From: a virus
IMG/VR virus record: IMGVR_UViG_3300044998_000514
Location: 1 to 37,960 of that record
DNA: 37,960 nucleotides
Strand: one strand, 5' to 3'
Position 1 is the first letter of the stretch, and every line of letters begins with the position of its first letter. Below the pieces are notes generated by a model. It was not told the DNA's origin and did not search any database. It saw only the letters and a program-made list of their open reading frames with translations. The position numbers and the translations under genes are program-made. Below are positions 1 to 37,960 of the stretch, piece by piece.

Positions 1-11
1 GTCAAACTCTC
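1..11. repeat. 11-base terminal direct repeat, left copy
   Basis: The bases GTCAAACTCTC at the left end recur exactly at 37950-37960. The copies could be the overlap left by circularising the molecule, or the two filled-in copies of a cos cohesive end. The setting, between an HNH nuclease gene and terS, is where cos sites of HK97-like phages lie. The repeat is seen directly; the cos reading is inference. Confidence 0.6.
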
Positions 12-45
12 GCAACCGCGAAATGAGGTAGGGGGGTATAGGACC

Positions 46-528
46 ATGGCGGGCCGCAAGCCAAAGCCAACCCACATGAAGCTCTTGGAGGGCAACCCGG
101 GTAAGCGGGCGATCAACAAAGCGGAACCGAAACCGCAGGCGAAGATCCCGTCCTGCCCGCGCCATCTCAGCAAAGAGGCTCGCAAGGAATGGCGGCGGAT
201 CTCGAAGGAACTCCTCCAACTTGGCCTGTTGACGACCGTCGACCGGGCAGCGCTGGCGGCCTACTGCCAGGCTTGGGCGCACTGGGTGGAGGCTGTGGAG
301 GCGATGGCTGAGGTTGACTTCACGATGGTGGCTACCACCGACAAAGGTTACCAGCACGTAAGCCCATGGTTCGGCGTGGCCAACATTGCGCTCAAGCAAA
401 TGAGAGCATTTCTGACAGAGTTTGGGTTGACACCTGCCAGCCGTAGCCGGGTGACCGTAGCCAAGCCAGAAGAAAAGGATCCGTATAGCGAGTTCCTCGG
501 CAGACGGAAGGCAGCGGCAAGCGGCTGA
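46..528 (+). CDS. terS: Phage terminase small subunit, P27 family
   Basis: This 160-residue protein recognises phage DNA and loads the large terminase for packaging. The N-terminus MAGRKPKPTHMKLLEGNPGK is the hallmark opening of P27-family (Terminase_4) small subunits. It is followed by a Pro-rich stretch and a helical part (CPRHLSKEARKEWRRI, then TTVDRAALAAYCQAWAHWVEA). The length is normal for the family. A purine-rich GAGGTAGGGGGG precedes the ATG and may serve both as ribosome binding site and as part of the packaging site. The stop overlaps the start of terL in a TGATG arrangement, so the two are translationally coupled. Family and start are clear. Confidence 0.95.
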   Translation: MAGRKPKPTHMKLLEGNPGKRAINKAEPKPQAKIPSCPRHLSKEARKEWRRISKELLQLGLLTTVDRAALAAYCQAWAHWVEAVEAMAEVDFTMVATTDKGYQHVSPWFGVANIALKQMRAFLTEFGLTPASRSRVTVAKPEEKDPYSEFLGRRKAAASG

Positions 529-2216
529 TGGATGCGTCCGTTGTCGTCCAGCAGTACATTGACGATGTTGTTACCGGCCATAAGCCCGCTTGCAAGTGGG
601 TCAGGCTGGCCGTTGAGCGCCACGTGAGGGATCTGGAGACAGGCCACGAGCGAGGCCTTCGCTTCGACTCTGAATCTGGCGCCCACATCATTGAGTTCTT
701 TGGGTTCTTGAAACACTCCAAAGGTGAATGGGCTGGCCAGACGATCACACTTGAGCCGTGGCAGCAGTTTCTACTCTGGGTCCTGTTCGGGTGGATGCAC
801 ACCGCCCCAGAGACTGGCATAGAGTCCCGGCGCTTCCGCACTGCCTACATCGAAGTGGCCCGTAAGAACGGCAAAAGTACTTTAGCATCTGGAATAGGGA
901 TCTACCTCCTCGACGCCGATGGGGAGGCAGGCGCCGAAGTTTATTCGGCGGCCACCAAACGAGACCAGGCGCGCATCACCCACGCTGAAGCAACGCGGAT
1001 GGTGAAGTCCTCGCCCTTTCTGCGCAGGCGGCTGCGAGTGGTGAAGGACAACATCCACATCGTGGACACGGCCAGCAAGTTCGAGCCCCTGGGCCGTGAC
1101 ACGGATAGCATGGATGGCCTGAACGTTCATGGGGCCATTATCGACGAGGTTCATGCGCACAAGAATCGGGAAACCTGGGACCTGTTGGCCACGGCGATGG
1201 GCAGCCGCCAGCAGCCCATGCAGATTGGCATCACGACAGCCGGCTATGACCGCCACTCACTCTGTTACGAACTGCACGAGTACGGCGAGAAGGTGCTGCA
1301 ACAGGTCGTCGAGGATGACACATTCTTCGCCATCATTTTCACGATTGATGAGGAAGACGACTGGGAGGATGAGGCTTGCTGGGTCAAGGCCAACCCGAAT
1401 TTAGGGGTGAGCAAGAAGTTGTCCTACATGCGCAAGCAGGCGAGGGAGGCGAAGGAGATCCCCAGCTCGCAGAATTCCTTCCTCCGTCGAGATCTCAACG
1501 TCTGGACGCAGGCAGTTACCAAGTGGATGAGCGCTGACAAATGGCGAGCCTGTGGGCAGGCAGTGGATGGAGAGGGGTTGCGCGGGCGCATCTGTTACGG
1601 CGGCCTGGACCTCGCCAGCACAACCGATATTGCGGCCCACGTGCTGATCTTTCCGCCTGCATCCAAGGGCGATCCGTTTCAGGCTTTGTGTCGCTTTTAT
1701 GTGCCGGAAGAGAGCATGAAGCTGCGCAGTAAGCGGGATCGAGTGCCCTATGAGGCATGGGTGCGGCAGGGTTATATCAAGGCGACGCCAGGCGATGTGA
1801 TCGACTATGACTTTATCCTGGCCGACATCGAGGAAGACGCCGAGCGCTACGACCTCCGAGAGATCGCTTACGACCGCTGGGGCGCCACCCAGATGTCGCA
1901 GGACCTCAGGGAGCGAGGCTTTGAGGTTGTCGAGTTCGGGCAGGGGTTCGCATCGATGTCGCCGGCGATGAAAGCACTCGAACGCCTGGTGCTCGCCGGC
2001 GAGTTGGCGCACGGAGGTAATCCGGTGCTCACATGGATGGCAGACAACCTGGTAGCCAGACAGGATCCGGCCGGCAATATCAAGCCGGACAAAGAGCGGT
2101 CAACAGAGAAGATCGACGGTATGGTGGCGCTAATCATGGGCCTCGACCGGGCAATTCGCAACGGGGGCAAGCCGAGAGAGAGCGTGTATGAGACGCGGGG
2201 GATTCGCACACTGTGA
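528..2216 (+). CDS. terL: Phage terminase large subunit (ATPase and nuclease)
   Basis: This 562-residue protein is the DNA packaging motor and the nuclease that cuts concatemers. The ATPase half shows a Walker A-type loop ARKNGKST (residues 111-118) and a Walker B AIIDE (203-207) followed by HAHKN. The nuclease half begins near YGGLDLASTTD (residues 357-367), with Asp361 and Asp367 as likely metal ligands of the RNase H-like fold. Size and motif order match the Terminase_1 family of HK97-like phages. It starts one base inside the terS stop codon, and its own stop overlaps a GTG start downstream. Confidence 0.96.
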   Translation: MDASVVVQQYIDDVVTGHKPACKWVRLAVERHVRDLETGHERGLRFDSESGAHIIEFFGFLKHSKGEWAGQTITLEPWQQFLLWVLFGWMHTAPETGIESRRFRTAYIEVARKNGKSTLASGIGIYLLDADGEAGAEVYSAATKRDQARITHAEATRMVKSSPFLRRRLRVVKDNIHIVDTASKFEPLGRDTDSMDGLNVHGAIIDEVHAHKNRETWDLLATAMGSRQQPMQIGITTAGYDRHSLCYELHEYGEKVLQQVVEDDTFFAIIFTIDEEDDWEDEACWVKANPNLGVSKKLSYMRKQAREAKEIPSSQNSFLRRDLNVWTQAVTKWMSADKWRACGQAVDGEGLRGRICYGGLDLASTTDIAAHVLIFPPASKGDPFQALCRFYVPEESMKLRSKRDRVPYEAWVRQGYIKATPGDVIDYDFILADIEEDAERYDLREIAYDRWGATQMSQDLRERGFEVVEFGQGFASMSPAMKALERLVLAGELAHGGNPVLTWMADNLVARQDPAGNIKPDKERSTEKIDGMVALIMGLDRAIRNGGKPRESVYETRGIRTL

Positions 2217-2398
2217 TCGCAAAGCGGGGGCCAGGCCCCATCGGGCTGGAAGATGTCCTGGCGTTGGTGGGGCTGATATTGCTGTCCGCCGCGGTCTATC
2301 AGGCGGGTGGGGCTGTGGTTCTGCTACTGTTCTGGGGCGTCGTTATGTTGTGCGTAGCCGCTGCCGTAGCCTGGAAAAAAGCGCAGCGAGGGCGCTGA
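2213..2398 (+). CDS. Small membrane protein between terL and portal
   Basis: This 61-residue protein starts at a GTG that overlaps the terL stop (GTGA). Most of it is hydrophobic: a first helix around LEDVLALVGLILLSAAVYQ and a second around AVVLLLFWGVVMLCVAAAVAW, then a basic tail KKAQRGR. Two membrane segments with a positively charged end are likely. Small membrane proteins at this position are common in siphoviruses but have no agreed function. A competing frame (2188-2412) overlaps it and lacks such features. The coding call rests on the tight spacing between terL and portal. Confidence 0.7.
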   Translation: MIAKRGPGPIGLEDVLALVGLILLSAAVYQAGGAVVLLLFWGVVMLCVAAAVAWKKAQRGR

Positions 2399-2399
2399 C

Positions 2400-4466
2400 A
2401 TGGGATTCCTGACAGAACTGTTCGCCACACGCCAACATCCCAGCGGCCACGGCCAGTGGGAACGATGGTTTAGCCTGGGCAATCGCACCTATGCAGGCGT
2501 CGATGTGACCGAGGAGTCCGCCCTGACGCTCAGCGCCTATTTCGCCTGCATCCGGGTGATCTCGGAGAGCGTGGCTATGCTGCCGCTGTTGACCTACCGC
2601 TATCTGCCCAACGGTGGCAGAGAACGTGCGTCGGACCATCCTGTGTACTGGCTGCTGAAAGAGCAGCCCAACCCGGAGATGAGTGCCTTCGAGTTCCGGG
2701 AGACCATCACCGCTCACTGTGCAGGGTGGGGCAACGGCTACGCTGAAATCGAGTGGAGCAAGATAGGGCGACCTATTGCGCTTTGGCCGCTTCATCCCGG
2801 TCGGATGCAGGTAAAACGTGTGAATAGAGAACTGCGTTACCTCTACACGGACCCCGATGGTAGAACCGCCAACCTGCCGGCCTGGCGCGTGCATCACTTT
2901 CGGGGCCCCAGCAACAATGGCGTCGTCGGCTACAGCATGGCGCGCAAGGCGGCTCAATCCATCGGCCTGGCGTTGGCCACCGAGGAATATGGTTCTCGGT
3001 TTTTCGGCAACGGCGCCCGGCCTGGCGTGGTGCTCAAACACCCAGGTTTGCTCAGCGATGAAGCCTACAGCCGATTGAAGAATTCCTATGAGGCGGACCA
3101 CCAGGGATTAAGCAACGCGCACCGGATCAAAATTCTAGAGGAGGGGATGGACCTGGAAACCATCGGCATCCCGCCAGAAGAAGCGCAGTTCCTGGAAACC
3201 AGGAAATTTCAGGTGGCGGAGGTGGCGCGCTGGTTTCGCATTCCGGCCCACATGATAAACGATCTGGAAAAGGCGACCTTCTCAAACATAGAAGAGCAAG
3301 GGTTGGAGTTTGTCATCTACACCTTGACACCGTGGCTTGTCCGCTCGGAGCAGGCGCTCATGCGGGACCTGATGACCCGTGAGGAGCGCCAACGCTTCTT
3401 TATTCGCTACCTGGCCTCTGGTCTGCTGCGGGGCAACAGTGATGCCCGCTCGAAGTTCTACGCGACAGCCATCCAAAACGGCTGGATGTCGCCGAATGAA
3501 GTGCGCATCCTGGAGGACCTCAACCCTTATGCGGGCGGCGATGTCTATCTGCTGCCGCTCAATATGACGCCAGCAGATGAGGCAGGCAGCGGGCAGCAGA
3601 GTGGCGTCAGGGCGCTTGTAGAGGGCCACACAGGGCAGCAAAGTTGTCGCTGTGCAGCCTGCCAAGAAAGACGGGCAGACGACGAAGAAGCGGGCGACCA
3701 GGCCGAAGGCGAGAGCGAAGAGACGGCCAAGATCCGACGTTCCAAGCAGAAGCTGGCCAGGGACTTCGTGCCGGTCTTCGAGGACGTAGCCGGGCGGGTG
3801 GTGCGTCGCGAGGTCAACGACATCAGGCGGGCCATCAACAAGCACCTGCGCCGGCGCAGCCTGGCTGACTTCCTGGAATGGCTGGAGACCTTCTACGCTG
3901 ACTTTGCCGCCGTGGTGCGGGATGCGTTCAAGGCGACCCTGCTCACCTATGCTGGGCCGGTGACCACGGCAGTGGCCGACGAGCTGGGCAAAAACGACCC
4001 AGGCGTCACCGACGAATTGAAGGCGTTCATCGACGAGTATCTAGAAGCCCTGGCCACGGGCTGGGTTGCCTCCAGCCGCAACCAGATCGATGCGCTGATC
4101 ACCGACGCTGAGGCCGATGGCGCCGATGGCGCCGACATCGCCGACGCCATCGAGGAGCGGCTCGACGGCTGGGAAGAGAGTCAGCCGGGCAAGGTGAGTC
4201 TGCGACAGGCGTTTGAAGCAGGCAACGCGCTGGCCGTGGCAATGTACGGTTATTTCAGCGTGCAGTACCTGATGTGGGCAGCCAGCGGGAAGAGTTGCCC
4301 TTTCTGCCAACGGTTGAACGGTAAGATCGTTGGCATCGAGAAATACTTCGTGGGCAAGGGAGAGTTTGTTAACGGCGGGCCGGATGATGCGCCCCTGCTG
4401 GTGCGCAGAAACACTCGGCATGGACCTTTACACAAATCTTGCGACTGTGTAGTCGTCGCTGCTTAG
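2400..4466 (+). CDS. Portal protein fused to a MuF-like head morphogenesis domain
   Basis: This 688-residue protein is far longer than the roughly 400 residues usual for HK97-type portals. The first 380 or so residues look like a portal (VDVTEESALTLSAYFACIRV, then PNPEMSAFEFRETI, and VARWFRIPAHMI in the stem region). After an acidic linker the remainder (about 430-688) resembles phage Mu gpF-type minor head proteins. It ends with CPFC (Cys633, Cys636), HGPLH (His674, His678) and CDC (Cys681, Cys683), a likely metal-binding cluster. In many phages these two parts are separate neighbouring genes. The portal call is firm; the MuF assignment comes from motif order. Confidence 0.9.
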   Translation: MGFLTELFATRQHPSGHGQWERWFSLGNRTYAGVDVTEESALTLSAYFACIRVISESVAMLPLLTYRYLPNGGRERASDHPVYWLLKEQPNPEMSAFEFRETITAHCAGWGNGYAEIEWSKIGRPIALWPLHPGRMQVKRVNRELRYLYTDPDGRTANLPAWRVHHFRGPSNNGVVGYSMARKAAQSIGLALATEEYGSRFFGNGARPGVVLKHPGLLSDEAYSRLKNSYEADHQGLSNAHRIKILEEGMDLETIGIPPEEAQFLETRKFQVAEVARWFRIPAHMINDLEKATFSNIEEQGLEFVIYTLTPWLVRSEQALMRDLMTREERQRFFIRYLASGLLRGNSDARSKFYATAIQNGWMSPNEVRILEDLNPYAGGDVYLLPLNMTPADEAGSGQQSGVRALVEGHTGQQSCRCAACQERRADDEEAGDQAEGESEETAKIRRSKQKLARDFVPVFEDVAGRVVRREVNDIRRAINKHLRRRSLADFLEWLETFYADFAAVVRDAFKATLLTYAGPVTTAVADELGKNDPGVTDELKAFIDEYLEALATGWVASSRNQIDALITDAEADGADGADIADAIEERLDGWEESQPGKVSLRQAFEAGNALAVAMYGYFSVQYLMWAASGKSCPFCQRLNGKIVGIEKYFVGKGEFVNGGPDDAPLLVRRNTRHGPLHKSCDCVVVAA

Positions 4467-4553
4467 TTGCTTGTTTTTGATAAGTTTTTCTATCTGCATG
4501 ATGCTGATTGCACAACGTTACGCCATTAGCCAAGGCAAAACAGTGAGGGAATC

Positions 4554-5183
4554 ATGGAACTAGAGCGGCGTTTCTGCGCACAACATGGGTTGCGGCTGGA
4601 CCGGCGAGCGGAAGACAAACTGCCGATGATCGCCGGCTATGCGGCGGTCTTCAATACGCTCAGCGTGGATCTGTGGGGTTTCCGTGAAAAGATTGCGCCA
4701 GGCGCCTTTGCCGGTAGCCTGAACGATGATGTACGGGCGCTGTGGAACCACGAGACGGGCATCGTGCTGGGACGCACCAAAAGCGGCACGCTACGCCTGG
4801 CTGAAGATGACACGGGCCTGGCGATTGAGATCGACCCGCCCGCGAGCGCCGGCAATTACATCGAGACCATTAAGCGGGGCGATGTGGATCAGATGAGTTT
4901 CGCCTTCCGCACGCTGGAACAGGCCTGGGACGAAGACGACGACGGCGTGCTGATCCGCACACTGCTCAAGGTCAAGCTCTATGAGGTCTCACCGGTCACG
5001 TTCCCGGCCTATCCGGCCACGAACGTGGGCGTGCGTAGCGGGCGGGTGGATCAGGTCTATGGCGTGATTCCTGAGATTCCGGCTGAGTTTCGACGGGCGT
5101 CAAACTCAGCATCACATACAGCGGCTGATCTGGCGCGGGCGCGCTATGAGCAGCGGCACCGGAAATTGCAATTACTCGGATAG
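4554..5183 (+). CDS. HK97-family prohead protease
   Basis: This 209-residue serine protease matures the prohead by cutting the N-terminal scaffold domain off the capsid protein. The family signature IAGYAAVFN lies at residues 27-34, the catalytic His is probably His66 in ALWNHETG, and the nucleophile is probably Ser115 in DQMSFAF. The segment LYEVSPVTFPAYPAT is also typical of the family. GTGAGGGA precedes the ATG. An 87-base gap separates it from the portal gene, unusually long for this operon and AT-rich, so a weak internal promoter there is possible. It lies directly upstream of the capsid gene it serves. Confidence 0.94.
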   Translation: MELERRFCAQHGLRLDRRAEDKLPMIAGYAAVFNTLSVDLWGFREKIAPGAFAGSLNDDVRALWNHETGIVLGRTKSGTLRLAEDDTGLAIEIDPPASAGNYIETIKRGDVDQMSFAFRTLEQAWDEDDDGVLIRTLLKVKLYEVSPVTFPAYPATNVGVRSGRVDQVYGVIPEIPAEFRRASNSASHTAADLARARYEQRHRKLQLLG

Positions 5184-5195
5184 GAGTACATAACG

Positions 5196-6506
5196 ATGAG
5201 CAGCAAGACACAAATGATTGAGATGCGCCAGAAGCGGGCCAAATTGCTCCACGATGCGCGCGAACTCAACGACAAAGTGCAGGCCGAGAACCGCGACTTC
5301 ACGGCAGAAGAGCAGCAGAACTGGGATCGGATGTTCGACGAGGCAGACAAACTCCGCCAGCGCATCGAGCGCGAGGAGCGGCTGGAAAGCGTCGAGGCTG
5401 AGTTGAACAGCAGCGACGGCGCCGAACGCCGACCAGATCCCGAGGGGCGCAACGGTGGCGAGCGGATCGAGTTCCGCAGCCGCAGTATGCGCGGCGTGGA
5501 GCAGATCAACCCGGGCTGGCGTGATCTGCCCGAATGGCGGCGTCTGATGCGCACTGCTGAGAGCAGCTACACCGCGGGCTTCCGTGCTTTCCTGCGTGGC
5601 CAACCGGCCTCTGCTGAAGTGCGCAATCTGCAAGCTGACCTTGACACACAGGGTGGCTATTTGATGGCGCCGATCCAGATGGTGGACCAGCTGATCAAGG
5701 CCGTGGACGATGCAGTCTACATCCGCCAGTGGGCTACTGTCTTCGCCGTTCCCAACGCTGACAGCCTGGGCGTGCCCACGCTGGAGAGTGACCCGGCGGA
5801 CGCCGACTGGACTACGGAGCTGGCCACGGGCAACGAAGACGACCAGATGAGCTTCGGCAAGCGCCAACTGCATCCGCACCCGCTGGCCAAACGCATCCGC
5901 ATCAGCCGCAAGCTGATCGCAAAAGTGCCCAATTCTGAAGGCATCGTGATCGAGCGACTGGGTTACAAGTTTGGCATCACGCAGGAGAAAGCATTTCTTA
6001 CCGGCAACGGTGCGCAACAGCCGCTAGGGGTCTTTGTGGCATCGGTCGATGGTATTCCCACCGCCCGCGACGAGGCGACCGATAACACTGCAACGGCTGT
6101 CACCTTCGACGGCCTGATCAACGCCAAATACAAGCTCAAGAGCCAGTATTGGCCGCGGGCGCGATGGCTCGCCCACCGCGACTTCTACAAGATGGTGGTC
6201 AAGCTGGTGGATGGCAACGGCCAGTACATCTGGCGTGAGTCGACGCGCACGGGCGAACCCGACATGCTCCTGGGACTGCCGACCTACATGAGCGAGTATG
6301 CGCCCAACACATTCACGGCCAGTCAGTATGTTGCGATCCTGGGCGATTTCAGCAACTACTGGATTGCCGATTCTATGGCCATGGAGATGCAGCGGCTGGT
6401 GGAGCTCTATGCCGAGACTAACCAGATCGGTCTGATCGGACGCCTGGAGAGCGACGGCCAGCCGACACTGGCCGAAGCCTTCGTCCGCGTGAAATTGGGG
6501 AGCTGA
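5196..6506 (+). CDS. Major capsid protein, HK97 fold with delta scaffold domain
   Basis: This 436-residue protein forms the head shell. Residues 1 to about 75 are highly charged and helical (MRQKRAKLLHDARELNDKVQ and onward), as in the HK97 delta domain that acts as scaffold and is removed by the protease. The shell domain begins after FRAFLRG and contains DTQGGYLMAPIQMVDQLIK, GVPTLESDPADADWTTEL and KRIRISRKLI, all typical of HK97 gp5 relatives. The RBS is AGGAGT before the ATG. It directly follows the protease gene. Confidence 0.95.
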   Translation: MSSKTQMIEMRQKRAKLLHDARELNDKVQAENRDFTAEEQQNWDRMFDEADKLRQRIEREERLESVEAELNSSDGAERRPDPEGRNGGERIEFRSRSMRGVEQINPGWRDLPEWRRLMRTAESSYTAGFRAFLRGQPASAEVRNLQADLDTQGGYLMAPIQMVDQLIKAVDDAVYIRQWATVFAVPNADSLGVPTLESDPADADWTTELATGNEDDQMSFGKRQLHPHPLAKRIRISRKLIAKVPNSEGIVIERLGYKFGITQEKAFLTGNGAQQPLGVFVASVDGIPTARDEATDNTATAVTFDGLINAKYKLKSQYWPRARWLAHRDFYKMVVKLVDGNGQYIWRESTRTGEPDMLLGLPTYMSEYAPNTFTASQYVAILGDFSNYWIADSMAMEMQRLVELYAETNQIGLIGRLESDGQPTLAEAFVRVKLGS

Positions 6507-6558
6507 TAGGGAGCACGCAGGCGGCGACAATCCGTCCACCTAATCCAGGAGACAAACA

Positions 6559-6981
6559 ATGAACCTGAGCAAGAACTCGAAGTTGATCAAGGTCAAGGCC
6601 GGCCAAACCACTGGCACGGACCCGGTCGAGAGCGACGTTGTGGACATGAGCGGATTTGAGGGCGTGCTGTTCTTTGGGTCGATTGCCACTGCTAACGCCG
6701 GCAATTTCGGCAAAGCGCAGCAGGGTCAACTGGCCAATGGCTCGGATATGGCTGACCTGGCCGGCACGAAGGTTGTGCCGGGCACAAACGGCCACTCCTT
6801 TCTCATCGATGTTTATCGACCACGAGAACGGTATGTGCGCTGCGTGGTTGTCCGGGCCGGGGCGACGACGGTGACGGGCGACATCTATGCACTGCTCTAC
6901 GGCGCGGCGAAGATGCCCACCGAACAGGGCGCCACCATCGCTGCGGAGATCCACGCCAGCCCGGCTGAAGGCACTGCGTAA
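6559..6981 (+). CDS. Putative virion-associated protein, unknown
   Basis: This 140-residue protein follows the capsid gene after a 52-base gap, with CCAGGAGAC before the ATG. The sequence is Gly, Ala and Val rich, without membrane segments or cysteine clusters apart from a single Cys. It alternates polar and hydrophobic residues (GVLFFGSIATANAG, YVRCVVVRAGATTVTGDIYALLY), which suggests a beta-rich fold. The position suits a head decoration or accessory capsid protein, but no family motif was recognised, so that role is only an inference from order. Confidence 0.75.
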   Translation: MNLSKNSKLIKVKAGQTTGTDPVESDVVDMSGFEGVLFFGSIATANAGNFGKAQQGQLANGSDMADLAGTKVVPGTNGHSFLIDVYRPRERYVRCVVVRAGATTVTGDIYALLYGAAKMPTEQGATIAAEIHASPAEGTA

Positions 6982-7031
6982 CCGTAGTGCGGAGTACAGG
7001 ATGTGGAATAGGTGGAGCAGGGAGGTTTGTC

Positions 7032-7559
7032 ATGCGTTCGTTGAAAACGTTCATCATCGTTGCCGCTGCGGTTGTGCTGGTGGCGATGTTGCTGAGTGTG
7101 TTGGCGCCTATACCGGCAGCGGTCGAGGCGCAGAACGTGCCGTGCTTCCGTCCGATAGGCGGGGCTAAATTCGTGTGCGCTGACGGCGGCGCCTTTGAAG
7201 CGCGTGAGGGGGCGCTGATCGACGTGCAGTATGGCGCCTCCGCCCTGTTCGGGGGTTCGCTCGAATTCGCCGTGGCCACGCCGATTGCAGTGACCTCTGG
7301 CGGGGCAATCGACCCAGACGGCGCCGTTTATGTGACGTTGACCAGCGCCGGCAATGTGGGTACGTCCAATGTGGTGACCACCACGGCGCGGCGCTTGCTG
7401 ATTCTGCACAACACTGGGTCTAACACCATCACGCTGACGGATACGGGGCAATTACTGTTGGGCGGCAATGCGGTTTTGGGGCCACAGGACACGCTCACCC
7501 TGATCAGCAGCGGCGGCGCTACGTCCAAGTGGGTGCAGTTGTCGAAGGCGGATAACTGA
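7032..7559 (+). CDS. Protein with N-terminal signal or anchor and beta-rich body, unknown
   Basis: I prefer the ATG at 7032, which follows GGGAGG, over a longer reading from 6987. The resulting 175-residue protein opens with a basic N-terminus and a hydrophobic stretch (FIIVAAAVVLVAMLLSVL) ending near AAVEAQ, like a cleavable signal peptide. The body is Gly/Thr/Val rich with repeated short beta-like strands (RRLLILHNTGSNTITLTDTG). It has only two cysteines, in CFRPIGGAKFVC. An exported protein inside a head operon is odd. It may be a surface-exposed virion protein or host-modifying protein. No family was recognised. Confidence 0.75.
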   Translation: MRSLKTFIIVAAAVVLVAMLLSVLAPIPAAVEAQNVPCFRPIGGAKFVCADGGAFEAREGALIDVQYGASALFGGSLEFAVATPIAVTSGGAIDPDGAVYVTLTSAGNVGTSNVVTTTARRLLILHNTGSNTITLTDTGQLLLGGNAVLGPQDTLTLISSGGATSKWVQLSKADN

Positions 7560-7777
7560 TGAAGGCGATCCTCATGATCACCCTGGCGGCGGGTCCGCAA
7601 GGCGTGCTGCAACCAGGCAATTTGTACCAGGTGGACGACACGTTGGCTGACGGACTGTTCGCCGGCCGCTATGCAGTGCTGGCGCCCATAGGGTCTTCCG
7701 TTGAGGTGGCAGCCGTGGAGCCGCCTGAGCGGGCTGTAGTGCAGCGTCCACAGCGCAGCAAAAGGATAGTCCGATGA
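7559..7777 (+). CDS. Small unknown protein in head-tail region
   Basis: This 72-residue protein starts at an ATG overlapping the previous stop (TGATGA). The central part, LQPGNLYQVDDTLADGLFAGRYAVLAP, has the same pattern as WNPGDVIHLSDAQADVHLRRGNVEALP in the protein at 9489-9770: a P-G-x-x-[Y/I] step followed by a short helix and a basic exit. Both have Glu/Pro-rich, basic tails (PPERAVVQRPQRSKRIVR here). They may be paralogues of a small SH3-like or adaptor fold. This is comparison by eye only; function is unknown. Confidence 0.7.
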   Translation: MKAILMITLAAGPQGVLQPGNLYQVDDTLADGLFAGRYAVLAPIGSSVEVAAVEPPERAVVQRPQRSKRIVR

Positions 7778-8370
7778 GACCAGAGGTGACCTCGCTTCTG
7801 ATTACACCGCCAGCGGTGGAGCCGGTCTCGCTGGACGAGGCCAAGTTGCATCTGCGCGTCGATGGTCAAGAGGAGGATGACCTCATCACCGGCTACCTGA
7901 CAGCAGCGCGGGAGGTCTGTGAGGATGAGAGCCGGCGTGCGTTCATCACACAGACCAGAGAGGCAGTGCTGGACTGTTGGCCGGCTGCTCCCTGGATCGC
8001 ACTGCCCAGATCGCCATTGCAGAGCGTCGTCAGCATCAAATACACCGATAGCCAGGGAGTGGAGCACACATGGCCCAGCAGCGAATACATCGTCGATACA
8101 GCAAGCTCGCCGGGCCGCGTGCGGCTGGCCTACGGCAAATGGTGGCCCTGGGCGACCTTGCAGCCTGGTACCGCCATCCGAGTGCGCTACGTGGCCGGCT
8201 ACGGCGATGACGCCGCGGACGTGCCCCAGAAATATCGACAGGCGATCAAGCTCCTGGTGGGACACTACTATGAGAACCGCGAAGCGGTGACCGCCCAGGT
8301 GCGCTTCAACCTGGCGCCGATTCCCCTGGGTGTGCGGTCGCTGCTCATGGTCGACCGGGCATCGTGGTGA
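7774..8370 (+). CDS. Head-tail connector, HK97 gp6 / phiE125 gp8-like
   Basis: This 198-residue protein should form the ring under the portal that connects head and tail. Diagnostic features are the N-terminal PVSLDEAKLHLRVDGQEEDDLITGYLTAAREVCED helix block, the WIALPRSPLQSVVSIKYTD strand region, and VRYVAGYGDDAADVPQKYRQAIKLLVGHYYENRE near the C-terminus. All are characteristic of the phage gp6-like connector family, and the length fits. It overlaps the previous gene by four bases (ATGA) and begins the connector-tail completion block. Confidence 0.92.
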   Translation: MRPEVTSLLITPPAVEPVSLDEAKLHLRVDGQEEDDLITGYLTAAREVCEDESRRAFITQTREAVLDCWPAAPWIALPRSPLQSVVSIKYTDSQGVEHTWPSSEYIVDTASSPGRVRLAYGKWWPWATLQPGTAIRVRYVAGYGDDAADVPQKYRQAIKLLVGHYYENREAVTAQVRFNLAPIPLGVRSLLMVDRASW

Positions 8371-8378
8371 GGTGAGCG

Positions 8379-8732
8379 ATGCAGGCCGGTCTACTGCGTA
8401 AGCGTATCACGTTCCAGCAGCGGAATATCACCCGCGGCAGCAACGGTGAACAGATGATCACCTGGACGGACATAGGCACAGTCTGGGCGGATGTGCGGTC
8501 ACCGGTAGTCGCTCAGACAACGGAGCGCGACGAAGGGCGAGCGAACCAGGTGCAGGCGACCATTATGTATGACATCGACATCCGCTACCGCACAGGGCTG
8601 GACCCAGTCATGAGGGTGGTCTATGAGGGCCAGGATCTGGACATCCATTCGATCATGGATCCGGACGGGCGCCGGCAGAAATTACGCTTGCGTTGCGTGG
8701 CCGTGGCGGACCCGGAGCCAGATGACCTATGA
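8379..8732 (+). CDS. Head closure protein (head-tail adaptor, SPP1 gp16-like)
   Basis: This 117-residue protein matches the phage head-tail joining family: MQAGLLRKRITFQQRNITRGSNG at the start, then TWTDIGTVWADVRSPV, a long loop, DIRYRTGLDPVMRVVYEGQDLDIHSIMDPDGRRQKLRL, and a short end. In these phages it plugs the connector after packaging. GGTGAG precedes the ATG, eight bases after the connector stop. The stop overlaps the start of the next gene. Confidence 0.9.
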   Translation: MQAGLLRKRITFQQRNITRGSNGEQMITWTDIGTVWADVRSPVVAQTTERDEGRANQVQATIMYDIDIRYRTGLDPVMRVVYEGQDLDIHSIMDPDGRRQKLRLRCVAVADPEPDDL

Positions 8733-9097
8733 CCATTAGCATGTCCATCAACGGTGGTGACAAGATCGCCGCCCAGCTCAAAGAGATGGAACGGGCCATG
8801 CGCAATGAGAGCCTGCGCACTGCCCTGATGGAAGGGGCAAAGATCGTGCTGCCGGAAGCCAGACGCCGGGCCCCGCGGCGTAGTGGGCGGCTGGCTGGTT
8901 CGATTCAGGTCAAGGAGAATCGGGCCGCGTCGGTGTCGGTGTTCTCGTCTGAGATTTATGGCCCGGTCATCGAGTTCGGCTGGCCGCGGCGGAATATCCC
9001 GCCGCGGCCATTCATGCGTCCCGCACTCTATGAGAACTATGAGCAGGTTCACCGGGCAATCGAGCGCAAATTGCAAGAGCTAATGGGCCTGAAATGA
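8729..9097 (+). CDS. Tail completion protein, HK97 gp10-like
   Basis: This 122-residue protein has the expected pattern of HK97 gp10-type minor tail proteins: an N-terminal helix (KIAAQLKEMERAMRNESLRTALMEGAKIV), LPEARRRAPRRSGRLAGSIQVKE in the middle, and VIEFGWPRRNIPPRPFMRPALYEN, where aromatic, Gly and Pro residues are conserved in the family. It overlaps its upstream neighbour by four bases and the next gene likewise, as is usual for the connector block. It joins the head connector to the tail. Confidence 0.9.
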   Translation: MTISMSINGGDKIAAQLKEMERAMRNESLRTALMEGAKIVLPEARRRAPRRSGRLAGSIQVKENRAASVSVFSSEIYGPVIEFGWPRRNIPPRPFMRPALYENYEQVHRAIERKLQELMGLK

Positions 9098-9486
9098 CGA
9101 GTCTAGCAGACAGCCTCTATGGGTATCTGGTCGCCTGGCCAGCACTGAATACGCTGGTGGGGAAGAGCATCTATCCAACCCGGATGCCCCAGGCGCCCAA
9201 ACTGCCTGCCATCGTCTTCCACCAGATCGCCCGGCGCCCGGTGCATATCAAGACGGGCGTCGTCCATCCTCTGGTGGCGGCCCTGGTGCAGTTTGACGTG
9301 CTGGCGACCACCTACAAAGAGATCGAGGAGGTGGCTGCCGAACTCAAGCGGGCGCTCTACCGGTATGAAGACACCGGCCCGCACATCTATGAGGTGATGA
9401 TCGAAGGCGAGCGAGATGGAGACGAGATCGACCTGCGCCAGTTCCATCGCAGCATCGATTGTTCGATCTGGTTATCTGAGGAGTGA
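9094..9486 (+). CDS. Tail terminator-like protein (DUF3168-type)
   Basis: This 130-residue protein starts with SLADSLYGYLVAWPALNTLVGKSIYPTRMPQAPKLPAIVFHQI, the typical opening of DUF3168 tail terminator proteins, which cap the tail tube. It is followed by alternating strands and a helix (YKEIEEVAAELKRALYRYE) and a C-terminal strand. It overlaps the gp10-like gene by four bases. The order connector, closure, gp10, terminator matches HK97-like phages, which supports the call beyond sequence pattern alone. Confidence 0.86.
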   Translation: MTSLADSLYGYLVAWPALNTLVGKSIYPTRMPQAPKLPAIVFHQIARRPVHIKTGVVHPLVAALVQFDVLATTYKEIEEVAAELKRALYRYEDTGPHIYEVMIEGERDGDEIDLRQFHRSIDCSIWLSEE

Positions 9487-9488
9487 CT

Positions 9489-9770
9489 ATGAGCAAGCAG
9501 TATCGGGTGTTGCGCCGGCTGGGCAGCCGCACAGGAAGCAAACAGTGGAATCCGGGTGACGTTATCCACCTGAGCGATGCACAGGCGGATGTTCACCTGC
9601 GCCGCGGCAATGTCGAGGCGTTGCCAGAGCAGACTGCCGACCTGTTGCCGGTGCAGCGAGTCAAACGACAACGTCGTAAAGTGGGCACTGCGGGAGAGTT
9701 GACGCCGCCGTCCGCTGCGACGGTCGCATCTGAGAGCGAGGAAGACAATGGCACAACTGACAGTGGTTGA
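9489..9770 (+). CDS. Small unknown protein before the tail tube genes
   Basis: I chose the ATG at 9489, which follows GAGGAG, over a GTG at 9483. The protein has 93 residues. Residues 1 to about 45 (YRVLRRLGSRTGSKQWNPGDVIHLSDAQADVHLRRGNVEALP) resemble the small protein at 7559-7777. The rest is basic and then Ser/Thr/Glu rich, and probably disordered. It overlaps the next gene by 23 bases. No function can be given; the repeated appearance of this small fold in the structural operon suggests a virion adaptor role. Confidence 0.72.
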   Translation: MSKQYRVLRRLGSRTGSKQWNPGDVIHLSDAQADVHLRRGNVEALPEQTADLLPVQRVKRQRRKVGTAGELTPPSAATVASESEEDNGTTDSG

Positions 9771-10080
9771 ACCCAACAAGTTTGGCATCCCCTTCGTGAT
9801 GGAGGCCGCCGATGAGGATGGCGGCAGCTTTCGTAATGATGGGCGGACCATCCTGATCGTGACCAACGCCGACAGCGAAGCAACACGAACGCTAACCTTC
9901 ACCCCGACGGCAACGCCGAAAGGTCTGACCATCGAGCCTATCGATGTCGAGATCGCCGAAGAAGAGACGGTCCTCATCGGACCATTCCGGCCACGCTATT
10001 TCAACAATGGCGATGGCGAAGTCACGTGGGAATATGACGACGAGACCGATCTCACCATCGGTGCAATTCGAGTGAGGTAA
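9748..10080 (+). CDS. Beta-rich virion protein, paralogue of 10578-10904
   Basis: This 110-residue protein shares a clear pattern with the gene just after the tail tube protein: FRNDGRTILIVTNA here against FRNDGRTLLYVRNA there, and LIGPFRPRYFNNGDGEV against LIGPFPPKYFNDSGGFV. Both have regular alternation of short strands, which suggests a small beta sandwich of the kind used as tail or head decoration. GAGGAAG precedes the ATG. The two copies flank the tail tube gene, so they are probably tail-associated and arose by duplication. The function is inferred. Confidence 0.8.
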   Translation: MAQLTVVEPNKFGIPFVMEAADEDGGSFRNDGRTILIVTNADSEATRTLTFTPTATPKGLTIEPIDVEIAEEETVLIGPFRPRYFNNGDGEVTWEYDDETDLTIGAIRVR

Positions 10081-10085
10081 CGACC

Positions 10086-10574
10086 ATGGCACAAACACAA
10101 AATGCCCTTGCTAAGAGCCGTTTCATGCTGGAAGTGAGCATCAACGGCAGTGACTGGTTCGACATCCGTGGAACCGCCACGAAGGTCACGCCCAGCGGCG
10201 GTGATCAACTCACCGGCAGCCAGCAGACCGCAGACGGCGATGCGCCTGTAGTCACGCACGCCAACAAGACAGAGCCACAACAGTGGAAATGTGACATCGT
10301 CTATACGGAGGTACAGGCCGAGGCGTTCATGATCGTCCGCGAACGATACGAGGGCGACGATAAAGCGATCTACGCTCGCTACTCACCAGGCGGGGGCAAT
10401 ACGGGCGACCTGCGCTACTTCACGGCAGACTCAAGCGGTGAGTTGTTCATGGCCCCCATCGTCAACTGCATGGCGCCGGAAGGAGACGCCTCCAGCGGCG
10501 ACCCGCTCCTGGCTAGCTTCACGCTCATCTTTCCCAAGAGCGTGAGCGAAGTGATCGCAGAAGAGGAGCCCTAA
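10086..10574 (+). CDS. Major tail protein (tail tube)
   Basis: This 162-residue protein lies where the tail tube gene is expected, after the tail terminator and before the chaperone pair. The opening AKSRFMLEVSINGSDWFDIRGTATKVTPSGGDQLTGSQQTADGD, the KTEPQQWKCDIVYTE segment and the C-terminal PLLASFTLIFPKSVSEV fit small tail tube proteins with an early strand, a tip loop and closing strands. It ends in an acidic tail. The call rests on order, size and pattern, not on a decisive motif. Confidence 0.82.
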   Translation: MAQTQNALAKSRFMLEVSINGSDWFDIRGTATKVTPSGGDQLTGSQQTADGDAPVVTHANKTEPQQWKCDIVYTEVQAEAFMIVRERYEGDDKAIYARYSPGGGNTGDLRYFTADSSGELFMAPIVNCMAPEGDASSGDPLLASFTLIFPKSVSEVIAEEEP

Positions 10575-10577
10575 ACC

Positions 10578-10904
10578 ATGGCGACACTCACAATTACAAC
10601 TCCGTCTATCGCAGGGGTGCTCGTGGGAAACGTTGCCGCCGCGGGTGGCGGCGATAAATTCCGCAACGACGGTCGCACGCTGCTCTATGTGCGTAACGCT
10701 GGCGGTGGCTCGATCAACGTCACGGTCGATGCCCAGTCCATCGACGGGATGCCCTTTGAGGACCCTGTGGTGGCCGTCGCTGCCGGCGCTCACAAACTGA
10801 TCGGACCCTTTCCACCCAAGTATTTCAACGACAGTGGCGGCTTCGTCAACATCTCCTATAGCGGGGTGACAAGCGTGACAGTAGCCGCCATCCAGTTGTT
10901 GTAG
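10578..10904 (+). CDS. Beta-rich virion protein, paralogue of 9748-10080
   Basis: This 108-residue protein begins three bases after the tail tube stop and is a diverged copy of the gene on the other side of that gene. Conserved blocks are FRNDGRTLLYVRNAGG, the central IDGMPFEDPVVAVAAGAHKLIGPFPPKYFND and the closing strand VTVAAIQLL. The copy here is more Ala/Gly/Val rich. Domains of this type might decorate the tail tube or be added to its outer surface. No enzymatic motif is present. Confidence 0.8.
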   Translation: MATLTITTPSIAGVLVGNVAAAGGGDKFRNDGRTLLYVRNAGGGSINVTVDAQSIDGMPFEDPVVAVAAGAHKLIGPFPPKYFNDSGGFVNISYSGVTSVTVAAIQLL

Positions 10905-10912
10905 GAGAGTGC

Positions 10913-11260
10913 ATGAGCACAAAGCGATCCATTGTACGCAAGGCGCAGCATGTGAACGGGGCCACGCCAGCCAACGGCGCTCAGCCGGCAGCGATCATCA
11001 AACTGGTCGAGCATGAGGCCCTGGTCTTCGAGATCGACCCGAACGATCTCACCTGGGAAGATATGGAAGAACTCATGGACCTCTATGAGCGGCAGGAGAA
11101 GGGTGAACTGTCGGCAAGAGAGGGTGACGCCGCGGTCATTGCTCTCCTGACTCGCATCACGGGCGAAGATATTCGCAAACTGCCGGCCAGGGTTGTGAGA
11201 TCGTTGCTCGAGCAGTTTGGCGTGGTCGTGGGCATGGAAGCACAAAACGCAAAAAACTGA
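10913..11260 (+). CDS. Tail assembly chaperone gpG-like
   Basis: This 115-residue protein lies between the tail tube and tape measure genes, the position of lambda gpG-like chaperones. The central portion (VEHEALVFEIDPNDLTWEDMEELMDLYERQEKGELSAREGDAAVIALLTRITGEDI) has the acidic helical style of these chaperones. TAGGAGAG precedes the ATG. The gene ends with codons GCA AAA AAC TGA, so the heptamer A AAA AAC sits in frame immediately before the stop and can shift a fraction of ribosomes into the -1 frame to make the longer gpGT form. Confidence 0.85.
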   Translation: MSTKRSIVRKAQHVNGATPANGAQPAAIIKLVEHEALVFEIDPNDLTWEDMEELMDLYERQEKGELSAREGDAAVIALLTRITGEDIRKLPARVVRSLLEQFGVVVGMEAQNAKN

Positions 11261-11457
11261 GACTGGCGCTCTACAACCACCTGTGGGGTGGAGCGCCAGC
11301 TCCGCGGGAATATGCCAACATGCGCTTCTACCGTGAGTTTGGTTGGACCCCTGAGGAGCTGCGCCGTCAGCGCGCCAGTGACGTGATGTTCATCCTCAAC
11401 GCTTGGGGTGTAGAGGCAAAGATACGAGAAGCGAGAGGAAAGAACCGTGGCAAGTAG
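10913..11457 (+). CDS. Tail assembly chaperone gpGT, made by -1 frameshift
   Basis: Reading through the slippery heptamer A AAA AAC (11251-11257) with a -1 shift adds 66 codons, from CTG at 11257 to the TAG at 11455-11457, and gives about 181 residues. The added part reads LRLALYNHLWGGAPAPREY, then YREFGWTPEELRRQRASDVMFILNAWG, closely like the T domains of other phages, which end in a Trp-Thr/Pro-Glu-Glu segment and an aromatic helix. No start codon with a good ribosome binding site serves this frame alone. The slip site and open frame are seen; use of the shift is inferred from the conserved lambda-type arrangement. Confidence 0.85.
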
Positions 11458-14434
11458 GTTAGAGATCATCATCTCTGCCATCAATAAAGCCAGCGGACCT
11501 ATCGGCGAAGTCGGCAAAAGCCTCGACACCCTGGACGACAAGGCCAGGAAGGCGAAGGGGGCGCTCGGTCCGATCAACGACCTGATCGGCCTGGGTCTCA
11601 AGACCGCCGTAGGGATCGGCGTTGGCGCGCTTGGCGCGCTGGGCGTGGGTCTTACCAAATCCATCGGGCTGGCCATGGACATGGAGCAGGGCGTCGCCAA
11701 CATCGCCAGCATCATGGGCCTCACACGTGACGAAGTTCAGCCCCTTAAAGACCTTATCACTCAACTCGGCCTTGATCCCAACCTGGTCGTGACGGCCACC
11801 GAAGCGGCATCGGCTATCGAGATGCTCGCCAAGAACGGCCTGCCGCTTGAAGACATCCTGGGCGGCGCGGCGCGTGCATCGATCCTCCTGAGCAATGCCA
11901 CCGGCGCCGACTTTGCCACCAGCGCGGACGTAGCCACCGACGCCATGGCGCTCTTCGGCATGACCGCTGACCAAATGGAGAGAGCGGTCGCCGGCATTGT
12001 GGCGGTCACACAGCAATCGAAGTTTGGCGTTGAAGAGTACAAATATGCCCTGGCTAACGCCGCGCCCGTGCTCAGCCGGTTGGGGATCACGTTCGACGAA
12101 TTCAACGCAGCCATCACGATGAGTGCTTCATCGTTTGCCAGCGGGATGACCGCTGGCACGAGCTGGCGCTATGTGATCCAAAACCTTATCCCTAACACCG
12201 ACAAGGCAGCCGGCGCCATGAAAGAGTTGGGGTTGATCACTGAGGATGGCACCAACAAATTTTTTGACCAGTCTGGCAAGCTGAAGAGCCTGGATCAAAT
12301 CATATTGCTCTTGCAGGAATCTTTTGGCGGTCTCACCGCTGAGCAGCAGCAATCCTATGCTCGTGTCATCTTCGGCCAGGAGGCGCTTGGGGCCCTGGGC
12401 GCTGCGCTAGACATGAATGTCGATAAACTGCGTGAGACCATCGCCACCCAATCCGATGTAAATAAACTCAACGAGAGCGCCGCCACCCGCACCGACACGC
12501 TCAAAGGGGCCCTGGGCATCCTCGGTGGCCAGTTTGAGGCGGTGGGCCAGATGGTGGGAGACAAATTCCTTCCCCATATTACCGATCTGACCCGTAAAGT
12601 CATCAACTATATGGATCGCGCTGGGCCGCAGATCGTGGAGTGGGCCGGGTTCTTCGCCGATGAGCTCGGCAAACTGAGCGACCGCTATATGCCGGTCATC
12701 CTGGCGCAGTTAGATGACTGGCTGGAGCGTGGCCCGGAACTGGCCGACACGATTGCTTCCGGCGCCAAACAGGTCTGGGAATTCATGAAACAGGTCAGGG
12801 ACATAGCCACACCTATTCTTAACTTCATCTCAAACACAACCAGTCTGAAGGGCATCCTGACCGCGCTGGGCGTCGTCATGGTCATCAATGCACTGGCGTC
12901 GGTTGTCTCGCTGGTCGCAGGCATCTGGAGCGCAGTGACGGCTGTTGGTGCTTTCCTGGTTGCCTTATCACCGGTGACGCTGGTGGTTGGTGCGATTGCG
13001 CTTGCCATCTATGGCCTGTACGTTGCCTGGCAGAACAACTTCCTCGGCATTCGGGACATCACCGCAGCCGTCTGGGAAAAGCTCAAGGAGTGGTTCGGGC
13101 ACATCGTCAAATGGTTTTCTGATTTCCCTGCGACTTTAACGGCGTTCGGCCGATCTCTGTGGGAAAAAGCACAGTGGGTGATCGGACAGCTCGGCGCCGG
13201 GCTCGAGATGGCGAAGGGCTTGGCGAGGGCCGGATGGGATGCGGTGGTCAACTGGCTGAGCCGGGGCCGGGATGAGCGCAGCGGGCCTTGGGGGCAATCG
13301 CTATGGGAATTCGGAAAGAACTCAATCAACAAAATCAGGGAGGGATTTGAAAATGCGAGGGACGGCGTAAAGACATCGCTGCAACAGGCGTTCGACTGGA
13401 TCGACCGCGGACGGCAGGAGAAGCTACCCCCATTCCAGCAAAATCTATTCAATTTTGGGCGCGATACAGTGAACAAAATCCGAGAGGGATTTGAGAACGC
13501 AAGGGATGGCGCAAAGACATCACTGCAACAGGCGTTCGACTGGATCGACCGCGGACGGCAGGAGAAGCTACCCCCATTCCAGCAAGCTCTATTTGATGGC
13601 GGTAAGAATGTGCTTGGCAAATTGGGCGAAGGGTTTAACTCTGCCAAGGAGGCGGCTAAGAGCGCGCTTGGCACGACCCTAAACGATGTGAAAGAACACG
13701 GCTGGGGCTATGCTACTGGCGCAATGGCGGGGCGCTTTGTGCAGGGGGCAGCGGATGCTCTACGCGGATTTGGCAAGGGCTTCAGCGACAATACACCCGG
13801 CCTGCAAGCGACGTTCGGTAACGCCATTGGAGCAATCTCTACTACGTTTAACGATTTGATGGATGACCGGCCCGGTGGCTTCTTTCGACATGCGACTGGC
13901 CGCGCCAGAGACTTAATGACGGGGATTGGTAACGCTCTTAGGGCCGTCGATCTATGGGGCATCCTCGATGCTGCGTTTCGCCCCATTATCAATGTTTTCG
14001 ATTCGGTGCTTGATGAGATGGGGCCTCATGCCTGGTCGCGAGTGATTGACCTGGGCGGCGGAATCGTCCGTGGATTAGCGCGGGGAATCAGGGATACTTT
14101 CCGGGAACTGCGAGATGCACTCGAGTGGATCGTCAACATTGCGCCTCAATGGGTGAAGGATCGGCTAGGTATTCGTAGCCCGTCAAAAGTTTTTGCGGAG
14201 ATTGGCAAATGGATCCCCCCCGGGTTGGCAGAAGGCATTTCGGACACCACTCATGTGTTGAGCGAAGCCATGGACGATGTGATGGCTAGTATGGTTGGCA
14301 GTGTGACCGGCGATACAAACATCAATAATAGTCGCAACAACACGTACAATGTCTCACTGCCCACCCCCAGCGGGGAACGCACCGATCAGCAGGCCGTGAA
14401 TCTCGTTAGTTTACTGACATCAGTCTATTCGTGA
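11447..14434 (+). CDS. Tail tape measure protein
   Basis: This 995-residue protein starts at a GTG that overlaps the end of the gpGT frame, with GAGAGGAAAG upstream. The N-terminal third resembles TP901-type tape measure proteins (LGLGLKTAVGIGVGALGALGVG, then TKSIGLAMDMEQGVANIASIMG and the Ala-rich ATEAASAIEMLAKNGLP). A hydrophobic region follows around residues 465-530. Two near-identical 48-residue repeats (GFENARDG..KTSLQQAFDWIDRGRQEKLPPFQ) lie at about residues 628-723, then GIRSPSKVFAEIGKWIPPGLAEGI near the C-terminus, a common tape measure motif. The protein sets tail length and is ejected with DNA. Confidence 0.96.
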   Translation: MASRLEIIISAINKASGPIGEVGKSLDTLDDKARKAKGALGPINDLIGLGLKTAVGIGVGALGALGVGLTKSIGLAMDMEQGVANIASIMGLTRDEVQPLKDLITQLGLDPNLVVTATEAASAIEMLAKNGLPLEDILGGAARASILLSNATGADFATSADVATDAMALFGMTADQMERAVAGIVAVTQQSKFGVEEYKYALANAAPVLSRLGITFDEFNAAITMSASSFASGMTAGTSWRYVIQNLIPNTDKAAGAMKELGLITEDGTNKFFDQSGKLKSLDQIILLLQESFGGLTAEQQQSYARVIFGQEALGALGAALDMNVDKLRETIATQSDVNKLNESAATRTDTLKGALGILGGQFEAVGQMVGDKFLPHITDLTRKVINYMDRAGPQIVEWAGFFADELGKLSDRYMPVILAQLDDWLERGPELADTIASGAKQVWEFMKQVRDIATPILNFISNTTSLKGILTALGVVMVINALASVVSLVAGIWSAVTAVGAFLVALSPVTLVVGAIALAIYGLYVAWQNNFLGIRDITAAVWEKLKEWFGHIVKWFSDFPATLTAFGRSLWEKAQWVIGQLGAGLEMAKGLARAGWDAVVNWLSRGRDERSGPWGQSLWEFGKNSINKIREGFENARDGVKTSLQQAFDWIDRGRQEKLPPFQQNLFNFGRDTVNKIREGFENARDGAKTSLQQAFDWIDRGRQEKLPPFQQALFDGGKNVLGKLGEGFNSAKEAAKSALGTTLNDVKEHGWGYATGAMAGRFVQGAADALRGFGKGFSDNTPGLQATFGNAIGAISTTFNDLMDDRPGGFFRHATGRARDLMTGIGNALRAVDLWGILDAAFRPIINVFDSVLDEMGPHAWSRVIDLGGGIVRGLARGIRDTFRELRDALEWIVNIAPQWVKDRLGIRSPSKVFAEIGKWIPPGLAEGISDTTHVLSEAMDDVMASMVGSVTGDTNINNSRNNTYNVSLPTPSGERTDQQAVNLVSLLTSVYS
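13328..13615 (+). repeat. Two tandem 144-base repeats in the tape measure gene
   Basis: Copy 1 spans 13328-13471 and copy 2 spans 13472-13615. Both open with AACAAAATC and share a long identical core around GACTGGATCGACCGCGGACG. The unit encodes 48 residues, so each copy keeps the reading frame. Degenerate flanking copies can be seen in the protein (NSINKIREGFENA upstream, NVLGKLGEGFNSAK downstream). The near-identity points to a recent duplication that would lengthen the tail. Confidence 0.9.
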
Positions 14435-14440
14435 GGAACA

Positions 14441-15319
14441 ATGCCATCATTCCCAGGGCCATTATCGAATCTAGAGTTAATTACCGAGGATGGGATAGTT
14501 CATCCCATCATGGGTACGCCGCTCCGATTTGTCCATTTGGATGGTGTAGGGTTGGCGCCTGTACGTCGCATTCTCGAAAAGGCGCCGCTTCAGCATGGGG
14601 CAACAGACCGGGGATTCCGGCTAGATCCCCGGAAGTTAACCTTGCTTCTCTACATAGAGGGTATAGACGAGCAACACGCCGATAGACTGAGGGATCAGAT
14701 AGCCTATCTGTTTGGCCCGACCGATGCACCGTTGACATTGCGCGCAACGCGCGATGATGGCGAGGTGCGCCAGATCGATTGCCATGTGGATGGAGAAGTG
14801 GACTTTGCTATGTCGCAACGGGTTGGGAGAGGACAACGGGTGGTGATACCGTTGGTGGCGGCCGATCCAACGTGGTACGAGACGGAACAACAGGTGGCGA
14901 ACCATGCGATCACCAATGGCACTACGCACTTAGACATAACAGCAACAGGTGCAACATGGGAAGACTGGCCGGTCATCGATATTACTGGGCCACTCAATAC
15001 AAGTTTTGGGTTGCGCCACGAAAACGCTGATTCGTGGATATTTTTCTCAGAAGCCATTCCCGCCGGTCAAACGTTTCGTTTGGATTTTCGACCGGGCTAC
15101 AAAACGGTCAAGCGGGTATCTGATGGGGCAAACCGGATCAGTTATGTTTCGCCGGAATACCTGTTAGGATTCTCTGAATTCAAAATCATGCACCCCAAAC
15201 AGGCAGCAGCCAATGCACCGTCATTGAATGGCGCAAATCGTTTGACGTTTCAGGCAACCGGTACATCTGGCGCATCCTCCGCAACAATTCGTTGGTATCG
15301 ACGGTTCCTCTCATTATGA
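14441..15319 (+). CDS. Distal tail protein (Dit-like)
   Basis: This 292-residue protein follows the tape measure, where distal tail proteins that form the hub of the tail tip are found. The start is the ATG after GTGAGGAAC. The N-terminal part has LRFVHLDGVGLAPVRRILEKAPLQHGATDRGFRLDPRKLTLLLYIEG, the beta strand and loop pattern seen in siphovirus tail-component families, then VDFAMSQRVGRGQRVVIPLVAADPTWY, where Asp-Pro-x-Trp-Tyr is typical. A galectin-like C-terminal half is plausible. The stop overlaps the next start (ATGA). Confidence 0.82.
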   Translation: MPSFPGPLSNLELITEDGIVHPIMGTPLRFVHLDGVGLAPVRRILEKAPLQHGATDRGFRLDPRKLTLLLYIEGIDEQHADRLRDQIAYLFGPTDAPLTLRATRDDGEVRQIDCHVDGEVDFAMSQRVGRGQRVVIPLVAADPTWYETEQQVANHAITNGTTHLDITATGATWEDWPVIDITGPLNTSFGLRHENADSWIFFSEAIPAGQTFRLDFRPGYKTVKRVSDGANRISYVSPEYLLGFSEFKIMHPKQAAANAPSLNGANRLTFQATGTSGASSATIRWYRRFLSL

Positions 15320-16431
15320 ACAGACTCAGACGAGAAACGCTCTATCAGGTTAGACTGCTGGATGAAAACAACCACGTGTTTGCCGTCTATGATGATCTTG
15401 TGTCTGTGCAATACAAGAAACGTGTCAACCATATCGGGATGGCTATTCTAACTGTGCCTGAGAATCATGACATCCTCAATCACCTGGTTCGTGATCTGCT
15501 GATTGAAATCTGGCTGTTGCCTCCGTTTGGTGGAAAACCTTGGGGCAGGGATTTCATGGGCGTCTTCCGAGATCGCCAGATCAGCACAGACCCCAACGGA
15601 AACATCTATCATCTGCTGTACATTCCCGACACAATTGAAATACTGAGCCGGTATGTGGTGGCCTGGCCCTCGAATTCGGGCGGGAAAAATAAATGGACCG
15701 GGCAGCGTTTGTCAGTGATAGCTAATGATGTTGTGCGGTGGAATTGCACTGCCGACGCTACAATCGCAGAGGGGCGCGTGAGGGATGCGACGGTCATTCA
15801 CGGATTAGAGGACGCCGGCGCAATCGCAGGAACAGATGTGGTTGATTATTCAGTTTCGCCAGGTCGCAATGTGCTCGATTTTTTACAGGAGATTGCCCCC
15901 ATCTGCGGATTCGATTTTGAGGTAGATCGCAACCCGAGCTTTCCGACCGATCTGTACGTTGCTCAGTATGAAGGGCAGCTTGGGGAGGATCGCAGCGCCG
16001 ATGTGATCTTCGATCTGTCGCTGGACAATATCTCATCCACCAGTCTGGAATTCGATGGATTGCGAGAAAAAACTATCGCCATCGTAGGCGGCATGGGCGA
16101 AGGTGTAGATCGTACATTCGTTGTCCGTTCGGGCGTGAACTATGCGACGAACAACGATTACGAGCTCTGGGTTGATGCCCGAGACCGACAATTTGATGAT
16201 GAGTTGGCATCTGTGGGAGATGCTATGCTGGGCAACTATGAGGCCCGGCTGCAAATCAAAAGCAATGTAATCTCATCTCTGGGTTGGGTATATTTCCGCG
16301 ATTTTGGGCATGGGGATCTCGTGACTGTGCAGTTCGCAGGTTTTTCCTCTGTCAAGAAGATTGGCATAACCGATGTTCGGTTCGATCAGTCACAGCGCAT
16401 GTCCGTTCAACTGGAGTTGATTGAGCCATGA
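15316..16431 (+). CDS. Siphovirus Gp37-like tail protein
   Basis: I place the start at the ATG overlapping the upstream stop, giving 371 residues; an upstream GTG at 15292 is less likely. The opening YQVRLLDENNHVFAVYDDLVSVQYKKRVNHIGMAILTVPE is the typical start of the Gp37-like siphovirus tail family (ReqiPepy6 type), in which a short beta unit is followed by a strand-rich ring domain. Later parts (GRNVLDFLQEIAPICGFDFEVDR and ARLQIKSNVISSLGW) suit a tail-tip hub or Tal-like protein. It sits between the distal tail protein and the fibre. Confidence 0.82.
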   Translation: MNRLRRETLYQVRLLDENNHVFAVYDDLVSVQYKKRVNHIGMAILTVPENHDILNHLVRDLLIEIWLLPPFGGKPWGRDFMGVFRDRQISTDPNGNIYHLLYIPDTIEILSRYVVAWPSNSGGKNKWTGQRLSVIANDVVRWNCTADATIAEGRVRDATVIHGLEDAGAIAGTDVVDYSVSPGRNVLDFLQEIAPICGFDFEVDRNPSFPTDLYVAQYEGQLGEDRSADVIFDLSLDNISSTSLEFDGLREKTIAIVGGMGEGVDRTFVVRSGVNYATNNDYELWVDARDRQFDDELASVGDAMLGNYEARLQIKSNVISSLGWVYFRDFGHGDLVTVQFAGFSSVKKIGITDVRFDQSQRMSVQLELIEP

Positions 16432-18623
16432 GCGGATTGACCACGCTCGCAGTGCGCGAGCAATCCGCATACCAGCGAGATGAAATCGATTCGCTGAAAG
16501 CTCGTGTGCGCATTCTGGAGACACAAGAACTTCCGTTCGTTTCTCGTTTGCGCATCGATGCTAAAGGCGATTTATTCGCCGGTACTGCGGATAATGCCTA
16601 TGCTCGTTTGCCGGTTGGCGCTAACGGTCAGGTCATTATCGCCGATAGCACGCAAAGCACAGGGTTGCGTTGGGAATCTATGATCACGGCCATCGTTGAT
16701 GGCTCAATCACCAATGCCAAACTCGCAGATATGGAGGCTGCACGGGTAAAAGGACGCGCAGGGGGCGGCGGAACTGGCGCACCGCAAGATCTGACAGCTA
16801 CACAACTCAATGCAATCATTGCAACAGCAGACCTGCTCCACACGAACCGAATCTGGTCTGGTGTCGGTTCCGACGAGGGGCGCGGGCAAACAGGAATACC
16901 GCCTCTAACGGTGAAGGGCAATTCGCTTCTGATTTATCGGGAAACGAATGACTCACAATCACCGAACCTCGAATTCTTAAAGCGGCGCGACGGCACCGGA
17001 ACACCCGTCCAAAACGGGGACAGACTCGGCTCCATTGTGTGGACGGGAGCCGATACGACCACATTCGGAGCCATCGGAGCCATTATCCGGGCCGAGGTAG
17101 ACGGTACACCTGGCAGCGCCGATATGCCGGGACGCATTCTGTTTCTGACCTCGCCAGACGGGACAGGGTCGCCGGCCGAGTCGTTCCGGGTCAACGCATT
17201 ACAGAATCTTGTCATGGCTAGCGGAAAGCGCATCGAAACCGCAGAGATACGTGCGAGAGATGGAGATGGGTTGCTACTGCGAGACAACGGTGGCAATTCG
17301 GGGGTATTTATTCAACATGCAACAGGGAACGTGGGGTTAAAAACCTCTTCGTTGATTACAAACGCAGCGTTGACTGTAGACGGGCCTGTGGGGTTAACTT
17401 ACAGTAGGGGGGCTTTGGCGTCGGTTGCGTTCCCTATTATTTACGGTACAACAGCATCTGGGTCTGCCTATCCCTTCCTGGAATCCGGCAATCTCGTGCT
17501 GGAGCCACGCCAGTCAGGCGGGGTTAACCGCGACATAGTATTTTCGACGGGCGGTAATCCGACAATGATTGTGGCTCGGACATCCGCCGTTGGCATCCTT
17601 AGCACGGACCCTAAAGCCCTGCTACACGTAGGATCCGGCACTGCTAGTCCCACCAGCGCGGCAGCCATCATTGCTCAGCGTAATGCTGATACAGCGGTGG
17701 CGTGCCGCCACGTCGGTAATAACACAGAAGTCTTTATGCTGGCGGACAACGCGGGAAGCATCGGCATGGCGACAAATCACGCATTGCGGATTTTCGCAGG
17801 AGCAGCCGAACGAGTGCGTATCAGCACGGACGGCAATGTTGGTATCGGACGCACCAGCCCGCTTCACATGCTGCATGTGGGGGCGGGAGGCGCGACGCTA
17901 ACAACGACCGGGCCAACGATCACGACGCAGATAGCTGGTATTACAGCATTGGTACTGCGAAATACTAGTGACAATGTGGAGGCGTTCATTCAATCCAGCA
18001 TCAGTGACGCCCGTATAGGCACCGCTACCAATCACCCGTTGCTATTCCGCACCAACAATGCGACAATTGCACGCTTTGACACATCGGGGAATCTTGGGAT
18101 CGGTGTAACAAGCCCATCCGCCATTCTTAGCTTGGCTGCTGGCTCCGGCAGCGGCATTGCGAACGCAGGTGGGCTTCTCAACCAAAGCACATCTCAAGTC
18201 GGGAATTCTGGGAGTTCCGAGACTGATTTGGCGTCGTATTCGGTGCCGGCCAACACGTTGGCGGTAAACGGTCAAGCTCTCTACTTTGAAGCCAGCGGCA
18301 CGACGGCAGCGAACACAAACTCGAAGGTGATACGAGTGCGGTTCGGAAGTTCTGGGACAAACCTCATTCTGCAACCGCTGTCGTTCAATGTAGCGATCGC
18401 CACGCCATGGGTGGTGCGTGGCCGGGTCATTCGGACTGGTTCATCCAGCCAAAAAGGGTATGCTGAATGGACGAATAACCAGCGTTCACCTGATGTGGGT
18501 CTAGCCACTGGTCTAAATCAAACATTATCGAGCGCAGTGAGCCTGCGTGTTACGGGACAATCTACATCGAGCAATGATATTATCCTGGAGACATTCAGAG
18601 TCTTTTGGGAACCGGCAACCTGA
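16428..18623 (+). CDS. Tail fibre / receptor-binding protein
   Basis: This 731-residue protein begins with a short coiled coil (RDEIDSLKARVRILETQ), then a long series of Gly, Ser, Thr and Asn rich strands. Repeated motifs such as SAVGILSTDPKALLHVG, GNVGIGRTSPLHMLHVG and GNLGIGVTSPSAILSL are typical of trimeric phage fibres with beta-helical shafts. The C-terminal 120 residues differ, forming a probable receptor-binding knob. No intramolecular chaperone or enzyme motif was seen. Its start overlaps the previous stop (ATGA). It likely decides host range. Confidence 0.88.
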   Translation: MSGLTTLAVREQSAYQRDEIDSLKARVRILETQELPFVSRLRIDAKGDLFAGTADNAYARLPVGANGQVIIADSTQSTGLRWESMITAIVDGSITNAKLADMEAARVKGRAGGGGTGAPQDLTATQLNAIIATADLLHTNRIWSGVGSDEGRGQTGIPPLTVKGNSLLIYRETNDSQSPNLEFLKRRDGTGTPVQNGDRLGSIVWTGADTTTFGAIGAIIRAEVDGTPGSADMPGRILFLTSPDGTGSPAESFRVNALQNLVMASGKRIETAEIRARDGDGLLLRDNGGNSGVFIQHATGNVGLKTSSLITNAALTVDGPVGLTYSRGALASVAFPIIYGTTASGSAYPFLESGNLVLEPRQSGGVNRDIVFSTGGNPTMIVARTSAVGILSTDPKALLHVGSGTASPTSAAAIIAQRNADTAVACRHVGNNTEVFMLADNAGSIGMATNHALRIFAGAAERVRISTDGNVGIGRTSPLHMLHVGAGGATLTTTGPTITTQIAGITALVLRNTSDNVEAFIQSSISDARIGTATNHPLLFRTNNATIARFDTSGNLGIGVTSPSAILSLAAGSGSGIANAGGLLNQSTSQVGNSGSSETDLASYSVPANTLAVNGQALYFEASGTTAANTNSKVIRVRFGSSGTNLILQPLSFNVAIATPWVVRGRVIRTGSSSQKGYAEWTNNQRSPDVGLATGLNQTLSSAVSLRVTGQSTSSNDIILETFRVFWEPAT

Positions 18624-18637
18624 GGTTTGAGGTTATT

Positions 18638-19012
18638 ATGGCAAAACTTACATTTCAGATAGACGAAATCACAGTCGAGTACGAGTTCCCGAAGACGGCG
18701 CCTGTTAAGGAATTTGTCCATGCGTTTAATCGGCGAGTAGGATCGCCAGATACGCCTGAAGACAACCAAATGAGGGAATGCCTCTATTGGCTGGCGAACC
18801 AGCTATACAGTGAGGCAAAAAACAATTTCATCGAAGACGAGCGACAGAAAACAATCGTGGAGGCTGAGCAGAGATATGAATTTAGAAGACCTGCGGGCAG
18901 AGAAGACGCAGATGCAGCAGAGCCTGGTGTCCTGGCAGGCTCAACTGGAGGAAGCACAGAACCTAATGCGCCGCGCACAAGAGCAGGCGGCCACGGCACA
19001 GCGACAGATTGA
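18638..19012 (+). CDS. Small unknown protein after the tail fibre
   Basis: The ATG at 18638 follows GAGGTTATT and gives a 124-residue protein. The first 86 or so residues (LTFQIDEITVEYEFPKTAPVKEFVHAFNRRV, then EDNQMRECLYWLANQLYSEAKNNFIEDERQKTIVEAEQRYEF) look like a real folded domain. The remainder is low-complexity Gly, Ala, Thr and Arg and lies over the start of the next gene in another frame. The gene may therefore have lost its original stop, or the tail may be an overlapping extension. The function is unknown; fibre assembly help is one possibility. Confidence 0.7.
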   Translation: MAKLTFQIDEITVEYEFPKTAPVKEFVHAFNRRVGSPDTPEDNQMRECLYWLANQLYSEAKNNFIEDERQKTIVEAEQRYEFRRPAGREDADAAEPGVLAGSTGGSTEPNAPRTRAGGHGTATD

Positions 19013-19124
19013 TTTCCATACCGGCCACATCGAACGAATCAACATGTGGCTAGAGAAATTGGGTCAACCTGTCCCAACAGCGCCAGATCTTCCGCCCCGT
19101 TTGGAGGTGGAAGTGGAGGAATAG
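18876..19124 (+). CDS. Small coiled-coil protein
   Basis: Reading from the ATG at 18876, which has GGAGG twelve bases upstream, gives 82 residues. Almost the whole chain is a Gln, Glu, Ala and Arg rich helix (LRAEKTQMQQSLVSWQAQLEEAQNLMRRAQEQAATAQRQ), ending in GQPVPTAPDLPPRLEVEVEE. A parallel or antiparallel coiled coil is likely. The first 137 bases overlap the previous gene in another frame. Helical proteins of this kind occur near phage lysis or tail genes, but nothing specific identifies a role. Confidence 0.65.
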   Translation: MNLEDLRAEKTQMQQSLVSWQAQLEEAQNLMRRAQEQAATAQRQIDFHTGHIERINMWLEKLGQPVPTAPDLPPRLEVEVEE

Positions 19125-19128
19125 GCCT

Positions 19129-19449
19129 ATGTTCAGCCGGCGCACGAAACTCTCCGCTGCCTGCGACCAGTGCAAGAAACGCTTCCGTATCGAGAGCAAC
19201 ATGGAGGATCGCCCGCACCCCGGCCGGCTTGGCGTAACTGAGTATGGGCTGCTCTGTCCGCATTGCGGCTTCTTCGTCCACAGCTATTACATCACCAAGC
19301 CTCTGCAACAAATGCAGAAGCGGCTGCAGGAGGCACAGGAACAAGCCAGGCTGCTCAAATCGGCCCAGAAGCGGGCTGAACGGTTAAGGGCTGAGTTTCA
19401 GATAGAGTGGGAAAAACTCAATCCACCAGAGGTGGCTGAGGAGGCTTAG
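19129..19449 (+). CDS. Zinc-ribbon and coiled-coil protein, last gene of the structural operon
   Basis: This 106-residue protein has two Cys pairs, CDQC (Cys12, Cys15) and CPHC (Cys43, Cys46), spaced as in a zinc ribbon. They are followed by a long helix (LQQMQKRLQEAQEQARLLKSAQKRAERLRAEFQ). GGAGGAATAGGCCT precedes the ATG. A perfect palindromic terminator follows directly after the stop, so this gene closes the late operon. The zinc-binding call is from cysteine spacing; the protein's job is unknown. Confidence 0.72.
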   Translation: MFSRRTKLSAACDQCKKRFRIESNMEDRPHPGRLGVTEYGLLCPHCGFFVHSYYITKPLQQMQKRLQEAQEQARLLKSAQKRAERLRAEFQIEWEKLNPPEVAEEA

Positions 19450-19450
19450 C

Positions 19451-19484
19451 AGAGGCAGGGTCTAGACCCTGCCTCTTTTATTTC
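19451..19484 (+). terminator. Rho-independent terminator of the structural operon
   Basis: AGAGGCAGGGTCT followed by its exact complement AGACCCTGCCTCT (19451-19476) forms a perfect palindrome and is followed by TTTTATTT. It lies one base after the last structural stop codon and right at the end of the convergent integrase gene. It should end late transcription and protect the integrase and attP region from read-through. Confidence 0.9.
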
Positions 19485-20410
19485 AGGCGCCAGTTATCTG
19501 CAGGCGAGGCCCTGCGCTGGGCTTCGGCCAAATCCGCCTGGGCCAGGTCCACGTAGATAGTCACCGTCTCCATTTGTTCGTGCCCCAACAATCTCTTCAA
19601 TTCTATGACGTTGCCGCCGTTGCGTAGGAAATTGATGGCGAACGTATGGCGGAATCGGTGCAGCGTGGCACCCTTGACGCCGGTCCGCTCCGCCACCCGC
19701 TGCACCAGGTGGCGCAAGTTGTCTTTCTGGAGATGGAGTCCAGAACGGCTGGCGAAGAGGGGATCGTCAACCATTGCGCCTGGTCGCCCGGCCAGGTAAC
19801 GCCAGAGGGCCTTACGTGCATTGACGCCAGCAATGACGGTGCGCTCCTTGTCGCCTTTGCCGGTGACATCGATGGCGCCGCTATCCGGGTTATAGTCACC
19901 TATTTTGAGATTGCAGAGCTCGCTGGCGCGCAGACCCGTATCGACTAGTAGAATCAGGATGGCCCGGTCGCGCAGGGCGGTGTCTCGCACGGCGTGGACG
20001 ACGTTGCCGCGGCGGGTGGTCCAGCCGGCCTGGTGACCACACGCTTCAACCATGGCCATGACCTCCGCCTGCGTGTAGGGTACGATCTTCTTTTGGGTGT
20101 ATTTGGGCTGCTGGACCACACCGCGGATGATATGCTTCAATTGCAAAACGGGTTCACGCTCGGCCCAGCTCCAGAATGAACTAAGTACAATCCAGACGTT
20201 CGATCTGCTTTTGCCGGATAATTCAAGGTCATCTTTGAGATGGGTCAGGAAGCGGCGGATGTCGTCGCTGGTGATCTGCCTCACGTCGCGCTCGGCGCCG
20301 ACGAAGTCGCAGAGCAGGCTAAAGGCCCATTGATAACTGACGACCGTCGCTGGCGAGAGCCGGGATTGATTCTCCAGCCAGTATCCGGCGATAGCGTGTT
20401 TTAGCTGCAT
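19478..20410 (-). CDS. int: Tyrosine-type integrase
   Basis: The ATG at 20410, preceded by CAGGAGG, gives 310 residues; a TTG 18 bases further upstream extends the frame but has no better signal. Residues 1-95 are a SAM-like core-binding domain. The catalytic domain shows Arg161 (TGLRASEL), Lys185 (TGKGDKER), His251 and Arg254 (HRFRH), His277 (LLGHEQ) and Tyr286 (TIYV), the full tyrosine recombinase set. It is XerC/D-like in length. An attP-like sequence lies directly upstream, so this is the likely enzyme for integration. It is transcribed towards the structural operon. Confidence 0.95.
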   Translation of the reverse strand: MQLKHAIAGYWLENQSRLSPATVVSYQWAFSLLCDFVGAERDVRQITSDDIRRFLTHLKDDLELSGKSRSNVWIVLSSFWSWAEREPVLQLKHIIRGVVQQPKYTQKKIVPYTQAEVMAMVEACGHQAGWTTRRGNVVHAVRDTALRDRAILILLVDTGLRASELCNLKIGDYNPDSGAIDVTGKGDKERTVIAGVNARKALWRYLAGRPGAMVDDPLFASRSGLHLQKDNLRHLVQRVAERTGVKGATLHRFRHTFAINFLRNGGNVIELKRLLGHEQMETVTIYVDLAQADLAEAQRRASPADNWRLK

Positions 20411-20443
20411 CAGCGCCTCCTGGCCCAAAGGTGTCAGGTTTAA

Positions 20444-20846
20444 TTATCAGTCGATAAAGGCCACCTGCCGACCGATAACAAATTTCTGACCCAGAATGTC
20501 AGAAGCCGCCTGCCAGGAGAGAATCTCCCTACAGACGGCTTCTTTCTAATGCGGCGAATTGCCCTTAGGCATCCCCGAGAGGACTTGAACCTCTGACCTC
20601 TTGGTCCGCAACTGAATTGACCTGTGCTGCAAGGTTAGACCTTTGGGCTGGGCTTTTGCCCAGCCCATGAGGACTGAGGCCGGGGCTAGCCCAAAGGTTT
20701 TTGGTTGGGCGTAAAACCCGCCTGCCGACTAATAACAACTCGCAATAACTAGATTATCAGTCGGCAAGAACAATTGTTCTGCCCAAAGGTCTATGAGCAT
20801 TACCCCACAAACTGCCGACTGATAACTATTTATTATCAGTCGGCAG
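20444..20846. repeat. Six copies of TGCCGACTGATAA-type sites (candidate arm sites)
   Basis: The sites lie at 20444-20457 (partial, TTATCAGTCG then ATAA), 20466-20479 (TGCCGACCGATAAC), 20723-20736 (TGCCGACTAATAAC), 20754-20766 (TTATCAGTCGGCA), 20813-20826 (TGCCGACTGATAAC) and 20833-20846 (reverse orientation). They occur in both orientations on both sides of the tRNA-like core. This is how integrase arm-binding sites are arranged in lambda-type attP regions. The repeats are direct observation; binding by the adjacent integrase is inferred. Confidence 0.85.
20571..20611 (-). other. attP core matching the 3' half of a tRNA gene
   Basis: Read on the minus strand this segment gives an anticodon loop end (TTGCGGA), stem CCAAG, a variable loop AGGTC, a T arm AGAGG-TTCAAGT-CCTCT and an acceptor strand CGGGGAT. 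If the loop is read fully, the anticodon would be GCG (Arg-like). No 5' half is present, so it is not a working tRNA. Integrases commonly use such a 3' tRNA segment so that the host tRNA is rebuilt on insertion. The insertion site would then be a host tRNA gene. Confidence 0.85.
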
Positions 20847-20851
20847 TTTGT
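20807..20851. repeat. 19-bp perfect inverted repeat
   Basis: ACAAACTGCCGACTGATAA (20807-20825) is followed by a 7-base loop CTATTTA and then the exact complement (20833-20851). It contains two of the six arm-type motifs head to head. It lies beyond the end of the convergent Excalibur gene (20897, minus strand) and is flanked by T-rich sequence. It could therefore also stop transcription from that side. Both uses are inference. Confidence 0.8.
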
Positions 20852-20896
20852 TATTTTGACCCGTGAAACACATTCTCCAAATAAATGCTGCTTGTT

Positions 20897-21334
20897 TTAA
20901 GACCCGGTCCAAACTGACCAGTTGAGCGGCAGGCTCTCGCACGCAACCCCATCGTTATTCTGGTCGAGCCGATGCACATCCCTCCCAGTTATAGCCATGC
21001 AGTGATCGAAACAGGCCTGAGCCTCGGCCTGGGTGCTGAAGTCGCCACAGTTCAACGTGTCTGCGTCGCAAGGGCAGGGGCCGGCAACCGTGGTGGCGGT
21101 GGCGGTGGCTGTCGCTGTCTGGGTTGCCGTGGCCACGAGCGTCTCTGTCGGCGTTGGCGTAAAGGCAGGGGTTGACGTTGGGATGGTTATCTGGATTGGC
21201 GTGCGTGTGGCCGTCGCTGGTGGGATCGTGCCGCTGAGCGAACTGTTGAGCACGAACGGCAAAAAGCCGTCGAAGGGCTGGGCGACCAGCGCCAGGGCGA
21301 AGATCACGCCAGCCAGGGGAAAGCCTCGTCTCAT
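20897..21334 (-). CDS. Secreted protein with Excalibur calcium-binding domain
   Basis: This 145-residue protein has an N-terminal signal segment (RRGFPLAGVIFALALVAQ), then a long Thr/Pro/Ala linker (TPTETLVATATQTATATA), then a compact Cys-containing domain. That domain includes CGDFSTQAEAQACFDHC and ends DVHRLDQNNDGVACESLP, which matches the Excalibur motif D-x-D-x-D-G-x-A-C-E with a looser first half. The domain binds calcium in known relatives and is found on secreted nucleases and surface proteins. No nuclease domain is attached here. Such linkers are common in Chloroflexota. Lying in the lysogeny module, it may be a lysogenic conversion gene. Confidence 0.85.
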   Translation of the reverse strand: MRRGFPLAGVIFALALVAQPFDGFLPFVLNSSLSGTIPPATATRTPIQITIPTSTPAFTPTPTETLVATATQTATATATATTVAGPCPCDADTLNCGDFSTQAEAQACFDHCMAITGRDVHRLDQNNDGVACESLPLNWSVWTGS

Positions 21335-21337
21335 CGT

Positions 21338-21445
21338 TCAATCCTCGAAGTCCTCGCGCAGGTAGACCCAGCCGCGGTCGGTGAGTTGCCAGAAGATGCG
21401 CCGGCCGCGCAGCAGATCGAGCGCGCACCAGTACAACATCCTCAT
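21338..21445 (-). CDS. Small 35-residue ORF between repressor and Excalibur gene
   Basis: The frame begins at an ATG one base after the repressor stop and ends three bases before the Excalibur start, so spacing suggests one operon. It reads MRMLYWCALDLLRGRRIFWQ, then LTDRGWVYLREDFED. The sequence resembles the end of a winged-helix domain (LTDRGW), so it could be a remnant of a longer regulator. No independent ribosome binding site is strong. Real translation is uncertain. Confidence 0.45.
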   Translation of the reverse strand: MRMLYWCALDLLRGRRIFWQLTDRGWVYLREDFED

Positions 21446-21446
21446 C

Positions 21447-21851
21447 CTATGAATTGTCGCCGATAATGCGGGGTTCATCTCCTGCCCTCAACATTCTTGC
21501 CAGGTTCAGCAGGACCCCTTTTTTGTCTTCGCTTAGCTGCTGATAGACGGATAGAAACTCTTTAGTAAGCGTGTCCAGCGCGCTCATCGCCTCCGTGTCT
21601 TCTTCGTGGTCGTCGTCAGTTACACCGGCCAACGGATCATCAGTAAGGCCGATTAGATAGGCGGGCGATACTCCTAACGCCTCGGCAAGCGCCATGATGA
21701 CCTCAATACCGACGTTGGTGATTCGACCCCGCTCAATGTCAGATATGTAAGTCCTGCTTATCCCAGAGCGATCAGCAACCTCCTGCTGATCGAGATGTAG
21801 GTCTCTCCGTGATAACAGAAGCCGCGATGCGAGGGTGGACCTTTTGGACAT
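21447..21851 (-). CDS. CI-like repressor, XRE-family helix-turn-helix
   Basis: This 134-residue protein carries an N-terminal XRE helix-turn-helix: LASRLLLSRRDLHLDQQEVADRSGISRTYISDIERGR, followed by VIMALAEALGVSPAYLIGLTDDP (residues about 7-72). The C-terminal half is acidic and then helical (LDTLTKEFLSVYQQLSEDKKGVLLNLARMLRAG), probably for dimerisation; there is no self-cleaving peptidase domain. Transcribed away from the early operon across a promoter-operator gap, it is the obvious lysogeny repressor. It probably binds the palindrome at 21929-21947. Confidence 0.88.
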   Translation of the reverse strand: MSKRSTLASRLLLSRRDLHLDQQEVADRSGISRTYISDIERGRITNVGIEVIMALAEALGVSPAYLIGLTDDPLAGVTDDDHEEDTEAMSALDTLTKEFLSVYQQLSEDKKGVLLNLARMLRAGDEPRIIGDNS

Positions 21852-21924
21852 ACGAAAATTGTAGTCTTGACCGGAACAAGATTCCGATTGGTCGGCATTT
21901 GTGGGTATTACGTCATTTTGCCTA

Positions 21925-21954
21925 TTGACACAACGTATTACATTGTGCTATATT
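21925..21954 (+). promoter_or_regulatory. Early promoter with operator palindrome
   Basis: A consensus -35 TTGACA (21925-21930) and a -10 TATATT (21949-21954) are separated by 18 bases. Between them lies CACAACGTA-T-TACATTGTG (21929-21947), an inverted repeat with one mismatch, ideally placed for a repressor to block polymerase. It points towards the gene at 21984 and lies in the divergent gap next to the CI-like gene. The promoter is seen by consensus; binding by that repressor is inferred. Confidence 0.82.
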
Positions 21955-21983
21955 TGAAGTAAATATCGACAAAAGGGAATGCC

Positions 21984-22193
21984 ATGAGCCTTGTTATGAC
22001 AGACTATCTGCCCAAGACCCGTTGCTCATTCGAGATGAAACGAAAGCTCGAAGAGATCGCAGCGAACAGTCCGGCTCGTGAACTGGCTGATCATATCCGC
22101 TTCGCCGTTGAACTCTACATTGCAGAAAACTGGCGAGAGGAATATGCCAGTGACACGTTGCCAGAAACTCCAGAACCCGAACTAGTCAAATAG
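21984..22193 (+). CDS. First early gene, small helical protein
   Basis: This 69-residue protein follows AGGGAATGCC and starts the early operon behind the operator-controlled promoter. It contains LPKTRCSFEMKRKLEEIAANSPARELADHIRFAVELYIAENWREEY, which has the strand-then-two-helix length and charge pattern of ribbon-helix-helix proteins, followed by an acidic Pro/Glu tail. Position suggests a Cro-like or anti-repressor function, though the fold is not the usual HTH. A hairpin-rich 184-base spacer without a credible gene lies downstream. Confidence 0.7.
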   Translation: MSLVMTDYLPKTRCSFEMKRKLEEIAANSPARELADHIRFAVELYIAENWREEYASDTLPETPEPELVK

Positions 22194-22377
22194 CCCCCTG
22201 CAGGGCCGGATGCGGGTCCGGCGTTGCGGGGGACGGCGAGACGTGGCGTGAGGCAAGCGCCTGGGGGTTCCAGACACCTCCGCACGGCGCCATCTTCTCG
22301 CCGTTCCACCTCCTTATTCTCCTTGCGGGGGTCGGCTGACGCCCTGTCAGGCCCGACCGGATTCACGAGAGGTTCAG

Positions 22378-22773
22378 ATGGCGACGACAAAACGGGGGGT
22401 TTCTGCTCCCATAGCCAACGTAATCAATCAGGGTGTCCTTCAGACGCTCAGCCAGAACATGAAAGAGTGCGTGAAGCTCACGCCCGGCGGACAGATCTAT
22501 CGCCGCCTGTCGCGTGGGCTGCACATCGTCTATGCACGCATCGATGGCCGCTGCCGGTTGGCGTTGGGCCGTGAGGCGCCCAGTGAACCTAGCCAGCAAG
22601 AGGTTGACATCCTCATGCGGGCCTTTGGCGTGCCGGCAGGGTCCGAACCAGAACGGCGCCAGGCTGCCTGGCGTGAACCTGTCACAGAGCGCACAGTTAC
22701 ATTCAATGTGATCGAACTGCGCTGGCGAGAAATGGGGCGCAGCGATGGCGAAGAAGAAACTGACGCGGCGTGA
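22378..22773 (+). CDS. Unknown early protein
   Basis: This 131-residue protein starts at the ATG after GAGAGGTTCAG. It is basic at the start (ATTKRGVSAPIANVINQGVLQTLSQ), has a strand-rich middle (YRRLSRGLHIVYARIDGRCRLALGREAP) and an Arg/Glu-rich end. No catalytic or DNA-binding motif was recognised. The central YARIDGRCRLALGR pattern hints at a small beta domain that binds nucleic acid or protein. It overlaps the next gene by 29 bases, so the two are probably coupled. An overlapping frame at 22224-22574 is not credible. Confidence 0.7.
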   Translation: MATTKRGVSAPIANVINQGVLQTLSQNMKECVKLTPGGQIYRRLSRGLHIVYARIDGRCRLALGREAPSEPSQQEVDILMRAFGVPAGSEPERRQAAWREPVTERTVTFNVIELRWREMGRSDGEEETDAA

Positions 22774-22990
22774 GAGCGACATACTGGCGGCCATCCTCGA
22801 CGGTTGTACGACCGACAAAGAGCTGATGCAGCGGCTGGGTCTCTCACGCAGCACCGTAGCCAAGCATCTGGTGAATATCTATCGCAAAATGGGCGCCCGC
22901 AGCCGCACCGACATGGCGGTGCGGGCGATGCGAGAACGTAGAACGCAGAACGTAGAACAGGAGCAGACCGATGGAACCGACGAAAGATGA
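22745..22990 (+). CDS. LuxR-type helix-turn-helix protein
   Basis: This 81-residue protein consists mainly of a GerE/LuxR-like DNA-binding domain: KLTRRESDILAAILDGCTTDKELMQRLGLSRSTVAKHLVNIYRKMGARSRTDMAVRAM. The segment LSRSTVAKHLVNIYRKMGA is the typical recognition helix region of the family. There is no receiver or ligand domain, so it is a bare DNA-binding module that may control early or late transcription. It overlaps both neighbours by about 20-30 bases. Confidence 0.85.
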   Translation: MAKKKLTRRESDILAAILDGCTTDKELMQRLGLSRSTVAKHLVNIYRKMGARSRTDMAVRAMRERRTQNVEQEQTDGTDER

Positions 22991-23192
22991 ACTGAGGGTG
23001 CTGACAGCCGTGGCCGCAGCAGATGAGGTAACGCTGGAAGACTTGGCCAGACAACTAGGAATGGATATACGTGCCGTCGCCCGGCTGATCTGCACCGGCT
23101 TCGCCAAGATCGCCACCGACGTGGATACCGGCCAGGTGGCTCAGGATCTGCGTGAACAGTGGCTGCGGGAAGAGGGTGGGGTAAATGAGTAG
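22971..23192 (+). CDS. Small helix-turn-helix-like protein
   Basis: This 73-residue protein has a helix-turn-helix-like segment (DELRVLTAVAAADEVTLEDLARQLGMDIRAVARLICTGFAKI) followed by DVDTGQVAQDLREQWLREEG. Its C-terminal coding part has a diverged second copy at about 23655-23720, where it is fused out of frame to a copy of a recombinase start. The gene overlaps its upstream neighbour by 20 bases. A regulatory role is plausible. Confidence 0.75.
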   Translation: MEPTKDELRVLTAVAAADEVTLEDLARQLGMDIRAVARLICTGFAKIATDVDTGQVAQDLREQWLREEGGVNE

Positions 23193-23493
23193 GACTGACT
23201 GGGTTGTGGCCGCCGACAGCGTTGGCCACCCTCTACCAACCTATCTCAGTATGGCCGTACCGCTAGCGATCGCTGATTATCGGCAGCGGGGTGGGCCCTC
23301 CGATCTAGAGATAGAACTGGCCATTGCCGACTGGAAACGATTGATCTCCGCTGGCGACGGGGCGGAGTTGTTGTTCCGTGAGCCGGGCAAGACTAGAGAA
23401 TCGATTAACGTCCTGGTGAGATGCCTGGCGATGCTGGCCTTTACACCGGGCGGAATCGAGATTTTTGGGCAGCATTTTGAGGTGGAGCAATGA
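23185..23493 (+). CDS. Unknown early protein
   Basis: This 102-residue protein overlaps both neighbours by a few bases, as do most genes in this operon. It contains YLSMAVPLAIADYRQRGGPSDLEIELAIADWKRLISAGDGAELLFREPGKTRESINVLVRCLAMLAFTPGG, a mostly helical pattern with an acidic centre. No known motif was recognised. Its neighbours are small DNA-binding proteins, so it may be a partner or regulator, but this is only context. Confidence 0.7.
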   Translation: MSRTDWVVAADSVGHPLPTYLSMAVPLAIADYRQRGGPSDLEIELAIADWKRLISAGDGAELLFREPGKTRESINVLVRCLAMLAFTPGGIEIFGQHFEVEQ

Positions 23494-23723
23494 CCGAGCC
23501 ACGGCAAGAGCCAGAGATCGAAATCATCGGCGATGAGAGCGAGCCATCCTATGCGATGGAGCTGCCCGCCCTGCGCACGCCTGGCTTCGCCGAGCTATTT
23601 GGTCCGGCCTACGCTACTTCCGAGGAGTGGATCCGCTTAGCGTGGGCAGCTTGGCGCTGTAGATACCGCACGAGTGGCACAGGATCTAAGCGCGCAGTGG
23701 CTGCGGGAGGAATCGACCCATGA
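23490..23723 (+). pseudogene. Truncated copy of a recombinase start fused out of frame to another gene's end
   Basis: The first 50 or so residues (EPRQEPEIEIIGDESEPSYAMELPALRTPGF and on to SEEWIRLAW) closely match the N-terminus of the tyrosine recombinase at 25225. The last 65 bases (about 23655-23720) match the end of the gene at 22971-23192 in a different frame: there they encode DTARVAQDLSAQWLREES, against DTGQVAQDLREQWLREEG in the parent. The open frame therefore ends in nonsense-like RYRTSGTGSKRAVAAGGIDP. The best explanation is a duplication followed by a deletion junction. It may still be translated (77 residues, overlapping start and stop). Confidence 0.8.
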
Positions 23724-25228
23724 CCGGCAATGATCATACCGATTTAGCAATTACTGCAATCCGCACGGACGGTGGAACCCAGATGCGGGCCGGGCTGAAC
23801 AAAGAGACGGTCGAGGAGTACGCAGATTTCATCTATCAACAGGACCACACCGTCAAATGGCCCTTTCCGCCCGTCGAAGTTTATTACGACGGGGAGAGCT
23901 ATTGGCTAGCAGATGGCTTCCACCGGCTGGCCGCGCTACGCAAAGTGATGCGCTGGCCTGAAGACAACACGGATGTTGTCTTCGCGGTGCCGGCCATCGT
24001 CCATGCCGGCGATCGCCGCGCCGCCGTCCTCCACGCCGCCGGAGCGAACGCCGCTCACGGGTTGCGGCGCTCCAACGCAGACAAGCGCCGGGCGGTCGAA
24101 ACGTTGCTGCGTGATGAGGAGTGGGGCCAGTGGAGCGACCGGGAGATCGCCCGGCGGTGCCATGTGAGTGCCCCGCTGGTTGCGCAAGTGCGCAGCGAGA
24201 TCCATACTGTAAATTCTTACAGTATGGACGGCAATACACCCACCGAGAGAACATTTGTTCACCCGAAGAGCGGCCAACCAACAACCATGAACGTGTCCGG
24301 CCAGCGCCAGGCCGCCAACGCACAGAGAAAATTTGATCCGCCCGCTCCAACGCTGACCGCGGATCAAATCGTCCTCGGCCGCCTGGTGCGCGCCGGCTGG
24401 GGATTTCTGAAGAGCGCAGCGGATGGGCAGCATTATGCGTTCCCACCCGGGAAATCGGGCCGAATAGGTCCATTCGCCACCGGCGATGAGGCCATTGCTG
24501 CCGCTCAGAGCTATATGCCTGCCCCGGAAGCCGGAGACCTGGCCGTAGGGGAGCTACACGCGCACGAACGGCAGTCGGAAAGGCCACCTCGAAAGGATGC
24601 CAGAGTACGCAATATCGACATTGACAGAGATGTTCCCGGCGCCAGAGAATACGGCTGCCGAATACGGGAAATGGATTGGGGGAATGGGGAAATCACATAC
24701 AATGTGGAGTTTCCGCTGAGCCGCGGTATGTCCTCGTGCGCGATCGAACACTTTACCACTCGCGCCGAGGCGGTGGAATGGGTGCGACAGAAGCTGGAAA
24801 CGGCGATAGAGAGAGAGGCCGGGGTGTACGACTACGGTAAAGGCGACGATGACCCGCCCCCGCCCACGCTGCCCGCCGACTTGATGGCGCAGGGCTGCAA
24901 GCTGACCGTGCGAGACGGCTGGTTTTTCGTCGAGTTTGCTCGACATGCCAGTACGTGCGATAGCCTAGAGCAGGCCGTGGCCTTGTGCCGGCGCTGGACT
25001 GGCACGACTGAGCCGACAGCCAGCGCCGGGGCCGGTTGCGAGGCGCACCAGAAGCGGCAGGCCAGCATCCGCACCGAACTGGAATTCTGGCGGGAGGCGT
25101 ATCGGCGCAGCTACCGGGTGGGCGAACTCACCGGCCAGTGGACGGGCGCAGCCAGCGCACTCAGCCGGTCCATTGAAGAGGTGATGCGGCTATATGGGAA
25201 GGAATTGGACGTGGAGCGCAGCAAATGA
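23720..25228 (+). CDS. ParB-like protein with large C-terminal extension
   Basis: This 502-residue protein starts with a ParB/Srx-type domain. Residues 15-115 contain RAGLNKETVEEYADFIYQQ, then YWLADGFHRLAALR with the key GFHR (Gly66-Arg69), and a helix-turn-helix segment WSDREIARRCHVSAPLVAQV (residues 138-157). The remaining 340 residues look like several small domains, with SMDGNTPTERTFVHPKSGQP in between and a helical C-terminus. Phage ParB-like proteins act as partition factors, transcription regulators or nucleases. No ParA is present. It overlaps the recombinase start by four bases and lies between that gene and its truncated copy. Confidence 0.85.
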   Translation: MTGNDHTDLAITAIRTDGGTQMRAGLNKETVEEYADFIYQQDHTVKWPFPPVEVYYDGESYWLADGFHRLAALRKVMRWPEDNTDVVFAVPAIVHAGDRRAAVLHAAGANAAHGLRRSNADKRRAVETLLRDEEWGQWSDREIARRCHVSAPLVAQVRSEIHTVNSYSMDGNTPTERTFVHPKSGQPTTMNVSGQRQAANAQRKFDPPAPTLTADQIVLGRLVRAGWGFLKSAADGQHYAFPPGKSGRIGPFATGDEAIAAAQSYMPAPEAGDLAVGELHAHERQSERPPRKDARVRNIDIDRDVPGAREYGCRIREMDWGNGEITYNVEFPLSRGMSSCAIEHFTTRAEAVEWVRQKLETAIEREAGVYDYGKGDDDPPPPTLPADLMAQGCKLTVRDGWFFVEFARHASTCDSLEQAVALCRRWTGTTEPTASAGAGCEAHQKRQASIRTELEFWREAYRRSYRVGELTGQWTGAASALSRSIEEVMRLYGKELDVERSK

Positions 25229-26430
25229 TTGAGCCACGGCAAAAGACAGAAGTTGAAATCATCGGCGATGAGAGCGAACCATCCTACTCGATGGAGCTGC
25301 CCGCCCTGCGCACGCCAGGCTTCATCGAACTGTTCGGCGCTGCCTATGCCGGCTCAGAGGAGTGGATGCGCTCGGCGTGGATTGTGGGCCGCGACGCCTG
25401 GCTGCGCATGAAGGAGGGAAAGAGCGGCAGCCGCCACACGCGGCGCAGCTATGAGCAGGCCAGCGCCCAGTGGCTCACTTTCCTTGCCGACCTGCGCCAT
25501 GAGGACGGGCGCCCGGTGCGGCTGTGGGAAGCCACCACCGAGCACGTGCGCATGTGGCAGGACCATCTGGCCGGCTCTGGGCTGGCGGCTAGCACGGTCA
25601 ACCAGCGGCTGGCAGCGTGCTCTAGCTGGTACACCTTTATGGAGCATGAGCGCATCCTGGTCCGGGGCATCGAGATCAGCGCATTTATGGACCGGGCCGG
25701 TCGCTTTCGCGCCAACCCGTTCGCTGCTGGCAACGTGCAGCGCCAGCGCGTCGAACAGTACGGCCACGCCCGCATCCTCACGTCCGAAGAGAGCCAGCGG
25801 CTGATCAACCATCTACAAGAGCGCAGCCATCTGCTGCTGGGCGCCCGCAACTATGCGCTGATCCTCGCCTACCTGTTGACCGGCTATCGCAATGCCGAGG
25901 TGGTGAGCCTGCGCTGGGGGGCAATCCGGCCCAACCGCAACCAGCCGGGCGCCTGGGTAGTGGAATGGCGGGGCAAGGGGGCCAAACGTCAGTCGGACCC
26001 GCTGCCCAACCGGGTCTACTACGCCATCGTCCACTATCTGAAGACCAGCGGTCGCCATCCTGACACGATGAAGCCGGATGATCATATCTTCATCCCACAC
26101 GTGACCCACGGGGTGAGTAACCTGGTCAACCAGGAGGAGTCCGACGAAGCCGAACCCGGCGACCGGCATATCAGCAGCAAGCAGGCGCAGACGATCCTCC
26201 AGACCGCGCTGCGCAAGGCCGGCGTCGAGCGACCGGAAGAGATCAGGGTGCATGACCTGCGTCACACTTTTGCGCACCAGTATCGCCGGCGTAATGCAGA
26301 TCTAGAGAGCCTGCGCGCCAGGCTGCACCATGAGAGCCTGGCCACCACGGGTATCTACGCTCGCGAGGTCCTGGACGATCCGGTCGATGACTATTCAGAA
26401 GGATTGTTCCAGGGGCTGTTGGGGCTGTGA
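25225..26430 (+). CDS. Second tyrosine recombinase (Xer-like)
   Basis: This 401-residue protein has an N-terminal extension, a SAM-like domain (residues about 65-160) and a full catalytic set: Arg222 (TGYRNAEV), Lys251 (RGKGAKRQ), His343 and Arg346 (HDLRHT), His369 (LHHES) and Tyr378 (TGIYAR). It is unlike the integrase at 19478 in length and N-terminus. It sits in the early operon next to a ParB-like gene. It could resolve multimers of a circular prophage, excise, or invert DNA. No clear crossover site was spotted beside it. Confidence 0.93.
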   Translation: MIEPRQKTEVEIIGDESEPSYSMELPALRTPGFIELFGAAYAGSEEWMRSAWIVGRDAWLRMKEGKSGSRHTRRSYEQASAQWLTFLADLRHEDGRPVRLWEATTEHVRMWQDHLAGSGLAASTVNQRLAACSSWYTFMEHERILVRGIEISAFMDRAGRFRANPFAAGNVQRQRVEQYGHARILTSEESQRLINHLQERSHLLLGARNYALILAYLLTGYRNAEVVSLRWGAIRPNRNQPGAWVVEWRGKGAKRQSDPLPNRVYYAIVHYLKTSGRHPDTMKPDDHIFIPHVTHGVSNLVNQEESDEAEPGDRHISSKQAQTILQTALRKAGVERPEEIRVHDLRHTFAHQYRRRNADLESLRARLHHESLATTGIYAREVLDDPVDDYSEGLFQGLLGL

Positions 26431-26432
26431 AT

Positions 26433-26458
26433 GGGTGGGCGTTGCGGGCCGCCCACCC
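26433..26458 (+). terminator. Hairpin after the second recombinase
   Basis: GGGTGGGCG (26433-26441) pairs exactly with CGCCCACCC (26450-26458) across an 8-base loop, two bases after the recombinase stop codon. The T-run that would make a textbook terminator is missing, so it may instead attenuate transcription or protect mRNA. The following 110 bases to 26571 show no other gene. Confidence 0.55.
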
Positions 26459-26571
26459 TCACGAGAGTTTGGCAACGACGGGAGGTTGTCCGTCGAGGTC
26501 CACACTCATAGTAAGTGGGAGTCCTGAGATTGTCAACTCCCGTCGATTTACGGTTTGGCTGAAGGAATCCT

Positions 26572-26805
26572 ATGACAACACTGGAGGTGTACGCAGCAGA
26601 CAGACTCTATCTCTATCTGAGCGCAGACGGGGTGACCCGCCAACGCTGTGGGCGGCACGTACATAAGGAGGGCTGGGGGAAACCAAAGCAGATCTGGTTG
26701 ATACAGCGCCCCGGCAAACGGCATACGTGCATCGAGTGTTTTTACGAGAGATTTGGCATATCTGAGGAGCAAGAGCATGAAAATTCAAGTGAACCTATCG
26801 TTTGA
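26572..26805 (+). CDS. Small Cys/His-containing protein
   Basis: This 77-residue protein starts at the ATG after GAAGGAATCCT. It holds RCGRHVHKEGW in the middle and HTCIECFYERFG near the end, so the cysteines and histidines could bind one zinc ion. The opening YAADRLYLYLSADGVTRQ is strand-like. It overlaps the next gene by 29 bases. Function is unknown; small zinc-binding proteins of this size are frequent in phage early operons. Confidence 0.68.
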   Translation: MTTLEVYAADRLYLYLSADGVTRQRCGRHVHKEGWGKPKQIWLIQRPGKRHTCIECFYERFGISEEQEHENSSEPIV

Positions 26806-27385
26806 TACAGATGACCTGGAAGCGTTCGACGCCAACTTAAGACGGCTTTCGCAGCTCATCGACCGGCTGTTAGGGTCGCCGGACGAGATTGGTCAGTCAA
26901 TTATAAACGGCATCAAGGAGGGCATCACCACGCCGTCGCCGTCGCTGGTGGCTGCTGAGCCACGGGATGTCATCGTCTGGAGCGAGCCACTGCGTGATGT
27001 GGCAGTCCGCCTGAATGCTGGCCACACCACGTGGCGCAAGATAGACCGGTCTACACGCAAGGCATTAGCCATCCAGGTGCTCCGCAATCTCATCGAGCGA
27101 GGTTATTGCACCATGCCTGAGTTTGATCGCCGGCGCCCGACATGGATGCCCAAGGCGTTGTCTCTAGTCATGTCTTTTGGCCTGAAGTGGACGGAGTTGG
27201 TCGATGATGCGCTGTCTGGCCGGGTATCGCAGATGCCACTCTCTGTGACGGGCGCCAACACGGACGGGACATCTGCTCCACCCCCTGCCCGTTCTAGCAC
27301 TTCCACATACGTGAGAGAGCGCCACGTGCAGCAAACATCGACGACCGCCACCAACGGTCAGCACGAACCACGGAGGCGGCTTTGA
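26777..27385 (+). CDS. Unknown early protein
   Basis: The ATG at 26777, preceded by TGAGGAGC, gives 202 residues; a longer reading from 26753 is less likely. The first third is helical (DDLEAFDANLRRLSQLIDRLLGS). The middle has DVIVWSEPLRDVAVRLNAGHTTWRKIDRSTRKALAIQVLRNLIERGYCTMPEFDRRR, a winged-helix-like alternation. The last 45 residues are Ser, Thr and Pro rich and disordered. It may bind DNA through the middle part, but no family was recognised. Confidence 0.72.
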   Translation: MKIQVNLSFDTDDLEAFDANLRRLSQLIDRLLGSPDEIGQSIINGIKEGITTPSPSLVAAEPRDVIVWSEPLRDVAVRLNAGHTTWRKIDRSTRKALAIQVLRNLIERGYCTMPEFDRRRPTWMPKALSLVMSFGLKWTELVDDALSGRVSQMPLSVTGANTDGTSAPPPARSSTSTYVRERHVQQTSTTATNGQHEPRRRL

Positions 27386-27395
27386 CCTGCCACCA

Positions 27396-27590
27396 GTGCG
27401 CAACCACGAGGGCCGGATCGTCCGCTTTGTCCTGGTCGGGCCAAACGAGATGACCTGTCTGGACTGCGGTGAAACCACCGCGTATGACCATTGTCCCAGG
27501 TGCAGCGAGTTCGACGAGCACATCATCAAGCGCAATCTGATTCCAACGTTGAGCTATCTGCGTGACGATGAGTGGGTGGCGGTGACATAA
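27396..27590 (+). CDS. Small zinc-ribbon protein
   Basis: This 64-residue protein starts at a GTG; GGAGG lies upstream at 27372-27376 but is rather far, so the start could differ. It has CLDCGETTAYDHCPRC, two CxxC pairs ten residues apart, a clear zinc ribbon. The rest (LSYLRDDEWVAVT) is ordinary. Such single ribbons often bind nucleic acid or modulate polymerase. An 11-bp hairpin follows six bases after the stop. Confidence 0.7.
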   Translation: MRNHEGRIVRFVLVGPNEMTCLDCGETTAYDHCPRCSEFDEHIIKRNLIPTLSYLRDDEWVAVT

Positions 27591-27596
27591 AACAAA

Positions 27597-27629
27597 GGCA
27601 GAGGTCAGCGTGGAAGGTTGACCTCTGCC
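27597..27629. other. 11-bp perfect hairpin in the early operon
   Basis: GGCAGAGGTCA (27597-27607) and TGACCTCTGCC (27619-27629) are exact complements with an 11-base loop. There is no T-run on either side. It sits 48 bases before the next start codon, so it could be an mRNA processing site or a protein-binding palindrome controlling the following genes. Confidence 0.6.
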
Positions 27630-27676
27630 GAAGGCAAAGAAGATTCGATTAACGAGACAACAGGAGTATATCCCAA

Positions 27677-28030
27677 ATGCAACGAAACGACAAAGGGCAG
27701 TTTGTCCGGGGCAACACCATCGCCAGCAAGGGCGGCAGGGCCCGGGCGCGCAAGCTCACCCCTGCGCGGCGCAGCGAGATTGCCCGCATGGGCTGGAACG
27801 CTATGGTGGACAAGCACTTCGCGGGTGACGAGATGGCCGCCAAGCGTTGGTGGGGTTCCATCGGCGCATGGGCCAGCGACGTGATGGCCGGCTATGCAGG
27901 CACCTGGATGCACGTCTTTCACCATCCGGGTCCGCCTGACCAGTTTCTCAAGCTGGAGGAGGCTAAACGGGCGTACAAGCAGCAACGTCTGAACTTCTCG
28001 CTCAGAGACCTCGAGGAACTCTCATTCTGA
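27677..28030 (+). CDS. KGG-motif protein, conserved in phages
   Basis: This 117-residue protein begins DKGQFVRGNTIASKGGRARARKLTPARRSEIARMGWNAMVDKHFAGD, a pattern seen in many phage proteins with the Lys-Gly-Gly motif. It continues with Trp-rich segments (RWWGSIGAWASDVMAGYAGTWMHVFHHPG) and ends in a helix (KLEEAKRAYKQQRLNFSLRDL). AACAGGAG lies upstream of the ATG. The basic start suggests nucleic-acid binding. The function is not known. Confidence 0.75.
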   Translation: MQRNDKGQFVRGNTIASKGGRARARKLTPARRSEIARMGWNAMVDKHFAGDEMAAKRWWGSIGAWASDVMAGYAGTWMHVFHHPGPPDQFLKLEEAKRAYKQQRLNFSLRDLEELSF

Positions 28031-28040
28031 GGAGCGAATC

Positions 28041-28235
28041 ATGGAACAGATCAGACATACCGCCAAGCGGACGGCCGTCTTTCTCACCCGCCAGGATCTC
28101 TATCTGCTCACCAGTTACCTGGCTGAGTACATTGCCGACGACATGAAGGTGGGGGTGCGGCCCAACAAACGTTTGATGAGAATCTTGGACAAGTTCGAGC
28201 GGGCCCGCCAGCGGGCTATGGAGCGTGCATTATGA
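28041..28235 (+). CDS. Small helical protein
   Basis: This 64-residue protein starts ten bases after the previous stop with GGAGCGA upstream. Almost the whole chain is helical: TAVFLTRQDLYLLTSYLAEYIADDMKV, then RPNKRLMRILDKFERARQRAMERAL. It is strongly basic at the C-terminus. It overlaps the next start by four bases. Conserved phage families of this kind are known near replication genes, but no function can be assigned. Confidence 0.7.
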   Translation: MEQIRHTAKRTAVFLTRQDLYLLTSYLAEYIADDMKVGVRPNKRLMRILDKFERARQRAMERAL

Positions 28236-28492
28236 CGCTCATCGCTGTCTATAACTCGGAGGGCTGTGTGGGGCGTTGTGACGCAAAGTGTTACGAGGCG
28301 ACCACGCCCGACTGCGAGTGCGTCTGTGGCGGCGCCAACCACGGCGCCGGCCAGCAGCGGGCCATGGACAACACCCGCCAGATGGCTGAGACCATGATCG
28401 AGCAGTACGCCCGGCGTCACAACCTGCGTGACTGGCGCGGCGAAATCAATCCGAAGTGCATTCAACTGTCATTGTTCGAGGGAGATGCGTAG
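28232..28492 (+). CDS. Cys-rich phage protein
   Basis: This 86-residue protein has six cysteines in its first 32 residues: GCVGRCDAKCYEATTPDCECVCGG, followed by NHGAGQQRAMDNTRQMAETMIEQYARR. The pattern C-x3-C-x3-C-x7-C-x-C-x-C and the NHG-x-G segment recur in many phage and actinobacterial or Chloroflexi mobile elements as far as I recall; their role is not known. The Cys cluster suggests metal binding. The gene directly precedes the helicase and overlaps the gene before it by four bases. Confidence 0.78.
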   Translation: MTLIAVYNSEGCVGRCDAKCYEATTPDCECVCGGANHGAGQQRAMDNTRQMAETMIEQYARRHNLRDWRGEINPKCIQLSLFEGDA

Positions 28493-28495
28493 GCC

Positions 28496-29740
28496 ATGCA
28501 GAATGACATCCGACAGATGACTGACATCCGAGAGATAATCGGGCGCAACGGGCACAGCATCTACGAGGTGGAACCGGACGCCGATGTGCAGATGCTACAC
28601 CGTGCGGAGATGGCCTTCTCCCTGCTACTGGTGGGCGATGACCCGGAGCCGAAGTATCCGGTGGGCAGTCTGGGACCGTTCGACGACTGCTACCGTGCGA
28701 TGCTGGCCGCCTATGACAAAGCGGCAGACGGCAATGAAACGGCAGCCGTGCGTGCGGTGCTGGACCAGTACATCGCAAGAGATCCGCTCTTCGCCGATAT
28801 GGTCGTAGGCGAGCAGAGCGACCTGCACAAGCGGAGCTGGTCGGTCTCGGAACTCTATGCGACCGAGTTTCCTGAGCCACGCTATTTGGTCCCTGGCCTG
28901 CTGCCGGCAGGGCTGGCGGCGCTGGGAGCCAGGCCGAAGATCGGCAAGAGTTGGATGGCGTTGCAGATGAGCGTCGCCATCGGCATCGGCGCGCCGATCT
29001 TCGACCTGCCCACCCTTCGGGGTCGGGTGCTCTACCTGGCGCTGGAAGATAGTCCGCGGCGCATGAAATCACGGCTACAGCGCCAGCGTGCCACCGAGCA
29101 TACCAACGTTCGTTTTGAGTTCACCTGGCCGCCGCTGTGGGATGGCGGCATCGACGAACTCTTGCGAGCCATCGACCGCCACCGTTATGCGTTGGTGGTC
29201 ATCGACACCCTAGCGCGTGCGGTGGGTTATCTCGACCCCAATAAGGCCGCCGAGATGAACGTCCATCTGGGCACGCTTCAGCGCATGGCCGTCGAGCGCA
29301 ACATGACGATCCTGCTCATCGACCACCACCGCAAGGGCAACGGCGGCGACGGCGACGTGATCGACGACCTGATCGGCGCCACAGCCAAATCCGGTGTGCT
29401 CGATGTAGCCATGGGCCTCTACCGCAACCGGGGAGAAAAAAACGCTACGCTGAAGCTCACTGGCCGCGACATCGAGGAGCGCGAGCTGGCCATGCGCTTC
29501 GACCATGAAACGGGTTGCTGGGAATGCCTGGGTGACGCTGAGGAGATCGTCAGCAGCGAGCACGAGAAGGCCATCCTGGAAGCCGTCAGCAAGCTGGGGG
29601 CGCCGACGCACAGAGAGATCACTGATGTCACGGGCCAAGATCGGAGTCATGCCTTCCGTCGCATCCAGGAACTCATTCACAAAGGGCGGCTCCGACAGAT
29701 CGATGGGCGTCCGGCTCGATTCATGGTTACCGTAGATTAA
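28496..29740 (+). CDS. RepA-like AAA ATPase, probable replicative helicase
   Basis: This 414-residue protein shows a Walker A loop GARPKIGKS (residues 144-152), a Walker B ALVVID (232-237) and the switch segment LLIDHHRKG (273-281), then GATAKSGVLDVAMGLYR, all typical of RepA/AAA_25-type hexameric helicases of phages and plasmids. The N-terminal 110 residues are a separate domain, and the C-terminal 70 form a winged helix (ILEAVSKLGAPTHREITDVTGQDRSHAFRRIQELIHKGRL). An iteron-rich stretch follows ten bases after the stop. No polymerase or primase is present, so replication should rely heavily on host enzymes. Confidence 0.9.
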   Translation: MQNDIRQMTDIREIIGRNGHSIYEVEPDADVQMLHRAEMAFSLLLVGDDPEPKYPVGSLGPFDDCYRAMLAAYDKAADGNETAAVRAVLDQYIARDPLFADMVVGEQSDLHKRSWSVSELYATEFPEPRYLVPGLLPAGLAALGARPKIGKSWMALQMSVAIGIGAPIFDLPTLRGRVLYLALEDSPRRMKSRLQRQRATEHTNVRFEFTWPPLWDGGIDELLRAIDRHRYALVVIDTLARAVGYLDPNKAAEMNVHLGTLQRMAVERNMTILLIDHHRKGNGGDGDVIDDLIGATAKSGVLDVAMGLYRNRGEKNATLKLTGRDIEERELAMRFDHETGCWECLGDAEEIVSSEHEKAILEAVSKLGAPTHREITDVTGQDRSHAFRRIQELIHKGRLRQIDGRPARFMVTVD

Positions 29741-29749
29741 AGGAAGATT

Positions 29750-29950
29750 AAAAGTTGTTGCACCTAATCGTCGTGAGGTGCAACAAAGGTGCAACAAAAC
29801 TGCTCGGTTTTACAGGTGTATTTTGATGATTGTTGCAGTTGTTGCACTTGTTGCACCTAATCGTCGGGGGGGTCAAAAGTGGTAGACTTTTTGCAACAAC
29901 TGCAACAAGTGCAACAACTGCACAAAGTGCAACAATGCAACAATTGTTCA
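29750..29950. other. Iteron-like region, putative replication origin
   Basis: This 200-base stretch is packed with TTGCA-type units: TTGTTGCACCTAATCGTCG occurs twice (29755-29773 and 29848-29866), with further TTGTTGCA, TTGCACTT and reverse-orientation GTGCAACAA and TGCAACAA units in between and after (29880-29945). It is AT-richer than its flanks and immediately downstream of the helicase gene. Iterons beside a rep gene are the classic plasmid and phage origin layout. It ends with the palindrome AACAATTGTTC (29939-29949). Confidence 0.8.
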
Positions 29951-29969
29951 GGGGTTCAAGGAGGACAGA

Positions 29970-30284
29970 GTGAGCACAGAATTACAGCAAGTGACAGCCG
30001 ATTCAGACATGGTCCGGCGATTTACCAACCACCTGCTCGACGCCTACGAGCAATTCATCAACGCTGAACCCGGAGACATATCCTATATCGACGGCTTCAT
30101 GGCTGCGCACAATTTCCACTGCCAGATCGTCTTCCACCTGGGGCGTGATGCCGGGTTCCTGCCCACGGAAACATTGGATCTACGCAGGATCGCAATCGCT
30201 ACGTTTACGGAGCGGATGAAGAGAGAGCCACTACCGGAGGTAATTAATGTCTACGATTCGCTACACCTACCCACAAGAAGTTGA
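29970..30284 (+). CDS. Unknown protein after the origin
   Basis: This 104-residue protein starts at a GTG preceded by AAGGAGG. It contains MVRRFTNHLLDAYEQFINAEPGDISYIDGFMAAHNFHCQIVFHLGRDAGFLPTETLDLRRIAIATFTERMKRE, mostly helical, with His and Cys residues in FHCQIVFH that could bind a metal, though the spacing is not a known motif. It is the first gene after the putative origin. It overlaps the following small ORF. Confidence 0.68.
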   Translation: MSTELQQVTADSDMVRRFTNHLLDAYEQFINAEPGDISYIDGFMAAHNFHCQIVFHLGRDAGFLPTETLDLRRIAIATFTERMKREPLPEVINVYDSLHLPTRS

Positions 30285-30444
30285 AGTCAAGCAGCTTCGT
30301 GCGCAGGTGAGCGTTGGCCAACGCCGGTTGCTCGACCTACACGCTGGGCTTTCGCGGCGGCGTGACGGCCATCGTCTGTCTCTGTTGCGGTCTGGGCAGC
30401 GTGAATCTACTCGATATTCAGAATCGCTATTGTGGCTTCTGTAG
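30247..30444 (+). CDS. Small ORF of unclear status
   Basis: An ATG with an excellent ribosome binding site (CCGGAGGTAATTA) opens a 65-residue frame that begins MSTIRYTYPQEVEVKQLRAQ and then becomes Arg/Ser/Leu-rich and implausible. Its second half overlaps a better frame encoding a zinc finger (30314-30484). The signals suggest that translation starts here and that a +1 shift, natural or caused by a sequencing slip, carries ribosomes into the zinc finger frame. It could otherwise be a leader peptide. Confidence 0.4.
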   Translation: MSTIRYTYPQEVEVKQLRAQVSVGQRRLLDLHAGLSRRRDGHRLSLLRSGQRESTRYSESLLWLL

Positions 30445-30484
30445 GGCATTCCACAGCGAGTGGAAGGAGATGGTGACCAAGTGA
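30314..30484 (+). CDS. Small Cys-rich zinc-finger-like protein
   Basis: From a TTG at 30314 the frame reads 56 residues, with TAIVCLCCGLGSVNLLDIQN, then RYCGFCRAFHSEWKEMV. The pairs CxxC/CLCC and CGFC with a nearby His look like a zinc knuckle. The stop overlaps the next start in TGATG form, which supports real translation. The start is uncertain: a stop codon at 30308 limits the frame, and the nearest good ribosome binding site belongs to the other frame at 30247. Confidence 0.5.
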   Translation: MANAGCSTYTLGFRGGVTAIVCLCCGLGSVNLLDIQNRYCGFCRAFHSEWKEMVTK

Positions 30485-30750
30485 TGCAAACAACCAAGGC
30501 CAAGACGCCTGTGAGCCAGGCCGAAATTGATGAATTCCTCAAACAACATGCGCACTATTGGCAGGCATGGGCTGAGAAAGGGTGGGCTGTACGGCCAGCA
30601 GGGGAGAGGGATAAGGTTGTAGCTGTCAACGAAAGCACGAAGATGGCAACCGAGCCAGCCGTGTTGATCTGGACGCTCCACAACCGTCTCCAGCGCGGGG
30701 GGTTCAACTACTGGCTCTACACCAAATATGCAAAGAAGTTAACGAAGTAG
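30484..30750 (+). CDS. Unknown helical protein
   Basis: The ATG overlaps the zinc-finger stop and gives 88 residues; a GTG at 30460 extends it by eight. It contains VSQAEIDEFLKQHAHYWQAWAEKGWAVRPAGERDKVVAVNESTKMATEPAVLIWTLHNRLQRGGFNYWLYTKYAKKL. The aromatic-rich, basic helices suggest DNA or protein binding. Two strong hairpins and a terminator follow, so it is probably the last gene of the early operon. Confidence 0.68.
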   Translation: MQTTKAKTPVSQAEIDEFLKQHAHYWQAWAEKGWAVRPAGERDKVVAVNESTKMATEPAVLIWTLHNRLQRGGFNYWLYTKYAKKLTK

Positions 30751-30755
30751 GTAAC

Positions 30756-30853
30756 GCCGCTGTGCAGTGCAGCAACCACTGCACAGCGGCATCCCTAAGC
30801 CGGCTAAGGCGGCCAGGGCAGTGTGATTGTATCGTGTCTACACTGCCCATCCA
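30756..30853. other. Two large hairpins in a non-coding gap
   Basis: GCCGCTGTGCAGTG (30756-30769) pairs exactly with CACTGCACAGCGGC (30777-30790): 14 base pairs with a 7-base loop. GGGCAGTGT (30816-30824) pairs with ACACTGCCC (30840-30848) over a longer loop. Neither is followed by a T-run. With the terminator that follows they make three hairpins in 135 bases. This could be a small structured RNA or a double transcription barrier between early and membrane-protein operons. Confidence 0.6.
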
Positions 30854-30889
30854 AACGCTTTGGCCGGTGAAGTGGTCAAAGCGTTTTTT
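30854..30889 (+). terminator. Rho-independent terminator
   Basis: AACGCTTTG (30854-30862), extended by GCC, pairs with CAAAGCGTT (877-885 within this block, i.e. 30877-30885) and is followed by four more T residues. It ends the early transcription unit about 100 bases after its last gene and just before the membrane-protein cassette. Confidence 0.85.
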
Positions 30890-30913
30890 CTATTCACAGC
30901 TAAGGAGTGACAG

Positions 30914-31048
30914 ATGGAAGTGTTGATTCAAGAATTGTTGGAGTTGGCCGAATCCGAGGGCTTGACCCTGCCGTATGACCCAGCCTTCATCGCCATGATG
31001 GACCGAGCAGGGCATGTGGTCGATTTGGAGACGGGTGAGATTCTGTGA
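30914..31048 (+). CDS. Small acidic protein (44 residues)
   Basis: The frame opens at an ATG preceded by TAAGGAGTGACAG, a good ribosome binding site, and runs MEVLIQELLELAESEGLTLP, then YDPAFIAMMDRAGHVVDLETGEIL. The stop overlaps the GTG of the next gene by four bases (GTGA), which argues for real translation. It is acidic and helical at the start with a beta hairpin-like end. Too short for family assignment. It opens the membrane-protein cassette. Confidence 0.7.
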   Translation: MEVLIQELLELAESEGLTLPYDPAFIAMMDRAGHVVDLETGEIL

Positions 31049-31569
31049 CCAAATTCTACGCCCTGGTTGCTGTGATCGTCGTCACGGCCGGTCTGATCGG
31101 TGCTCATGCGATGGACGCCCAGGTTCACGATGACCGCGCAGTCATTAGCTACCTACAGCCAGATGGCAGCGGGGCCCGTGAATCCATCCGTTTGTGGAGC
31201 GTTGTAGCGGGCGCCACCCGCTATTACGCGTTCTTCATCGACGGCACCCGTTGGATGCTCACCGACGCCGGCGCAGTATCCTGTGATGCGCCGGAAGCTA
31301 GCCCGGCGTGGTTGGCGCTGGTCGAAGAGCACCGGGCAGACATCAAAGAGGCGTGTAGCTGGCGCTGGGTCAGGTGGGCATTCGCTCATGCCCTGCCGGA
31401 TCCAGAAGCGCCTGGGCCTAGACAGTGGGGTGATTACGATCACTATCGCTCATTCTTGCGGGTGACGTGCGGGGAGTTGTTTGGGCCAGTGTGGGACGGC
31501 ATGACAGCAGAGAGACAGCAGAAAGTGGAGGATTACTGCAATGAACCAGAGCGAAAGTGGCAGCCGTAG
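31045..31569 (+). CDS. Exported protein of unknown function
   Basis: This 174-residue protein starts at a GTG overlapping the upstream stop. It has an N-terminal signal segment (FYALVAVIVVTAGLIGAHA) followed by a soluble body with three cysteines (AVSCDAPEAS, KEACSWRW, RVTCGELF and a last DYCNEP). The body holds ESIRLWSVVAGATRYYAFFIDGTRWMLTDAG, strand-like, then Trp-rich helices. It has the look of a periplasmic or cell-surface protein. A lysis or superinfection function would fit the setting but no motif proves it. Confidence 0.72.
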   Translation: MTKFYALVAVIVVTAGLIGAHAMDAQVHDDRAVISYLQPDGSGARESIRLWSVVAGATRYYAFFIDGTRWMLTDAGAVSCDAPEASPAWLALVEEHRADIKEACSWRWVRWAFAHALPDPEAPGPRQWGDYDHYRSFLRVTCGELFGPVWDGMTAERQQKVEDYCNEPERKWQP

Positions 31570-31735
31570 GGGGTTCGACTGGGGGTGCATGTCCGTTCTG
31601 CTGGTCATGCTGTTCTCCAGTGTTTTCGGGTGGCAAATGGGATTGTTCTTTCCGCCCGACGAATACAGATTCGCATTATACATCGTGGCAGGTGGATTGA
31701 TGCTGCTGGCGGGGCTGGCGGCAGCAAGGAGATAG
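31541..31735 (+). CDS. Small two-helix membrane protein
   Basis: This 64-residue protein overlaps the previous gene by 29 bases. It has a polar start (NQSESGSRRGFDWG), a first membrane segment (CMSVLLVMLFSSVFGWQMGLFF) and a second (FALYIVAGGLMLLAGLAA), ending AARR. Two short helices joined by PPDEYR are holin-like in size and layout. Several other small membrane proteins follow, so which one, if any, is the holin cannot be told from sequence alone. Confidence 0.65.
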   Translation: MNQSESGSRRGFDWGCMSVLLVMLFSSVFGWQMGLFFPPDEYRFALYIVAGGLMLLAGLAAARR

Positions 31736-31737
31736 CC

Positions 31738-32052
31738 GTGAAGCAACTACAAGACAAGCGACAGATTGTGTACATCGAAGATGATGACGGCCAGCACTAT
31801 GAGGTGGTCTATGTGCCCCGGCGACCACGACCTGGTCGCCGCCGGCCCATTGGCTCCTATGCCCTGGCCCCATTCTGGCTGGGGTTGTTCGCTGTGGTGG
31901 TGCTGACTTTCGTGGTCAAAGATGTGGACTGGCTGATTCAACGCTCTGCGGCAGCATTGGTGATTCTGCTGATCGCAGGGATCTTCGTCTCCATCGTGGC
32001 CGGGTTTTGGACGGCCATGCGGGATGCGTTCATGTTCTGGTGGGAGGACTGA
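31738..32052 (+). CDS. Membrane protein with acidic soluble start
   Basis: The GTG at 31738 gives a 104-residue protein; a longer frame from 31585 overlaps the previous gene and is not preferred. It opens with a soluble part (KQLQDKRQIVYIEDDDGQHYEVVYVPRRPRPGRRRP), then two hydrophobic helices (LAPFWLGLFAVVVLTFVV and AALVILLIAGIFVSIVAGFW), and ends AMRDAFMFWWED. The stop overlaps the next start. The basic Pro/Arg linker would lie on the cytoplasmic side. Confidence 0.68.
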   Translation: MKQLQDKRQIVYIEDDDGQHYEVVYVPRRPRPGRRRPIGSYALAPFWLGLFAVVVLTFVVKDVDWLIQRSAAALVILLIAGIFVSIVAGFWTAMRDAFMFWWED

Positions 32053-32528
32053 TGGCTAAACACGAAATCGTCACGCGAGAACAACAGCGAGAAATGGGGC
32101 TGTTGCCTGAGCGACAGCGCCACCCGGCCAACTTTGTCGCAGCCGATCCACGGTCTGTCGATATGCCTCCAGCGATCCACAGCGTGACGCTGGAGGTCAC
32201 GCCCAGCGCGCAGCAGGCCGTGGTCATGCACACCAGCGCCGTGGATCGCAGCAAGGGCTTCCAGATCGCTATCACACCGATTGCGCTCGTGTTGGCCATC
32301 CTGGCCGTTCTGGTCAGCGTCGTCTTCGAGAATCAGATATTCACGTTCCTATCGCTGCTCATCTTCTGGTGCGTGTTTGCGGTGGTCTATGTGATCGGCT
32401 GGGCCTTGACTGCCCTCGTGACACCGGAGTTTGTCTCCTGGTATGAGGCCAGGAGGAAATGGAATATCGTCGAGCGGGAACAGAGCGAGCGATGGGACCA
32501 CTACAAGCGCCAGGCTGGAGGCAAGTGA
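32052..32528 (+). CDS. Membrane protein
   Basis: The ATG overlaps the previous stop and gives 158 residues. The first 75 residues are soluble (HEIVTREQQREMGLLPERQR and SVTLEVTPSAQQAVVMHTSAVDRS). They are followed by two long hydrophobic segments (FQIAITPIALVLAILAVLVSVVFEN and FTFLSLLIFWCVFAVVYVIGWALTAL), then a helical charged tail (EARRKWNIVEREQSERWDHYKRQ). Two membrane helices with a cytoplasmic coiled tail are likely. The stop overlaps the next start by one base. Confidence 0.68.
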   Translation: MAKHEIVTREQQREMGLLPERQRHPANFVAADPRSVDMPPAIHSVTLEVTPSAQQAVVMHTSAVDRSKGFQIAITPIALVLAILAVLVSVVFENQIFTFLSLLIFWCVFAVVYVIGWALTALVTPEFVSWYEARRKWNIVEREQSERWDHYKRQAGGK

Positions 32529-33073
32529 TGGAATTGAACTTCGATGTCAAGGACGTGCTGGAACGCAAACCCGATGTGCGGCTGAGCCGGCCACGGGAGT
32601 ATGTGCGGCAGCGCATCGCCGAAAGCGCGGCCGCACTCAACCTGGCCGGCCAGATGGCGGCGCGGGTGGAGCTGGTCAGCGAGGCGCTCAGCCGGCTGAC
32701 TGAACTGTTGTATCAGTGCGACAGCGATGGCGTGCCGGCCAACATCGATGCGGTCACTTACCGGCTCCTCATCCCCGCGCCGTGGGGGAGCCGGGGCTGG
32801 CGCCTGTGGGGTCTCCGCTCGTGGGAAGCAGAGACCCTGCGCCGCATTTTGCGCGAGCGCCAGAATAGCTGGACAGCAGGCCAGCGACCGCCGTTGTACA
32901 CGTATGACGATGGCGCACGCACCTGGCATCTCAATGCGCAGGATTATCCAACTTTGCAGGCCGCTCACTGGTGGCTGACCAAGAGCCCCATCACGATCAA
33001 GGAATGGCGACAGTATGCCAAACTCTATCGTGACACTGAGGCGACGGTGCGGCGACGGTATCGCAGAGGATAG
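32528..33073 (+). CDS. Soluble protein of unknown function in the membrane cassette
   Basis: The ATG overlaps the previous stop and gives 181 residues. It starts ELNFDVKDVLERKPDVRLSRPREYVRQRIAESAAALNLAG, then VISEALSRLTELLYQ-like helices, then strand-rich segments (DAVTYRLLIPAPWGSRGWRLWGLRSWEAETLRRILRERQNSW) and a C-terminal basic stretch (YAKLYRDTEATVRRRYRRG). The many Trp and Arg residues suggest nucleic-acid or membrane association. No family was recognised. It is the only clearly soluble product of its size in this block. Confidence 0.68.
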   Translation: MELNFDVKDVLERKPDVRLSRPREYVRQRIAESAAALNLAGQMAARVELVSEALSRLTELLYQCDSDGVPANIDAVTYRLLIPAPWGSRGWRLWGLRSWEAETLRRILRERQNSWTAGQRPPLYTYDDGARTWHLNAQDYPTLQAAHWWLTKSPITIKEWRQYAKLYRDTEATVRRRYRRG

Positions 33074-33138
33074 GGCGACGCTATCACACGAGGTGTTATG
33101 TAGTGTCATAAACCAGAGTGAAGACAAAGGAGACAGAC

Positions 33139-33366
33139 ATGAACATTGCATTGAAGATGGCCGCCCACAGTCTCATTACCGCGGGCGGTGCGGTCATCCT
33201 GCTGCCATTCGTGAGACTGAACACTGATGATCTGGTGATCATCTGGCTAATTTTTACCGGCGTGGCACTGTTTGCAGACTGGCTGCTGCTCACCCCAGCC
33301 AGGCGAGTCAGGGCGCCTGGCAGTGAGAGCAGTGTATGGGATTACTTCGAGGAGATGCGCAAATGA
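33139..33366 (+). CDS. Small two-helix membrane protein
   Basis: The ATG at 33139 follows AAAGGAGACAGAC and gives 75 residues. Two membrane segments (LITAGGAVILLPFVRL and LVIIWLIFTGVALFADWLLL) are joined by a short polar loop, and the tail (PARRVRAPGSESSVWDYFEEMRK) is soluble. Size and layout again fit a class II-type holin, but this is not decisive. It overlaps the next start by four bases (ATGA). Confidence 0.65.
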   Translation: MNIALKMAAHSLITAGGAVILLPFVRLNTDDLVIIWLIFTGVALFADWLLLTPARRVRAPGSESSVWDYFEEMRK

Positions 33367-33857
33367 GACTGCGATCACGAAGTGGGCGCAAAGCGCCATT
33401 GATTCTGCTGGCGTTCACCATGTTGTTGCTGGTCGGCTGTCTCAGGGATCCGGGCGGCATGACCACGCGGCAGCAGATTCGCTCTAGCGCGGCCATCGAG
33501 GTCGCACGCCAGCAGGCAGAGGCCGAGAAGGCCCACGCTGCGGCGCTGGAGCACGCTGCGACCCAGCAAACGATTCAGGCCGGCATCATGTGGGCTGTGC
33601 TGCCCTGGATCGTGCTTATCATCATGGGCGGTGCGGTAGCAGGCATTACCGTGTGGTGGCAGGGCAAAATCTGGCACACTCGCACGCTGATGGTAGGGCA
33701 CACCCGCCCGCCCACTGCGCTACCAGGCCCTGGCCTGGCTGAGTTGAAGGCCCTGGCAGCGAGGAACGGTTACCACATCGAGTTGGATGGGCACGTCCTC
33801 TATCTCATGGATGACCGCGGTCACGTCGTGGGCCAGCGGCAGTTGATGGAGGGCTGA
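33363..33857 (+). CDS. Putative lipoprotein with membrane segment
   Basis: This 164-residue protein begins with a basic start and a hydrophobic stretch ending in the lipobox LVGC (Cys26), typical of a lipoprotein signal. An Ala/Glu/Gln coiled-coil follows (AAIEVARQQAEAEKAHAAALEHAATQQ), then a second hydrophobic helix (IMWAVLPWIVLIIMGGAVAGITVWW) and a C-terminal soluble part (GLAELKALAARNGYHIELDGHVLYLMDDRGHVVGQ). The mix could be an unusual spanin-like or envelope-bridging protein. That role is only suggested by topology. Confidence 0.72.
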   Translation: MRLRSRSGRKAPLILLAFTMLLLVGCLRDPGGMTTRQQIRSSAAIEVARQQAEAEKAHAAALEHAATQQTIQAGIMWAVLPWIVLIIMGGAVAGITVWWQGKIWHTRTLMVGHTRPPTALPGPGLAELKALAARNGYHIELDGHVLYLMDDRGHVVGQRQLMEG

Positions 33858-33859
33858 CG

Positions 33860-33982
33860 ATGGGAGGCGACCTCATTCCAACGTGGGTGCAATGGCCACT
33901 CCTCATCGTGGTCGCAATCCTATTGCTCTCCTTCTATGACATGACGATGCCCAGAAAGGAAGATTCAGATGACGAAACATAA
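33860..33982 (+). CDS. Small single-pass membrane protein (40 residues)
   Basis: Two bases after the previous stop, the ATG opens MGGDLIPTWVQWPLLIVVAI, then LLLSFYDMTMPRKEDSDDET. There is one membrane helix and a very acidic C-terminus. GGAGGGCTG lies upstream as ribosome binding site. The last 14 bases overlap the start of the next gene. The gene is too short to classify, but the clear signals and hydrophobic pattern support it. Confidence 0.65.
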   Translation: MGGDLIPTWVQWPLLIVVAILLLSFYDMTMPRKEDSDDET

Positions 33983-34718
33983 GGACAAGGTCAGTTGGAT
34001 TGTGCTGGCGCTCATCATCGTCTTGACGCTAGCCAGCATTCTCAACATCATCCAAAAGAGTCGCCAGTATCATCATGGCTTTTCCGCCAACCTCATTGGC
34101 ATCGGCTTTGGCGTGAGTTTGGCGGTCACCGTCTACATTGTGATGATCGCCGACACCGCCAAAACCCGGTGGACAGCCGCCACTTTCGCTGTCATCTTCG
34201 CCGCTGTATCCGCCACCATCCAAACGGCGCTCTATCTGGATGAAATGGCGCCGTTTCTGGTGGCGCTGGCGTATGGCGCCGGCGTGCCAGGCTTCGAGGC
34301 GGCTTTGGCGATTCTGGAGGCCCTCCTGCGCAGGGAAGTGGTGGCCGAAGCCAGGGACGAGGCAGTGGAGCGGCTCGCGAGCGACCTGGCGACGGCCACC
34401 GCCACCGCCAACGACGTGAGCGCCAAACTGGCGGCGGTCGAGCGCCAAAACGAGGAACTGGCGAAAGCGTTGGAGACCGCCAAAAGCGAGCGCCAAAAGC
34501 AAGCGCCACCAATCGCCACTTTGACCGCCAAACAGATCGCCAAAATGCAGGAAGTGGCGGAAATGGCGGAAGATGTCGGATTCGCCACTGACGCCGAATT
34601 GGCGGATCTGCTGAGTTGGAGTGAGACGACCGCACGCCGCTATCGGTCGCTGGCCGAGCAGCATGGCTTTATCGCGGTGAACGGTGACAACCGCTATCAC
34701 CGCAAAAATACGTCATAA
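33969..34718 (+). CDS. Membrane protein with coiled coil and C-terminal DNA-binding-like domain
   Basis: This 249-residue protein has several membrane helices in its first 110 residues (IVLALIIVLTLASILNII, LIGIGFGVSLAVTVYIVMIAD, FAVIFAAVSATIQTALYL, FLVALAYGAGVPGFEAALAIL). They are followed by an acidic coiled coil (RDEAVERLASDLATATATANDVSAKLAAVERQNEELAKALETAKSE) and a terminal winged-helix-like part (TDAELADLLSWSETTARRYRSLAEQHGFIAVNGDNRYHRKN). The combination would place a DNA- or RNA-binding domain at the membrane. The DNA is unusually rich in CGCCA and TGGCG. It closes this operon before a terminator. Confidence 0.75.
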   Translation: MTKHKDKVSWIVLALIIVLTLASILNIIQKSRQYHHGFSANLIGIGFGVSLAVTVYIVMIADTAKTRWTAATFAVIFAAVSATIQTALYLDEMAPFLVALAYGAGVPGFEAALAILEALLRREVVAEARDEAVERLASDLATATATANDVSAKLAAVERQNEELAKALETAKSERQKQAPPIATLTAKQIAKMQEVAEMAEDVGFATDAELADLLSWSETTARRYRSLAEQHGFIAVNGDNRYHRKNTS

Positions 34719-34966
34719 ATCCAGTAGACGAGACAGCACAGATGTGCTAAAGTGCTCATGGACGCATTGACGACACGAGGGAGCCAGTCCGCTCTCTCGT
34801 GTCTTTTTTCACAGTTCGGACAATTGTTCTATTTTTGCATGATTTGTCGAGTATGAGCGATATATACTTGTAAGAGCCATTGGTGACAACGGGTCTAGCT
34901 TTGCTCCCCTGGTGCGGGCCGGGGGAAGCCTGCACGCACCAGGGGCCATTTGAGAGGTTGGCAGCA
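34719..34966. other. Non-coding gap with terminator, palindrome and hairpin
   Basis: No credible gene is present in these 248 bases. They hold the terminator at 34772-34809, the palindrome ACAATTGTTC at 34820-34829, an AT-rich stretch to about 34870, and an 11-bp inverted repeat CCCCTGGTGCG (34906-34916) with CGCACCAGGGG (34935-34945). The AT-rich part may hold a promoter for the next genes, though no consensus pair is convincing. Confidence 0.7.
34772..34809 (+). terminator. Rho-independent terminator
   Basis: GACACGAGGGAG (34772-34783) pairs with CTCTCTCGTGTC (34792-34803) with a single G-T wobble and an 8-base loop, followed by six T residues. It ends the membrane-protein operon about 50 bases after its last stop codon. 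Confidence 0.92.
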
Positions 34967-35227
34967 GTGTCGAGGTTGAACATTCTCCTGGTTGCCCCTG
35001 ATCATCCTGATTTGCCCAGCGTGGCCGCTGAGGTGGCTGCCATCCGCCAGCATCACGACGTGATCGCACTAGTGGGTCCAGTGCGCGATGCCGATATTGC
35101 GCGGGCGGTGCAGAATGGCCCCTACGACGTGATCTGGTTTGCCACGCATGGCAACGAGCGAGGGGTGCAATTGAGTGACGGTCTGCGATGTTCTGCGCGA
35201 CATTCAGGATCGGCTCATACGCATTGA
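34967..35227 (+). CDS. CHAT-like fragment (caspase-like protease N-terminal part)
   Basis: I prefer the GTG at 34967, preceded by TGAGAGG, giving 86 residues; the upstream frame from 34880 lies over a hairpin. The sequence NILLVAPDHPDLPSVAAEVAAIRQ and DVIALVGPVRDADIARAVQN, then YDVIWFATHGNERGVQLSDG, closely follows the first half of CHAT-type caspase-like domains, including the catalytic His in ATHG. The second half with the catalytic Cys is missing. After SDG the frame reads implausible residues. So it is either a stand-alone fragment or one part of a broken gene. The similarity is by eye. Confidence 0.6.
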   Translation: MSRLNILLVAPDHPDLPSVAAEVAAIRQHHDVIALVGPVRDADIARAVQNGPYDVIWFATHGNERGVQLSDGLRCSARHSGSAHTH

Positions 35228-35372
35228 GACACGGCTGGAATACGAGTTGCCGCAAATCAAGGCAGATCTCAAGAATGCGCAAGCAATGCCTCTTTGGATG
35301 CGTATCATCATCTTTGGCGTGTCAGTGGTCATTGGTGTTCTATTTGGTGCATTACTGACTGGTTTCGTATAG
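35175..35372 (+). CDS. XhlA/holin-like small membrane protein
   Basis: This 65-residue protein starts at a GTG and overlaps the CHAT-like frame by 53 bases. It has a coiled-coil start (VLRDIQDRLIRIETRLEYELPQIKADLKN) and one membrane helix (MRIIIFGVSVVIGVLFGALLTGFV). This is the layout of XhlA-type phage proteins, which contain the segment D-R-L-x-R-I-E-T. It is therefore a candidate for a lysis-associated membrane protein. No endolysin lies beside it, which is the chief weakness. Confidence 0.7.
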   Translation: MTVCDVLRDIQDRLIRIETRLEYELPQIKADLKNAQAMPLWMRIIIFGVSVVIGVLFGALLTGFV

Positions 35373-35381
35373 AGGTGCGGC

Positions 35382-35573
35382 ATGGCGTGGCGAGAGGTGC
35401 GGCGGCGGCACAAGCTCATCTTCCGTTTTGACCCAGATCTCGATCTGATCGAGATCGTGATCAGGGGCAAGCGTGATGTCATACAGTTAAACGATTATCG
35501 TTTGCCCAACCAGCGCCCAGTCGAACAAATGTGCGAGGTGCAAACCGACCATGAAGGTATTCCCCAGTCTTGA
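35382..35573 (+). CDS. Small unknown protein
   Basis: This 63-residue protein starts ten bases after the previous stop with GAGGTGCGGC upstream. It has basic residues in the first third (WREVRRRHKLIFRF), then strand-like DPDLDLIEIVIRGKRDVIQLNDYRLP and a short polar end. The charged, compact sequence suggests a small beta fold such as a nucleic-acid-binding barrel. A promoter begins within the last codons and drives the next unit. Confidence 0.65.
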   Translation: MAWREVRRRHKLIFRFDPDLDLIEIVIRGKRDVIQLNDYRLPNQRPVEQMCEVQTDHEGIPQS

Positions 35574-35599
35574 CATAATTAGATCATCCGTGCTACGAT
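35570..35599 (+). promoter_or_regulatory. Promoter of the CRISPR-tRNA unit
   Basis: TTGACA (35570-35575) and TACGAT (35594-35599) are separated by 18 bases, a close match to vegetative promoters. It lies 49 bases before the ATG at 35648 and points towards the small ORF, the CRISPR array, the tRNA and the structured RNA. No terminator was found until 36574, so one transcript could cover all of them. Confidence 0.78.
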
Positions 35600-35647
35600 T
35601 GTATCGACGACGGCGCACACATTTCCGCTGCGGCCTGGTTCAGGACA

Positions 35648-35856
35648 TGAATAGCGAGCGACTGTTAAAGACGATGGCAACCGAACTACCGACCTTGATA
35701 CGCCAACTTCAATCATCCGATCCGAGCCTGCACAGCGCGGCTGTCCAGCGGCTGGGCGACTTCGCCGAGATGACCGAACGGTGGCGGGTTCGGCGCGTTG
35801 CCTGGCTACAAGCGAGTCCGACCTTCGTTGCCATGTCGGTCAAGCGGGATGACTGA
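35648..35856 (+). CDS. Small helical protein upstream of the CRISPR array
   Basis: The ATG at 35648 lies just after the promoter; a longer frame from 35551 would start upstream of it and is not preferred. The 69-residue protein reads SERLLKTMATELPTLIRQLQ, then DPSLHSAAVQRLGDFAEMTERWRVRRVAWLQASPTFVAMSVKRDD. It is mostly helical with a basic C-terminal half. It ends only four bases before the first CRISPR repeat. No Cas, anti-CRISPR or regulator family was recognised, but position alone makes a link to the array possible. Confidence 0.65.
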
Positions 35857-35860
35857 TGCG

Positions 35861-36188
35861 GTTGCACTCGACGACTCGACAGAGCGAGTACTGAAATCTT
35901 CGAGGACCATGGCCGGCCGGTCGGCGATGATGCGTTGCACTCGACGACTCGACAGAGCGAGTACTGAAATTCCATTCAGCAACAGGCGCCGGCTGCGCAG
36001 AGCCTGGGTTGCACTCGACGACTCGACAGAGCGAGTACTGAAATTACTACCCTACTTCGCATAGGAACGAATCTACCAGGTTGCACTCGACGACTCGACA
36101 GAGCGAGTACTGAAATTACTACCCTACTTCGCATAGGAACGAATCTACCAGGTTGCACTCGACGACTCGACAGAGCGAGTACTGAAAT
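35861..36188 (+). CRISPR. Phage-encoded CRISPR mini-array, five repeats and four spacers
   Basis: Five identical 37-base repeats lie at 35861-35897, 35934-35970, 36008-36044, 36080-36116 and 36152-36188. Each begins GTTGCACTCGAC and ends CGAGTACTGAAAT, with a 5-bp stem ACTCG/CGAGT (repeat positions 14-18 and 25-29) around a 6-base loop. Spacers are 36, 37, 35 and 35 bases; the last two are identical. The GTTGCA start and TGAAAT end resemble 36-37-base repeats of type III or I-D loci in filamentous bacteria. No cas gene is in the window, so host Cas proteins would be needed. Orientation is inferred as plus strand from these ends and the promoter. Confidence 0.95.
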
Positions 36189-36190
36189 AC

Positions 36191-36267
36191 TGCGGGATGG
36201 CCTAGTGGACTAAGGCGTCTGGCTCATAACCAGAAAATCGACGGTTCGAATCCGTCTCCCGCGACCA
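36191..36267 (+). tRNA. tRNA with anticodon CAT (Met or Ile2 type)
   Basis: The cloverleaf is complete. The acceptor stem TGCGGGA/TCCCGCG has a T-G wobble at 1-72. The D arm has stem GCC/GGC, the anticodon stem is TCTGG/CCAGA around loop CTCATAA, the T arm is GACGG-TTCGAAT-CCGTC, the discriminator is A and the CCA end is encoded. The anticodon CAT fits tRNA-Met or, if the host modifies the first base, tRNA-Ile for ATA. It starts only two bases after the last CRISPR repeat, so its 5' processing would also trim the array transcript. Confidence 0.93.
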
Positions 36268-36573
36268 TGCCAACCATTTAAACGACTGATGTTGGGTAGC
36301 TTCGGCTAGGCCAACATCCCTATCGTAAGAGGGTCTTACGGCGGGTCCACAAAACCGGCAGTGGGGCGGCCTGGTCAGCCAGAGGGTGGGCCGTAAGTGC
36401 GGGTCGGTTAGTGCGGACGGCTCAGCGGCGGACAAATCCTACAGGCATCAAGCCCTGTACATCCAGGAAGGTACAGGGCCAAAGGGAGAGCGCAAACAGT
36501 CCCCAGCCGGGATGACAAGCTAGGCCCGGCACCCAACCGAAGAGCGGCGGCCCACTAGGCCGTGAGAGCGCCC
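36268..36573 (+). ncRNA. Putative structured non-coding RNA
   Basis: No credible gene fills this stretch, yet it is dense with stable hairpins. GATGTTGG/CCAACATC (36288-36295 with 36311-36318) has an inner TAGC-TTCG-GCTA tetraloop stem. Others are CGTAAGA/TCTTACG (36324-36340), GCCCTGTAC/GTACAGGGC (36452-36479), GCCGGG/CCCGGC (36506-36530) and CGGCC/GGCCG (36548-36562). It lies between a tRNA and a strong terminator in the same direction. Large phage RNAs of other types (GOLLD, ROOL) are also found near tRNAs, but this one is shorter and was not matched to a known class. It lacks an anti-repeat to the CRISPR repeat. Confidence 0.6.
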
Positions 36574-36619
36574 AGAGCGCCATATTCTCCAACTGGAGAT
36601 TGTGGCGCTCTTTTCTTTT
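36574..36619 (+). terminator. Strong rho-independent terminator
   Basis: AGAGCGCCA (36574-36582) pairs exactly with TGGCGCTCT (36603-36611), and an inner CTCC/GGAG stem lies in the loop. TTTCTTTT follows. It closes the CRISPR, tRNA and structured RNA unit and sits just before the next gene. Confidence 0.93.
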
Positions 36620-36628
36620 GGTGATGCG

Positions 36629-37234
36629 ATGGACGACTTAAGACGGGTCACGCTACGCCTGTCGAGGGCCTTGCGCAAGGCATTTGAGGCGCACGAGGAA
36701 ATCTTCCTGCGCTCCCTCGTTACACGCCACCATGCGCCCCCCGCAGGCGCATGGTGGCGCCAGCCACGCCAACAGACTGGCAAGGATTTGCCTGCCGATT
36801 TGCGCATCGCCGTGAGCCGGACCACAGCAGAGACGGCTGTTCTTTTTCTCGGAGCTATCCATCAGGCTATGCAACAGGCCATGCGCATCGGGGGCAAGGC
36901 CACAATCTCCTCCATTGATCTACCGCTGACCTTCACCCTTGCCCATCCGCAGGCGGTCCAGTATTTGGAACGATGTCCTTACGAGATGCTAGAGCAGATC
37001 AATTTGACCGTGTATGAATCGATTGTCAGGTTGAGGAAGCGGAGCTCTGCGCATATCGAGCGGGATCTCCGCGGTTTCTATCGGGACATGGCGCTGAACC
37101 GGTCTCGCCACATTGCCGCCACCATCGTAGCAGATGCCTATCAGGCCGGGTCTGCCATCGTGATCGGTGATCTGCAAGATGCAGGGATCAGAGTGGCGCA
37201 ATGTTCTGGCTTGGCTTTCTCGCTGGATTCGTGA
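36629..37234 (+). CDS. Unknown protein, possibly MuF-like
   Basis: I chose the ATG at 36629 because an upstream GTG at 36602 lies inside the terminator. The 201-residue protein is helical and basic (DDLRRVTLRLSRALRKAFEAHEEIFLRSLV at the start). Near the end it reads RDLRGFYRDMALNRSRHIAATIVADAYQAGSAIVIGDLQDAG. That last part has the helix pattern that precedes the C-terminal domain of MuF-like head morphogenesis proteins (R-x-x-I-A-x-T plus A-Y), but the metal-binding end is missing. It may be a truncated relative of the portal fusion partner. The start lacks a strong ribosome binding site. Confidence 0.65.
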   Translation: MDDLRRVTLRLSRALRKAFEAHEEIFLRSLVTRHHAPPAGAWWRQPRQQTGKDLPADLRIAVSRTTAETAVLFLGAIHQAMQQAMRIGGKATISSIDLPLTFTLAHPQAVQYLERCPYEMLEQINLTVYESIVRLRKRSSAHIERDLRGFYRDMALNRSRHIAATIVADAYQAGSAIVIGDLQDAGIRVAQCSGLAFSLDS

Positions 37235-37359
37235 TTGCCATGGTTCTCCTCGTGATTTGGGGAGCGTGTGTTGCGGCCGCACGTGCGGATAGGACGCTTG
37301 GACATGATCGAACTGAAGGTCGTGACTCAGCAGGTGACGATAGACGGACGCCGTTCTGA
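37201..37359 (+). CDS. Small single-pass membrane protein (52 residues)
   Basis: An ATG overlapping the previous gene by 34 bases opens MFWLGFLAGFVIAMVLLVIW, continuing GACVAAARADRTLGHD, then a polar, charged tail. It has one long membrane helix with a positively charged C-terminal side. The tail overlaps the following gene in another frame. The gene is short and its ribosome binding site is modest, so real expression is uncertain. Confidence 0.5.
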   Translation: MFWLGFLAGFVIAMVLLVIWGACVAAARADRTLGHDRTEGRDSAGDDRRTPF

Positions 37360-37546
37360 TTCGGTGCTAACCGGCTACGTTGAACCTGGCGACGTGGTGG
37401 CGCTGCTACCACGTTCGATGCGCCACCTGGATGGCGAACATGTTGCCATCACGGAGGTGCAGTTGCGGAACGGCAGCGCCTTCAACACGGTGGGACCGCC
37501 GGACGAGATTCACCAGCGGCTGGCTGCTGGCAGGGGTATGGCCTGA
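37304..37546 (+). CDS. Small unknown protein
   Basis: The ATG at 37304 gives 80 residues; a frame from 37268 adds a doubtful start. It is strand-like throughout: IELKVVTQQVTIDGRRSDSVLTGYVEPGDVVALLPRSMRHLDGEHVAITEVQLRNGSAFNTVGPPDEIHQRLAAG. The alternation and Gly turns suggest a small beta barrel. It overlaps the HNH gene start by one base (TGATG), so both are translationally coupled. A packaging or DNA-binding accessory role is conceivable from location. Confidence 0.65.
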   Translation: MIELKVVTQQVTIDGRRSDSVLTGYVEPGDVVALLPRSMRHLDGEHVAITEVQLRNGSAFNTVGPPDEIHQRLAAGRGMA

Positions 37547-37902
37547 TGCCAACTGGGGCAGGGAGAGCCTGCACGAAACCAGCTTGTGCAGGGATTGTGC
37601 GCAGTGGTCGGTGTAGCGTATGTGGTCCAACCGGTCGGTCGGCGCAGCGGCAATATGATCAGCGTCGTGGATCCGCTGCGGTGCGAGGATATGGTCGTCG
37701 GTGGCAGAAAATAAGAAGGATGATCCTTCGATCTAATCCTCTTTGTGTAGTCTGCCTGGCCCAGGGACTCACCATCTTGGCCACAGACGTGGACCACATC
37801 GTACCCAGGCGGCAGGGCGGCAGCGACGAGGCAAGCAACCTCCAGCCACTCTGCCATAGCCACCACAGCCAGAAGACAGGCCGCGAGGTGGCCGCCAGGT
37901 AG
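37546..37902 (+). CDS. HNH endonuclease, packaging-associated
   Basis: This 118-residue protein contains an N-terminal Cys-containing part (CTKPACAGIVRSGRCSVCG), then RGYGRRWQKIRRMILRSNPLCVVCLAQG and the HNH core DVDHIVPRRQGGSDEASNLQPLCHSHHSQKT, with two Cys pairs for zinc and the metal-binding His residues. In HK97-like phages an HNH protein encoded just before terS works with the terminase at cos. This one sits right before the window's end, with terS at the start. Confidence 0.94.
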   Translation: MPTGAGRACTKPACAGIVRSGRCSVCGPTGRSAQRQYDQRRGSAAVRGYGRRWQKIRRMILRSNPLCVVCLAQGLTILATDVDHIVPRRQGGSDEASNLQPLCHSHHSQKTGREVAAR

Positions 37903-37912
37903 GGGGGGTGTA
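37897..37912 (+). repeat. G-rich motif near the packaging junction, copy 1
   Basis: AGGTAGGGGGGGTGTA here and AGGTAGGGGGGTATA at 26-40 flank the junction of the two ends if the molecule is joined. In this copy TAGGG also pairs with CCCTA at 37916-37920. Copies on both sides of a cos cut could be terminase binding sites, though the left one is also the terS ribosome binding site. Confidence 0.5.
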
Positions 37913-37960
37913 AATCCCTACAGCCTGGCGCCCGTAGACCGGCGGCGTAGTCAAACTCTC
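37903..37960. other. Putative cos region (with 1-45)
   Basis: The HNH-to-terS gap is split across the two ends of the window. It contains the G-rich motif, CTACAGCCTGGCGCCCGTAGACC with an inner CTAC/GTAG pairing (37918-37921 and 37933-37936), and the 11-base end repeat. No gene is present. A cos site is the expected content here. Confidence 0.6.
37950..37960. repeat. 11-base terminal direct repeat, right copy
   Basis: GTCAAACTCTC, identical to bases 1-11. See the left copy for what it may mean: circular overlap or filled-in cos ends. Confidence 0.6.

What the first reader, a model, noticed from the sequence alone, without database searches (positions are those of the whole stretch)
35861..36188. 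Cas-less CRISPR mini-array carried by a phage
Five perfect 37-base repeats with four spacers of 35-37 bases lie in a phage genome without any recognisable cas gene. Phage and archaeal virus mini-arrays are known and can use host Cas proteins against competing viruses. Such an array in what may be a Chloroflexota-type phage, with tRNA and a structured RNA in the same unit, looks unusual.
Basis: partly seen in the sequence, partly recalled or inferred. Interest (0 to 1): 0.92.

Follow-up and report, generated by a model that had tools for sequence, protein, structure and literature searches.

The report
Cas-less CRISPR array in a phage
A small temperate phage, probably of an uncultured Chloroflexota bacterium, carries a real five-repeat CRISPR array with no Cas genes, tucked directly in front of a tRNA gene; it most likely borrows the host's Cas proteins, which is a known kind of phage trick, but neither its host nor its targets could be found.

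Summary
Five perfect 37-nt repeats (35861-36188) alternate with spacers of 36, 37, 35 and 35 nt; spacers 3 and 4 are identical, so there are three distinct guides. The record is a 37,960-bp IMG/VR virus, an HK97-type temperate phage with no detectable cas gene. The array fills the gap between an ORF stop (4 nt before) and a tRNA-CAT gene (2 nt after), followed by a folded non-coding RNA and a terminator. It has no recognisable leader. The repeat is a genuine CRISPR repeat: a hairpin plus the 8-nt tag ACUGAAAU. Chloroflexota arrays share its length, end sequences and hairpin position, with compensatory stem changes; such host arrays lie beside Cas6 with type I-B (plus III-B) or I-A genes. Overall identity to any host repeat seen is only 16-23/37, no host with a near-identical repeat was found, and no spacer has a convincing target. 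Best explanation: guide RNAs cut by host Cas6 and used with host effectors against competing elements (inferred, not shown). A decoy (RNA anti-CRISPR-like) and an idle relic remain possible. New member of a known kind; the tRNA junction is the only odd detail.

The parts
35861..35897 (+). CRISPR repeat 1 (37 nt)
35898..35933 (+). spacer 1 (36 nt)
   Evidence: no convincing target
35934..35970 (+). CRISPR repeat 2
35971..36007 (+). spacer 2 (37 nt)
   Evidence: no convincing target
36008..36044 (+). CRISPR repeat 3
36045..36079 (+). spacer 3 (35 nt)
   Evidence: no convincing target
36080..36116 (+). CRISPR repeat 4
36117..36151 (+). spacer 4, identical to spacer 3 (duplicated repeat-spacer unit)
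36152..36188 (+). CRISPR repeat 5, last; its end is 2 nt before the tRNA
36191..36267 (+). tRNA gene, CAT anticodon (Met, or Ile2 if modified), CCA encoded
36268..36618 (+). non-coding, strongly folding RNA; no Rfam family
   Evidence: (z -3.75)
36574..36618 (+). terminator-like hairpin followed by T-rich tail, at the end of the unit
   Evidence: searches (inverted repeat I2; fold), sequence
35551..35856 (+). upstream ORF (101 aa as listed), stop codon 4 nt before repeat 1; no family
35570..35599 (+). possible sigma-70-like promoter (TTGACA-18-TACGAT); not above chance in the scan

Best explanation
A Cas-less phage CRISPR array that supplies guide RNAs to the host's Cas machinery. Steps: (1) the array is transcribed in a short unit that also holds the tRNA and the folded RNA and ends at the terminator (inferred from the layout); (2) host Cas6 binds the hairpin next to the 3' end of each repeat and cuts at its base, leaving the 8-nt tag ACUGAAAU on the 5' end of each guide (inferred from the repeat's shape, which matches Chloroflexota repeats lying beside Cas6 genes); (3) RNase P trims the 10 nt left in front of the tRNA, so the tRNA also ends the array transcript (inferred); (4) the guides load on a host type I effector (I-B or I-A like, possibly III-B) and act on DNA of competing phages or plasmids, excluding them from the lysogen or infected cell (inferred by analogy; no target found). 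With no leader and no cas1-cas2 of its own, the array was more likely picked up by recombination than built by adaptation in place; spacer 4 arose by duplication.
For: Array confirmed. No Cas in 56 phage ORFs. Repeat hairpin ACTCG-ACAGAG-CGAGT ends exactly at position 29, before ACTGAAAT; a stem of 5 or more pairs ending there arises in 133 of 20,000 shuffles. Chloroflexota repeats with ACTGAAA share 37-nt length, GTTGCA start and a 4-bp hairpin, mostly with a 6-nt loop, ending at the same position, with stems ATCC/GGAT, ACCC/GGGT, GTCC/GGAC, TTCC/GGAA; G676 and G656 repeats match the phage at all 15 terminal positions GTTGCAC...ACTGAAAT. Spacer spacing is the same, 72-76 nt. Those host arrays lie near Cas1, Cas6, Cas3, Cas5b, Cas7b, Cas8b plus Cmr/Cas10 genes (L186/L187) or Cas3-Cas8a-Cas7-Cas5a-Cas6 (L155). 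Chloroflexota host supported. Mechanism precedents: PMC6858448, PMC7162821, PMC10848311.
Against: No host with a near-identical repeat; the 22 inner positions match host repeats only at chance level (4-8), whereas described viral mini-arrays have repeats identical to the host's (PMC11656645). No protospacer found. In the folded array transcript the hairpin is favoured in only one of five repeats. No expression data.
Confidence: 0.58

Rival explanations
1. RNA anti-CRISPR-like decoy: the repeats occupy host Cas6 and Cas7 and form useless complexes, protecting the phage from host immunity; spacers are incidental.
For: No spacer has a target. Phages use repeat mimics this way (PMC10651486). Leaderless, Cas-less layout, downstream of a possible promoter.
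Against: Described Racrs are solitary repeats with high identity to host repeats (PMC10651486); here there are five repeats with spacers of host-like length, and no host repeat matches closely. Three distinct spacers plus one duplicated are not needed for a decoy.
Confidence: 0.17
2. Idle relic: a fragment of a host array caught by recombination, not processed or used.
For: None of 14 full or partial relatives examined across most of their genomes, nor any other TerL relative in the stretch held, has the array or tRNA. No leader, no targets, divergent repeat.
Against: All five repeats are perfect, with no decay. The array fits between a stop codon and a tRNA with 4 and 2 nt to spare.
Confidence: 0.2
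3. Assembly artefact: array reads of a host joined into the phage contig, or a wrong copy number of the duplicated unit.
For: The record is a metagenomic contig; no second copy of the locus in IMG/VR. The duplicated unit is longer than a short read may span.
Against: The array is embedded in the phage sequence between an ORF and a tRNA, not at a contig end.
Confidence: 0.05

Closest known systems
Cas-less CRISPR arrays of huge phages (Al-Shayeb et al. 2020, PMC7162821)
   Same: Compact array (theirs: median six repeats), no own interference or adaptation genes, proposed use of host Cas proteins.
   Different: A 38-kb temperate phage instead of a >200-kb genome; no host with a similar repeat found; targets unknown.
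Viral mini-CRISPR arrays (Medvedeva et al. 2019, PMC6858448; reviewed in PMC11656645)
   Same: Array without cas genes in a virus; the proposed role is exclusion of related viruses.
   Different: Four spacers instead of one or two; no leader; repeat not shown to equal a host repeat; no spacer matches a related virus.
Bathyarchaeia Chiyouvirus arrays (PMC10848311)
   Same: Two virus arrays of four repeats and three spacers each; for array 2 no target was found.
   Different: Chiyouvirus array 1 has the host's exact repeat and self-targeting spacers; the virus also encodes Cas2.
RNA anti-CRISPRs, Racrs (PMC10651486)
   Same: Phage-encoded CRISPR repeat without cas genes.
   Different: Racrs are solitary repeats; here there are five repeats with spacers.
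Chloroflexota CRISPR arrays with ACTGAAA repeats (G656, G676, G231, G037)
   Same: 37-nt repeats, GTTGCA start, small hairpin ending at position 29, ACTGAAA tag, 72-76 nt spacing.
   Different: Cellular arrays with cas operons nearby; inner sequence and stem differ.

Membership tests
CRISPR array | Three or more near-identical direct repeats of 23-50 nt separated by unique spacers of similar length | tested here: met
   Five perfect 37-nt repeats, spacers 35-37 nt, three distinct and one duplicate
CRISPR array | Repeat shows a Cas6-type hairpin followed by an 8-nt 5' tag, as in related arrays | tested here: met
   5-bp stem, 6-nt loop, ACTGAAAT; same position in Chloroflexota repeats with compensatory stems
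Virus-borne Cas-less (mini-)array | Located in a virus genome | tested here: met
   Virus record with phage head, tail, packaging and integrase genes
Virus-borne Cas-less (mini-)array | No cas genes in the virus | tested here: met
   56 ORFs against PADLOC-DB; only helix-turn-helix parts matched
Virus-borne Cas-less (mini-)array | Repeat identical or close to a host repeat | tested here: inconclusive
   Not found in collections searched; shared ends and hairpin only; the true host may be unsequenced
Virus-borne Cas-less (mini-)array | Spacers match related viruses or other mobile elements | tested here: inconclusive
   No match; large-collection tests were exact matches only
Strict mini-array as defined in PMC6858448 | Only one or two spacers, preceded by a leader | tested here: not met
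   Four spacers; ORF ends 4 nt upstream, no AT-rich leader
Racr (RNA anti-CRISPR) | Solitary repeat unit | tested here: not met
   Five repeats with spacers
Racr (RNA anti-CRISPR) | Inhibits host CRISPR interference | not testable with these tools
   needs an experiment
Type I-B or I-A guide source | Repeat processed by Cas6 of that subtype | not testable with these tools
   Only association of similar repeats with such operons

The most novel reading that the evidence does not exclude
The array and the tRNA form one processed RNA unit: Cas6 and RNase P share a precursor, the tRNA acting as the array's 3' end, so guide supply is tied to expression of the phage tRNA and folded RNA. The odd inner repeat sequence would be an adaptation of the phage to a particular Cas6, or to avoid recombination with the host's own array.
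Probability: 0.12. Interest if true: 0.6.

Novelty: new member of a known kind. Interest (0 to 1): 0.36.

Why it matters
It adds a small temperate phage, probably of an uncultured Chloroflexota host, to the viruses that carry CRISPR arrays without Cas genes. It gives a repeat that can be searched for to identify the host as more genomes appear. If the tRNA junction matters, it would be a natural case of guide RNAs and a tRNA cut from one precursor. If the spacers are later matched, they would name a rival phage or plasmid.

Tried and rejected
Exact repeat, repeat-spacer-repeat pattern and three spacer cores in IMG/VR: nothing. Repeat pattern with free loop in GTDB r220: nothing. Repeat with 3 mismatches in 400 Chloroflexota genomes and in 13 related viruses plus two host genomes: nothing. 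Spacers with 3 mismatches in 201 genomes of the order of CFX6: nothing. BLAST of spacers against phages and of the whole array against plasmids: only partial or weak hits with E of 0.1 or worse. Self-targeting: best window match has 12 mismatches, as for shuffles. Chloroflexota spacers against this phage: only a 17-nt match (25 of 40 at best), not convincing. tRNA as an integration site copy: best host match 86% over 51 nt, so not a copied attB. The protein next to the folded RNA has no relative in IMG/VR. One search used a pattern one base too long and is void; one search replaces it. A Csa3/CARF hit proved to be only a helix-turn-helix match.

Full report
WHAT IS THERE. The window is a whole IMG/VR virus record of 37,960 bases. 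Its first and last 11 bases are the same, as in a closed or terminally redundant genome. It encodes TerS, TerL, portal, S78 protease, HK97-type capsid, tape measure, tail fibre, tyrosine integrase, ParB-like protein, helicase and HNH, so it is a temperate tailed phage.

The array holds five identical 37-nt repeats at 35861-36188 with spacers of 36, 37, 35 and 35 nt. Spacers 3 and 4 are identical. The array starts 4 nt after the stop codon of a small ORF (35551-35856) and ends 2 nt before a tRNA with a CAT anticodon (36191-36267). A 351-nt non-coding stretch follows that folds better than shuffles (z -3.75) and ends in a strong hairpin and T-rich tail; it is not in Rfam. There is no AT-rich leader: the 240 nt upstream are 60% GC and mostly coding. 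A promoter-like site at 35570-35599 is no better than chance.

NO CAS GENES. Of 56 phage ORFs scanned against PADLOC-DB, none is a Cas protein. The only CRISPR-related hits, Csa3/CARF, cover just the helix-turn-helix part of an 81-aa regulator.

IS IT A REAL CRISPR REPEAT? Yes. The repeat contains ACTCG-ACAGAG-CGAGT, a 5-bp hairpin that ends exactly 8 nt before the repeat end, leaving ACTGAAAT, the form of a Cas6-made 5' tag (established knowledge of types I and III). Stems this long at this place occur in 133 of 20,000 shuffles. A pattern for arrays with GTTGCA...TGAAA repeats found 31 of 400 Chloroflexota genomes, and GTTGCA...ACTGAAA arrays occur in 8 of 301 genomes of the order of Chloroflexi bacterium CFX6. 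Nearly all ACTGAAA repeats have a 4-bp hairpin, mostly with a 6-nt loop, ending at the same position 29, and the stem changes by compensation: ATCC/GGAT, ACCC/GGGT, GTCC/GGAC, TTCC/GGAA, CTCC/GGAG; the phage has ACTCG/CGAGT. The repeats of G676 and G656 agree with the phage at all 15 end positions, and the 22 inner positions agree no better than chance.

WHICH CAS SYSTEM? Near the G656 and G676 arrays lie Cas1, Cas6, Cas3 and, in G656, Cas5b, Cas7b and Cas8b (type I-B), with Cmr6 in both and Cas10 in G676 (III-B). In G037 an ACTGAAAG array is near Cas3, Cas8a, Cas7/Csa2, Cas5a and Cas6 (type I-A like). The phage repeat could therefore feed a Cas6-dependent type I system. This is association, not proof.

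HOST. TerL relatives are mostly unnamed viral contigs at 51-70% identity; the closest prophages in named genomes are in Chloroflexi CFX6 (59%) and a groundwater Chloroflexi genome (57%). A spacer from a Chloroflexota array matches the related virus L034 over 26 of 27 nt, 28 of 35 in all. A Chloroflexota host is likely but not proved. None of the relatives has a comparable array, or a tRNA, in the stretches held.

TARGETS. None found: not in the phage itself or its relatives, not in IMG/VR as exact 23-25-mers, not in GenBank phages by BLAST beyond partial or weak hits, and not in 201 genomes of the CFX6 order with up to 3 mismatches. The large-collection tests were exact, so diverged targets could be missed.

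MECHANISM. I favour guide supply to host Cas proteins (0.58). Shown: the array, its intact repeats, the absence of cas genes, and a repeat form shared with Chloroflexota arrays near Cas6. Inferred: transcription, Cas6 cutting, RNase P trimming of the last 10 nt before the tRNA, loading on host effectors, and exclusion of competitors. A decoy (0.17) fits the lack of targets but not the multi-spacer form. A relic (0.2) fits the sporadic presence but not the perfect repeats. Artefact (0.05) is unlikely.

COMPARISON. Cas-less compact arrays in phages are known. Huge phages have a median of six repeats per array, and some lack interference genes and have host-like repeats (PMC7162821). In landfills 0.43% of viral elements carry arrays, with 8 spacers on average (PMC12607003). 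Archaeal virus mini-arrays exclude relatives (PMC6858448). Phage mini-arrays are said to lack leaders and to gain spacers by recombination (PMC6858448, discussion). The locus belongs with these in form. It misses the strict mini-array definition (one or two spacers plus leader) and the Racr definition (solitary repeat). A host-identical repeat and viral targets, seen in the best-studied cases, could not be shown here.

VERDICT. Real, moderately interesting, a new member of a known kind. The unusual points are the array's close fit against a tRNA and the inner repeat sequence unlike any host seen.

Noticed in passing
window 36268-36618: 351-nt folded non-coding RNA with terminator between the tRNA and the next ORF; not in Rfam and not found in related phages. 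It may be a new phage RNA.
   Followed up: partly
window 36602-37234: 210-aa ORF after the RNA with no Pfam or PHROGs family and no relative in IMG/VR.
   Followed up: partly
window 22745-22990: 81-aa regulator whose helix-turn-helix resembles that of Csa3/CARF regulators; no CARF domain.
   Followed up: yes
window 34880-35227: Short ORF with a weak CHAT (caspase-like) match, possibly a broken gene.
   Followed up: no
window 23720-25228 and 25225-26430: The N-terminus of the integrase ORF (25225) closely resembles the short ORF at 23490-23723, so a duplication appears to flank the ParB-like gene.
   Followed up: no
L196/L198 (IMGVR_UViG_3300012199_000042) and L197 (IMGVR_UViG_3300006028_000004): Other IMG/VR contigs carrying arrays of the same ACTGAAA repeat class (stem ACCC/GGGT); whether these are phages or host fragments was not checked.
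   Followed up: partly
L187 1153-11342 (G656): Chloroflexota type I-B operon with Csx15, a CARF-PDDEXK protein and a Cmr module sharing the arrays.
   Followed up: partly
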